A DNA stretch of 43,106 nucleotides from a virus. The notes under the pieces were generated by a model. The model worked only from the letters and a program-made list of their open reading frames with translations. It was not told the DNA's origin and did not search any database. Positions 1-43,106 of the stretch are shown piece by piece; the first letter of the stretch is position 1, and every line of letters begins with the position of its first letter. The position numbers and the translations under genes were made by a program. Location of the stretch: the IMG/VR virus record IMGVR_UViG_3300046675_000249, positions 1 to 43,106 of that record; one strand, given 5' to 3'.

Positions 1-1706
1 CTTCTGCTGAAGGGGTGCAGGTCGAGAGCGAAAGTCGAACACGCTTGCGATAGATGGGGGAGGTTGTATGACGTCACCCAGGGCGCGAGCCTGGTACGTC
101 TTCAGCGACGCCCTACCGGACGGAGAGATCTTGATGCCGATCATGACGCCTCACGGCACGGCCGTGGCGGTAAGACGCGGACAGATGACAGACGAGCTGA
201 TGGCCGAACTCAACGCGTCCGCGCGGCACCTCATTGACATCGGACTCTGGCAGCCTGGGGAAGAGGGCGAGGAACCGCCGCGAGAGGAGTAACTACATGC
301 CGTCTGCGCGCAGGGCCGGGAGCATCTACAAGCGGTGCGAGTGCCGCGGGGCAGACGGAAAGCTGCTGAGCAAGTCCTGTCCACAGCTCAGCAAGAAGAG
401 TCACGGTTCCCTTTCTCTGCGCCAGGAGTTGCCGCCAGACGCAGACGGAAAACGCAGGACGTTCCGGCGTACCGGATACGGCAGCACGAAGGACGCCTCG
501 GCCGACCTCTCCCGGCTACAGGCGATCCTCGATCTCCCAGGCGACGACGCTGAAGAGCACCGCCGCGTAGGCGATCTCCTCGCAGACGTCATGAGCCGCC
601 GCGCCCCGATCCCCGGTGCGGCCGAGGTGCAGCGTCGGCTCGGCGTCGGCATTCCCCTCGACGGGAAGATGACGGTGGCCGAGTGGCTCGACCGCTGGAT
701 GTCGAACAAGAAGACGCGCCCCACCACGAACAACGGCTATCAGAGCCACATCCGTGTGCACCTCAAGCCAGGCATCGGGCACTACCGCCTCGACCGCCTG
801 ACGGTCGGCCACGTGCAGGACATGTTCAACGGCATCGACGACCGCAACGACGTCGTCCGTGCGGAGAACGCAGAACGCCACGAGCAGGTCGCCCGCTGCA
901 AGCGCGAGAAGCCCGGAGCGCCGAAGGCCTCGGAACGCGAGCAACTCGCCCGCGAGCGCGAGAAGCTGGCCGCCATGCCCCCGTTCCGGCGCATCACGGG
1001 ACCAGCCACCAAGCAGGCCATCAGGCGCACGCTGCGGACCGCGCTCAACAAGGCGATCGGTGAGCAGCTGCTCACGTTCAATCCCGCGTCGCACGTCGAA
1101 CTTGCGCCGGCCGCGCGCCCCAAGGGTCTGCTGTGGACGGACGAGCGGGTGGCCCGCTGGCGCGAGACGGGGGAGAAGCCGAGCCCGGTCATGGTGTGGA
1201 CACCGGCCCAGCTCGGCGAGTTCCTCGACGCGGCCGAGGGTGACCGGCTCTATGCGTTCTTCCACCTGATCGCCCATCACGGCTTGCGCCGGGGCGAGGG
1301 AGTGGGCCAGAGCTGGCAGCATTTCAGCGCCGCCTCGCGCACGATCGAGGTGGCTACCGAGATCGTGGTCGACGGCTGGACGCCGATCGAGACGGTGCCC
1401 AAGACCGACGGTTCGGCGGCCTCGGTCAAGCTCGACATTGGTACGGTCCAGGTCCTCGAGGAACACCGCGCGCGCCAGCTGCTTGAGCGAGACGCCTGGA
1501 ACGCACGGGCCGCCGAGCAGCGGGCAGCGGGCAAGGCAGCCGCGAACTGGGCCGACACAGGGAAGATGTTCACCGACCTCGACGGTTCCTGGCTGCACCC
1601 CGACACCGTCAGCACGGCCTTCCGCCGGCTCGCCGACGGGGCCGGGCTTCCGCCGATCAACCTCCGGGACCTCCGGCATGGTGCCGCCGCGCTCGTGAAG
1701 GCCGGC
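1..1706. repeat. Left copy of 1.7-kb diverged direct repeat (74-aa gene + integrase)
   Basis: This segment aligns without a single gap to the right end of the window at a constant offset of 41,400 bp. The first 120 bases and the last 26 are identical, and so are internal blocks such as 747-873. Between 121 and 300 I count about 43 differences in 180 bases. It therefore represents two related integrase loci, not an assembly overlap. The repeat begins inside a hairpin whose left arm is only visible in the right copy. Confidence 0.95.
68..292 (+). CDS. Small protein encoded directly upstream of integrase A
   Basis: A 74-aa acidic-tailed protein with no family I recognise. The ATG follows a good ribosome site (GGGGGAGG, 4 nt spacing). 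The stop codon lies only four bases before the integrase ATG, so the two genes are almost certainly co-translated. The right-hand copy (41468-41692) has the same length; the first 21 residues are identical and the rest differs at scattered positions, so it is under selection as a protein. Position would fit a recombination directionality factor or integrase partner, but there is no visible helix-turn-helix, and the function is unknown. Confidence 0.8.
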   Translation: MTSPRARAWYVFSDALPDGEILMPIMTPHGTAVAVRRGQMTDELMAELNASARHLIDIGLWQPGEEGEEPPREE

Positions 1707-1955
1707 GGGGGCGAACTGCACGACGCCAAGGTGAAGCTGCGGCACTCGACGATCGTGCTGACCTCAGACACCTACATGGCGCTCTTCGAGGAGTACGAGG
1801 ACGAGCTGACGGAGAAGGCAGCAGCTGCTGTGCCGCGGGCCCGGCGCGGACAGAGCGAGGCCCCGCCCCTGGTCGCTGTACCGGAGGCGGGGCCTGCCGC
1901 GTCGCAGCCAGCGAGCGCGGATGTGGATGGCGACCACGGTACGCGCGAGCACTGA
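297..1955 (+). CDS. int: Tyrosine site-specific integrase A (element A)
   Basis: A 552-aa tyrosine recombinase expected to integrate and excise an element at the neighbouring tRNA-Lys att site. The N-terminal region (about 1-90) is an arm-binding type domain with Cys13, Cys15 and Cys17. The core-binding SAM-like domain starts near residue 124 (MTVAEWLDRW), followed by a charged insertion at about 185-225. The catalytic domain shows Arg331 (GLRRGE), a candidate beta-hairpin Lys369, Arg460 in RDLRHG, His483 (LRHS) and nucleophile Tyr493 (DTYM). The first residue of box II is Arg457 where His is usual, a variant common in Streptomyces integrases. A 55-residue Pro/Ala tail follows. I chose the ATG at 297 over an upstream in-frame ATG because it follows GAGAGGAG and is the start conserved in the second copy. 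A terminator hairpin follows. Confidence 0.93.
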   Translation: MPSARRAGSIYKRCECRGADGKLLSKSCPQLSKKSHGSLSLRQELPPDADGKRRTFRRTGYGSTKDASADLSRLQAILDLPGDDAEEHRRVGDLLADVMSRRAPIPGAAEVQRRLGVGIPLDGKMTVAEWLDRWMSNKKTRPTTNNGYQSHIRVHLKPGIGHYRLDRLTVGHVQDMFNGIDDRNDVVRAENAERHEQVARCKREKPGAPKASEREQLAREREKLAAMPPFRRITGPATKQAIRRTLRTALNKAIGEQLLTFNPASHVELAPAARPKGLLWTDERVARWRETGEKPSPVMVWTPAQLGEFLDAAEGDRLYAFFHLIAHHGLRRGEGVGQSWQHFSAASRTIEVATEIVVDGWTPIETVPKTDGSAASVKLDIGTVQVLEEHRARQLLERDAWNARAAEQRAAGKAAANWADTGKMFTDLDGSWLHPDTVSTAFRRLADGAGLPPINLRDLRHGAAALVKAGGGELHDAKVKLRHSTIVLTSDTYMALFEEYEDELTEKAAAAVPRARRGQSEAPPLVAVPEAGPAASQPASADVDGDHGTREH

Positions 1956-1993
1956 CAACGGACAGGCTGCGGCGTAGAATTGGCGAACAGGCA

Positions 1994-2025
1994 AAGGGCC
2001 TCTGACCTGCGGGTCGGAGGCCCTT
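1994..2025 (+). terminator. Hairpin terminator after integrase A
   Basis: Two 14-nt arms (AAGGGCCTCTGACC and GGTCGGAGGCCCTT) pair with one G-T wobble around a TGCG loop, 38 bases after the integrase stop codon. The right arm ends in TT only, so this is a weakly U-rich terminator of the kind common in actinomycetes. Confidence 0.75.
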
Positions 2026-2026
2026 A

Positions 2027-2050
2027 CTGCTGGCCCCGTGCTGGCCCGAA
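2027..2050 (+). repeat. Left member of flanking att-arm direct repeat
   Basis: A 24-nt block made of two TGCTGGCCC units matches 22 of 24 bases of 2311-2334 on the other side of the tRNA fragment. Each block lies roughly 70-150 bp from the core, as expected of integrase arm-type binding sites. Function is inferred from position only. Confidence 0.55.
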
Positions 2051-2066
2051 GGCCACGCAACGGCGC

Positions 2067-2086
2067 GATACGAGACGATACGAGAC
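2067..2086 (+). repeat. Tandem GATACGAGAC repeat beside att core
   Basis: Two perfect adjacent 10-mers GATACGAGAC. A related GACACGAGAC lies at 2171-2180, and an inverted GTCTCGT lies at 2298-2304 on the other side of the core. These are candidate integrase or excisionase binding sites. Confidence 0.55.
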
Positions 2087-2195
2087 GACGTGAAGCGCTG
2101 GCGATGAACGGACGTTGAACGCCTCTGACCAGCACAGAACGGCATCGCGCGGCGCACGGCGATGTGGCGCGACACGAGACGTGATGGGCGGGCCG

Positions 2196-2243
2196 CAGAC
2201 TTTTAATCCATTGGTTGTGGGTTCGAGTCCCACAGGGTCTACC
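2196..2243 (+). other. Attachment-site core: 3' fragment of tRNA-Lys(UUU)
   Basis: The sequence reads as the 3' part of a tRNA: an anticodon loop CTTTTAA (anticodon TTT), the TCC side of its stem, a variable loop, a T arm with GTGGG/CCCAC around TTCGAGT, then acceptor strand AGGGTCT, discriminator A and CC. No matching 5' acceptor strand (AGACCCT) or D arm is found upstream, and the 5' side of the anticodon stem is mispaired. It is therefore an att remnant, not a functional tRNA. The intact gene should lie to the left, beyond element A. Confidence 0.85.
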
Positions 2244-2247
2244 GAAG

Positions 2248-2281
2248 AGCCCCCAGCTCAGAGCGATCTGAGCTGGGGGCT
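2248..2281 (+). terminator. tRNA-type terminator carried next to att core
   Basis: Perfect 14-bp stem (AGCCCCCAGCTCAG with CTGAGCTGGGGGCT) and a 6-nt loop, starting five bases after the tRNA remnant and followed by a T-rich stretch. A terminator here would end the tRNA transcript after integration, so the element keeps the normal tRNA 3' context. Confidence 0.85.
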
Positions 2282-2310
2282 CACTCGTTTTCGTAGCGTC
2301 TCGTGCCGTC

Positions 2311-2334
2311 CTGCTGGCCCGCTGCTGGCCCGAA
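2311..2334 (+). repeat. Right member of flanking att-arm direct repeat
   Basis: Direct-repeat partner of 2027-2050, differing at two central bases. With its partner and the ACGAGAC motifs it gives the internal att site a full two-arm architecture. The stretch from here to 2482 holds no gene; it contains a short inverted repeat TGCCT-8-AGGCA at 2459-2476 that could be an operator for the next gene. Confidence 0.55.
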
Positions 2335-2482
2335 AGACGGGCGAACATGAGCGAGGGCGGCCACCCCGTGGGTGGCCGCCCCGCCCTGCCTCGGCGTCCT
2401 CTCCGGGGCCTAGGCCCCAGCGCCTCAGCAGGTCTGTGCATCTGCCGTGATCACATAATGCCTCATTTGTTAGGCAGACTTT

Positions 2483-2746
2483 TTGATCTTGGTGGCCGAC
2501 GGTGTCTCAGTGCGAGACCTATCCGACGACGACGATGACCGGCTGACTGCCCGGCGTCGCGTCATCGGCGACCGCATCCGTGAGGAGCGGTTACGGCAGA
2601 ACCAGACTCAAGAGGCGCTCTACCTCGCGGCTGGGATCGCCCGGTACACGCTCCAGCGCGCGGAGGCCGGCGCCGACGTGCAGGTCTCGACGCTGCAACG
2701 CATCGCCGCCGCCCTCGACATTCAGCTCGCCGACCTCGTGCGCTGA
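2483..2746 (+). CDS. XRE-family helix-turn-helix regulator
   Basis: An 87-aa protein (TTG start; GTG starts at 2492 or 2510 are equally possible) with one Cro/CI-type HTH. The motif runs from RVIGDRIREERLRQNQT through the recognition helix near IARYTLQRAEAG and ends in the typical IAAALDIQLADL helix. The N-terminus is an acidic linker (five consecutive Asp). No clear ribosome site precedes any start, so it may be leaderless. It is the first gene of element B and probably a local repressor, unlinked to the main switch at 40 kb. Confidence 0.8.
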   Translation: MILVADGVSVRDLSDDDDDRLTARRRVIGDRIREERLRQNQTQEALYLAAGIARYTLQRAEAGADVQVSTLQRIAAALDIQLADLVR

Positions 2747-2780
2747 GCGGCCGCCCCCGCGGGGGCGCAGAGGCGGCCGC
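2747..2780. terminator. Bidirectional hairpin after XRE gene
   Basis: GCGGCCGC arms enclose a second internal palindrome (CCCCCGCGGGGG). It begins one base after the stop codon of the rightward regulator and faces the leftward small-gene operon. Confidence 0.7.
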
Positions 2781-2786
2781 CGTTCA

Positions 2787-2818
2787 CCCGGTCCCGGCAC
2801 CGCCGCGCCGGGACCGGG
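2787..2818. terminator. Second convergent hairpin
   Basis: Perfect 12-bp stem (CCCGGTCCCGGC / GCCGGGACCGGG) with an 8-nt loop, four bases from the stop codon of the leftward 47-aa gene. Together with the preceding hairpin it insulates convergent transcripts. Confidence 0.75.
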
Positions 2819-2821
2819 GGC

Positions 2822-2965
2822 CTAGAAACTCGTCTTGCTGTACGGGTGGTAGTGCCGCCCGGCGTGCCCCCGCGGGAGGCAGCATCGTCGGCCGCCGCCG
2901 GGGTGCTCCTGCCAGCAGTAGCCGGAGATGGGGCCGCTGTACCGGGGCAGCGTCTTCGTGCTCAC
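2822..2965 (-). CDS. 47-aa Cys/His-rich microprotein
   Basis: A tiny basic protein with a compact putative metal-binding pattern: C at 17, CC at 28-29, then GHAGRHYHPY. The GTG start overlaps the upstream stop as GTGA and is preceded by a GGGGA element, so it is translationally coupled. I recall similar short Cys/His proteins in actinophages and integrated elements, with no assigned function. Likely a zinc-binding adaptor or DNA-binding fragment. Confidence 0.65.
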   Translation of the reverse strand: MSTKTLPRYSGPISGYCWQEHPGGGRRCCLPRGHAGRHYHPYSKTSF

Positions 2966-3192
2966 TCGATTTCCCCTGTCTGTGACGGGCGCCGGGGGCG
3001 CATCGGGCAGCGCGGCCCGCACTCGTACACCTCGACGCTCAGGTCGTGGGCGCCGCTCATGCCCGGTGCCCGGCCGGCGGATCGGGCGCCCCGGCTCATC
3101 AGCGACGTGCCGCACCAGCAGCAGTTCCAGCCGGAGTACTGACCGCGCGTCAGCCGGTCGACGTGCGGCGGCCGCGGCGTCCAGGTCACCAT
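2962..3192 (-). CDS. 76-aa zinc-ribbon-like protein
   Basis: Contains WNCCWCGTSL and a later YECGPRCP, which make two Cys pairs of a probable zinc ribbon, separated by the stretch SAGRAPGMSGAHDLSVEVY. That central pattern recurs in small proteins of streptomycete mobile elements as I remember them. The ATG lies inside the last codons of the upstream gene and the stop overlaps the next start, so the three genes form one tightly packed leftward operon. The function is unknown. Confidence 0.75.
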   Translation of the reverse strand: MVTWTPRPPHVDRLTRGQYSGWNCCWCGTSLMSRGARSAGRAPGMSGAHDLSVEVYECGPRCPMRPRRPSQTGEIE

Positions 3193-3383
3193 CGGTCGGC
3201 GAGCGGGACGAGGCCGCGTTGCTCTCGGCACGGGGCGCACGCCCACACCGGTATCGGGGGCACGCTCTGACGCTCGATCGTGTCGACGACGACCGCCGTC
3301 GAGGACGGGCCCTTGTGGTAGTCGCACCAGCCGGGTGAGTGCGGCCTGGCGTCAACGCTTGTGGCGTGCGTAGGCTCTGCCAT
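3186..3383 (-). CDS. 65-aa small Cys-containing protein, first of mini-operon
   Basis: Shows GWCDYHKGPSSTAVVV and VWACAPCREQRGL, giving one C-x2-H-like and one C-x2-C pair, again suggesting a bound metal. GGAG sits eight bases before the chosen ATG; a longer upstream frame lacks a ribosome site. It leads the leftward operon whose promoter must lie in the gap shared with the rightward 86-aa gene. The function is unknown. Confidence 0.7.
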   Translation of the reverse strand: MAEPTHATSVDARPHSPGWCDYHKGPSSTAVVVDTIERQSVPPIPVWACAPCREQRGLVPLADRW

Positions 3384-3608
3384 GTCGACTCCAACCAGTC
3401 GGCCACCCCCGGGGCCGTTCACGCGGTCGCCGGGCTTTGTCGTGCCTCCCGACGCTAGGAGCGTGGCGTGCAACACAGCCAGCGGTGTGCAGATCTTTGC
3501 AGGATGCTGCTCTCAGCAGAGAGCCTGTCGCGTTCGCGCCCTTGACCGGTACGGCCACCTGCATGACGGTGACGCAAAGGACTGCACATCCCGAGGACGG
3601 AGACCGGC
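3384..3608. promoter_or_regulatory. Divergent promoter region
   Basis: This 225-bp gap separates the leftward Cys-rich operon from the rightward DUF6879 cassette, so it must hold promoters for both. A perfect inverted repeat GCTCTC-AGCA-GAGAGC lies at 3509-3524 and could be an operator. A TTGACC at about 3542 resembles a -35 box, but I see no convincing -10 at the right distance. Confidence 0.45.
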
Positions 3609-3869
3609 ATGCCGCTACGGTTCATCGGAATCGACCCCGAAACGAAGACAGCAGACTCTCCCACCGTCTGGATCGACCAGGACAAACACGAACTCGTCTT
3701 CCAGGGCTGGAAGCCCGGCGCCGAACTCGAAGCGCAGTGCGCAGCATTCGAGGTTCCCGGCCACGCGGTCGGCATCCCGGACGACGAGGCTGTGATCCGT
3801 ATCCCCGCCAGGATGGTGCACATGATCAGGGAGGCGTGCGATGCCGTCGAACGAACCGACGATCGCTGA
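3609..3869 (+). CDS. 86-aa conserved partner of DUF6879 protein
   Basis: A small acidic protein (MPLRFIGIDPETKTADSPTV start; later FQGWKPGAEL, VPGHAVGIPDDEAVIRIPARM). I recognise this type as a recurring gene just upstream of DUF6879 proteins in Streptomyces, but its activity is unknown. CGGAG lies eight bases before the ATG. Its 3' end overlaps the next gene by 29 bp, so the two are co-translated. It is the first gene of a three-gene cassette ending at 5244. Confidence 0.75.
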   Translation: MPLRFIGIDPETKTADSPTVWIDQDKHELVFQGWKPGAELEAQCAAFEVPGHAVGIPDDEAVIRIPARMVHMIREACDAVERTDDR

Positions 3870-4368
3870 ACTCATCCGCGGCTGCTCGCGGTCCGCCGTC
3901 CACCTAGAAATGCGGGATCACTACGAGACCGCAGCGGAAGCCGGTGCCTTCCGCGCCTGGCTGGAAAGCGGGCACCTCGACACCGACCCTGGGTCCCCGG
4001 ACTGGGCGCCCTGGGTCGGCCTCGTCTCGCAGGCCGTTGCACGGGGAGTCTCAGTGCGGCGAGCGCGCATCGTGTCCGAACCGGTCACCGACTACATCCG
4101 CTACGAACACGCCTCAACCATCGTCAACGTGCACGCGGGTGAGGAGGTGCGCTGGCTTCCGCGCCGCCGCGCCTCGGACATCGCGCTGCCCGGCAACGAC
4201 TTCTGGCTGTTCGACAACCAGGTGATCCGGTGGGGCTACTTCTCCGGCGACGGCGCCCTGGCCGGCCACGAAGTCTCCGAGGACCCGGCCGCCGCGAAGC
4301 TGTGCTCCGAGGCGTTCAACGCCGTGTGGAGCCGGGCCATCCCGCACGACCAGTACAAGATCCGCTGA
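3841..4368 (+). CDS. DUF6879-family protein
   Basis: A 175-aa soluble protein with the typical order of this family: a helical N-terminus containing FRAWLESG, then VSVRRARIVSEPVTDYIRYEH, EVRWLPRRRASDIALPGNDFWLFDNQVIRWGYF in segments, and a C-terminal helix. The family is abundant in Streptomyces beside HTH-DUF5753 regulators. These pairs resemble the Scr1/Scr2 and DUF397-type arrangement that has been proposed as toxin-antitoxin-like or as a signalling pair. GGGAGG precedes the ATG. No catalytic motif is visible, so its role is inferred from context only. Confidence 0.8.
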   Translation: MPSNEPTIAELIRGCSRSAVHLEMRDHYETAAEAGAFRAWLESGHLDTDPGSPDWAPWVGLVSQAVARGVSVRRARIVSEPVTDYIRYEHASTIVNVHAGEEVRWLPRRRASDIALPGNDFWLFDNQVIRWGYFSGDGALAGHEVSEDPAAAKLCSEAFNAVWSRAIPHDQYKIR

Positions 4369-4392
4369 GAAGAAAGCACCGGCAGCCAGCAC

Positions 4393-5244
4393 ATGCCCGC
4401 CTCGCCTTCCTCATCCGCACAGGCCGCACGCGAAGCCGTCGCCCACCGCCTGCGCGACCTCCGCAAGGAAGCCGGTCTGACGGTCGTGCAGCTGGCTGCC
4501 GCGTGCCGCTGGCACTACTCCAAGACCTCACGCATCGAGAACGCGCTCACCGGGCCCTCGGCAACCGACATCCGCCGATGGTGCGCCGCCACCCGAGCCG
4601 AGGACCAGGCGCAGGATCTCGTCATCCAGTCCATCAACGCCGAGTCCATGTACCGGCAGTGGCGCGACCAGGTCCGCTCGGGACTCCGGCACATCCAGGA
4701 AAGCCGCGCGAGGAACTTCCGCGAGACCCAGTGCTTCCGCGTCTACTCCTCAAGCCTCGTCCCCGGCCTGCTCCAGACCGAGGGCTACGCGCTCGCCGTC
4801 CTCGGCATGGCGGCCACCATCCACGACCTGCCGGTGGACGACAGCGCCGAGGCCGCGCACGCCAGGATCGAACGCTCGCGCATCGTGCACGAGCAGGGGC
4901 ACCGGTTCGTCGTCGTCGTTGAAGAGTCGGTACTGCACTGTCAGGTGGCCGACCCTGACGCGATGGCCGCTCAGCTCGGATACCTCCTGACGGCCGGCGC
5001 TCTGCCTGCGGTCTCCCTCGGGGTCATCCCGACTGTGACCCGGCGGACGCACTGGCCCGAGGAGACGTTCCACGTGTACGACGACAGGCTCGTCTCCGTC
5101 GAGCTGGTGTCCGCCGAGGTGAACGTGACCCAGCCAGGTGAGATCGCCCAGTATCTGGAGACGTTCGAGCAGCTGCGCAGCATGGCCGTGTACGGGACCC
5201 AGGCGCGCGCGCTGGTCGTCAAGGCCATCGAAGCCCTGCAATGA
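4393..5244 (+). CDS. HTH-DUF5753 (Scr1-type) regulator
   Basis: 283 aa. Residues about 15-70 form an XRE helix-turn-helix (LRDLRKEAGLTVVQLAAACRW and SKTSRIENALTGPS). Residues about 95-280 form the DUF5753 ligand/partner domain, with the hallmarks FRVYSSSLVPGLLQT, a variable middle, HFVV/ESVLHCQV-type strands and a terminal IAQYLETFEQLRSMA helix. It follows the DUF6879 gene after 24 bases and is followed by a strong terminator, closing the cassette. Family members usually act as a DNA-binding partner of the adjacent small protein. Location at the left end of the prophage, outside the late operon, suggests a lysogeny-expressed accessory (moron) cassette. Confidence 0.85.
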   Translation: MPASPSSSAQAAREAVAHRLRDLRKEAGLTVVQLAAACRWHYSKTSRIENALTGPSATDIRRWCAATRAEDQAQDLVIQSINAESMYRQWRDQVRSGLRHIQESRARNFRETQCFRVYSSSLVPGLLQTEGYALAVLGMAATIHDLPVDDSAEAAHARIERSRIVHEQGHRFVVVVEESVLHCQVADPDAMAAQLGYLLTAGALPAVSLGVIPTVTRRTHWPEETFHVYDDRLVSVELVSAEVNVTQPGEIAQYLETFEQLRSMAVYGTQARALVVKAIEALQ

Positions 5245-5260
5245 CCCTGGACGCACGAAA

Positions 5261-5292
5261 GCGGCCCCGCCCTCCGAAGAGGGCGGGGCCGC
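5261..5292. terminator. Strong bidirectional terminator between cassette and late operon
   Basis: Perfect 14-bp stem GCGGCCCCGCCCTC / GAGGGCGGGGCCGC with a CGAA tetraloop. Three A residues precede it, giving a short U run for leftward transcripts. It separates the rightward DUF5753 gene from the end of the leftward virion/lysis operon, whose last stop codon is three bases away. Confidence 0.85.
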
Positions 5293-5294
5293 AG

Positions 5295-5564
5295 TCATCG
5301 TGCGAACAGGGCGACTGCGCCCGTTGCCGCGCCGGCCACACCGGCGAGGACGCCGAGCGTGGGCAACGGCCATCGGGCCTTTTCCAGTGTGCGGATGCGG
5401 GTCTCATGGTCGGCGACGTCCTTGCCGAGATCGTTCATACCCTGCCCGATGCCGTCGAGTTTGGTCTCCACACGGGTCAGGCCATCGCTCAGGGATCTCA
5501 ACTCCTGGTACATCTGCGCCGAACTGATGTAGACGCCCGCCGGGTCCGAGGCGGGGGCGCCCAT
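5295..5564 (-). CDS. Coiled-coil membrane-anchored lysis-cluster protein
   Basis: 89 aa: a helical, heptad-like stretch (about 18-65, QMYQELRSLSDGLTRVETKL onwards) followed by one C-terminal transmembrane segment (about 68-86). This is the layout of XhlA-like proteins found beside phage holins and endolysins. TGATG overlap couples it to the holin gene. It may help the holin or anchor another lysis protein. It is the last gene of the late operon. Confidence 0.7.
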   Translation of the reverse strand: MGAPASDPAGVYISSAQMYQELRSLSDGLTRVETKLDGIGQGMNDLGKDVADHETRIRTLEKARWPLPTLGVLAGVAGAATGAVALFAR

Positions 5565-5818
5565 CAGACGCTGGGCGCCGAGCTGGCGCTGTTGCGCTGG
5601 CCGACGTCGCGGACGAACAGACCCTTCACCAGGGAGACAGCTGCGGCGATGCCGGCCGTTGCTGCTCCCTGCCAGAAGGAGACGTGCAGCATGTCGGCCG
5701 GGCCGCCCGCGATGGCGACGGCGCCGGCCGCGCCGAGGAACGTCCAGATGACGCGTTCGGCGAGGTCGATGGCGTAGGTCTTCGCAGAGATCAGCAGGCC
5801 GGGGATGCCAGTGCTCAT
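5564..5818 (-). CDS. Putative holin
   Basis: 84 aa with two hydrophobic segments (about 22-42 and 45-68) separated by a short GGPADMLH turn, and a charged C-terminus. The size, topology and position directly after the endolysin gene match small actinophage holins, which form the membrane lesions that release or activate the endolysin. An AGAGG element lies nine bases before the ATG. Confidence 0.75.
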   Translation of the reverse strand: MSTGIPGLLISAKTYAIDLAERVIWTFLGAAGAVAIAGGPADMLHVSFWQGAATAGIAAAVSLVKGLFVRDVGQRNSASSAPSV

Positions 5819-5839
5819 GGGGTGGGTCCTCTCGGGAGG

Positions 5840-6754
5840 TCAGTCGGTGACGGTGAAGCCGTGCCGTGCGGCGAGGCGCCTGAGGGACGTCTCACCAGGG
5901 ATGCCGTCGGCGGCGCTGCCGACGTAGCCGCCGCCGGCCGGGGAGCGCTGCCAGCGGGCGTATGCGGTGACGGTGAGGCTGCCGAAGCTGCCGTCGACGT
6001 ACTGGGCGGCGAGGAGCCCCTCGGCGTGCAGCGCCTTCTCGACGAGCAGGACTTCGGCCTTGTGCGTGGTGTGACCCTGCGCGGCGGCCGGGTCGTGCCG
6101 GGCGGCGTAGACGACGTGCCCGAGGCTGACTTTCGGCTTCGCGGCCGGGGTCGTCGCAGGCTGCGCCGGTTTCGTCGCTGCGGGGAACTTGGGCCACGAC
6201 AGCGGGTCGTCGTGACTGTTCTCCGGGGTGCCCTTGTGCGGATACCAGCCCGCCTCCGTCTCCCAGGTGTGCTCGTTGCGGGTGCAGTTCTCCGGCCGCC
6301 CGTTGGGCCAAATGTCGGGGACACCCCAGCTCTTGACCCAGGCGTGCAGTTCGTCCCAGCCCTCGCACGGGGCATCGGCGAGCTGGGCGTACACGGTCTT
6401 CCCGACGCGGCAGTACGGGAAGAACAGGGCCTCGATCTGGATCACGACCGAGCCCGCCCGGTTGGTGCGGGTCCCGCCGGCCAGGTCGACCAGGCTCTTC
6501 GAGCGGGAGTTGGCGGGCACGAACTGCGTGATCCGGCCGGTGAACGGGTCCCAGAGAATATGCGGGGCGACGGCCTTCCCGCCGCCCGCGAAGTAGCTGC
6601 GGAGGTCCTCGTAGGGCACCAGGTCGGCAGGCTTGGCCGCGCTGGCGTTGCGGTCCCACGTGATGTGGGCGATCGCCTTCGCCGGGCCACCGTCCGTCGG
6701 CGCGTGGTCGCCTATGTCCAGCCGGGTCGCGCTCGGCATCCACAGTTCTGTCAC
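5840..6754 (-). CDS. Endolysin (probable amidase with C-terminal peptidoglycan-binding domain)
   Basis: 304 aa, GTG start five bases after GGGAGGG. Longer frames run through an upstream terminator and are rejected. The N-terminal ~190 residues resemble the amidase-like domain of Streptomyces phage endolysins (AIAHITWDR, ILWDPFTGRITQFVP, SVVIQIEALFFP). I cannot place a full zinc ligand set with confidence. A Pro/Ala linker (about 200-220) leads to a peptidoglycan-binding-type domain (about 225-304) with the repeats EVLLVEKALHAEGL and DGSFGSLTVTAYARWQ. It would cleave the host wall at the end of the lytic cycle. The gene sits directly behind a terminator-like hairpin that may attenuate it. Confidence 0.8.
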   Translation of the reverse strand: MTELWMPSATRLDIGDHAPTDGGPAKAIAHITWDRNASAAKPADLVPYEDLRSYFAGGGKAVAPHILWDPFTGRITQFVPANSRSKSLVDLAGGTRTNRAGSVVIQIEALFFPYCRVGKTVYAQLADAPCEGWDELHAWVKSWGVPDIWPNGRPENCTRNEHTWETEAGWYPHKGTPENSHDDPLSWPKFPAATKPAQPATTPAAKPKVSLGHVVYAARHDPAAAQGHTTHKAEVLLVEKALHAEGLLAAQYVDGSFGSLTVTAYARWQRSPAGGGYVGSAADGIPGETSLRRLAARHGFTVTD

Positions 6755-6766
6755 GGTGCCCTCCCA

Positions 6767-6801
6767 GGGCATGAAAAAAGCCCCGGCCATCGGCTCGGGG
6801 C
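6767..6801 (-). terminator. Three-arm terminator/attenuator before endolysin
   Basis: Reading leftward: GCCCCG, loop, CGGGGC, then six T, CAT and GCCCTG just before the endolysin ribosome site. Arms 1 and 2 form an intrinsic terminator. Arm 2 can also pair with the third arm (one G-T wobble), which would dissolve the terminator. A 19-nt block (GGGCATGAAAAAAGCCCCG on the + strand) is identical at 16184-16202. Confidence 0.7.
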
Positions 6802-6819
6802 ACGCGGTGTGGGGGTGGG

Positions 6820-7032
6820 TCAGGGGATCTCGGGCTGGGGGTCGAGCAGCGTCGCGGAGACGAGCGTCATGACCGTCTTGCAGAGGCCGCACTCGACGAT
6901 GACCGTGCCGCCGTTGGAGTAGCAGGGGTCGACGACGAACTCCTGACCGCTGCCGCTGTTCTCGCACCCCGGGTTGTCGTCCCGGGCGGTGACCGAGTAG
7001 TAGAGCGCGGGCTGGAACACGATGCTGCTCAT
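6820..7032 (-). CDS. 70-aa Cys-rich tail-cluster protein
   Basis: Small protein with C27, C41, C54 and C57 (GCENSGSG, DPCYSNGG, VECGLCKT), a possible zinc ribbon. ATGA overlap with the preceding tail gene shows coupling. It is the last gene before the terminator in front of the lysis genes. The function is unknown; a tail-tip or virion accessory role is suggested by position only. Confidence 0.7.
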   Translation of the reverse strand: MSSIVFQPALYYSVTARDDNPGCENSGSGQEFVVDPCYSNGGTVIVECGLCKTVMTLVSATLLDPQPEIP

Positions 7033-7796
7033 TCGCCGACCACCCACCAGTTCACGAGGGTCGCGGTGACATTGGTGCGGGTCACCCAGACGGTGAGGCC
7101 TGTCGAGGTCACGGATGTGGCGCTCGCGCCGGTGACCTGTGATCCGGGCGCTGCGGTGGTGGCCACCGCGTAGCCGAGGAATGTCGACCCCTGCACGGTC
7201 AGGCCGGTGATGTTGACCGAGGTGGGGGTGTTCGCGGCGCTCGGGGTGATACTGACCTGCCCGAACGCGAGACTCCCGGCGGTCAGGACGCCGGCTACGT
7301 CCATGTCGCATGCGCCGCTCTCCCCGACCCCGCCGACCTCGCGGGTTCCGGCAACGAGCACGATGGGGCGTCCCCCGTCCGACACCGACGTGAGGTCCAC
7401 CACGGCCGCCCAGTCCGTGGTTTTGACGGAGCCCGACGCGAGCGCGAGATCGCAGCCTGTTCCCGGGAATGCGGTGTAGGCGGCGTAGGCGGGTACCGCG
7501 GTGATCCCGTCGTCGACCGACTGGAATCTCAGCCTGCCGGACGACAGGCGTGCCACTACGGGGAACTCGTCGACCTCCGTGAGACCCCAGGTCGAGAGGC
7601 CGCCCCCGCCGTCCTCGGACAGGCCGAGTTCGGCGAGCAGGGTGGTGCCGTCGTCGGCGTACACGCGGAGGGTGCCGACGCTCGCGGCGACCATGCGGCG
7701 GGCGGCCCGCATCTCGCGGACCTGCCGCTCCAGTTCCTGGATGCGCCGGGCCAGCGTGGTCGAGTCCGCCGGAAGTTGATCAAGTTGTCGGGGCAT
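7029..7796 (-). CDS. Tail-tip/fibre-type protein with N-terminal coiled coil
   Basis: 255 aa. Residues about 10-40 form a coiled coil (TTLARRIQELERQVREMRAARR) of the kind used for trimerisation. The remainder is Gly/Ser/Thr/Val-rich beta structure with repeated TVT/TST patterns, typical of actinophage minor tail and fibre proteins. TGATG coupling to the upstream tail gene. It is probably surface exposed; receptor specificity cannot be read from sequence. Confidence 0.7.
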   Translation of the reverse strand: MPRQLDQLPADSTTLARRIQELERQVREMRAARRMVAASVGTLRVYADDGTTLLAELGLSEDGGGGLSTWGLTEVDEFPVVARLSSGRLRFQSVDDGITAVPAYAAYTAFPGTGCDLALASGSVKTTDWAAVVDLTSVSDGGRPIVLVAGTREVGGVGESGACDMDVAGVLTAGSLAFGQVSITPSAANTPTSVNITGLTVQGSTFLGYAVATTAAPGSQVTGASATSVTSTGLTVWVTRTNVTATLVNWWVVGE

Positions 7797-8878
7797 CAGC
7801 TGTCCTCCACCAAGATCGGGCGAACACGGTCGGCGCCCGGGTCGAGCTCCCAGGCCCAGCAGCGGGCTGTCATGTCGGCGCCCTGCGGGTGCCGGGGCGA
7901 GGTCTCAACTGCGAGGTGGATGCTGTCGCCGAGCGCCCAGTCCGCTCCCAGCCGCGGCGCGATGGACGCGACCGCCTCGACGCTCCACACCTGGGCACCC
8001 TGTGCCATCAGCGCCGATGTCTGGGCGGCGTGCGAGTCGAGCTGGTCGGGGTCAGTGAGCCCGGTCGCCGGGGTGTAGCGGTACTCCCATCGCGGCCAGC
8101 CGGCCGCGATGAGCGCGGTTGCCGTGTGCACGCCGGACGAGAGCCGTGATTCGCCTTCCCCCTCACCGCGAGCAATGACGTCCGTGGCGCCTTTCCCTGA
8201 CTCATAGGACTCGGAGAGCGTGTACGAGGCGACACAGCCCGGAAAGTCGAACGTGGTGGCCGTCGCACCCTGTACACCCACCTTGGGGCGGACGCGCAGC
8301 GGGAGCTGGAAGCCGTTGCGACTGGCGTTCCAGGCGACGTCGAGCGTCCATTCGGGTCCGCCGTCCAGCGCCATTACCTCTTGCAGGCACGACAGGATGC
8401 TTTTGTCGTCGCTGCCCTTCACCGAGTAGTTCATGAGGACGCCGGTGGACGGTGCGTCGATGACGATGGGCGGTCCGGTGACGAGGGCGGGCGCGGCGAG
8501 AGCGCTGACGACGGCGGCCTGGTCCACGCCGAAGAAGTCCTGTGTTCCTGGGAAGCGGGCGTCGAGGTAGCCCTCCAGGGTGGCCGCGCCGATCTGCGCG
8601 GTCGGGGCGCTGCCGCCCTCGCGGGGCAGGGTGGCCCCGGCCCAGATCGGGGTGTCGGTGGCCGTGTCGACCGCGACCAGCATGGTTGCGCCCGGCGTCG
8701 TCGCCTCGTCCCAGTTCGAGGCCGCCCCGGCCAGAGTGAGCTCGAATTGCAGGGTGGTCGAGGCGCCAAGCTTCCTGCCCAGAGTCCCTGTGGGCTTGAG
8801 GGCGGGAAGGTCTTCAATGATGCCGCCGGTGCGTAGGTCGCAGCCGTACCAGGCGAGTTGGTAGGGCGTGCCGGTCAC
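7796..8878 (-). CDS. Minor tail / baseplate hub-type protein
   Basis: 360 aa, GTG start in a GTGA overlap. Segments such as PTGTLGRKLGASTTLQFEL, MLVAVDTATDTPIWAGATL and ATLEGYLDARF match the pattern of actinophage minor tail proteins related to the ReqiPepy6 Gp37-like family, in which a beta-rich N-terminus is followed by a hub-like domain. It is encoded between the fibre genes and the distal tail gene, as usual in siphoviruses. No enzymatic motif is visible. Confidence 0.75.
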   Translation of the reverse strand: MTGTPYQLAWYGCDLRTGGIIEDLPALKPTGTLGRKLGASTTLQFELTLAGAASNWDEATTPGATMLVAVDTATDTPIWAGATLPREGGSAPTAQIGAATLEGYLDARFPGTQDFFGVDQAAVVSALAAPALVTGPPIVIDAPSTGVLMNYSVKGSDDKSILSCLQEVMALDGGPEWTLDVAWNASRNGFQLPLRVRPKVGVQGATATTFDFPGCVASYTLSESYESGKGATDVIARGEGEGESRLSSGVHTATALIAAGWPRWEYRYTPATGLTDPDQLDSHAAQTSALMAQGAQVWSVEAVASIAPRLGADWALGDSIHLAVETSPRHPQGADMTARCWAWELDPGADRVRPILVEDS

Positions 8879-9906
8879 GTGGCCGACTCATAGGTGCCGG
8901 TGATGCGGAGCTGGTTGCCGTTGGCGAACGTCTCGGGCCGGGTCGGGGTCATGACGTCGATGCGGGTGTTGGTCGCGGAAATGTTGAAGAAGGCGCCGAT
9001 CGCGGACGCGCCGGGAGAAGCAATCGCCTGCCCCATCCATCGGTCTGTGCCGAGGAAATGCGCGGTCATGACGTAGCTGCACCCGACACTGGCTGCGGCG
9101 AACGGGATCGCCCAGTTGTACGTCCCCGACCCGTAGGTCGTCGTGCTGCCGGGGATCAGGTTGATATGGACGGTGACCTGACGGCCGATCTTGCAATAGC
9201 GGCCGACGAGCGTGCCGTTGCCCAGGGACGGGTTGCTGCCGGAGCCCGTCCACGTCGGGGTGTACGAGGTCCAGGCGCCCGGCGCTTTGACGTAGGTGTC
9301 CCAAGCGGCGCCGTTCCAGCGGAGCAGGTCGGTGCCGCTGTCGTAGAACTGCCCGGTGTACGGGCTGGACGGGGCCGTCGACGAGGGCAGGATGCCGCCC
9401 GGCGCGACCGTGTTCGGCCGGACCGCGGTGGACACTGAGGCGGTGCCGCCATTTGACACGGACAGGACGCTGATCGTGGCGAGCGGCATGTAGATCTGCG
9501 TACCCGCAGGCGTCGGCGCCACCGGCGAGGCGGACGGGGTGCCCGCGAGATAGACCACGTCTCCCTTGTTCAGGCCCGATGCGTCGACCGAGGTGTCCCA
9601 GACGCGCAGGTACACCAGGTCGATGCGGTTGAGGGTGGCGTGGGCTGCCGTGTACGTGCCTGGTGACACCGACGACGGGAACGCCACCCGATAGACGCCT
9701 TGCCCGCTGTACGCGACTGCGGCCACGCCCGCGCTGCAGTTGATGGTCGTACCGGCCAGGGTGACCGTGAGGCCCGGGTCGCCGGGCCGGACGCCGGAGC
9801 GGGAGCCGAGGGCGGTCCCGTCGGTCATGATGTCCATCGCCCCGGCGTTGCGGGCCTCCAGGCCGGAGAAGGCCAGCGTGTCGATGGCCCATACGTCTAC
9901 CGGCAT
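8875..9906 (-). CDS. Putative receptor-binding tail protein
   Basis: 343 aa, ATG after GGAGG. The N-terminal half (VDVWAIDTLAFSGLEARNAGAMD, then VTLAGTTINCSAGVAAV, ATLNRIDLVYLRVWD) resembles the particle-attachment part of actinophage tail proteins. A Pro/Ser/Thr linker (about 170-185) contains a WNGAAWDTYVKAPGAW segment. The C-terminal ~130 residues look like a beta-sandwich receptor-binding head (YNWAIPFAA, RIDVMTPTRPETFANG). The start is well supported and the order agrees with late tail genes. Confidence 0.7.
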   Translation of the reverse strand: MPVDVWAIDTLAFSGLEARNAGAMDIMTDGTALGSRSGVRPGDPGLTVTLAGTTINCSAGVAAVAYSGQGVYRVAFPSSVSPGTYTAAHATLNRIDLVYLRVWDTSVDASGLNKGDVVYLAGTPSASPVAPTPAGTQIYMPLATISVLSVSNGGTASVSTAVRPNTVAPGGILPSSTAPSSPYTGQFYDSGTDLLRWNGAAWDTYVKAPGAWTSYTPTWTGSGSNPSLGNGTLVGRYCKIGRQVTVHINLIPGSTTTYGSGTYNWAIPFAAASVGCSYVMTAHFLGTDRWMGQAIASPGASAIGAFFNISATNTRIDVMTPTRPETFANGNQLRITGTYESAT

Positions 9907-9916
9907 ATCTGCCTCC

Positions 9917-10786
9917 TCACATCCAGGCCGAACGCCACGTGGCGGTCAGCATCGCGGTCGCGTTGTAGGTGCTGGACTGGAATTGGTAGTTGACCGAAGC
10001 GCCTGCGGGGATCGTCGGCCAGCCGCCGGACACCGTCATGAACCGGCGCCGGGAGACGCCGCCGTTGAGGACCACGGTGTGCGCGTCGGTGTCGATGACG
10101 AGGACGTCACCGGTGGCGAGGTCCTGCGAGTAGATGAGCTGCCGCAACGTGCCGTCGGGGTACAGGGCGGAGACGGTCGGCGCCACAACGGGCCCGGCGA
10201 TCGTCAGGACCGGGCGGGTGTCCATCGAACCCGCGTTGACTGCGTTGATCTGCCCGGACACCGTCGACGCCGAGAAAGTCACCGGGAAGGTGATCGGGAA
10301 CGTCAGGCCGCCAGTTGTCGACGGCAGCCCGGTCGTCCCGGACTGCAGGGTGGTGCTGTAGCGGCGCGGATCTGCGGCCGTCACCAGGACCGACCAGGTC
10401 GCGGTGCGGTCGGTGACGTGCTGTGCGAGGACTTTCCCCGACCGCCGCACGGTGGCCTGCTTGGGCATGGACTCCCACACCGTCAGCGTCGTGTCCGCCA
10501 GGGCAGCCGCCGCATACAGCTGCTCCAGCGCGGAGTCGAGGGAGACCCGGTCCGGGGCCTCCACGGTTCCCGTCAAGGTGACGGGCCGGGAACCGAGATA
10601 GACCGGCGAGGCCCACGCCCCGTGGTCGGCCTCCCGCTCCTGGAACTCGGCCCGCACCTCCGGGCTGTCCCAGCCCTCCAGGGACTGCAGGAACCAGGCC
10701 ACCCCCGCCGCGTCGACTGCGCCGAGGCGCAGCGTGCCGAGGGTGGCCTGCCGGCCGTCGTTGTCCGTGCCTGGGGTGTAGGCCAC
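9917..10786 (-). CDS. Distal tail protein (Dit-like, Siphovirus-type tail protein)
   Basis: 289 aa; GTG start eight bases after GGAGG. A typical siphovirus distal tail layout: N-terminal region with WFLQSLEGWDSPEVRAEF, a middle segment PVTLTGTVEAPDRVSLDSALEQL, and a C-terminal galectin-like region with TRPVLTIAGPVV and NGGVSRRRFM. Dit forms the ring joining the tail tube to the tip. It lies immediately after the tape measure gene, its usual position. Confidence 0.8.
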   Translation of the reverse strand: MAYTPGTDNDGRQATLGTLRLGAVDAAGVAWFLQSLEGWDSPEVRAEFQEREADHGAWASPVYLGSRPVTLTGTVEAPDRVSLDSALEQLYAAAALADTTLTVWESMPKQATVRRSGKVLAQHVTDRTATWSVLVTAADPRRYSTTLQSGTTGLPSTTGGLTFPITFPVTFSASTVSGQINAVNAGSMDTRPVLTIAGPVVAPTVSALYPDGTLRQLIYSQDLATGDVLVIDTDAHTVVLNGGVSRRRFMTVSGGWPTIPAGASVNYQFQSSTYNATAMLTATWRSAWM

Positions 10787-10799
10787 CCGGTGCCTCCTC

Positions 10800-13700
10800 T
10801 CAGCCGACGAACGCCATGTGGCGTGCGATGTCAGCCGCCTGCTCGGCGCTGCTCTGCTTGGCCCCGTAGAGGTTCACCGTGATCTGCCGGGTGACCTCCC
10901 GCGCCATGGCCGCCGCGGACACGGCGCCGCCCCCGTACCGGCCGGCGGGCACCAGCTGGTAGCCCATACCGGCAGCGGTCCGGGCCAGGAGCGCCTTGGA
11001 GCGGGCCGAGCCGTTCCACGGGATCCACGACTCGCGGTCCCCGGCCTCTCCACCAAGCACCATCGTGGGCCGGGAGAGGATCCCGCCCGTCGCCATGGCC
11101 TTGCCGCCCTGAGCGACCCACTGCCTGACGAACGTCGACTTGTTGGCCTCCGGCAGGCTGCCGATCTGCGCGGTCATCTTCGGGACCAGGGCCTTGATGG
11201 TTGCCGTATCGAGGCCGGCCGCGATGAGATCCGCGTACCCGCGGTTCGGGCCGCCCCGCAGCGTGGACAGCAGGACCAGGGAGTTCGACAGATCCTCGCC
11301 GGTGAGCGTGTTCTGCGCCTTGCCGACGGCTGCGTTGGCTACGGCGGCCTGTGCGCCGTTTGCGGCGGCCTGGTGGGCGAGGGTCATGGCGCTGGAGTCG
11401 CCCTGGGCGGCGAGGGCCTGGGCGAGGTCTCCGAAGCCCTGCGAGGCGAGCTTCTGGAGGTCGGCGGCGAACTGCTGGGATTCCTTGGTCGATCCGAGGA
11501 GCTGCTTGGTGAAGTCGCCGAGCGTCGCTTTCGCGAGTTCCCCCGTCTTCTCCAACTTGGCGACGATGCTCTTGAACTGCTTGTCGCTCGCGCCGGCGAG
11601 TGCGTTGACGAGGGCGTACCCCTCCTCCCCCATGCCCTCCAGCATGTCCTTGAGTTCCTTGCCGCCCCGGGCACCGATCTTGCTGAGACTCTTGCGCCAC
11701 TTCTCGGTGTCGTGGACGGACTCGTCGAGCTGGGTCTGATACGCCTTCAGGTCGAAGGCTTTCGGGGCTTTGGCGCCCTTCTTCAGCCCGAGCTCCTTGT
11801 CCGCCGCGTTGACAGCGGACCTGTCCTTCCGGACTGTCGCATCGGCGCCCTTCTTCGCCTTCTGCGCCTTCTCGACGCGGTTCTCGGCGGCCTGGAGCTG
11901 GGCCTTGGTGTGATGCCGGTGCCGAACCTGGCTGAGGTTCTTCTCGGCGGCCTTGAGGTCGTCGGCCTTCTTCTTGGCCTCCTTCATCGACGCGGTGAGC
12001 TTGTTCCAGGCGTCTTTGAGGTCTTGGATCTCCTGGTCGTACCGGGACTTGGCGTCTGACGGACCGCCAAGGACGGCCCGCCCGGTCGGCGTGTAAGTGA
12101 AGCCAGGGATGCCGCCGCCGGCGAACCACTGGACAGTGCCACCCAGGCGTTTCACGGTCTCGGCGGCGATCTGCCGGGAGCGGGGGCGCTTGTTCTGCGC
12201 GAGGGGGATGTACGCCTCGCCACCTGTCTCGTCCTCGGCCCACACCCTCCAGGAGCCCGCCTTGGCGATCTGTGCGACATGGTTCTCGGTGCCGCCGTTG
12301 GCGTAGTACACGGCGCCGTTGGCGTTGTAGTTGCCGTAACTGCCGCTGAGGACGCTGTCGCGGCCTCCCGCGGCCGCGATGTGCTCCTGTACGTACACGT
12401 CGACGGACTTGCCGTGCAGGTTGTTGACCCACCCTTGAATGGTGCGCACCGCCTGGGATGGGCCGCCCGTTGGGATGGTGATGGACACCTTCCCGTTCTT
12501 CATGTGGGTGACCTTGAACCCCAGGCCCTTGAGTGCTGACTCCGCTGTTTTGGTGAGGGCGTTGACGGTGACGTTCTTGCCCTTGGTGGCTTTGATCTTG
12601 TTCTGGACGGCTGCGAGATCACTGAGCGCGCCCTGCGTCTTCGCATCAACCTTCGTGGCGACCGAGAGGGGCAACTGGAGATAGGCCGCGGCAAGCCTGT
12701 CCACCGCGTCCTTCGAGAAGCCCCTCGCAAGCATGTCCTTCTTGAGCAGGGTGATGTCCTTCTCCAGGACGGCCTGCCCAGCCTCCTGTGAGTTCTTCTG
12801 CTCGGCGACGGCTTGAGCGTGCTCCATCGCTCCCTGGGCGGCCTCGAAGAACGCGGTCTTCACTTTCCGGCCCTTGTCGCTGGTGACGTCCAGCGAGTGG
12901 CCGTTCTCCTTCATGACCTTGTTCAGGTCGGCCAGGGACTGCCGGAAGGCGATCTCCTTCTCTCCAGCGGAGATGTTGACGCCGTTCAGGGAGTTCAACG
13001 CGTCGGACAACTTCTCCGCTTCAGTCCGCGTGTCCTGCATCTGGTCGGCGGTGATGCCGAGCTCTTTGGCGAGAGCCGCCTGAGAGGTGGCGTTCGTCTT
13101 GTTCTGCACATCGACGTTCGCCAGCCCGTCGGTGTAAGCCGGGAACAGCGTGAGCAGCTTCTCCTTGCTGGTGCCGTCCGCCGCGGCCGCGCCCGCGAGC
13201 TGGTTGAAGGCGTCGGAGGCGAGCTGCGCATTTCCGGACTGGGCGAGCTGCGCCAGGGCCTCATCTACAGCCTTGATCTTGTCGTGGGCCTCGTCCAGGG
13301 GGATCTGGGACTCTGCGATCCCCTTGGTGATGTTGCCGGTGAGGCTGTTGACGATGTCGGTGGTGCGGGCCTCCCAGTCGGGGTGCGCGACACGCTTGAC
13401 AGCCTCGTTGAACTTGCCGAGGTCCCCACCGAGGGACTTGAGACCTTCGCCGCTGATCTTGCCGTGCTTGCCGAGGTCGATGAGGGAGCTCGCCATCTTC
13501 GACACCGACGGAGGGGCGTCCTTGAACTGGTCGCGGATCGTCTGGGAGGCGTAGGAGATGAGCTCCAGACCTGCCACGACAGCGGTGACCTTGCCGAGCA
13601 TGCCCAGAGCGATACGGGTTCGCGCCGCGGTTACGCCCATGGAGGCGAGCGCTGCCCGGGTGGAGGCGATTCGCGGCAGCAGGAGCAGGATCCCGGAACC

Positions 13701-14852
13701 TGCCAGCAGTGCTGCGCCACCGATGCCGGTGAACAGCGTGACGGCCTTCTGGAGTTCCGGCGGCAGGGAGCTGTACGCGTTGACGAGCCTGGTGATCCAC
13801 TGGGTCATGTCCCGCAGGGCCCCATTGGCCGCAGAGCCGCCCTCGATCAGAGCGACCTCGATCGCGCCGCGGAGCCGCTCCAGGTCACCGACGAGGTTGT
13901 CGGTCTGGATGGACGCCATCCTGCCCGCGGCACCCTGGTCGTTCACGCTTTTCGTGTACTTGTCGATGCCCTGGGAGCCGAGCTCGTACAGGATCGTCGC
14001 CGAACGGACGGCGTCCGAACCGAAGATCGTGGCCATGGCCGAGTTTCGGGCCTCCGGCGTGAGCTTCGAGAAGCTGGTCTTCATCCGGCCCGCAAGCTCG
14101 CTGAGCCCGACGAACTTGCCCGAAGCGTCGTAGGCGCTGAAGCCGATCTTCTGCATGGCGGCCTTGGCCTCATCCGACTGCGGCACAAGGCGCTGCAACA
14201 TCGTTTTCAGTGACGTACCGGCGTCCGAGCCGATCAGGGCATGGTCAGCGAACGCCGCCAGGGTGCCGACGGTGTCCTCAAGGGAGAGGCCCGTCTGGTG
14301 GGCAAGCAGGCCGCCCATCCGGAGCGACATGCCAAGGCCGTGCACGTCGGCCGCGCTCTTGTTGGCGCCGGCGGAGAGGACGTCGGCGATATGCGTGACG
14401 TCCTTGCCCTTCAGGTTGAAGGTGTTCATGGCCTGCGCGGCAATTACGGCACTGTCCGCGAGGTCCATCTGCCCGGACGCAGCCAGCGCCAGCGACCCCT
14501 TCAGGGCGCCGCCGGTGATGTTCGCGACCGAGACGCCGGCGCGCGCGAGTTCCGCCTCAGCATCGGCGGCCTCTGTTGCTGTGAACGAGGTCGTCTTGCC
14601 CGCATCGAGGGCCGCAGTCCTCAGTTTGGCCATTTCCTTGGAGGACGCGCCCGTGACAGCCCGGACGTTCGACAGTGCCTTGTCGAACTTGGCGGCGGAG
14701 GCCGCGGCAACGGCGAAGCCAGCGATCATCGCCGTCCCGACCGCTGCGCCGGCGCCTGCCAACTTGGAGGTGTCGCGCGCCGCGGTCCGCATGCCGCGGG
14801 TGTAGCTGCTGATGTCGGCACGCAGCCGGACGGTGACAGTACGAGTCGCCAC
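10800..14852 (-). CDS. Tail tape measure protein
   Basis: 1350 aa, the longest gene in the window; GTG start behind GGAGGT. The N-terminus has the TP901-type tape-measure core (about 55-300: FDKALSNVRAVTGASSKEM, SFTATEAADAEAELARAGV, LLAHQTGLSLEDTVGTLAAF). Hydrophobic segments follow near 370-400. Two long helical Lys/Ala regions (about 520-720 and 980-1060) and a Gly-rich C-terminal part complete it. The protein sets tail length: at the usual ~0.15 nm per residue this predicts a tail of roughly 200 nm, so the virion would be a long-tailed siphovirus. It follows the frameshifted chaperone genes, as in most siphoviruses. Confidence 0.93.
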   Translation of the reverse strand: MATRTVTVRLRADISSYTRGMRTAARDTSKLAGAGAAVGTAMIAGFAVAAASAAKFDKALSNVRAVTGASSKEMAKLRTAALDAGKTTSFTATEAADAEAELARAGVSVANITGGALKGSLALAASGQMDLADSAVIAAQAMNTFNLKGKDVTHIADVLSAGANKSAADVHGLGMSLRMGGLLAHQTGLSLEDTVGTLAAFADHALIGSDAGTSLKTMLQRLVPQSDEAKAAMQKIGFSAYDASGKFVGLSELAGRMKTSFSKLTPEARNSAMATIFGSDAVRSATILYELGSQGIDKYTKSVNDQGAAGRMASIQTDNLVGDLERLRGAIEVALIEGGSAANGALRDMTQWITRLVNAYSSLPPELQKAVTLFTGIGGAALLAGSGILLLLPRIASTRAALASMGVTAARTRIALGMLGKVTAVVAGLELISYASQTIRDQFKDAPPSVSKMASSLIDLGKHGKISGEGLKSLGGDLGKFNEAVKRVAHPDWEARTTDIVNSLTGNITKGIAESQIPLDEAHDKIKAVDEALAQLAQSGNAQLASDAFNQLAGAAAADGTSKEKLLTLFPAYTDGLANVDVQNKTNATSQAALAKELGITADQMQDTRTEAEKLSDALNSLNGVNISAGEKEIAFRQSLADLNKVMKENGHSLDVTSDKGRKVKTAFFEAAQGAMEHAQAVAEQKNSQEAGQAVLEKDITLLKKDMLARGFSKDAVDRLAAAYLQLPLSVATKVDAKTQGALSDLAAVQNKIKATKGKNVTVNALTKTAESALKGLGFKVTHMKNGKVSITIPTGGPSQAVRTIQGWVNNLHGKSVDVYVQEHIAAAGGRDSVLSGSYGNYNANGAVYYANGGTENHVAQIAKAGSWRVWAEDETGGEAYIPLAQNKRPRSRQIAAETVKRLGGTVQWFAGGGIPGFTYTPTGRAVLGGPSDAKSRYDQEIQDLKDAWNKLTASMKEAKKKADDLKAAEKNLSQVRHRHHTKAQLQAAENRVEKAQKAKKGADATVRKDRSAVNAADKELGLKKGAKAPKAFDLKAYQTQLDESVHDTEKWRKSLSKIGARGGKELKDMLEGMGEEGYALVNALAGASDKQFKSIVAKLEKTGELAKATLGDFTKQLLGSTKESQQFAADLQKLASQGFGDLAQALAAQGDSSAMTLAHQAAANGAQAAVANAAVGKAQNTLTGEDLSNSLVLLSTLRGGPNRGYADLIAAGLDTATIKALVPKMTAQIGSLPEANKSTFVRQWVAQGGKAMATGGILSRPTMVLGGEAGDRESWIPWNGSARSKALLARTAAGMGYQLVPAGRYGGGAVSAAAMAREVTRQITVNLYGAKQSSAEQAADIARHMAFVG

Positions 14853-14855
14853 AGG

Positions 14856-15688
14856 TCACCTCCGGTCGCGTTCGACGTGCACGTGCAGGCCGTCGGCGTC
14901 GCTGTTGCTCTTGCTCTGGTAGGCCCGCACCGTCTTTGCGGAGATCGAGCAGGCGTGGCACTTCACGAGGTGGGCCTTGTAGGCCTCCTCGTTCTCCTTG
15001 GCGGTGGCTTCGCCCCAGGGCTGGCCGCAGTCCGGGCAGGAGTCCGCCTCGACCTCGGCGAGGGCCTCCGCCCAGTAGCGGTCCTCGTCCAACCACTGCG
15101 GCTCGCCCTCGCCGACCACGCGCCCGAGGAACACGGACCGCGGCACGCCCCACGCTCGTGCCGTCTCTACTTCTCGCCGATGAGGGAGGCCAGGAGTGCG
15201 GAGGCGGCCAACGAGAAAGGGACGACATCGCTGCTGTTGTGCACGTCCCAGGCGGCGTCGAACAGCTTCTTGATCTCGCCCTCGTTGATGACCTCGAACA
15301 GCTCGACGACCTGCTCCTCGGTCATCACCGGCTGCACGCACGAGGCGGCGACCAGCGCCCGTGGGAAGGCCTCGGAGTCGAAGGCCTCCTGGCTGTTCTC
15401 CGAGGGGTGGGCGGCCAGCAGGTCGGAGTACGCCCGGTCGCCGATGTACCGGAAGACGAACGGCTCTTCGGCCGCGCGGACTTGCTCGTGCACTGTCTTG
15501 AGCTGCTCGGCAATCGCGCGGCCCGGGTGCACGGCCGTGAGGTCGTCCGGCTCCCAATCCTCGCTGACACGCGACAGTTCGTCCTGGAGGCGTTCGGCCT
15601 CGCCCGCGAGGTCGCCCGCGAGGCAGACCCGGATGGTCTTCTCGCGCGGCTTCGCACGGGCGAGGATCTCCTCGATGCTGCTCGGCAT
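14856..15688 (-). CDS. Tail assembly chaperone gpGT, made by -1 frameshift
   Basis: Predicted 277-aa fusion of the first 158 residues of the short chaperone to a 119-residue extension read in the -1 frame. The extension (from LVGRLRTPGLPHRR to the end) has no start codon of its own with a ribosome site. It carries a Cys4 pattern, CPDCGQPW and KCHAC, likely a zinc-binding module that contacts the tape measure or tail tube. The extension frame is open across the slip site and stops three bases before the tape measure GTG. This G/GT arrangement is conserved in siphoviruses. Confidence 0.82.
15167..15688 (-). CDS. Tail assembly chaperone gpG (unshifted product)
   Basis: 173 aa beginning MPSSIEEILARAKPREKTIRV. 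A helical, acidic protein with ERLQDELSRVSEDW, EEQVVELFEVINEGEIKKLFDAAW and a C-terminal SLAASALLASLIGEK. It is the normal termination product; the frameshift adds the T extension. ATG in a TGATG overlap with the major tail gene. The position between tail tube and tape measure genes identifies it even though chaperones diverge strongly. Confidence 0.85.
   Translation of the reverse strand: MPSSIEEILARAKPREKTIRVCLAGDLAGEAERLQDELSRVSEDWEPDDLTAVHPGRAIAEQLKTVHEQVRAAEEPFVFRYIGDRAYSDLLAAHPSENSQEAFDSEAFPRALVAASCVQPVMTEEQVVELFEVINEGEIKKLFDAAWDVHNSSDVVPFSLAASALLASLIGEK
15215..15221 (-). promoter_or_regulatory. Programmed -1 frameshift slippery site
   Basis: On the coding strand the heptamer is C CCT TTC, in the exact X XXY YYZ phase of the gpG frame. 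After slippage the P and A site tRNAs re-pair with CCC and TTT. It is 45 bases before the gpG stop codon, and the -1 frame is open from upstream of here through to the tape measure gene. Confidence 0.8.
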
Positions 15689-16167
15689 CAGGCCACCGTC
15701 GCGGCGGTCGCCGGAGCCGAGGTGACCTTCATAGGCGAGGTGAACTTCATGACCTCGTTCGACGCCGGCGCGTTGTTCTGCGGCTCGCCGCAGGTGATCG
15801 GGTACACCTCGCACTTCTGGGACGTGGCCCAGGCGGTGGCGTAGGCGACACCGCGACGGACGACCAGGAACCCGCTGACGCCGTACTTCAGCGTCGTGTA
15901 CGGGAGGTCCTCGCCGCCGGTCGTACCGCGCTTGAAGGTGACCTCGGCGTCGTAGCCGATCCGGCCAACCGTCTTGGTGTCGAACGTGCTCGCCAGCGAG
16001 GACGTGTCAACGTCCGCCGTGGACGGGTCCAGCTTCAACCCGTCGGGGGTGATGCGCGGCGTGTAGTCGGCGCCCGCGTTCAGCTCGGTCGTGGTCGGCG
16101 CGGAGATGTTGGCGATGCTGCTCGCCCACACAACCTTGGTCATTCCGTCGTTGATCAGGTCGGACAT
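15688..16167 (-). CDS. Major tail tube protein
   Basis: 159 aa, beginning MSDLINDGMTKVVWASSIAN, then mixed beta strands with FDTKTVGRIGYDAEVTFKR and SGFLVVRRGVAYATAW, ending in an Ala/Thr tail. Size, composition and position just upstream of the chaperone genes fit the polymerising tail tube subunit. GGAGGG precedes the ATG. The gene is separated from the connector genes by a terminator-like hairpin right before its ribosome site, so its level may be set independently. Confidence 0.82.
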   Translation of the reverse strand: MSDLINDGMTKVVWASSIANISAPTTTELNAGADYTPRITPDGLKLDPSTADVDTSSLASTFDTKTVGRIGYDAEVTFKRGTTGGEDLPYTTLKYGVSGFLVVRRGVAYATAWATSQKCEVYPITCGEPQNNAPASNEVMKFTSPMKVTSAPATAATVA

Positions 16168-16181
16168 GAGGGGACCCTCCT

Positions 16182-16213
16182 CGGGGCATGAAAAAAGCCC
16201 CGATCAACGGGGC
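16182..16213 (-). terminator. Three-arm terminator/attenuator before major tail gene
   Basis: Reading leftward: GCCCCG, TTGAT, CGGGGC, six T, CAT, GCCCCG, then AGGAGGG. The first two arms make a terminator with a U tract. The middle arm pairs equally well, over six perfect pairs, with the third arm, which abuts the ribosome site. The shared 19-nt block is identical to that at 6767-6785. Confidence 0.72.
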
Positions 16214-16236
16214 GGAGCGGGACTGGGGAGCGAGCG

Positions 16237-16569
16237 TCAGATGACGATGTTGGCGACGGTGACCGACGTGGTCGACGAGTAGGTGATGGACGCGCTGATG
16301 CCGTCGGCGGCGGAGGCGAAGAGATCGGCGGTGACCGGGCCGATCATCTTGTCGCCGGTCGTCGCCGGGACGGTCACCACGAGGTCGGCGACCGCCTGGC
16401 CGCGCAGCTTGCCGGTGGCCGTGATGGTCACGGTCATCGAAGCGCCAGCAGCATTCTTGACATGCAGGAAGGACCGCTCGCCGCACGTCACCGTGGTGGA
16501 CGCGGCGGCAGCCGAGTAGGTCGGGGTCAGGCCGCTCAGTGCGACGGCCTGCTGCGCGAGAAGCGCCAT
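16237..16569 (-). CDS. Ig-like/decoration-type phage protein
   Basis: 110 aa of predicted beta strands (TTVTCGERSFLHVKNAAG, MTVTITATGKLRG, VADLVVTVPATTGDKMIGP), poor in charged residues. It resembles the 125-aa protein encoded beside the coat gene (18694-19071): both share an AAG turn, a DLVV-V-A strand and a following GP-F pattern. That suggests a duplicated capsid- or tail-decorating fold. It lies between the tail-terminator and tail-tube genes, so it may decorate the tail. Function inferred. Confidence 0.65.
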   Translation of the reverse strand: MALLAQQAVALSGLTPTYSAAAASTTVTCGERSFLHVKNAAGASMTVTITATGKLRGQAVADLVVTVPATTGDKMIGPVTADLFASAADGISASITYSSTTSVTVANIVI

Positions 16570-16581
16570 GAGGGACTCCTG

Positions 16582-16992
16582 TCAGGCGGGGATGGACATC
16601 AGCCGGTACTGCACCGGCACGAACCAGGACGGCGGGTTGGTGTCGTCGTCGCGCTGCACCGGAGGCCCGCCCAGATCCTCCGGCCGCCACGTAGCCCGGC
16701 CCTCGACCGCCAGGGGCGCCGACAGGGCAGTACGGACCTTGTCCGCGGCCCACAGCACACGTTCCATCGAGCCGCCGACACAGGTGATCTGAAACGTCGT
16801 CGTGAAGTCCGTGCGCAGGTCCGCGAGGGACTCCCGCACGGCCGTACCGGGCTCCGGGTACAGCACGGTGTACACGTCCGGCGGGGACCAGCCGGACCCG
16901 GTGGGCGCGCCGCCGAGGTACACGGTCAGGCCCGCTTCCCCGAGGGCGGCCTGGACCGCGTCCACGTGCGGCAGGACGGCCGGTGTGCTCAT
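16582..16992 (-). CDS. Tail terminator / tail completion protein
   Basis: 136 aa with the usual layout of these proteins: N-terminal helix (HVDAVQAALGEAGLTVYLG), central strands (DVYTVLYPEP, TTTFQITCVGGS), then a helix (MERVLWAADKVRTALSAPL) and a C-terminal strand (FVPVQYRLMSIPA). Such proteins cap the tail tube and join it to the head. Gene order (connector, HK97-gp10-like, this, tail tube) supports the call. Confidence 0.72.
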   Translation of the reverse strand: MSTPAVLPHVDAVQAALGEAGLTVYLGGAPTGSGWSPPDVYTVLYPEPGTAVRESLADLRTDFTTTFQITCVGGSMERVLWAADKVRTALSAPLAVEGRATWRPEDLGGPPVQRDDDTNPPSWFVPVQYRLMSIPA

Positions 16993-16996
16993 CGGC

Positions 16997-17410
16997 TCAC
17001 CACCAGGCCAGGCCGCGCTCAGCGATCAGCGCCAACTGCGCCTCGAACCGCGGCTCCTCGGCGTCCAGGGCCCGACCGCCGTCCCGGTGCGGCGGGTTGT
17101 GCACCGACCCGTATTCGAGGATGGCGCCGAGCGCGCCCTGCGAGCCACGCGTCCGGTGCAGGTTCTCCGGGCCGATGATGGCCAGGGTGACGTCGCGGCC
17201 ATAGGCGGCGACGTCATAGCCGATCGTGCGCGGGTAGGCGGGAGCGTGCGTCGGGGCGGAGGACCTCGCGTTGGCCCGCCAGTCCTTCTTGATATTCATC
17301 GCCCCGCGCCGCACCACAGCCCGAGCGTCGCGGCGGGCCCGGGGGATCGCGCGGGCCAGATGCCGCTCGAGGCGCCGCACATCGCCCATGTCGAAGCGGG
17401 CACTGCTCAT
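16997..17410 (-). CDS. HK97 gp10-like head-tail/tail completion protein
   Basis: 137 aa, ATG in an ATGA overlap with the preceding gene. A basic helical N-terminus (DVRRLERHLARAIPRARRDARAVVRRGAMNIKKDW) followed by APAYPRTIGYDV and GALGAILEYGSVHNPPH. The last motif is characteristic of the HK97-gp10 family as I remember it. Expected at the head-tail interface. Confidence 0.75.
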   Translation of the reverse strand: MSSARFDMGDVRRLERHLARAIPRARRDARAVVRRGAMNIKKDWRANARSSAPTHAPAYPRTIGYDVAAYGRDVTLAIIGPENLHRTRGSQGALGAILEYGSVHNPPHRDGGRALDAEEPRFEAQLALIAERGLAWW

Positions 17411-17817
17411 GACCGGTCCTCCACTCTGATCCGCCACGCTGTGGACTGGTCGCTGAACGAGGCGCCGGTGACCCACAGGATCAGCCCGGTCATCCGGGCG
17501 TCTGGTGAGGCCGTCACCTCGATACGGGTCCCGGGGAGCACCCGGGCGCCGGGCGCCAGCGGCGTGTCCCAGGGCAGGTGCACCTCGTACTCGCGCAGCA
17601 CGAGTTCACGCTCCCCGGCCTCGGTCTCCTGGCCGGTCGACGCAGCAATCGCCTTCACGCGGGCCTTGCCCGCATACAGGGTCGTCTGGGCACCCGAGGG
17701 GGTGGTGCCGGAGGTCCGGTCGAAGACGCCATCGGCCTGCGTGTAGACACGGACGGTGTCCCGCATGCGTTCCTCGGCGGCCGCTCGCCCCGACGCCAGG
17801 ATGGAGTCGAGGTTCAC
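17407..17817 (-). CDS. Head-tail joining protein (DUF6093-like)
   Basis: 136 aa, GTG start in a GTGA overlap. Pattern RMRDTVRVYTQADGVFDRTSGT, then TTLYAGKARVKA, REYEVHLPWDTPL and RIEVTASPDARMTGLILWVTG. This resembles a family of actinophage head-tail stopper proteins that I associate with DUF6093. Position between the gp6-like connector and gp10-like genes fits a stopper. Confidence 0.7.
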   Translation of the reverse strand: MNLDSILASGRAAAEERMRDTVRVYTQADGVFDRTSGTTPSGAQTTLYAGKARVKAIAASTGQETEAGERELVLREYEVHLPWDTPLAPGARVLPGTRIEVTASPDARMTGLILWVTGASFSDQSTAWRIRVEDRS

Positions 17818-18377
17818 GGTGTGCCCACCACCCACACGCAGCGCGCGCCGAGTTCGCGTTGCAGAGCGGTGAGTTCGCCGGGCAGCAGGTCGCCGGCGGT
17901 CTGGGTGGCTTCGGCCGCGTAGGTCTCGCGGTAGTCGTCGATGGCCCGCTCGCGGATGCCCGCCTCCATGCCGACCGGGGAGTCCGCGATGCGGTTGGCG
18001 ACCTGGCAGGCCAGTTCCACGATGCCGTCGGGCACCGTCACCCACCCGCGCCGGTAGGTGACGAGCACGCGCCTGGTCCGGCAGTCGGCCAGCCGCAGGT
18101 ACTCACCGTCCCACCACCAGCCCGTGAGGGCGCTGGTGGTGCCGTCCTCGGCGACCGCCGACACCGTCTGGACTTCCAGGATCGGCGGGGCGGGCAACTC
18201 GACTCGGTCACTGTCGACGGTGAGCTGGACGGTGACAACGCTCGGGGTGATGGGCTGTCCGGCCGCGCGCCGGATGCGTACCGACGCGCGGGTGAGCAGA
18301 GCGGCGGTGGACGCCTCCGGCAGGGTGTAGCCGTATGCGGTGGCGTCCTCGGGCGTGGCCAGGGAAGGGAGTGGCAC
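17814..18377 (-). CDS. Head-tail connector (HK97 gp6-like adaptor)
   Basis: 187 aa with an all-helical N-terminus (LATPEDATAYGYTL, STAALLTRASVRIRRAAGQPI), a central beta region (RVELPAPPILEVQTVSAV, WWDGEYLRL) and C-terminal helices (GIVELACQVANRIAD, ERAIDDYRETYAAEA). This is typical of the adaptor ring that binds the portal. GTG start three bases after GGAGGG. Confidence 0.75.
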   Translation of the reverse strand: MPLPSLATPEDATAYGYTLPEASTAALLTRASVRIRRAAGQPITPSVVTVQLTVDSDRVELPAPPILEVQTVSAVAEDGTTSALTGWWWDGEYLRLADCRTRRVLVTYRRGWVTVPDGIVELACQVANRIADSPVGMEAGIRERAIDDYRETYAAEATQTAGDLLPGELTALQRELGARCVWVVGTP

Positions 18378-18386
18378 GATCCCTCC

Positions 18387-18692
18387 TCAGCTGCTCGGGG
18401 TGCCGTACTTCTCGATGAGGTCGGCCTTGGTCATGCCGTCGGCCTCTTCGGCATCGGCACCCTGGACGACCGCCCAGCCCACCCAGTCCGCCTTGACCGC
18501 GGTCTTGGCGGGCTCGGTGAGCGGGGGCGCCGGGACCTGGTCGTCGTCCGAGGGCTCGACGTACAGGCTGCCGTCCTCGTTGACGCGCTGGAGCATGCCC
18601 TTGCGCAGCCGTTCCTCGATCGGCTCGGGCAGCGGCAGGTCCATCGCGTGGATGCCTCCGCCCTCACCGCGCAGGTAGATCGTCTCGGCCAT
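18387..18692 (-). CDS. Small acidic head-module protein
   Basis: 101 aa, acidic, with PLPEPIEERLRKGMLQRVNEDGS and a C-terminal ADGMTKADLIEKYGT segment that looks like a small helix-extension-helix. It is encoded between decoration and connector genes and separated by one base from the upstream stop. The function is unknown; virion accessory or assembly role by position. Confidence 0.65.
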   Translation of the reverse strand: MAETIYLRGEGGGIHAMDLPLPEPIEERLRKGMLQRVNEDGSLYVEPSDDDQVPAPPLTEPAKTAVKADWVGWAVVQGADAEEADGMTKADLIEKYGTPSS

Positions 18693-18693
18693 G

Positions 18694-19071
18694 TCAGGTG
18701 TTCCTCGGGACTCGCAGGGCGGTGATGGTGCCGGGGACGACGGCAGCGGCCACGTCGACGAGCATGCTGCCGTCGTTCTGAAGGAAGCGGCCGGACTCGA
18801 ACGGGCCGATCCAGGAGATCGTGTTGGCGGCGACGTTCACGACGAGGTCGCCCTGGCCGCTGGCGATGGCCAGGGGCAGGGTGCCGGCCTTGACGGTGAC
18901 GTTGCCGCCGGTCGAGCCGGCCGCGACGCGCAGCACGGTGAGCTCGGGTTCGGCCTTGGCGATCGTGTGGCCGTTGCTGGTGCCCGGGTTGAGGGTGACC
19001 GCGGTGAGCGAGGAATCCGTGACTCCCGCGTTGGGGAGAAAGTTGCTGTACGCAACGGCGGTGCGTGCCAT
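18694..19071 (-). CDS. Capsid decoration-type protein
   Basis: 125 aa of predicted beta structure (TVLRVAAGSTGGNVTVKAG, GDLVVNVAANTISWIGPFESGRF), nearly without Cys or aromatic clusters, encoded directly after the coat gene. The place and fold-like pattern suggest a capsid cement or decoration protein. It resembles the 110-aa product of 16237-16569. Confidence 0.65.
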   Translation of the reverse strand: MARTAVAYSNFLPNAGVTDSSLTAVTLNPGTSNGHTIAKAEPELTVLRVAAGSTGGNVTVKAGTLPLAIASGQGDLVVNVAANTISWIGPFESGRFLQNDGSMLVDVAAAVVPGTITALRVPRNT

Positions 19072-19089
19072 GGTGGCGTGCCCTCCTGA

Positions 19090-19944
19090 TCAGGTCTGGG
19101 ACGCGATGGCCGTGGCCAGCGCCTCGGGACGGATGACCTTCGCGCCGTACAGCGCCAGGCCCTTGATGGCGTCCGAGAAGCTCGACTCGGGCCGGTATGC
19201 CTCGGTCTTGTTGATCTGCTCGGCGAAGGAGATCGCCGTGCCGTTGCCCGCGGTGACCACGTAGTCGTCGCCGGTCGGGTTGGGGGCGTTGTTCGACATG
19301 TAGATGTCGAAGCCGCCGGCGCGGCCGATGAAGCCGTTGCGCAGAGCGGCGCCGGAGTCCGCGGACCGGTCGGCGTTGATGAAGTTCGGGTCCAGCAGGG
19401 CTCGGCCCTCGAGCCACGGCGGCACGACCATCCACCGGCCCTGAGCGGGCACGTTGGCCTGGTCGAGGGTGACCTTCAGCGGGACCACGATCTTCGAGTA
19501 GAAGTACTCCGGGTTCGAGACCGGGACCGCGATGGTGCCGAGCTGGTTCGCGGACTGCGCCTGCGTGTACAGGTTCGCCACGTACTGGTCGACGATGTCC
19601 GCGAGGGCGTAGGAGGCCTCAGACATGGCCTGCGGCATGACGTCGCCCTTGGCCTGTCGCTTGTCGACGTCGTCGACCTTGAAGGCCCAGTACTTGGACT
19701 GGTCGACGACCAGCGTGCGCTGAGCGTCGTTCAGTTCCTCAGGCGTGATGACGGTGTTGTTGGGGGTGTAGGTCCCGATCGTGGGCCGGGAGATCGACGT
19801 GATGCGGACGGTGTCGCCTGCCGCGGCGATCTCGCCCTCGTAGTCGCGGTTGACCATGCCGGGCCCCGCGTAGATCAGTTCCTTGCGGAGGGCGACCAGG
19901 AGCTTGGCGGACCAAATCTCCGGCCGGAAACGCTTGATGGACAT
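19090..19944 (-). CDS. Major capsid protein (P22 coat-like)
   Basis: 284 aa. Starts MSIKRFRPEIWSAKLLVALRK, then YAGPGMVNRDYEGEIAAAGDTVRITSI in parts, QSKYWAFKVDDVDKRQA and a C-terminal FSDAIKGLALYGAKVIRPEALATA. I recognise this as the P22-coat-like HK97-fold family frequent in actinophages. No N-terminal scaffold or protease region is present; a separate scaffold gene precedes it. AGAGG lies six bases from the ATG. Confidence 0.88.
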   Translation of the reverse strand: MSIKRFRPEIWSAKLLVALRKELIYAGPGMVNRDYEGEIAAAGDTVRITSISRPTIGTYTPNNTVITPEELNDAQRTLVVDQSKYWAFKVDDVDKRQAKGDVMPQAMSEASYALADIVDQYVANLYTQAQSANQLGTIAVPVSNPEYFYSKIVVPLKVTLDQANVPAQGRWMVVPPWLEGRALLDPNFINADRSADSGAALRNGFIGRAGGFDIYMSNNAPNPTGDDYVVTAGNGTAISFAEQINKTEAYRPESSFSDAIKGLALYGAKVIRPEALATAIASQT

Positions 19945-19963
19945 CAGTTTCCTCTCGGGGTGG

Positions 19964-20719
19964 TTATCCGCCGAGGTAGTCGCGGAGCTGACCCTTGCGG
20001 TGAGCCTCGTCGATCTGCTCGGGCGTCATCTTCTTCACGTCCTGCTCGCTGAGCTGCTTGGGGCCGCCGGTCCCCTTGCGGGCGCCGCCGTCTCCGGTCC
20101 CCTGGAACCTGGGCTCGGCTGCCTTTGCGGCAGTTCCCAGGTAGGGGCGCTCCTTGAGGAGGTCTTCGATCGCGTCGGCGATCTCGGTCTCGTCGACCTG
20201 GCCGTCCTCGTCGACCTCGAACTGGGTCAGGTCGAGGAAGGCGAGGGCGTCGCGCGGGTTGGTGAGTTTGCCCGCGGCGGCGGCTCGGACCTCCGAGCGC
20301 ACGATGCGGGCGTTGGCCCGGCCGGTCGCGGCCCGGTCTGCTTCGCTGCGGATCCGCTCCGGATCGTTGGCGTCGCCGGTGCCCTTGAGCTGGTCGCGCT
20401 CGGTCTCGGCGGCCTTGCGCCGCTCGCGTTCCTTGCGCAGCCGCTCCTTCATGGAGGCCAGGGCCTTCTTGCCGGGGTCGCCGAGCTGGTCGGCACCCTC
20501 GGGGTCTGTGTCGTCGTCGCCGTCGTCCTGACCGGCGTCGTCCTGGTCGTCGCTGGAGTCGGAGTCGTCCTGATCTCCGGAGTCGTCGGCGCCGTCCTGG
20601 TCGTCGTTCTGGTCGTCGCCGTCGGCGTAGAAGACGGGCGACCAGGGGCCCACCGGATAGGGGTGAGTCCAGCCGGCGGCGTGGCCGCGGGCACGGCGAG
20701 GCAGGGTGGAAAGATCCAT
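19964..20719 (-). CDS. Capsid scaffolding protein
   Basis: 251 aa. Residues about 33-80 are a very acidic Asp/Gln/Ser tract, followed by a long charged helix (KKALASMKERLRKERERRKAAETERDQL), a folded helical middle (NPRDALAFLDLTQFEVDEDG) and a C-terminal DVKKMTPEQIDEAHRKGQL coat-binding-like helix. Composition, helix content and position between MuF and coat genes identify a scaffold, which is expelled or degraded during maturation. Confidence 0.85.
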   Translation of the reverse strand: MDLSTLPRRARGHAAGWTHPYPVGPWSPVFYADGDDQNDDQDGADDSGDQDDSDSSDDQDDAGQDDGDDDTDPEGADQLGDPGKKALASMKERLRKERERRKAAETERDQLKGTGDANDPERIRSEADRAATGRANARIVRSEVRAAAAGKLTNPRDALAFLDLTQFEVDEDGQVDETEIADAIEDLLKERPYLGTAAKAAEPRFQGTGDGGARKGTGGPKQLSEQDVKKMTPEQIDEAHRKGQLRDYLGG

Positions 20720-20769
20720 GAGCGTGCTCCCGTTGCGGAAGTCGGGACCAGGCGTTGCGCCAGGTCAGG

Positions 20770-21846
20770 TCAGGTCAGGTAGCCGAAGCGGCGCAGCATC
20801 CGGATGGCGTCCTCGCGGTCGCTGGCCAGGCGGTAGATCTCCTCCGGCATGAGCCGGGGGGTGCGCAGCTGGAAGCGCGGCAGTCCCCGACCGACGTCCC
20901 CGCGGCGTGCGAACCGGGTGCCGGTCCGCGCTTCGGTGCGGGCCCGCTCCTGCCGGTAGAAGTAGCCACGGCGGGTGGTGCCTTCCGTGGTGGCCGCCAC
21001 GCGGCGGCCGTAGGAGTCCACCGTGGTCATGCCGCGGCGTGCATTGACGATCTGGCCCATGTCGCCGCCGTCGCGGATCGCCTGCGCGCCGGCCGAGGTG
21101 AAGACCCGGTCCTGCTCGGCCCGTGAAAGGCCCTGGAAGTAGGCCCGCGGGTCGGTGAAGCCGCGGGCGCTGCTGCCCGGACGGGTGGTCGGCGAGAAGC
21201 TGTCCCCGTGGAGGCCGCCGCGGTGCTGGTGGCGGGCGATCAGGGTGGTCGGCAAGTGGATGCAGTCGCAGCGCGGGTGCCGCTGGAAGCCCTTGTTCCA
21301 GCCGTACTCCTTGCCCGCCAGGATCACGCAGCGGGCGCAGGCCGGGGGCTGCACGACGCGCACGTAGCCCTGGATGGTGCGGCGCCCGGTGATGCCGACG
21401 CCGACCGCCCCCCTGCCCGCGTCGGCAACCTCCGAGCGCACGATCGTCGCCAGCAGCCCGCGCCCGGCCCGCAGGCCCTCATCCGCGCTCGCACCTTGCC
21501 CGATGGCCCGGTACGCGGTGATGAGCGGCCGCACCATCAGCGTGTCCAGCGGACGCCCGTCCGCGGCGACACCCGCGAACGCCGAGGCGTTGACCATGTC
21601 AGCGGCCTCGAGTTCCGCGCCCTGCGCCGCGGCCGTCTCCGCCACGTACTCGCTGGCTCCCTCAGCGGCTGCCATCTGGCCTGCGGCCAGGACGGTGACC
21701 AGGCGCGGCCCGACGACAGACCAGGACGCGCGCAGGTCTTTGGCATCCAGCAGACCCCACTCGCGCAGCGCCGCCGCCATCGAGCCGACCGCGATTCTCC
21801 GCTGCCGGGCCGCGTACCGCTGCGCCAGGACGAGGGACTCGGTCAC
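20770..21846 (-). CDS. MuF-like minor capsid protein
   Basis: 358 aa, GTG start in a GTGA overlap with the portal gene. The central segment has the phage Mu gpF signature region: RVVQPPACARCVILAGKEYGWNKG and FQRHPRCDCIHLP, with Cys pairs that likely bind metal. Residues near the C-terminus (LSRAEQDRVFTSAGAQAIRDGG) fit the same family. Such proteins sit on the portal inside the head and may be ejected with DNA. The stop codon lies in a CAGGT tetrad (20761-20780). Confidence 0.85.
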   Translation of the reverse strand: MTESLVLAQRYAARQRRIAVGSMAAALREWGLLDAKDLRASWSVVGPRLVTVLAAGQMAAAEGASEYVAETAAAQGAELEAADMVNASAFAGVAADGRPLDTLMVRPLITAYRAIGQGASADEGLRAGRGLLATIVRSEVADAGRGAVGVGITGRRTIQGYVRVVQPPACARCVILAGKEYGWNKGFQRHPRCDCIHLPTTLIARHQHRGGLHGDSFSPTTRPGSSARGFTDPRAYFQGLSRAEQDRVFTSAGAQAIRDGGDMGQIVNARRGMTTVDSYGRRVAATTEGTTRRGYFYRQERARTEARTGTRFARRGDVGRGLPRFQLRTPRLMPEEIYRLASDREDAIRMLRRFGYLT

Positions 21847-23300
21847 GGTCCGCCGTCCGGGAGCCCGGCCGGGACCGGGAGCGGCGCCGGCGGACCGCCG
21901 CCCATGATGGCGGAGACCGGGTCGAGTTCGGCCTCTCGAGCCCGCATGTCCATCAGCGTGGCCACCTCGGTCGGTGTCAGCCCGAACCGCAGCGCCAGCC
22001 ACTCGAACGGGAACCCGATCTGCTTCAGCTTCAGCAGGCTGTCCGTGAGCTGGGCCAGGTTCCGTGACTGCGGGTCCCGCCACAGCACCGAACCGCCGCC
22101 CACCGCCTTCCCCTTACCGTTCTCCCCACGGGCGAGACAGATGAGCTGGAAAACCTCCCGGAGGGCCTGCCCATACCAGAGCTGCTTCTCCTCGACACGC
22201 TTCACGAGGCCGGTCTCCGCCGCGATCAGCGCGTCCCCGGACAGGTTCGCCATCTTCCCGACCAGATAGTGCTGCGGGGTGCGGGTCTGCGCGGCGATGT
22301 GCCCTACGGCCACTTCGATGATGTCGGTGTAGGCGTTCAGGTTCGCCGGGTTCCAGCTTTCGACCTTGGCGTTCGGGTTCTCCAGCCACAGGATGCGGTC
22401 GGTGACGAACTTCTTCAGGTCGATGGGCCGCTCGCCGACCTTCTGCCCGTTCGCGTCCAGGATCGGAATCTTCGGGATCTCCGCCCCGATGACGATGCGC
22501 TGCTCGAGGCTCGCATAGTCCGAGGTCGTGAACAGCTGTGCCCACAGCAGGTTGATCGCGTCCTGCATGGCGATGACGCCCGCGACGTCCGACACCGGCT
22601 CGGAGGCCAGCAGCGGCCGGTTCGGGAGCTCCACCAGCGGCACGACGCCCATCGGGTTCGGCTGAGGGTTGGGCTCGTTCCTCACGTCCCGGGGCGTCCA
22701 GGACTCCACCACCGCGTCGGCCTCGGCCATCTGCGGCGACTTCTGGTCCCCCTTGGAGAGCGCGCGCTCGAACTTCCAGACCTCGTCGGGCAGGTAGAGA
22801 GTCGCGAACTCCCGGAAACCGTCCTGCCACATCTTCAGGCCCGCTCGGCGCTTCCGCCGGGAGCCAGGCTCGTACTGCACGACGGCCGACGACGCGTCCT
22901 CGAACGTGACGCAAGGGGTGTCCTCGTCGTCCGGATCACCCCACACCAGAACGAAGGCGCGGGCCGCGTTCCCGGCACCGAGGAAGCCCAACTGGCTGTC
23001 CGCGTCCAGGCCGTTGCGCTGCCAGACCTCCCACAGCGTGGCGTCCGCCTTCACCTCGCCGGGCACCTGCACCCCGGTGACGGTGAGGCGTTCCACGGGC
23101 GAGTCAGATACCGGCTGGGTCCAGTTGTCGGAGAAGCCCTCGTAGCGGTCGGCGCAGTACTTCCGGAACTCCTCAGAGGCGAACCGCAGCGGGTGCTTGC
23201 CCCGGTAGTACTGATCGTGCCGGCGCACATCTCCGGACCGGGCCGTCAGCTCGGTAGCGAGGACGTCGACCAGGCGCCGGGCCTGTTCCTCCGTGACCAC
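21843..23300 (-). CDS. Portal protein (SPP1 gp6-like)
   Basis: 485 aa, GTG start behind GAGGGGG. Family features: HDQYYRGKHPLRFASEEFR near residue 28, PVERLTVTGVQV, a wing region around FEDASSAVVQYEPGSRRKRRA, stem residues INLLWAQLFTTSDYASLEQR, and TRTPQHYLVGKMANLSGDALI at the crown-proximal helix. The dodecameric ring forms the DNA entry channel at one capsid vertex. Immediately downstream of the terminase gene, as usual. Confidence 0.9.
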   Translation of the reverse strand: MVTEEQARRLVDVLATELTARSGDVRRHDQYYRGKHPLRFASEEFRKYCADRYEGFSDNWTQPVSDSPVERLTVTGVQVPGEVKADATLWEVWQRNGLDADSQLGFLGAGNAARAFVLVWGDPDDEDTPCVTFEDASSAVVQYEPGSRRKRRAGLKMWQDGFREFATLYLPDEVWKFERALSKGDQKSPQMAEADAVVESWTPRDVRNEPNPQPNPMGVVPLVELPNRPLLASEPVSDVAGVIAMQDAINLLWAQLFTTSDYASLEQRIVIGAEIPKIPILDANGQKVGERPIDLKKFVTDRILWLENPNAKVESWNPANLNAYTDIIEVAVGHIAAQTRTPQHYLVGKMANLSGDALIAAETGLVKRVEEKQLWYGQALREVFQLICLARGENGKGKAVGGGSVLWRDPQSRNLAQLTDSLLKLKQIGFPFEWLALRFGLTPTEVATLMDMRAREAELDPVSAIMGGGPPAPLPVPAGLPDGGP

Positions 23301-23312
23301 GCTCGCCCCCTC

Positions 23313-24944
23313 TCATGCCGTGTAGGCGTAGTAGGCGGGCGGCGGCTCGGCCTGGCCGGCCGCGATGGCGTCGGAGGCGGCCTCATGCGCGAGGATCGAC
23401 ACCACAGCCAGGTCGATCTTTTGGTGGGCGGTGGCCTTGCGCAGCACGTACCGGTTCGACGTGCGGGCCGCCTTCCGGGCGTTGCGCACGTGGATGGACG
23501 TGGTCTCGCAGCCGTCGTGCCGGAACGTGCTGTCCTTCTTGGTGACGTCCGTGAGCAGCTGCTCACAGGCCGCGTGCATCTGCACGACGCGGTAGGTCTG
23601 CCACTCGGTGACGCGCTTCTCGCCGTGCCGGGCCTGCCAGGCGGCGACCTCGCTGGTCCAGTACGGCGGGTCGCAGTACATGCGCACCACGTCGTAGCGC
23701 CGCATCAGCTCGTCCACCGCGGCGTCGACCTCGAGCCGGGGAACCTGGCCTTCCCACTCGGCCGGGTCCCAGATGCACGGCCGCCGGTCCGGCCCGTAGA
23801 CGGGCGTGAACTGGTAGCCGTCGAGCGTCTCGGCGCGGATGCCGGTCCAGTCGTCGACGTCCGAGCCGTCGAAGCCGAGCACGATCCGGGCTCCGCCCGG
23901 CACTTCTTCCCGGACCGCTCGAGCGTCCCAGCGGTCGTGCTGGAGCCAGGTGCCCATGCCGGCCGTGATGCGGTTGCCGTGGAAGCGCTCCGCTTCCGCG
24001 GGTTCCTTCTCGAGCAGCTCGGAGGCCTCGCCCTCGATGGCGTCGAGGTCGATGTGCGTACTGCCGTCGTAGACGGCGGCGTGAATCTTCCGGCGGTCCG
24101 TCTTCTTGGCGTAGTCCAGATCCTTGGGCGGCAGCCGGTGGAACCGGTACACGTCCTTGACCTTGGTCTCTGCCGTCTTCTGGGCTACCGAGTTCTCGGT
24201 GGGGTCCCAGGCGTTCGTCTGCTCGAGCGAGCGGCCCGACATGCCGGCCAGGCCACGGCGTTGCGTCGTGGCCACCTTCGTCATGCCGTTGCCGTCGTTC
24301 CAGATCCCCGTCTCGTCCTGCGCGGCGAACGTGATCGGGTTGCCCAGCCGGGACTGGGCGCTCGAGGTGACGACGTCGATCCGGCCGTCGCCCGGCAGCC
24401 GGATGAACTGCTCGCCGACCCGCATCACTTCAGCGAGCGGCCCATTGCGGATCATCGCCTGGAGCGGGCGATACGTGTTGTCGGTCTGGTCCTCGGAGGT
24501 CGCCGTGATCTGGATCAGCGGCTGATTCCACGAACGGCCCATCGGCTCGCCCGGCTCGTACTCGTACACCCAGCCGCAGCCGCACCGATGATCAGAGCAC
24601 CGGTACCGCTCGCCACCCTGCGCCCACCCGTTGAAGAGCACCGGGCCGACACCCTCGGCGGCGATGATGCTGGCGGCCCACGGTCCTTTCCCAGATTTTT
24701 GAGGTGCGACCGCCTGCGCCCGCCGGTAGTGGAACGCCGTCGACCGCTGGCCGAGCTCGGCGTCCGGCCGGACCCGGTACAGGTTGGCCGTGATCCGCAG
24801 CTGCCAGTCGTACATCTGGAACGACTTCGGTGTGGTGTCGAGGCCGCCGACCGACTGGAGCAGGCAGTGCCGGGCGATCCAGTCCGGGACGACGAACAGG
24901 GTGGGGAAGTCGAGGGACCAGGTCCCGTCGTCAGCCGCTACCAC
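23313..24944 (-). CDS. Terminase large subunit
   Basis: 543 aa with the GTG at 24944 (AGGGCGG upstream); a GTG at 24968 is also possible. ATPase domain: deviant Walker A QKSGKG (about 82-87) and Walker B-like FAAQDETG (about 206-213). Between them lies an unusual Cys-rich insertion, RCSDHRCGCGW. The nuclease domain begins IVLGFDGSDVDDW (acidic residues at about 359 and 362), with a later MYCDPPYW. It powers DNA packaging and cuts the concatemer. It overlaps the small subunit gene by 14 bp. Confidence 0.9.
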   Translation of the reverse strand: MVAADDGTWSLDFPTLFVVPDWIARHCLLQSVGGLDTTPKSFQMYDWQLRITANLYRVRPDAELGQRSTAFHYRRAQAVAPQKSGKGPWAASIIAAEGVGPVLFNGWAQGGERYRCSDHRCGCGWVYEYEPGEPMGRSWNQPLIQITATSEDQTDNTYRPLQAMIRNGPLAEVMRVGEQFIRLPGDGRIDVVTSSAQSRLGNPITFAAQDETGIWNDGNGMTKVATTQRRGLAGMSGRSLEQTNAWDPTENSVAQKTAETKVKDVYRFHRLPPKDLDYAKKTDRRKIHAAVYDGSTHIDLDAIEGEASELLEKEPAEAERFHGNRITAGMGTWLQHDRWDARAVREEVPGGARIVLGFDGSDVDDWTGIRAETLDGYQFTPVYGPDRRPCIWDPAEWEGQVPRLEVDAAVDELMRRYDVVRMYCDPPYWTSEVAAWQARHGEKRVTEWQTYRVVQMHAACEQLLTDVTKKDSTFRHDGCETTSIHVRNARKAARTSNRYVLRKATAHQKIDLAVVSILAHEAASDAIAAGQAEPPPAYYAYTA

Positions 24945-25398
24945 CAGGCACCGCCCTGAGCCGAGCACGTGCTGAGGTCGGCGCGATCGTCGGCGTCGGC
25001 CCGGCCAGCATCTCGTCGTCCTCGCTCGGACGCTCGACACGCCACCGGTTCGCCCGCATCCCGGGCGTGGTCAGGCCCAGAGCATCGGCCATCTGCCGGA
25101 CCAGAGTGCCCAGGTTGACGAAGGCCTCCGGCTTCTCCGCCTCAGCGAGGCGGCGCACGTACAGGGCGACCTCGATGTCCTGGCTGTACCTCTCCCACAT
25201 GAGTGCCTGGGGCATCTCCCAGAGGCGGTCCCACAGGTCGGCCTCGCGGTCGGTCTGCTCAGTGAGTGGCCAGTCGGGCGTTGCGCCCTGGCGGCCCTCG
25301 GCGGGCAGGATCGTCCACTCGCCGGCGTCCCGTTCGCGCCTGAGTGCCTGGGGGTCCGGCGGCGGGCCGGACCTCGAGCGTGCTCCACCTTTCGGCAT
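24931..25398 (-). CDS. Terminase small subunit
   Basis: 155 aa; ATG eight bases after GGAG, preferred to a GTG nine bases upstream. A helical protein: LTEQTDREADLWDRLWEMPQAL, YSQDIEVALYVRRLAEAE, NLGTLVRQMADALGLTTPGMRANRW, then a Pro/Thr/Arg tail. This matches P27-type small terminases, which recognise the packaging site. It opens the late operon, and the gene-free stretch upstream is the natural place for the packaging signal. Confidence 0.8.
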   Translation of the reverse strand: MPKGGARSRSGPPPDPQALRRERDAGEWTILPAEGRQGATPDWPLTEQTDREADLWDRLWEMPQALMWERYSQDIEVALYVRRLAEAEKPEAFVNLGTLVRQMADALGLTTPGMRANRWRVERPSEDDEMLAGPTPTIAPTSARARLRAVPGGSG

Positions 25399-25611
25399 GT
25401 TGATCACTCCACTCGGCCGTGTTGCACGGCGTCAGCGCTGTCACCTTGCGTGACGGCGGAGCATGATCACCGGGGGCTCTGAACCCGGAAAACCAGGGAG
25501 CCACCTCCCCGGCGGTCCTCGTCAAGATCGTTCTGGGGGTCCCTCCCCATGATCATCATCACTCTCTGTAATGATCTGGCCAACGCTTTGACCTGCGGCG
25601 ATGCCAGGGCG
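25399..25611 (-). promoter_or_regulatory. Gene-free region before terminase: hairpins, candidate packaging/late promoter
   Basis: 213 bp without a credible gene. It contains two small stems on the leftward strand, GGGAG-4-CTCCC (25496-25509) and CCGGG-9-CCCGG (25470-25488), in a GC-rich context. Since the late operon starts immediately after it, a late promoter and a cos or pac site are both expected here. Neither can be pinned to a specific sequence by eye. Confidence 0.4.
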
Positions 25612-25848
25612 TCACTGCCAGGTGTAGAGGGCGTCGCCGTCCTGGTGCCGGTGCTCGTGGCCGAGCCGGCCGGGCGGCAGGTCCGGGTCGTCGGGCGGCT
25701 CGGTGCAGGTGACCTGGCCAGCCAGGACTGGCAGGCAGTGAGGGGCGCCGCACGCCGGCCGCGCCTCGTCTGCCTTCGCCGGCCGAGCCTCTGCCGCCTT
25801 CTCTGCTGCCGTCTCGTCGTCGGCCTCGGTCTTGGCCTTGGTGGTCAT
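25612..25848 (-). CDS. 78-aa acidic small protein
   Basis: Starts MTTKAKTEADDETAAEKAAEARP, a low-complexity Ala/Glu/Lys helix, followed by CGAPHCLPV and a His-rich end (GHEHRHQDGDALYTWQ). ATG after GGAGG; ATGA overlap with the upstream gene. The function is unknown. It is the last gene before the terminase region. Confidence 0.65.
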   Translation of the reverse strand: MTTKAKTEADDETAAEKAAEARPAKADEARPACGAPHCLPVLAGQVTCTEPPDDPDLPPGRLGHEHRHQDGDALYTWQ

Positions 25849-26132
25849 GTCGCCTCCTGCGGGTAGCCGAAGCCTTCGAGGTCGGCGAGTTGGGGAGCGG
25901 TGCGCTCGATGCACCAGGCCTTGTCGCTGCACTCGGGGTCGATGAGCGGTCGGCCTTCGGGTGAGCGTTGGATCTCCTGGTACCGGATGACCGCCTGCTT
26001 CCCGTCCGTCTCGACGGTCAGTGGTTCGATGGCGACGGTCTTAGGGTCAATGCCGTTCGCCTCGACCCATCGGCACAGGACCTCACGGTGTTGCCCAATC
26101 TGAGCCGCGCTGATGGTGTGCAGGACAGTCAC
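25845..26132 (-). CDS. 95-aa conserved phage protein
   Basis: A mixed alpha/beta small protein (VTVLHTISAAQIGQHREVLCRWVEANGIDPKTVAIEPL in pieces, VIRYQEIQRSPEGRP). The second in-frame GTG is chosen because GGAGG is nine bases upstream; the first GTG would abut the ribosome site. GTGA overlap with the HNH gene couples them. No function recognised. Confidence 0.65.
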   Translation of the reverse strand: MTVLHTISAAQIGQHREVLCRWVEANGIDPKTVAIEPLTVETDGKQAVIRYQEIQRSPEGRPLIDPECSDKAWCIERTAPQLADLEGFGYPQEAT

Positions 26133-26512
26133 GCGTTCCACCCTCCTGGCTGAGCCTGCGCTGTGCTGCGGTTATGGCAAGAACTGCAGAGCCCCCGTCC
26201 ATGCCGGGGGTCGTCCGGGTCAAGCTGTTGCTCGACCAGCTCGCGTCGGCTGAGCGGCCAGTGATCGGCGTGCACCGAGGGCTGGGCGCAGGGTGATCCG
26301 TGGCCGTGCTCCTCGTCGGTGCACACGCACTGCGGGTCACGGGCGAGCACGCCGGGCCGGAAGCGGCTCTCGTGTCCTCGCCCGTAGCCGCGCTGTCGTG
26401 CGCTGCCTCGCTGCTTCTCGGCCTCGCTGCGGTGGTCGTCGCACTTGCCGTGCTGCGTGTACTCGGGGCAGCGGGGCACCGAGCAGACGCGCCAGCTCTG
26501 GGACTTGGTCAT
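26129..26512 (-). CDS. HNH endonuclease
   Basis: 127 aa. N-terminal C-x4-C and a C-x2-H (CSVPRCPEYTQHGKCDDH) form a zinc site. The nuclease core shows CVCTDEEHGHGSPC, HADHWPLSRREL (catalytic His pair) and GLCSSCHNRSTAQ (C-x2-C-H-N). In many phages an HNH protein lies next to the terminase genes and is needed for cohesive-end cleavage during packaging. Its position just upstream of the terminase region suggests that role rather than homing. ATG in a TGATG overlap with the preceding micro-gene. Confidence 0.88.
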   Translation of the reverse strand: MTKSQSWRVCSVPRCPEYTQHGKCDDHRSEAEKQRGSARQRGYGRGHESRFRPGVLARDPQCVCTDEEHGHGSPCAQPSVHADHWPLSRRELVEQQLDPDDPRHGRGLCSSCHNRSTAQAQPGGWNA

Positions 26513-26670
26513 CAGGCGCGCTCTCGTTCGCGCAGCAGGTTGGACATGGCCAGCCAGGAGTCTGCGAGCCCTTCCAGCCGCTCCATGAGGGGAAGGTTGG
26601 TGAGCTCCAGTTCGGCGCGCTCCAAGAGGCGGGCAGAGTTCGCGATGGCCTGCTCTTCGGTGGGGACCAT
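26512..26670 (-). CDS. 52-aa helical microprotein
   Basis: Reads MVPTEEQAIANSARLLERAE followed by LELTNLPLMERLEGLADSW and LAMSNLLRERERA: an amphipathic, Leu-rich helical protein. GGAGG sits five bases before the ATG, and the stop overlaps the HNH start as TGATG, which strongly supports translation. No family recognised. Confidence 0.7.
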   Translation of the reverse strand: MVPTEEQAIANSARLLERAELELTNLPLMERLEGLADSWLAMSNLLRERERA

Positions 26671-26715
26671 AGACGCCTCCGATCGGTACGCTGGCGCCCT
26701 TTGGGGGTGGTGAGC

Positions 26716-26877
26716 ATGAAGCAGAAGTTGGACGTTCCACTCGGGATCGTCGTCGCGGGCGTGGTCCTGATAATCGGCTGCCGGTTGGTCACGTGGTGGC
26801 CTGGGGTGATCCTTGGCGCCGCGATGATCCTCGGTGTTCTGGCCGCGGCAGCGGTGAAGCGGCGGCCGAAGGAGTAA
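26716..26877 (+). CDS. 53-aa two-helix membrane microprotein on the opposite strand
   Basis: Starts MKQKLDVPLGIVVAGVVLII and continues with GCRLVTWW, a second hydrophobic span VILGAAMILGVLAAAAV and a basic KRRPKE end, giving two short transmembrane helices. GGGGGTGG precedes the ATG. It is the only rightward gene inside the 5.3-40.6 kb leftward block, so it needs its own promoter; TACGCT at about 26686 is a possible -10. An independently expressed membrane peptide in a prophage might be a superinfection-exclusion or moron function; that is speculation. Confidence 0.6.
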   Translation: MKQKLDVPLGIVVAGVVLIIGCRLVTWWPGVILGAAMILGVLAAAAVKRRPKE

Positions 26878-26896
26878 CGGCGAGGGCGGGGCAGGC

Positions 26897-27154
26897 CTAC
26901 ACCCTTGGGGGCCACGCCCACGTGCCGGCCTCGTCGCCCTCGTGGCGGGAGGTGGCCCAGTGGCTGTCGGGTCCGTCGAGCAGGACCTGGAGGTTCAGCG
27001 CCTCGTCACCGTATGACGCGACGACGATCGCCGGGTACGCGTGTCCAGGCTGCGGCGAATTGCCGGTGATGCTGTCGTGGCTGCGCTGCTGCCGAATGCG
27101 GCGGGCGTCGTCCTCGGTCAGCTTGTACAGGACGATGCGTCCGATGGTGGGCAT
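26897..27154 (-). CDS. 85-aa conserved phage protein
   Basis: MPTIGRIVLYKLTEDDARRI, then HAYPAIVVASYG, LNLQVLLDGPDSHWATSRHEG and GTWAWPPRV. I recognise this strand-rich pattern as a common small protein of streptomycete phages, function unknown. GGGAGG precedes the ATG. It is convergent with the rightward microprotein, with 19 bases between the stop codons. Confidence 0.75.
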   Translation of the reverse strand: MPTIGRIVLYKLTEDDARRIRQQRSHDSITGNSPQPGHAYPAIVVASYGDEALNLQVLLDGPDSHWATSRHEGDEAGTWAWPPRV

Positions 27155-27184
27155 GGCTGCCTCCCGGCGCCGGTGGGTTGTTGC

Positions 27185-27226
27185 ACGGCGACGGCCCGGG
27201 GTTCAGGTCCGCCGGGCCGCCGCCGT
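27185..27226. terminator. GC-rich hairpin
   Basis: Arms of 15 nt (ACGGCGACGGCCCGG and CCGGGCCGCCGCCGT) pair with one mismatch around a 12-nt loop, between the 69-aa and 85-aa genes. Probable terminator without a U tract. Confidence 0.6.
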
Positions 27227-27240
27227 GACTCTGGGGCCGG

Positions 27241-27450
27241 TCAGAGCCGGCGGATCTGGAAGGCGAGGGAGATGCGCGCCAGGCGTGCCCGCTCCTGCAC
27301 CGCGAGGGGGATCGGAACGGGGGTGGGGCCGCAGCAGCCCTTCAGGCAGGTCGGTTCTCCGTCTGAGACGAGGTGGACGTGCTTGCCCTCGCGAGCGAGC
27401 AGGTGGGCGGCCTCGGCGGCGCTCCGGGGCGCCTCGACTGTGGCGGGCAT
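27241..27450 (-). CDS. 69-aa small Cys-containing protein
   Basis: MPATVEAPRSAAEAAHLLAR, then HVHLVSDGEPTCLKGCCGP and a Leu/Arg-rich helix. CLKGCC could bind metal or form a disulfide. GGAGG precedes the ATG. Flanked on both sides by hairpins, so it may be an independent transcript. The function is unknown. Confidence 0.65.
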   Translation of the reverse strand: MPATVEAPRSAAEAAHLLAREGKHVHLVSDGEPTCLKGCCGPTPVPIPLAVQERARLARISLAFQIRRL

Positions 27451-27471
27451 GAGCGCCTCCGGGTACGACAA

Positions 27472-27494
27472 AGGCCCCGCCAGTGGCGGGGCCT
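27472..27494 (-). terminator. Hairpin terminator after excisionase-like gene
   Basis: Perfect 10-bp stem AGGCCCCGCC / GGCGGGGCCT with a 3-nt loop, followed leftward by TTGTC. A second perfect inverted repeat, ATGCCCG-TGTG-CGGGCAT, lies at 27507-27524 and may be an operator or part of the terminator. Confidence 0.7.
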
Positions 27495-27563
27495 CGGGTG
27501 TCTGCGATGCCCGTGTGCGGGCATGACTGTACGCGGAAAGGGTGACACCTGAGTGATCGCAGG

Positions 27564-27764
27564 TCAAGCGGCCTTGCGCGCGCGGCGTTTCAGCGCGAGG
27601 GCGGTGACCTCCTCGACCGCGTACCAAGGCTGCCCGGTGCTGCCGCCGGCGTGGGTGAGCTGCCCTCGTTGGACCATCTTGCGGACGGCGGGGAGGCTGA
27701 CGCCGAGGACTCGGGCGACTTGGTGGGCAGTGAGGTGGCCGGGTCGGATGATCTGCGACTCCAT
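27564..27764 (-). CDS. MerR/excisionase-like helix-turn-helix protein
   Basis: 66 aa: HLTAHQVARVLGVSLPAVRKM is a classic HTH_17/excisionase winged-helix start, followed by the wing QPWYAVEEVTALALKRRARKA. Could be a recombination directionality factor or a small transcription factor. It is encoded directly downstream of the TraB-like gene and of the GGGAGGC repeats, unusually far from the integrase. The start is weak: GGAGG lies only one base before the ATG. Confidence 0.75.
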   Translation of the reverse strand: MESQIIRPGHLTAHQVARVLGVSLPAVRKMVQRGQLTHAGGSTGQPWYAVEEVTALALKRRARKAA

Positions 27765-27799
27765 GCCTCCATGATGCGGCAGGGAGGGACCCTGCGGTG

Positions 27800-27947
27800 G
27801 GGAGGCGCAACTCCCGGATTCCGGGGGTTGGGGTGTCTTCCCAGGGTGCCTCCCTCGCCTCCCTGACTCGCCATCTCCGCAGGTCATGTGCAGGGAGGCG
27901 GTAGGGGAGGCGGTGAGGGAGAACTCCCTCAGTCTTCGGCGCCTCCC
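27800..27947. repeat. GGGAGGC repeat cluster, candidate transfer locus
   Basis: Six copies of GGGAGGC in 148 bp. Three are on the + strand (27800, 27893, 27905), the last two with 12-bp period. Three are inverted (27848, 27857, 27941), two with 9-bp period. The cluster begins in the gap between the HTH gene and the TraB-like gene and reaches into the last codons of the latter. Only one or none would be expected by chance. In Streptomyces plasmids, TraB binds short repeats in a clt locus that often lies next to its gene. Confidence 0.5.
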
Positions 27948-30055
27948 TCGTCGTCGATGTCGTCCTCGCGGGCCGCGATCGCGTCGAGGATCCGGTCCAG
28001 GCTGACGTGCATCTTCCCGCCGTTCGTCTTGTACTCGCCGTGCCCGGCCTCGTCGAGAACGCCCTTGAGGTCCCGGAAGGACCAGCTGCCGTAGACGAGC
28101 GGGTTGCGGTCCTGGAGGCCGTGCAGAACGTCCTGCGTCCGCATCCGCGGCTCGTGGCCGAGGACGACCGCGATGTCGGCGAGCGGGTCGGGCACCTCGA
28201 ACGCGGGTGCGTCGGCCGGCCGGGTGCCGTCGTACAGGGCCATGGCTCGCTCGACGACCGGCGTCACCTCGTCGATGCCCTTCTCCGGGTCCCGTTCGAC
28301 GTAGTGGGCACGGATGATCTCGAACGGCTTGCTGGTGAACCCGTAGGTCACCGCCGTGCCGACGTCCTGCCCGGGGACCAACTCGGTCGCCCTGATCCCT
28401 GCCTTGTACTTGCCCGAGCCGAGCAGGCCGTCGTTCGCGACCTGGTCGCCGACCGCGAACGCCACGCGGTGGGAGGTGTTGCGGGTGACGTCCCGCGGGA
28501 TGCTGTCGGCGGTCGGGGAGACGGTGACCCAGATCAGGGTGATGCCGACCTTGCGGGCCTTCTTCATCACGCGGATGGCCAGCTCAGCGGCCTCTTTGCC
28601 GTACTCCTTGCTCATGAACAGTTCGTGGCACTCGTCGAAGACGACGACCTTGGGCCGCATCCGCGCGTCCCGGGAGGCCAGTTCACGGGTGAGCTTGGTC
28701 GACTCGCCGCCGAGTTCTTCGAGCAGCTTGCCCCGGGTGGTCACCTCGTTGGCCAGACCGCGGAGCGCATCGAGGCCGGCGCGCAGGTCTTCGGGGTCGT
28801 CGCCCTTGACCAGGGTTCGCAGGCGCGGCCGGAGCGGGTCGTAGTCGACGTTCGTCGCCATCACGTAGACCTCGGCGATGACGAGCGGGTCGAGGATCGC
28901 GCCGAGCAGCAGGGAGACGACGATGGACGTCTTGCCGGACCCCATGATCCCGCCGACGATCCAGTTCTTTCCCATGAGCTGGCCGATGATCTCGTCACCG
29001 CGCTGGGACACGGCGACCGGCACGCCCTTGAAGTAGTCGGTCGTGCCCTCGTGCAGCAGCGGCCAGTCCGGTACGACGCCGTTCAAAGAGCCCTGGTCGG
29101 CGACCCAAAGGTCGAGAACGCCAGGCATGTTGGGCGGCTCGGTCGGCCACACCTCGACGGGCTTACGCATCAGGTTGTGCGCGAGGACGTTCTTCTTCGC
29201 GTTGACCATCTCGACGGTGACGCCCATCGGCAGCTGCAGCTGCGTGTGATAGCCGTTGCCGAGCCTGGTCGTGGGCGACACCCAACGGGGCTGCCACCCT
29301 TCCTTGATAGCGGCGTTGAGCTGCGGAATCGACAGCTTGCCCAGAGCGCGCAGGATGGCGTTCTCGTCGGGCAGTACGCCCATGTCGCCTGCTTCGACGG
29401 GCAGGGCCCAGGTGGGCGCCGTCTTCTGGCCCTTGCCGACCGCCCAGGCGCCGGCCACGGCGAGCAGCGGCAGCGAGTACAGCAGCGGCTCCCACACGAT
29501 CCCGGCGATGAACGCCACCCAGCCGACGAACTCGACGACGGCGTTCGTCGGGGCGAGGACATCGCGCATGTCGTGGTTGTAGGCGGCCAGCATGATGCCG
29601 ACCATCAGCAGCAGTCCGCCCGTGCCGACGGCCGCCGAGGCGATGGCCTTCGGCAGGTTGAGAACCATCTGCAGGAGCTCCATACGGCGGCGATGCCGGG
29701 CGAACCGGAAGGCGTAGGCCCGCTGCTCCCACTTCTGCACCATCTCCTCGTTGCCGGACGCTTCGGCGATCCGCATCATCCGGTGATGCATCGCCGCGGT
29801 GCGGGCCTCCCAGGTACGCCGGGCGAGTACGCGGCTGCCGCCGACGACGAACGCGCCGTGCCGGACCGTGAACCGGTACGTGGGACTCTGGCGGGTGTCG
29901 ATGAACACGCGGCGCAGGGAGTCGATACGGATACGGCGCCGCGGCCGTACTCCGGGCTCGGGTGCGGGTGTACTCGGTGTACCTGCCTTGTCGAGTACGA
30001 CGGGTACGGGCGTACCTGCCGCCTCAGCATTGGCGGGTACGTGAAGATCCGTCAT
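27929..30055 (-). CDS. traB: TraB-like FtsK/SpoIIIE DNA translocase
   Basis: 708 aa. Two transmembrane helices near 132-160 and 170-205. A RecA-type motor carries Walker A GGIMGSGKTS (Lys375) and Walker B VVVFDE (Asp474/Glu475). The last ~70 residues (MRTQDVLHGLQDR, SWSFRDLKGVLDEAG, MHVSLDRILDAI) look like a winged-helix DNA-recognition module. This is the layout of actinomycete TraB/TraSA proteins, which move double-stranded DNA between hyphae in conjugation without a relaxase. Linked Spd-like genes support transfer rather than chromosome segregation. The 5' coding region is rich in GTAC and rare codons (GTA, ACA). ATG behind GGAGAG. Confidence 0.85.
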   Translation of the reverse strand: MTDLHVPANAEAAGTPVPVVLDKAGTPSTPAPEPGVRPRRRIRIDSLRRVFIDTRQSPTYRFTVRHGAFVVGGSRVLARRTWEARTAAMHHRMMRIAEASGNEEMVQKWEQRAYAFRFARHRRRMELLQMVLNLPKAIASAAVGTGGLLLMVGIMLAAYNHDMRDVLAPTNAVVEFVGWVAFIAGIVWEPLLYSLPLLAVAGAWAVGKGQKTAPTWALPVEAGDMGVLPDENAILRALGKLSIPQLNAAIKEGWQPRWVSPTTRLGNGYHTQLQLPMGVTVEMVNAKKNVLAHNLMRKPVEVWPTEPPNMPGVLDLWVADQGSLNGVVPDWPLLHEGTTDYFKGVPVAVSQRGDEIIGQLMGKNWIVGGIMGSGKTSIVVSLLLGAILDPLVIAEVYVMATNVDYDPLRPRLRTLVKGDDPEDLRAGLDALRGLANEVTTRGKLLEELGGESTKLTRELASRDARMRPKVVVFDECHELFMSKEYGKEAAELAIRVMKKARKVGITLIWVTVSPTADSIPRDVTRNTSHRVAFAVGDQVANDGLLGSGKYKAGIRATELVPGQDVGTAVTYGFTSKPFEIIRAHYVERDPEKGIDEVTPVVERAMALYDGTRPADAPAFEVPDPLADIAVVLGHEPRMRTQDVLHGLQDRNPLVYGSWSFRDLKGVLDEAGHGEYKTNGGKMHVSLDRILDAIAAREDDIDDEGGAED

Positions 30056-30092
30056 GCTGGTCTCTCCTTGTTGCTCGATGGGTGACGAGGGA

Positions 30093-30136
30093 CACGGGGC
30101 GCCCGGGTGTACCTGGCCGGGTACGGGCGCCCCGTG
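30093..30136 (-). terminator. Long hairpin between microgene and traB-like gene
   Basis: Perfect 13-bp arms (CACGGGGCGCCCG / CGGGCGCCCCGTG) around an 18-nt loop that itself contains two GTAC sites. It lies 40 bases before the translocase start and could limit its expression. Confidence 0.7.
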
Positions 30137-30142
30137 GCGTAC

Positions 30143-30310
30143 CTACTTGCCGTTCTCGCGCTTCTCCGCCTTCTCGCGGATCCGGTCGACGCGGTTCTCC
30201 AGCCGCTTCACGGACTTGCCGCGGGCCTGCCGGCGGTCGATGCGGACGCCGAGGAGGATCACGGCCGCCAACTCGCGGGCGTTGTGCGGGTCATGCTTGG
30301 AGACGGGCAT
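30143..30310 (-). CDS. 55-aa basic microprotein in transfer operon
   Basis: MPVSKHDPHNARELAAVILL followed by a strongly basic helix (RIDRRQARGKSVKRLENRVD, RIREKAEKRENGK). Very Arg/Lys-rich, so nucleic-acid binding is plausible. GGAG precedes the ATG. Two bases separate it from the gene upstream. Unrecognised. Confidence 0.65.
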   Translation of the reverse strand: MPVSKHDPHNARELAAVILLGVRIDRRQARGKSVKRLENRVDRIREKAEKRENGK

Positions 30311-30312
30311 GG

Positions 30313-30486
30313 TCAGCTCCCGTTCTGCCGACGGACGGCGTCGGTCATGTCGGCCACGGTCTGCGCGAACGTGCCGTCGTTCTCGTGGATGGCCTCGATG
30401 AGCGCGTGGGCCAGGCCCTGCGCGTCTCCGGCCGCGTTGGCGGCGAGCGCCTCGGCGGCCTTGGTCTCGATGAACTCGTTCGTCAT
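30313..30486 (-). CDS. 57-aa microprotein in transfer operon
   Basis: MTNEFIETKAAEALAANAAG, then DAQGLAHALIEAIHENDGTF and a C-terminal helix. Acidic and helical. A good GGAGG ribosome site and one-base spacing to the next upstream stop support expression. Unrecognised. Confidence 0.65.
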   Translation of the reverse strand: MTNEFIETKAAEALAANAAGDAQGLAHALIEAIHENDGTFAQTVADMTDAVRRQNGS

Positions 30487-30487
30487 G

Positions 30488-30700
30488 TCAGGCCTCCGGG
30501 GCGGTGTCGTCGGTGCTGGTCATGGCTGCGGCGATCGCGGCGTGGCTGTCGGCCACCTGCGCCCACAGTCCGCCGGCTGCGGCGAGCGGTACGGCGATGG
30601 CTCGGGCGTCACCGCGGGCGGCCATCTCGGCGTCCCGGGCGAGGCCGGCGGCACGGTCGAGGGCGGCGCCGGCCAACTTCAGGTGTACGTCTCGGTTCAC
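30488..30700 (-). CDS. 70-aa Ala-rich helical protein in transfer operon
   Basis: GTG start after AGGAGG. Composition is Ala/Asp/Arg with helices (VHLKLAGAALDRAAGLARDAE, AIAVPLAAAGGLWAQVADSH). Possibly a small cytosolic partner of the transfer proteins; no family recognised. Confidence 0.65.
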   Translation of the reverse strand: MNRDVHLKLAGAALDRAAGLARDAEMAARGDARAIAVPLAAAGGLWAQVADSHAAIAAAMTSTDDTAPEA

Positions 30701-30713
30701 GGGTTCCTCCTGG

Positions 30714-31016
30714 TCAGCGGTGCTTTTGGATGTCGGTCCAGATGGAGCGGAGGACGAGAGCGAGGATCGCGACCGAGACGGCGCCGATGGCGACGGCCAC
30801 CGCGAAGAGTGCGGCGACCAGGCCCCCGGCGATGCCGAGGCCGCCGATCGTCAGCCACTTCCGAGCGTCGAACTCCTGCCGGGCCGGCTGCGGGGCGGGC
30901 GCCTGCTGCTGTGTCGCCTGCTGCACGGCGAGGATCGCGGCGATCGTCCGCACCAACTCCGTGTTGTCGGCAGCGGCGACGGCGTCCTGCGCCGCCTTCT
31001 CCAGTGGGTTGGTCAT
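30714..31016 (-). CDS. 2-TM membrane protein, Spd-type
   Basis: 100 aa: an N-terminal soluble helix (EKAAQDAVAAADNTELVRTI), a Gln/Pro/Ala linker, then two hydrophobic spans (about 54-74 and 76-94) and a basic tail. In Streptomyces plasmids and AICEs, small membrane Spd proteins encoded beside traB aid spread of the element along septa (the pock phenotype). ATGA overlap with the DUF2637 gene. Confidence 0.7.
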   Translation of the reverse strand: MTNPLEKAAQDAVAAADNTELVRTIAAILAVQQATQQQAPAPQPARQEFDARKWLTIGGLGIAGGLVAALFAVAVAIGAVSVAILALVLRSIWTDIQKHR

Positions 31017-31648
31017 GACAGCTCGCCTTCGAGTACGGCGCGGATACGGCGGGCCCGGGGCTGGCCGATCTCGTACTTCTCCTTGAGCTCCCGGTACGTC
31101 GGGATGCGCCCGCCGAAGTCGACGCGGGTACGCGCAATGAGCTCGTCCTCGTCGTCGGGTACAGGAGCAGATACGCGAGTACGCGGCTCCTCAGCGGCGA
31201 GTACAGGCACCTTCTCCGCGGCGACGGGAACATGGTCCAGCCGGTCGACGATCGGCAGCAGCTCGACTACGGGAGCGTCCTCGACCGGCGCGGCGTACTC
31301 GACAACCGCGGGCGTATCCGCATGGTCGGCTGCACCACTCAGCGAGTGCACCCGCCACAGAACCAGCGGGGCGATGGCGGATACGGCGACGACGAGCGGC
31401 ACGTTCACGGGCAGCAGGCCGGCCGTCACGAGGTGACTCGCCGCGTTCACGCCGATCATCGCGGCGACTGCGGCGAGTACGTCACGGTGCGCCCGCAGCG
31501 CTCGCACGGTGTAGATGTCCAGGGCGCCCGGTACGGCCGCGGCAACCCACTGGTTGAAGCCGACCTGGCGGGCCAACTCGTACTCAGCGGAAGCCGTCGC
31601 GACGAGGGCGAACAGCAGGGCGCCCCACTTCAGGTAGTCGTTCTTCAC
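31013..31648 (-). CDS. SpdB2-like DUF2637 transfer protein
   Basis: 211 aa, GTG start in a GTGA overlap. The N-terminal half (about 8-105) has several hydrophobic spans, WGALLFALVATASAEYELA, WVAAAVPGALDIYTVRAL and VPLVVAVSAIAPLVLW, which is the DUF2637/SpdB membrane domain. A Val/Glu/Pro linker leads to a C-terminal HTH-like module (IPTYRELKEKYEIGQPRARRI). DUF2637 proteins are markers of Streptomyces intramycelial spread systems. The gene contains many GTAC sites and rare codons. Confidence 0.8.
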   Translation of the reverse strand: MKNDYLKWGALLFALVATASAEYELARQVGFNQWVAAAVPGALDIYTVRALRAHRDVLAAVAAMIGVNAASHLVTAGLLPVNVPLVVAVSAIAPLVLWRVHSLSGAADHADTPAVVEYAAPVEDAPVVELLPIVDRLDHVPVAAEKVPVLAAEEPRTRVSAPVPDDEDELIARTRVDFGGRIPTYRELKEKYEIGQPRARRIRAVLEGELS

Positions 31649-32115
31649 CTGTCCGCCTTGGGGGCGGCGGCGGGATGGCTGCCGTACCGCTCCGGCTCGC
31701 AGATGACGCAGACGTGTTCCGTGCCGCCGTCGCCGCAGTTGTCGACGCACGATCGGCAGAACCGGGTGTCCTTGTGGCGGGCGGCGCCGTCGAACCGGGT
31801 GTCGCTGGGGTCGAACGGCCGGTGGCAGCGCTTGCACAGGCCCTCGGCCCGCTTGTCGGCGTCGGCCTGCTCGGCGGCCAGCTTGCTGCGGAGGTAGTCG
31901 ACGTTCCAGCCGAGGTCTCCCGGGTCTCCGGCGAGGGCGGCCTTGACGGTGGACCGTACCCACGCGGTGCGGTCCAGGACCCGCTGGTCGTAGTCGTGGG
32001 CGTCGAAGGGCACGGTGATCGCGTCGAGGACGGCGTCGAGCAGGGCTCGGAGGGCGGCGGCCTCGGCGGTGCGGCCCGTTTCGGGCTTGGGCGTGGGCAT
32101 GGAAAGATCGGCCAT
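31645..32115 (-). CDS. Zinc-finger-type protein of transfer module
   Basis: 156 aa. Helical N-terminus (AEAAALRALLDAVLDAITVPF), then CKRCHRPF, FCRSCVDNC and HVCVICEPERYG, a series of Cys pairs that likely bind two zincs. GTGA coupling to the DUF2637 gene. I recall similar proteins in AICEs next to spd genes, function unknown. Confidence 0.7.
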   Translation of the reverse strand: MADLSMPTPKPETGRTAEAAALRALLDAVLDAITVPFDAHDYDQRVLDRTAWVRSTVKAALAGDPGDLGWNVDYLRSKLAAEQADADKRAEGLCKRCHRPFDPSDTRFDGAARHKDTRFCRSCVDNCGDGGTEHVCVICEPERYGSHPAAAPKADR

Positions 32116-32209
32116 AGCCGGATCTCCTCCTGGTTAGGTCAGGTAGGCGTTCGGTCAGGCCCTTGGCTGGCGTTGGCGCGCCGGCCTTGGGCCGTCTTCA
32201 GTTGTAGGC

Positions 32210-32419
32210 CTAGTTGGACTTCCGCTCGAAGGCGCGGATGGCTTGGTTCACGCTCGGCCGTTTCACCCCGAGTTCTCGGGCGACTTCGGCCTGGCTGCCC
32301 AGTTCTGCGACGCCGTCGATGAGGGCTTGGGCCCGTTCGTCGGTGGCTTCCTGGTAGGCCTTCTGTGCGGCTTGCTGCTTACGGACGGCCTCGTCGTGCC
32401 GCTGTCTCCATGTAGTCAC
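32210..32419 (-). CDS. Small HTH regulator heading the transfer operon
   Basis: 69 aa, GTG after GGAGG. An N-terminal basic helix is followed by a compact HTH at the C-terminus (LGSQAEVARELGVKRPSVNQ, AIRAFERKS). It is the first gene behind a promoter whose spacer holds an inverted repeat, so it is probably an autoregulator playing the part that Kor-type repressors play for tra genes of Streptomyces plasmids. The 94-bp gap downstream holds only imperfect GC-rich repeats. Confidence 0.78.
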   Translation of the reverse strand: MTTWRQRHDEAVRKQQAAQKAYQEATDERAQALIDGVAELGSQAEVARELGVKRPSVNQAIRAFERKSN

Positions 32420-32455
32420 GTCCCTCCTCGTACCGGAGGTGACCGCCGGACCACA

Positions 32456-32485
32456 AGTGTAAGCATGGGTACTTACGTCGGTCAA
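32456..32485 (-). promoter_or_regulatory. Sigma70-type promoter with internal operator for the transfer operon
   Basis: Leftward TTGACC, an 18-bp spacer, then TACACT. The inverted repeat GTAAG-8-CTTAC (32459-32476) lies between and overlapping the two boxes, an ideal place for a repressor. About 37 bp separate the -10 from the HTH start codon, with GGAGG in between. The -35 overlaps the stop codon of the gene upstream. Confidence 0.65.
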
Positions 32486-33117
32486 GGGTGGCATGGCTCG
32501 TCTACGGGCTGAAAGTGGTGGAGCATCAGGAACTCGTCCGCCTCGTAGACGTACTCGCACCAGGGGCACACCAGGCTCGTCTCCCCGGCCCGGTGCCGCA
32601 GCGGCGCCCCGCACACCGCGCCGTCCGCGCCGACGATGGTGACGCACTGCCCGATGCGTCGGCCGCGGTCGTCGCCCTCGCCGAGGACGGACAGGGCCTC
32701 GCCCTCCAATGCCCGTACCTCCCGGGCGAGGTCGCCGGCGGACGGGTACTCGGCGGCGATCCATTCCAGGCTCATGCCGAGCCAGCGAGCGGCGACCTTG
32801 ATGCGGCGGTCGACCCCGGCCTCGATGACGGGCTCGCCCCAGCCGCGCCAGGCCTGTACGTCGGACCTCCAGCGCTCCAGGACGCAGGCCATGCCGCCGT
32901 ACCAGAGGTCGAGGGCGCTCTCGTTGACGGGCGACGAGGGGCCGGGGCGCCCGGCGGAGACGCGCTCCGCCGGGGCCCGGGTGACCGGTGCGAGCGACGT
33001 GGCCAGCCGAGCGGCGAGAGCGGGGAGACGCTCCAGCCGCTTGGCGAGGGCGAGCGTGTCGCCGGGGCACAGGTGGCCGTACTCCAGCGGCCGCTCACAC
33101 AATCCGCAGTCGTTCAC
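32482..33117 (-). CDS. Zinc-ribbon protein of replication module
   Basis: 211 aa. N-terminal CGLCERPLEYGHLCPGD, a helical middle (SALDLWYGGMACVLERWRSDV, RWLGMSLEWIAAEYPSAGDL), and a C-terminal ribbon (QCVTIVGADGAVCGAPLRH, LVCPWCEYVYEADEFL). I recall related proteins in actinophages and AICEs without a defined role. GTGA coupling to the coiled-coil gene upstream. Confidence 0.7.
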   Translation of the reverse strand: MNDCGLCERPLEYGHLCPGDTLALAKRLERLPALAARLATSLAPVTRAPAERVSAGRPGPSSPVNESALDLWYGGMACVLERWRSDVQAWRGWGEPVIEAGVDRRIKVAARWLGMSLEWIAAEYPSAGDLAREVRALEGEALSVLGEGDDRGRRIGQCVTIVGADGAVCGAPLRHRAGETSLVCPWCEYVYEADEFLMLHHFQPVDEPCHP

Positions 33118-33419
33118 GGGGCGGTGCTCTCCTTGGGCTCGGCGAGGGCTGCGCGCAGCTCGACGGATGCGCCGCCATGGGTGCGGAGGATGGCCCACCT
33201 GCGGGCGAGGCGCTCGGCGCGGGCGACGGCGGCCTCTGCTGCCGCAGCACGTCGCTCGGCCTGCGCGAGGGCCTTGTCTGCTCTGTCGCGGTCGGCCTCC
33301 ATCTCGACGGCCTTGGCCTTCCAGATGTCGCCGCGGCGCCATCCCCGGGCGGCGTTGTCGTACAGCTCGTCGAGGTCGTCGTCCGTGATGGTGCTCGCGG
33401 TCTTCCGGGGCTTGCTCAT
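33114..33419 (-). CDS. Coiled-coil protein
   Basis: 101 aa, dominated by an Ala/Glu/Arg helix (about 35-80: AVEMEADRDRADKALAQAE, RRAAAAEAAVARAERLARRW). Likely an oligomeric adaptor. ATGA and GTGA overlaps on both sides place it in one operon with its neighbours. The function is unknown. Confidence 0.7.
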   Translation of the reverse strand: MSKPRKTASTITDDDLDELYDNAARGWRRGDIWKAKAVEMEADRDRADKALAQAERRAAAAEAAVARAERLARRWAILRTHGGASVELRAALAEPKESTAP

Positions 33420-33787
33420 GCGGTGCTGTCCTCTCTGGAGCAGGTAGCCGGGTCGTGCTCGGCGCCTGCGGTTGCCCACCAGGTCTCGCAGCAGGCGGCG
33501 GCCATGGCCTCGGCGACGGTGATCTCGGCGCCCGGCGTCCGGCGGGGGAGCGTTGGGCGGGCGGTGCGGTTGCGGGCGCCGTCCGTGCTGAAGAGGTCTC
33601 GGGCGATGGCCGTGGCCTCGGCGTGTTCGGTCTCGCGGATGAGAGCGATGAGCGGGACGAGGGAACAGGCGGCGAGGGCGGCGACGGCCCACAGCGCGCC
33701 GTACATGGCCTGCTGGACAGTGGCGTAGGCGAGGAACAGGGAGGTGGCGCCGTAGATGCTGCACACGACGCGGGCGAATCGGGTCAT
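33416..33787 (-). CDS. Two-helix membrane protein
   Basis: 123 aa with two N-terminal transmembrane spans (about 8-26 and 30-51) and a cytosolic tail containing ACCETWWATAGAEHDPATC. Small membrane proteins of unknown role recur in these modules. GAGG precedes the ATG. Confidence 0.7.
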   Translation of the reverse strand: MTRFARVVCSIYGATSLFLAYATVQQAMYGALWAVAALAACSLVPLIALIRETEHAEATAIARDLFSTDGARNRTARPTLPRRTPGAEITVAEAMAAACCETWWATAGAEHDPATCSREDSTA

Positions 33788-33791
33788 GAGG

Positions 33792-34403
33792 TCAGGCCTC
33801 CTCGGCGGTGGTGAAGGGGTTCTGCTCCGGCGGGCCGCCCGCGCGGCGCCGTGCGAGGTACGCCTTGAACTCGTCGACGGCCTGCCGGTCGCCGGGCGTG
33901 AGGGTGACGTTCGGGTTGTTGCCGCAGCGCAGGCCGCCCGCCGGCGTCTCCACGGCGGCCGGGGTCGCCTCAGCCTTCCGGCGGAAGCGGCCAGCGAGCA
34001 GGCGGCACAAGTCGGTGCAGCGGGCCTTTGCGCTCGGGTGGAAGTCGATGCCTTCGAGTTCGGTGGCGACCTCGGCGAGGACGGTGGCACGGCTGCTGGT
34101 CAGCTTGGCGCGGAGGCTGCGGACTTCAGCGACGAGCGCCAAGACCACCGCCGGGTTCGCAGCGGCGATGAACGCGGCGTCGGCCCACACGTTGCGGTTC
34201 TCGTCCCACGGCGTTTGGCTCATGGTCGGCAGCCACGCGCGGAGGTCGGTGTTGTTTCCTTCGCCGGACAGGACGGTGGCGGTGTACCCGTACTGGCCGA
34301 GGTGGGTGTCGTGGTCGCGCCACGGTCCGGGCGTAGCTGCGGCGGCGCGGGTCTCGATCTCGTCGAGCTGCTGCTCGGTGAGCGGGTTGGGCTGGGTCTC
34401 CAT
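33792..34403 (-). CDS. Ea22-like phage protein
   Basis: 203 aa. The N-terminal half has the signature of this family: IETRAAAATPGPWRDHD, then WADAAFIAAANPAVVLALVA and EVRSLRAKL. Ea22-like proteins are early, non-essential phage proteins of unknown function. The C-terminal part has a variable linker and a DEFKAYLARRRAGG helix. GGAGG precedes the ATG. First gene after the terminator that follows the helicase. Confidence 0.78.
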   Translation of the reverse strand: METQPNPLTEQQLDEIETRAAAATPGPWRDHDTHLGQYGYTATVLSGEGNNTDLRAWLPTMSQTPWDENRNVWADAAFIAAANPAVVLALVAEVRSLRAKLTSSRATVLAEVATELEGIDFHPSAKARCTDLCRLLAGRFRRKAEATPAAVETPAGGLRCGNNPNVTLTPGDRQAVDEFKAYLARRRAGGPPEQNPFTTAEEA

Positions 34404-34431
34404 GGGTTCCTCCGTGGTGTGATGGGTGGAG

Positions 34432-34460
34432 GGCCGGGCCTGATAGCGACAGGCCCGGCC
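34432..34460 (-). terminator. Terminator after helicase gene
   Basis: Perfect 11-bp stem GGCCGGGCCTG / CAGGCCCGGCC with a 7-nt loop, two bases past the helicase stop codon. Confidence 0.8.
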
Positions 34461-34462
34461 TG

Positions 34463-36070
34463 CTACGCGGCGGGGACGAGCAGGGAGTCGAGGACCGACG
34501 TCACGTGCTCGGTGTCGATCAGGTCGGCGATCTCGCCAGCGGTGGCCTGCCGGGGGACGGTGATCCCGCGGCGGCGGCAGAGACCGAGCTGCTTCGGGCT
34601 GGGCTTGCCCGAGCGCCAGCGGGCCCCGCGGTCGACGAAGGCGCCGGGGGCGACCTTCGTGGCCTGCTGCTCCAGCCAGGCCAGAGCCTCGCCGAGGGGG
34701 CGGGCCGCATCGTCGTGTGGCGGGTGCACTCCGTGGACGTCAGTCCAGCGGCGCATCCGGTAGAGGCGTGAGCCCGGGTCCCGGACGAGGAAGAGCACCA
34801 TCGAGTTCGAGACGCGGATGAACCACGTACCGGCGGGCGTCCGGAGCCACCTGATGGACGAGCCGCCGAAGAGGTTGATCTCCTCGGCCGTGATCTGCGC
34901 GGCCAACGTCCGGCGCTTCTCCGTGGCGGCGTGCTCCTCGGCGACCTGCCGCAGGCTCTTGCCCTCCTCGGCCTGGCCGACCTCCCGCTCGGTGAGGTCG
35001 ACCATCGAGGCCAGCTTGTGGCGGGACGCCGCGCCCATGACGTCGAGCAGCAGGGCATCCGTTTTGCCGGGCGCCGGGCGGAGACCGCGGCCGACCATCT
35101 GCACGTACAGGCCGGGGCTCTTGGTCGGGCGGGCGACGACGATGCACGACGTGTGCGGCGCGTCGAACCCCTCGGTCAAGACCATGCAGTTGGTGAGCAC
35201 CTGCACGTCGCCGGCCGCGTACCGGGCGAGGGTGGCGCGGCGCTCGTCACGGCCCATGTCGCCCCACACCGGGGCCGCGCTGATACCGACCGCCGTCAGG
35301 GCCGCGGCGGCGGCCTGAGCGGTCGCCACGGTCGGTGTGAAGACGACGCCCGCTCGGTCGCTGGCGTGGTCGACGTACGCCTTGGCGATGGCGTCCAGCG
35401 CACCGCTGTCCTCCAGCGCCTTGCCGAGCTGGCCGTCGACCAGGTCGCCGCCGCGGGTCTTCACCTTGTTGAGGTCGAGGGTGTCGACCGTGATGGACTT
35501 GCCGCGGACGTCGCAGAGGTAGCCGTCGCTGATCATGTCGAGGATGTCGAGGCGGAAGACCACGTCTTCCCACACCTCGGCGAGTCCGCCGTCGGTGCGC
35601 GTCATGGTCGCGGTGAACCCGGCGACCGGTACTCCGTCCCAGGCGCCGAAGTGCCTGAGGACGTCCATGTAGCCGCGAGCCGCCGCGTGGTGGCACTCGT
35701 CGACGATGATCAGGCCGATGTCGCGGATGGCCTCGCGGCGCCGCGGTACGGCCAGGGTCTGGACGCTGGCCACGATCACGTCGGCGTCCTGGTGGTCGTC
35801 GCGCTTCGCCTTGACGATGCCGACCCTCAGCATCGGGTCGACGGCAAGCAGCTTGGAAGCGGCCTGCTCGATCAGCTCCTCCCGGTGGGCGATGACGAGG
35901 ACTCGTCGTCCGCCGAGGGCGTCGAGCATCTGGTGTGCCAGGTGGGAGAACACGACGGTCTTGCCGGCGCCGGTGGGCAGCACGACGGCCAACCGGTTCT
36001 GGCCGTCGGCCCATCCCTTGCGCAGGGCCTCGATGGCGTCGAGCTGATACGGGCGGGGGGTGAAGGACAT
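34463..36070 (-). CDS. SF2 DEAD/DEAH-type helicase
   Basis: 535 aa; ATG five bases after GAGGTG. Motifs in order: Q-like PYQLDAIEAL, Walker A PTGAGKT (Lys37), DECH box at 124-127, TAT at 153-155, helicase C with TEGFDAP near 299-304, and arginine finger QMVGRGLRP (324-332). The C-terminal ~150 residues are specific to this subgroup. It resembles phage and mobile-element helicases of the SSL2/RecG-like SF2 class that remodel replication forks or recombination intermediates. Its partner is probably the Prim-Pol protein encoded across the iteron gap. Confidence 0.9.
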   Translation of the reverse strand: MSFTPRPYQLDAIEALRKGWADGQNRLAVVLPTGAGKTVVFSHLAHQMLDALGGRRVLVIAHREELIEQAASKLLAVDPMLRVGIVKAKRDDHQDADVIVASVQTLAVPRRREAIRDIGLIIVDECHHAAARGYMDVLRHFGAWDGVPVAGFTATMTRTDGGLAEVWEDVVFRLDILDMISDGYLCDVRGKSITVDTLDLNKVKTRGGDLVDGQLGKALEDSGALDAIAKAYVDHASDRAGVVFTPTVATAQAAAAALTAVGISAAPVWGDMGRDERRATLARYAAGDVQVLTNCMVLTEGFDAPHTSCIVVARPTKSPGLYVQMVGRGLRPAPGKTDALLLDVMGAASRHKLASMVDLTEREVGQAEEGKSLRQVAEEHAATEKRRTLAAQITAEEINLFGGSSIRWLRTPAGTWFIRVSNSMVLFLVRDPGSRLYRMRRWTDVHGVHPPHDDAARPLGEALAWLEQQATKVAPGAFVDRGARWRSGKPSPKQLGLCRRRGITVPRQATAGEIADLIDTEHVTSVLDSLLVPAA

Positions 36071-36105
36071 GGGGCACCTCGATCCGAAGGAGAGGGGAGA
36101 GGGGC

Positions 36106-36383
36106 GGTACGCGCTGCGTACCGGCTGCGTACCGGCTGCGTACCGGGGCAAAAGCAGGGTTGACCTGCTGTTATGTCTCTCTAGAGAGCTAGTGGTACGC
36201 AGGTACGCAGAAACACACAGGGGTCTATGTGTGCGCGCTCGCACGCACGCACCCGCACACACGCACACGCCTGAGGGGTGCCATTTCCGGGCGACTGCGT
36301 ACCGCCCCGAAAGCGGCATCCGGAATGCCTCTGACCTGCGGAGACTCGGGCGGCGGGGTGGTACGCACTCAGTGCGTACCACC
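36106..36383. repeat. GTACGC iteron cluster, candidate replication origin
   Basis: The 326-bp gap (36071-36396) between helicase and Prim-Pol genes holds nine copies of (T)GCGTACC or its complement. Three perfect tandem 11-mers CTGCGTACCGG run from 36114 to 36146, about one helix turn each. The others are an inverted GGTACGC at 36106, two tandem GGTACGCA at 36194-36209, one at 36295, and two inside the palindrome at 36357-36383. An AT-richer spot with CTCTCTAGAGAG (36177-36188) and an alternating purine-pyrimidine tract (36228-36270) lie in the middle. This is the architecture of an iteron origin or a multi-site operator. Confidence 0.7.
36357..36383. repeat. 27-bp perfect palindrome
   Basis: Arms GGTGGTACGCACT and AGTGCGTACCACC pair perfectly over 13 bp around a single central C, 13 bp from the stop codon of the Prim-Pol gene. 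It contains two copies of the iteron core back to back. The single-base centre makes it a protein-binding dyad rather than a terminator. Confidence 0.85.
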
Positions 36384-36396
36384 ACCGTGGCGGCCG

Positions 36397-39279
36397 TCAT
36401 GCCGCCTCGTCCTCGTCGCCGAAGCTGAGGCCCTTGGGCGTGAAGGCGAGGCACTTCGCGCGGACGCCGTCGAAGCGTCGCGGCACGAGGTGCGCCGGCC
36501 GCTGGCTCTTCAAGGTCTTCAGGTACTCGGCGTCGACCCAGCTACCGACCACGGCATCGAGGGAGTAGTCGGCATCGGCGAGGATCTTGCGGACCCGCTC
36601 AGGCAGGAGCGCGACCTCGGTGACACCCTCCTTGGTGGACAGGACGCCGAGCCAACCGGAGTACGGCGGCTTCTCGTTCATGGCCGCGCGAGTGGCGCTG
36701 AACAGCTCGTGCGCGTGGCCTGCCACGTACTCCCGTAGGACGTCGAGCGCCATGTCGGGCCGGTTGTCGGTGGGGTTGTGCGCGGTGAACAGGCCCCGCC
36801 ACACGTCGTGCGTGAGCGGCTCGTACGGCAGCAGGCCGGTACGGCAGGCGAGCGTCTCGGCGAGGACCAGGGCAGCGACCATAGGCGCGCGCCGGTTGGT
36901 CATGTCCCCGTTGCCGCGGAACTCGTCGACCAGCGTGCGGTGGTGCTCCCTGAGCTTCTCCCTGCCGTTCGGCTTGGCGAGGCCGCTGAGGATGTACCGG
37001 ATGAACTCCGGTCCCGCGTGCCCGTGGTTGGCGAGGACGCCCTCACGGGCGGCTGCCGCCGTCGGGCCGCCTCCGTCACCGAACGGGGCGATGGTCGTAC
37101 CGAGGATGCGAGCCGCCGCGCCCTGGCTGGTGGTGAAGCTGAGCGCGGGCCGCTCGCCGGACGACAGGAGGATGGTCTCCCAGGGCAGCATGTTGCCGAA
37201 CGCCCCGCCCGACCTGGCCTTGCCGTGGTTCATCGGGAGTTGGTAGAGCACCTCGTCGATGAGCGTGTCGTCGGTGACGGCCATCGTCTCGTCGAAGACC
37301 GTGAGCAGGCCTCGGACGAGGTTCAGCCGCTTCTCGATCGCGTACAGCGTGGTGCGCCAGTTGGACATGGCGGAGGCGTGCTCGGACGGGTCGGCCCACA
37401 CGCTGAGCGCGACCTGAAGTGCGGTCGTCTTGCCCTTGGTGGAACGGCTGGAGATGTCGAGGGTGAAGCTGTTGAGACCGAGCGGCTTGAGCAGCGGCGC
37501 GGCGAGCGCCGCGGCGACGGCGACGCGCGGCACCGGGAAGCCGGCCAGCGGGGCAACGGTCGCCTGCCAGTCCTCCAGCGTCCCCTTCCTGGTGTGCGCT
37601 CGGGCCGGGCCGCGCTGCTCCTCGAACGCCGTGTCGACCTTGATGCCGTCCTCGGGGGAGCTGACGAACGTGCCGTCGTCCTGCCAGCCGAGCCAGCGGG
37701 CCAGCTGCTCGGACGGGATGCGGTGGACGTTCTCCGCCTCGAACTCGGCGAGCCACTTCTCGACGGCCCGAGCGTCGCCCTCGACCGCGGGGAGTCCGGC
37801 CGAGCCGAGGGTCTCGATCAGCTTCCGCCCGCGCTTGGCCGTCTCGCGGCTGACGATGCGGGAGATGCGGCGCGGCCGGCCAAGGCTGCGGTCGATCCAG
37901 GACAGCTCTACGTACTGGTCGCCCTCGGGGTCCTCGAAGGTGGCCGTCACGACCAGCGGGGCGAAGGTGACGCGGGTCCAGCTCTCGCCGCTCTGGCTGA
38001 GCACTTCGACGCCCCGGCCGGTGAGCCGGTAGTCGTACGGCGTGCGGACCGTGGCCGGGAGGCCGAACGTGTCCGCGTAGTCGAAGCCTTCCGAGTCACG
38101 CGTGGTGTCGCCCTGGGGGGCCTGCTCCTCGTCGGCCCTGGCGTGCTCGTCCTCGTCGGGCGCCGCGGCAGGGGCAGGGGCCGCCAGCGCGGGTGCCGGT
38201 GCCGGGCCGAGGGCGCGAGCGGCGGTGGGTGCGCCGACGGTGGCCAGGTGCCGGCTGCCGTAGCCCAGGCGGGCCAGCTCTCGGGCGGCGGCCTTGTGGT
38301 CGCTGCCGTGGTTGAGCAGGGCGTAGGCGCCGAACTTGCTGTAGGGCACCTCGCTCTGGAACTCGGAGCCGGTGGCGAAGACGAACAGGCGGTCGTGTTC
38401 GTCCTTGCCGGTCGTCGCCTTCACACCACCGACGCCGTCAGCCCATCCCCAGTAGGTCTCGCTGCCTCGGGTGTGCATCGGCCGGAAGACGCCACGGAGG
38501 ATGTCCTCCCAGGACCCGCGGGCCTCGAAGTCGTCGCCCGGCCGCAGGCTTCCGTCCGGCCGGGGCTGCGCGGGGCGTGGGGCGGTCTTCGCGGCCTCGG
38601 GCTGGGGGAGTGCGTCCACCATCCGGCACGCGGTCCGGATCGCGTCCATGGTCTCGGCGTCGAGGACAGGGATCGTGCCCGGCCCACCAGCCAGCCGGAC
38701 GTACGGCCGACCGGAGGCGTGGACCGGACCGTCGGACGGCTCGACCAAGCCGTACCCACCCTCGCCGCGCGTCTCGATCAGGACGCGGACGATGCGCGCA
38801 TTCGGCTTCTCCCGGAGCCTCTGCTTCTCGTCCTCGGTGTGCTCGTCCTCGCGGGCGAGTCGAGAGGCCAGCTTCGTGTTGCCGGGCACGGCGCCCTCGA
38901 CGCGGACGCGGTAGTGCCGGCCGCCGGACGGCGACTCGGTGACCCAGCCGTCGAGGATCGCGGTCCACGGCTCGCCGAGCCCGGAGCCCTGCATGATCTC
39001 GGTGACGTCGTCGAGCAGACCCTCGCGGATGGCGAGGCCCTCGAACTCGATCAGCTCGACGCCGCCGGACACCTGGCCGTAGACGACGGCGATACCGCGG
39101 GGCCTGTCCCCGCCGAACCATCCGTCGTGCTGCTCAGGCGTGGTCCGGGTCACCTTGTATTCGAGCCAGGACACGGCGGGCTTCTTGGTGCCGTCGGCCT
39201 TGATGGGCAGGACGCACAGGCCGGCGTCGTGCAGCTCGCGTGCTGCCGTCCGGAGGTCTGGAGTCTGTGAGTCGGTCAA
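36397..39279 (-). CDS. Prim-Pol / DUF927 replication protein
   Basis: 960 aa from a TTG start that overlaps the upstream stop as TTGA and follows GGGAGAG. The N-terminal bifunctional primase-polymerase domain (about 5-210) shows GLCVLPIKADGTKKPAVSW, the acidic motif GGVELIEFEG (Glu75/78/80 in place of the usual Asp residues) and the SPSGGRHYRVR motif. A Pro/Ala linker (about 345-390) leads to a DUF927-like helicase domain with Walker A SSRSTKGKTT (Lys617) and Walker B TVFDET (Asp663/Glu664). Prim-Pol is one of the known replication types of AICEs and also occurs in phages. It would prime and unwind at the adjacent iterons. Confidence 0.88.
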   Translation of the reverse strand: MTDSQTPDLRTAARELHDAGLCVLPIKADGTKKPAVSWLEYKVTRTTPEQHDGWFGGDRPRGIAVVYGQVSGGVELIEFEGLAIREGLLDDVTEIMQGSGLGEPWTAILDGWVTESPSGGRHYRVRVEGAVPGNTKLASRLAREDEHTEDEKQRLREKPNARIVRVLIETRGEGGYGLVEPSDGPVHASGRPYVRLAGGPGTIPVLDAETMDAIRTACRMVDALPQPEAAKTAPRPAQPRPDGSLRPGDDFEARGSWEDILRGVFRPMHTRGSETYWGWADGVGGVKATTGKDEHDRLFVFATGSEFQSEVPYSKFGAYALLNHGSDHKAAARELARLGYGSRHLATVGAPTAARALGPAPAPALAAPAPAAAPDEDEHARADEEQAPQGDTTRDSEGFDYADTFGLPATVRTPYDYRLTGRGVEVLSQSGESWTRVTFAPLVVTATFEDPEGDQYVELSWIDRSLGRPRRISRIVSRETAKRGRKLIETLGSAGLPAVEGDARAVEKWLAEFEAENVHRIPSEQLARWLGWQDDGTFVSSPEDGIKVDTAFEEQRGPARAHTRKGTLEDWQATVAPLAGFPVPRVAVAAALAAPLLKPLGLNSFTLDISSRSTKGKTTALQVALSVWADPSEHASAMSNWRTTLYAIEKRLNLVRGLLTVFDETMAVTDDTLIDEVLYQLPMNHGKARSGGAFGNMLPWETILLSSGERPALSFTTSQGAAARILGTTIAPFGDGGGPTAAAAREGVLANHGHAGPEFIRYILSGLAKPNGREKLREHHRTLVDEFRGNGDMTNRRAPMVAALVLAETLACRTGLLPYEPLTHDVWRGLFTAHNPTDNRPDMALDVLREYVAGHAHELFSATRAAMNEKPPYSGWLGVLSTKEGVTEVALLPERVRKILADADYSLDAVVGSWVDAEYLKTLKSQRPAHLVPRRFDGVRAKCLAFTPKGLSFGDEDEAA

Positions 39280-39506
39280 GGCTGCTCTCCCTGGTGGAAC
39301 CGGGCGAGGTGCTCGGCCCTGACGGTCTTGGTCCATTCCGGGATGGCGGCCCCGTAGACGGGGCCTTCGCGGCGCTGAGGGCAGCCGGGGCGGTGGCAGT
39401 CGTAGCGAGCTCTGCCGTTGTCGGCATCAATGACCAGCAGGCCAGCTACCTGAGGTGCGGCCGTGCCGCCCGGGGTGTCCCGGGCGGCCACGGCGGAGCT
39501 GGTCAA
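39276..39506 (-). CDS. 76-aa zinc-finger-like protein
   Basis: C-terminal half reads YDCHRPGCPQRREGPVYGA and VRAEHLARFHQ, a C-x4-C-xn-H-x4-H pattern. TTG start in a TTGA overlap with the gene upstream, and TTGA again with the Prim-Pol gene, so three genes are chained by four-base overlaps with rare starts. Probably a small DNA-binding accessory of replication. Confidence 0.7.
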   Translation of the reverse strand: MTSSAVAARDTPGGTAAPQVAGLLVIDADNGRARYDCHRPGCPQRREGPVYGAAIPEWTKTVRAEHLARFHQGEQP

Positions 39507-39985
39507 CTCGCCGCCGTCGAGGTGCGGGCGTGCCAGGCATCGACGGTCTCGGTGTGGCCAGCCTTGATCGATGCCTGGAAGTCACGGGCGAGCCTGAGCT
39601 CTTCCCTGCGCTGGGCGATCTCCGCACGGAGCTGGAGCAGCGTGGTGGTGGGGTGCTGTCCCTTCGGGACGATGGCCATGCCCGTGCCGTCGGCGGTCCA
39701 GATGACGGCCGCCCGGGAGAGCTGCTCCTCGTCGGCGGCTCTCGACTCGTGCAGGGTGATGTGGTGCTGCGCGGCGACCTGGCGGAGGGACTCGCGCCCC
39801 AGGAAGAGCAGCACCCACTTGTAGATCGTGTCCGGCGCGCCGGTGATCCTGATCAGGTCGCCGATGGCGTCGAGGCACTCGGCGACGTCCTGCTCGGCGA
39901 GAAGCTTGCTCGCCTCGATGGCGGACAGGGCGCGGGCGACCTCGGGCGTGGTGGACGGCGTTGCAGCCGTGGGAAGCTCAGCCAT
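39503..39985 (-). CDS. 160-aa conserved protein of replication module
   Basis: Helical N-terminus (EVARALSAIEASKLLAEQDV), a middle with LGRESLRQVAAQHHITLHES and a C-terminal coiled segment (LLQLRAEIAQRREELRLARD). No family recognised. It links the regulator genes to Prim-Pol in one leftward transcript. The ribosome site is weak. Confidence 0.65.
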   Translation of the reverse strand: MAELPTAATPSTTPEVARALSAIEASKLLAEQDVAECLDAIGDLIRITGAPDTIYKWVLLFLGRESLRQVAAQHHITLHESRAADEEQLSRAAVIWTADGTGMAIVPKGQHPTTTLLQLRAEIAQRREELRLARDFQASIKAGHTETVDAWHARTSTAAS

Positions 39986-40001
39986 GAGCGGACCCCGTTC
40001 T

Positions 40002-40325
40002 CTACTTGCTGGCGCTTGTGGGTGCGGACTGCTCTGCTGACGGCGCCTCCGGCTGGACCCCGGGGGCGTCGTCGTTTTCCTTCGCGGCTGATGCCGACTG
40101 GACCTCGGCGTCAGCGGACTCGGTCAGACCGAGGAAGTGGACGAGGTCGCTGCGGCGGACGCGGAGTGCGCGGCCGAAGGGGATGACCTCGATGGGGAAC
40201 TCGGCGTCCCGGATGAGTTGGTAGCCGAGGGTGGGCCCGATGTTCAGCGCGGCGAACGCCTGCCGTACGGAGGGCATCGCGGGCAGGGCGTAGACCTGCT
40301 CGGGGGAGTAGGCGGCGGTCGTCAT
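40002..40325 (-). CDS. AlpA/Xis-like DNA-binding protein
   Basis: 107 aa. PSVRQAFAALNIGPTLGYQL is an excisionase/AlpA-type HTH, followed by the strand EVIPFGRALRVRRSDLVHFL; the C-terminal 40 residues are a disordered acidic Ala/Ser tail. In AICEs a gene of this kind lies between rep and int, as here, and serves as excisionase. ATGA overlap with the repressor gene suggests control by the same switch. Confidence 0.78.
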   Translation of the reverse strand: MTTAAYSPEQVYALPAMPSVRQAFAALNIGPTLGYQLIRDAEFPIEVIPFGRALRVRRSDLVHFLGLTESADAEVQSASAAKENDDAPGVQPEAPSAEQSAPTSASK

Positions 40326-40609
40326 GCCGTGGCCCGGGTCTGTGCGGGGATGAACGTCCGGCCGGAGCGCTCCATCTCGACCCACAGGACCAGGAGTTCG
40401 ACGCCGATGGCGTCGGCGATCGCCTGGGCCTTGGGCTCGGGAACGACGCGCTGCGTTCCGGACATCAAGGCGCCGATGGTGCCGTGTGCGACGCCGGCCT
40501 TGGCGGCCAGTTCGCGGCTCGCGATGGGCTCACCGGTCTTGATGCGCTCCATGAAGGTCTTGAGCCGCTCACTGCTGAAGATCGCGTACATCGTGGGTTC
40601 TTCGCTCAC
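40322..40609 (-). CDS. Cro/CI-type repressor candidate
   Basis: 95 aa from a GTG behind GTGGAG; upstream in-frame starts lack a ribosome site. Central HTH: SRELAAKAGVAHGTIGALMSG, then VPEPKAQAIADAIGV. It is transcribed away from the 40877 regulator, and the space between them contains repeated CTGAACG motifs. The arrangement recalls a phage immunity region, with this gene first in the leftward xis-rep transcript. Confidence 0.78.
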   Translation of the reverse strand: MSEEPTMYAIFSSERLKTFMERIKTGEPIASRELAAKAGVAHGTIGALMSGTQRVVPEPKAQAIADAIGVELLVLWVEMERSGRTFIPAQTRATA

Positions 40610-40630
40610 GTTCACTCCACGGGAGACTTC

Positions 40631-40924
40631 GTTCAGTTTTCTGAACGATGTGAGTGTGAGCATTCCATTGCCTGAACGGTTTGTCCAGATCCCTGAAGGT
40701 GCGGCGCGGAATCGTAATCAGCCAATGACCAGCGGCCGTATGGCGCCTTCGTGCAGATTGCTGAACACTTCAGTCAGCGCTCGTGATGAACGGCATCGGT
40801 GACCTGCTCGTACGTCTCTGTGAACCGTGCAAGCCCTGAACGACGCACCCCCACCTCAGTGCACAGGAGTGGCAGGATGACCCCCATGGCAGACCGGGAC
40901 GATACGACCCAGACCCCTGAACGG
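40631..40924. promoter_or_regulatory. Divergent switch region with CTGAACG operators
   Basis: The gap between the two divergent HTH genes carries a perfect dyad GTTCAG-TTTT-CTGAAC (40631-40646), a second dyad CTGAA-CAC-TTCAG (40761-40773) and half-sites CCTGAACG at 40671, 40835 and, inside the first codons of the rightward gene, 40916. A near match CCTGAAGG lies at 40692. These are likely binding sites of one or both regulators. Promoter boxes could not be fixed by eye. Confidence 0.65.
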
Positions 40925-41311
40925 CGGACCGCTCTTGCGGATCTGATCCGGCGGCGTCGCAGCGAGCTGAATCTCGGACTGGACGCGTTCGCGGCGAGGG
41001 CCGTGGATCCCGTGACGGGAACTGTCGTGAAGCGTGGGTGGATCTTCCGGCTGGAGACGGGGGAGCCGGTCAAGTCGCCTGAATACGAGGACCTTTGCGC
41101 CCTCGCCGCTGCGGCCGAGCTGCCGGTCGAGGCGCTCCAGGATGCGGCGGGGAGCCAGTTTCACGGCAGGGATCCCCTGCGATCCGGGGTCGGGTCGGCG
41201 GTGAGTGTCGCCTACGTGCGCAAGCTCGACAGGCTCCCGGAGGAGCAGCGCGCTCGGCTTCTGGCCTTCATCGACAGCATCGTTCCGCCGGAAGAAGATC
41301 AGACCGACTGA
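40877..41311 (+). CDS. XRE regulator divergent from repressor, upstream of integrase B
   Basis: 144 aa; ATG seven bases after GGAG, with a second ATG three codons on. HTH near 12-75 (ALADLIRRRRSELNLGLDAF, RGWIFRLETGEPVKSPEYED, LCALAAAAELPVEALQDAAG) and a helical C-terminus (RKLDRLPEEQRARLLAFIDS). It is the first gene of the rightward set that includes the 74-aa gene and integrase B, so it probably controls the lysogeny/integration arm of the switch. Confidence 0.8.
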   Translation: MTPMADRDDTTQTPERRTALADLIRRRRSELNLGLDAFAARAVDPVTGTVVKRGWIFRLETGEPVKSPEYEDLCALAAAAELPVEALQDAAGSQFHGRDPLRSGVGSAVSVAYVRKLDRLPEEQRARLLAFIDSIVPPEEDQTD

Positions 41312-41394
41312 ATCGGGCATTCCCGTTCGAATCGCTATGAGTAATGAACGCGAGCAGGGAGTATCCATTTGGGGCCGGTGGTGCGATCATGTGC

Positions 41395-41418
41395 GCACCC
41401 CTTCTGCTGAAGGGGTGC
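41395..41418 (+). terminator. Hairpin in leader of 74-aa/integrase operon
   Basis: Perfect 9-bp stem GCACCCCTT / AAGGGGTGC with a CTGCTG loop, between the XRE gene and the 74-aa gene. Either a terminator of the regulator or a leader structure. The right part is identical in the left copy, where the window begins inside this hairpin. Confidence 0.6.
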
Positions 41419-41467
41419 AGGTCGAGAGCGAAAGTCGAACACGCTTGCGATAGATGGGGGAGGTTGT

Positions 41468-41692
41468 ATGACGTCACCCAGGGCGCGAGCCTGGTACGTC
41501 TTCAGCGACGCCCTACCGGATGGAGAACTTGTGATGCCGATCGTGACGCCGCACGGGACCGCCATCGCCGTGCGTCCCGGGCACATGACGGATGAGCTGA
41601 TGGCCGAGCTGAACCAGTCGGCGGAGCACCTGATCAGCATCGGAATCTGGCAGCCTGGTGAGGGGAGCGGCGAGCCGCCCCGGGAGGAGTAA
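41468..41692 (+). CDS. Small protein upstream of integrase B
   Basis: 74-aa homologue of the gene at 68-292, with identical ribosome site, start, first 21 residues and distance to the integrase. Differences are mostly conservative in the middle (for example ELVMPIV for EILMPIM) and at GEGSGEPPREE. Many of the DNA changes are at third positions, evidence that the protein is maintained in both elements. Confidence 0.8.
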   Translation: MTSPRARAWYVFSDALPDGELVMPIVTPHGTAIAVRPGHMTDELMAELNQSAEHLISIGIWQPGEGSGEPPREE

Positions 41693-41696
41693 CACC

Positions 41697-43106
41697 ATGC
41701 CGTCTGCACGCAGGGCCGGAAGCATCTTCAAGCGGTGCGAGTGCCGCGGGGCGGACGGAAAGCTGCTGAGCAAGAGGTGCCCACTGCTCAGCAAGAAATC
41801 GCACGGATCTCTATCCCTGCGTCAGGAGCTGCCGCCCGACGCTACAGGGAAGCGCCGCACCTTCCGGCGTGTTGGATACGGCAGCGTGAAGGACGCCTCG
41901 GCCGACCTCTCCCGGCTGCAGGCGATCCTCGACCTTCCTGGCGACGATGCTGACGAGCAGTGCCGGGTGGGTGATCTGCTGGCCGATGTCATGGCGCGAC
42001 GCGCCGACATTCCGGCCCCCGCCGACGTACAGCGCAGGCTCGGTGTCGGTGTCCCTCTCGACGGTAAGGCGACGGTCGGCGAGTGGCTCGACCGCTGGAT
42101 GTCGAACAAGAAGACGCGCCCCACCACGAACAACGGCTACGCCTCCCACATCCGTGTGCACCTCAAGCCAGGCATCGGGCACTACCGCCTCGACCGCCTG
42201 ACGGTCGGCCACGTGCAGGACATGTTCAACGGCATCGACGACCGCAACGACGTCGTCCGTGCGGAGAACGCAGCACGCCACGAGCAGGTCGCCCGCTGCA
42301 AGCGCGGGAAGCCCGGAGCACCGAAGGCCGCTGAGCGCGCACAGCTCGCAGCCGAACGCGAGAAGTTGGCCGTGATGCCCCCGTTCCGGCGCATCACGGG
42401 GCCTGCCACCAAGCAGGCGATCCGACGCACACTCCGGACTGCGCTCAACAAGGCGATCGGCGAGCAGCTGCTCACGTTCAATCCCGCGTCGCACGTTGAG
42501 CTGGCGCCGGCCGCGCGCCCCAAGGGCCTGCTGTGGACCGACGAGCGAGTCACGCGCTGGCGCGAGACAGGCGAGAAGCCCAGCCCGGTCATGGTGTGGA
42601 CGCCCGCCCAGCTCGGCGCCTTCCTCGACGCGGCTGAGGGCGATCGGCTCTATGCCTTTTTCCACCTGATTGCCCATCACGGCCTGCGCCGAGGCGAGGG
42701 AGTCGGCCAGGACTGGGAGCACTTCAGCCCTGCCTCGCGCACGATCCAGGTGGCCACCGAGATTGTGGTCGACGGGTGGACCCCCATCGAGACCGTCCCC
42801 AAGACCGACGGGTCGGCGGCCTCCGTGAAACTCGACGTCGGCACGGTGCAGGTCCTCGAAGAACACCGCGCGCGCCAGCTGCTGGAGCGGGAGGCGTGGA
42901 ACGCTCGGGCCGCCGAGCAGCGGGCAGCGGGCAAGGTCGCCGCGGACTGGGTCGACACAGGGAAGATGTTCACCGACCTCGACGGTTCCTGGCTGCACCC
43001 CGACACCGTCAGCACGGCGTTCCGTCGGATCGCCGACGGGGCCGGGCTTCCGCCGATCAACCTCCGGGACCTCCGGCATGGTGCCGCCGCGCTCGTGAAG
43101 GCCGGC
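41697..43106 (+). CDS. int: Tyrosine integrase B (element B), cut by window end
   Basis: 470 codons visible of an expected ~552. Same start context and no indels relative to integrase A. Arg331 (GLRRGE), Lys369 and the RDLRHG box are present, and the sequence stops just before the His and Tyr positions. Differences from A concentrate in the arm-binding region and scattered third positions; the core-binding segment around 128-192 is nearly unchanged. It should be followed, outside the window, by its own tRNA-Lys att remnant near 43.6 kb. Confidence 0.92.
   Translation, partial: MPSARRAGSIFKRCECRGADGKLLSKRCPLLSKKSHGSLSLRQELPPDATGKRRTFRRVGYGSVKDASADLSRLQAILDLPGDDADEQCRVGDLLADVMARRADIPAPADVQRRLGVGVPLDGKATVGEWLDRWMSNKKTRPTTNNGYASHIRVHLKPGIGHYRLDRLTVGHVQDMFNGIDDRNDVVRAENAARHEQVARCKRGKPGAPKAAERAQLAAEREKLAVMPPFRRITGPATKQAIRRTLRTALNKAIGEQLLTFNPASHVELAPAARPKGLLWTDERVTRWRETGEKPSPVMVWTPAQLGAFLDAAEGDRLYAFFHLIAHHGLRRGEGVGQDWEHFSPASRTIQVATEIVVDGWTPIETVPKTDGSAASVKLDVGTVQVLEEHRARQLLEREAWNARAAEQRAAGKVAADWVDTGKMFTDLDGSWLHPDTVSTAFRRIADGAGLPPINLRDLRHGAAALVKAG

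Follow-up and report, generated by a model that had tools for sequence, protein, structure and literature searches.

A dense array of short repeats directly behind a replication gene raises two questions, namely what the array does and which protein reads it. Such an array is found in the DNA analysed here (referred to below as the window, 43,106 nt in its whole length), which comes from a viral source record of 43 kb. It occupies a 325-bp gap between the stop codon of a primase-helicase gene (36397) and the ATG of a RadD-like helicase gene (36070), and this placement between the Prim-Pol gene and a helicase agrees with what had been noted in an earlier, sequence-only reading of the same DNA. 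The nine GTACGC sites, the three exact contiguous CTGCGTACCGG units and the perfect 13+1+13 dyad described in that reading were likewise all recovered at their places.

The repeat array and the element that carries it

The features of the locus are as follows.

34463..36070 (-): RadD-like superfamily 2 helicase, accessory (RadD E 1.5e-50, below the family cut-off)
36106..36112 (+): inverted iteron GGTACGC, which closes the triple; kept in nearly all relatives
36114..36146 (+): three exact contiguous CTGCGTACCGG iterons with an 11-bp period; kept in relatives
36150..36230: candidate unwinding element; in a nearest-neighbour profile, the 80 bp of lowest stability anywhere in the window
36161..36167 (-): box 2, CAGGTCA, +229 to +244 from the initiator stop, position conserved in the family
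36194..36210 (-): tandem iteron pair, GGTACGCAG twice with one base shared, 8-bp spacing; kept in relatives
36226..36271: alternating purine-pyrimidine tract with two interruptions, read from the sequence
36295..36303 (+): single iteron CTGCGTACC, core invariant in 19 relatives
36332..36338 (-): box 1, CAGGTCA, +58 from the initiator stop, position conserved in the family
36357..36383: palindrome of two inverted iterons (GTACGC at 36361-36366(+) and 36374-36379(-))
36397..39336 (-): initiator candidate, 979 aa, Prim-Pol (residues 34-215) fused to a DUF927/Cch-type helicase (DUF927 at 452-709), by Pfam
36439..36651 (-): predicted C-terminal winged helix, about residues 896-966, the proposed iteron reader
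GTACGC sites: 36107(+), 36116(-), 36127(-), 36138(-), 36195(+), 36203(+), 36297(-), 36361(+), 36374(-)

The nine GTACGC sites fall within 273 bp, where about 0.2 would be expected from the remaining 33 sites of the window (Poisson ~1e-12, far beyond chance). Those 33 are about twice the ~17 expected from dinucleotide shuffles of the 43,106-nt window. The conserved repeat unit is closer to the 9-mer CTGCGTACC/GGTACGCAG than to GTACGC. The least stable 80 bp includes the tandem iteron pair, the triple adjoins it just outside, and in each of the 21 relatives scanned the least stable 40 bp occupies the corresponding position. In both 36133-36167 and 36292-36338, the order is a box, then a GCTTT-type stretch, then an iteron, so that the locus looks like two direct box-spacer-iteron copies with differing spacer lengths. 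The gap measures 326-346 bp in relatives. That these lengths are not all divisible by three, and that the helicase start GAGGTG...ATG is conserved, supports reading it as non-coding.

The palindrome (arms 36357-36369 and 36371-36383) had been thought a possible initiator dyad. It is instead an inverted pair of iterons, and since the dyad takes the form ~12+3+12 with a free centre in most relatives, its perfection in the window appears to be incidental. It folds strongly as RNA (z -4.3), but it was rejected as a terminator: there is no T-run behind it, the scan made no such call, and it is made of iterons. A structured RNA was also rejected, with no Rfam match and no tRNA.

The record encodes a tape measure protein, a portal protein, a head protease and a large terminase, and relatives of the element are located in Streptomyces genomes. 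Judged by these genes, the element is a tailed-phage (siphophage) prophage of Streptomyces. Its former assignment to the actinomycete integrative conjugative elements (AICEs) is ruled out by the phage structural and packaging genes. An FtsK/SpoIIIE-like protein, encoded at 27929-30055(-) in the window and also present in the plasmid pFP4, may have prompted the AICE label.

In all close relatives examined (L003-L024, 79-93% protein identity, some of them copies of a single element) the array recurs with its order unchanged, running from the inverted pair through a box, the single site, the alternating tract, the tandem pair, the low-stability stretch and the second box to the triple and the inverted site. 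Mutations affect a few individual sites (L021, L022). In an alignment of 19 sequences, 52 of the 54 site columns show no variation, compared with 84 of the 259 other columns. Repeats not conserved in related elements had been named beforehand as an outcome that would count against an origin, and conservation is what the relatives display. In L019 the array is intact although the downstream gene no longer encodes a RadD helicase; nor is a RadD-like helicase directly downstream of the array in L109, L111 and L113. On this comparative footing, the RadD helicase is dispensable to the array.

Arrays behind DUF927 helicases in distant relatives and plasmids

Loci with a helicase ~55-67% identical to that of the window (L099-L101, L108-L110) carry the iterons GGTTACGCA, CGTTACGCA or TGTAACGCA in a similar layout, and those at 27-44% identity (L111, L113, L114 and L115) carry GGGGTACGCAG, GGGACCC and GTTCCAA. 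For L115, no relatives were found among viral contigs. In L099-L101 and L108 the primase half looks CHC2/Toprim-like instead of Prim-Pol, and a weak Pfam match (E 0.0016) points to a zinc ribbon in L133, which is identical to L099 as a record. Across the tested loci, the primase module is Prim-Pol, Toprim/zinc ribbon, or none that is recognised. Because the array survives replacement of the RadD helicase (L019) and of the primase domain (L099-L101, L108), it travels with the DUF927/Cch-type helicase. Compared with the window, L099-L101 and L108 resemble a natural primase swap, with a similar helicase and origin layout.

In a survey of such arrays, 63 loci were grouped into 33 families at 60% identity and one member was scored per family. 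Within the 600 bp that follow the helicase stop codon, an array was called when a 7-mer recurred more often than in at least 99 of 100 dinucleotide shuffles. An iteron array follows the stop directly in 23 of 32 DUF927 families, as compared with control values of 1/33 for the end of the ORF, 3/33 for its interior, 3/32 for the region upstream and 2/28 for a region at +1200 bp. By the same shuffle test over 600 bp, 9 of the 32 families are without an array. The iteron sequences differ from family to family, and many resemble (T)GGNNAC, a likeness that suggests one recognition scaffold with changing detail.

The same arrangement is present in plasmids. All eight DUF927-helicase plasmids examined (pFP4 and those of S. 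virginiae, Geobacillus, Deinococcus, Enterobacter, Methylobacterium, Legionella fallonii and Eubacterium) have 5-16 repeat copies directly behind the helicase gene, and since persisting plasmids must replicate, these arrays are the strongest indirect evidence for origin function. The sole annotated replication genes of pFP4, a plasmid-phage of Streptomyces, encode Prim-Pol and the DUF927 helicase, and among the three annotated genes of the Deinococcus plasmid the DUF927 gene alone looks replicative. Two cases are weaker: the Enterobacter record was deposited as linear and lists a Rop-like protein, and the Eubacterium array was reached by 2 of 200 shuffles.

pFP4 is similar to the window in several respects. 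Its DUF927 helicase is 42% identical over 573 aa; behind the helicase gene lie 12 copies of AGTTACC together with two boxes and an alternating tract, and its phage genes include one for a portal protein 39% identical to that of the window. It differs in having another iteron and a separate Prim-Pol without significant similarity to that of the window. A replication locus of pFP4 may already have been described in its paper.

The candidate initiator, its predicted DNA-reading domain and the probable function of the array

DUF927 was identified in the initiator candidate by Pfam (PF06048, E 1e-35), and a profile of the helicase half matched SaPI Rep (8tch, E 7e-17) and SCC Cch (5dgk, E 5e-13) in the PDB. 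The structure model covers the 563-aa helicase part (pLDDT 86), and a fold search with this model placed SaPIbov1 Rep and SCCmec Cch at the top, far above all others. By Pfam, PDB profile and fold, the initiator thus has DUF927 and an MCM-like helicase core.

One of the closest matches in design is SaPIbov1, a staphylococcal pathogenicity island replicon, with a DUF927 helicase initiator that corresponds in sequence and fold. As in SaPIbov1-Rep/Cch replicons, the iterons of the window lie directly downstream of the helicase stop codon, and an easily melted stretch (36150-36230) is found within the iteron region. SaPI origins also have an easily melted stretch in the iteron region. Unlike SaPIbov1, the window has its primase fused to the helicase, the host is GC-rich and the element is a complete siphophage; in addition, the actinobacterial branch has paired CAGGTCA boxes and the alternating purine-pyrimidine tract. 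As for the SCCmec elements, Cch (pattern 1) is a DUF927 helicase with the same fold as the window initiator, whereas Cch2 (pattern 2) belongs to a different helicase family. The reported origin is that of Cch2, and none was reported for Cch elements in the literature searched.

Other types of replicon fit less well. No Rep_3 initiator, the mark of the classical iteron plasmid, was matched in the ten neighbouring proteins scanned, and D5_N and primase_Cterm, which would indicate the P4-alpha/SaPI5-Rep type, are absent from the window initiator by Pfam. A likeness by description is found in the Streptomyces theta plasmid pWTY27, which combines a primase/polymerase, RepA (522 aa) and an iteron region. 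Its 300-bp iteron region (GTGGGAAC repeats) is needed for replication, which is bidirectional, and is bound by RepA in vitro, RepB being the predicted primase/polymerase (PMC3583192).

SaPI Rep reads iterons directly downstream of its own gene with its C-terminal domain, and Cch2 binds repeats directly downstream of its own operon in the same manner (PMC7581432). The C-terminus of the window initiator is predicted to be a winged helix from its strand-strand-helix-helix-strand-strand order in the model (E481-486, E489-494, H496-505, H510-519, E534-539 and E542-549 in the 563-aa part, pLDDT ~80-90). HTH_56 is matched weakly in the window protein, below the curated cut-off, and more strongly in relatives. 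By analogy with SaPI Rep and Cch2, the iterons are most likely read by this C-terminal winged helix of the DUF927/Cch helicase half and not by Prim-Pol. In a Mantel test, iteron similarity correlates with both C-terminal (0.45) and core (0.43) distance, with partial values of 0.20 and 0.14; this supports co-variation of iteron and protein, at a level that does not separate the C-terminus from the whole helicase.

The sequence-only reading had favoured Prim-Pol as the binder, or one of the neighbouring small zinc proteins. An origin with the Prim-Pol domain as its iteron reader, or with a small zinc/HTH protein encoded nearby in that role, would be in keeping with the presence of Prim-Pol in the same polypeptide as the helicase, and with small genes upstream in the same operon. 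We nevertheless consider it improbable, and favour the helicase C-terminus, because helicase-adjacent arrays are kept in relatives with a zinc-ribbon/Toprim-type primase or no recognised primase. The C-terminal binding of SaPI Rep and Cch2 also speaks against it, as does the array of pFP4 and of the S. virginiae plasmid, which is still behind the DUF927 gene where Prim-Pol is a separate gene.

Taking the evidence as a whole, we hold it to be very probable that a temperate Streptomyces siphophage has its replication origin in the 325-bp gap, and that this origin is bound by the C-terminal winged helix of the phage's initiator helicase. Other phages and plasmids, when compared, lend strong support to an origin beside the replication genes, as had been proposed from the letters of the window. 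The initiator would be encoded immediately upstream, as a fusion of Prim-Pol with a self-loading helicase of the DUF927/Cch type, and its winged helix would bind the nine GGTACGCAG iterons. By the example of SaPI Rep and Cch, helicase rings would assemble on the iterons, melt 36150-36230 and load; the fused Prim-Pol would then make the first primers before the host polymerase takes over. Counting against an origin, GC skew has no switch at the array.

As an alternative to an origin, the array could be a multi-site operator or promoter of the downstream operon, for example in autoregulation. Iteron arrays can also regulate, and this one is directly upstream of the helicase gene in the direction of transcription. 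Such a role is highly unlikely, since the array is behind the DUF927 gene whatever comes next (L019, L109, L111, L113), in plasmids too, and holds the lowest duplex stability of the window, and no sigma-70-like promoter was found in it by a scan for that one promoter type. A role in integration, as an arm-site or attachment region of the integrase, or in partition can practically be dismissed. The same tandem pair as in the array, GGTACGCAGNNGGTACGCAG, does occur in unrelated prophages, both within the 3' end of a tyrosine integrase gene and next to a tRNA-like att core. The array, however, lies over 5 kb away from the integrase gene and remains within the prophage after integration, the L004 host chromosome has the tandem pair at this array only, relatives with quite different iterons still have an array behind the helicase gene, and no match to the ParA/ParB families was found among the neighbouring proteins scanned.

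GGTACGCAGNNGGTACGCAG was seen near tyrosine-integrase gene ends and tRNA-like att cores in L027, L031, L033, L038, L039, L041 and L043. The integrase was read directly in L031, and the tRNA-like 3' end at the arm-site loci was read by eye, with no tRNA detected there by ARAGORN. Because the pair is also found at integrase ends of unrelated prophages, the motif alone does not mark an origin.

If the array is the origin, a candidate-origin rule follows for DUF927-helicase phages and plasmids, which is to look right behind the helicase stop codon, and the same rule hints at where an origin may lie in SCC elements with the DUF927 helicase Cch. The locus would further provide a compact candidate Streptomyces replicon of ~3.3 kb, and its relatives a naturally occurring set of paired helicases and iterons whose comparison might show how DNA specificity is set.

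Paired boxes and the alternating tract

The paired CAGGTCA-type boxes of the actinobacterial branch and the alternating purine-pyrimidine tract are new features described here. Two same-strand C[AT]G[GCT]TCA boxes, ~100-185 bp apart, are present in 33 of the 36 related origins scanned, against a background of 0.43 per 400 bp in the preceding ORFs; as these loci share descent, the 33 box-bearing origins are not independent events. The exceptions are L230 and L231, where the boxes (two and one, respectively) are on the opposite strand, and L115, which has none. As the iterons change from GGTACGC to GGTTACGC, AGTTACC, GGGACCC and GGGGAAC, the boxes are kept; they are rare in other DUF927 branches.

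The paired boxes raise the question of a second origin signal. We hypothesize that they are such a signal, more conserved than the iterons, and correspond to binding sites for a host factor or a conserved part of the initiator, or to primer start sites. A more specific and tentative proposal, which we think may be correct but is rather doubtful, is that the actinobacterial origins carry two codes, changing iterons for their own helicase and a conserved same-strand CAGGTCA pair for a conserved host replication factor or for primer starts. If true, the boxes would be an undescribed host-read origin signal common to phages and plasmids. As for the alternating tract, the longest alternating purine-pyrimidine run exceeds that of 99% of shuffles in 27 of the 36 related origins.
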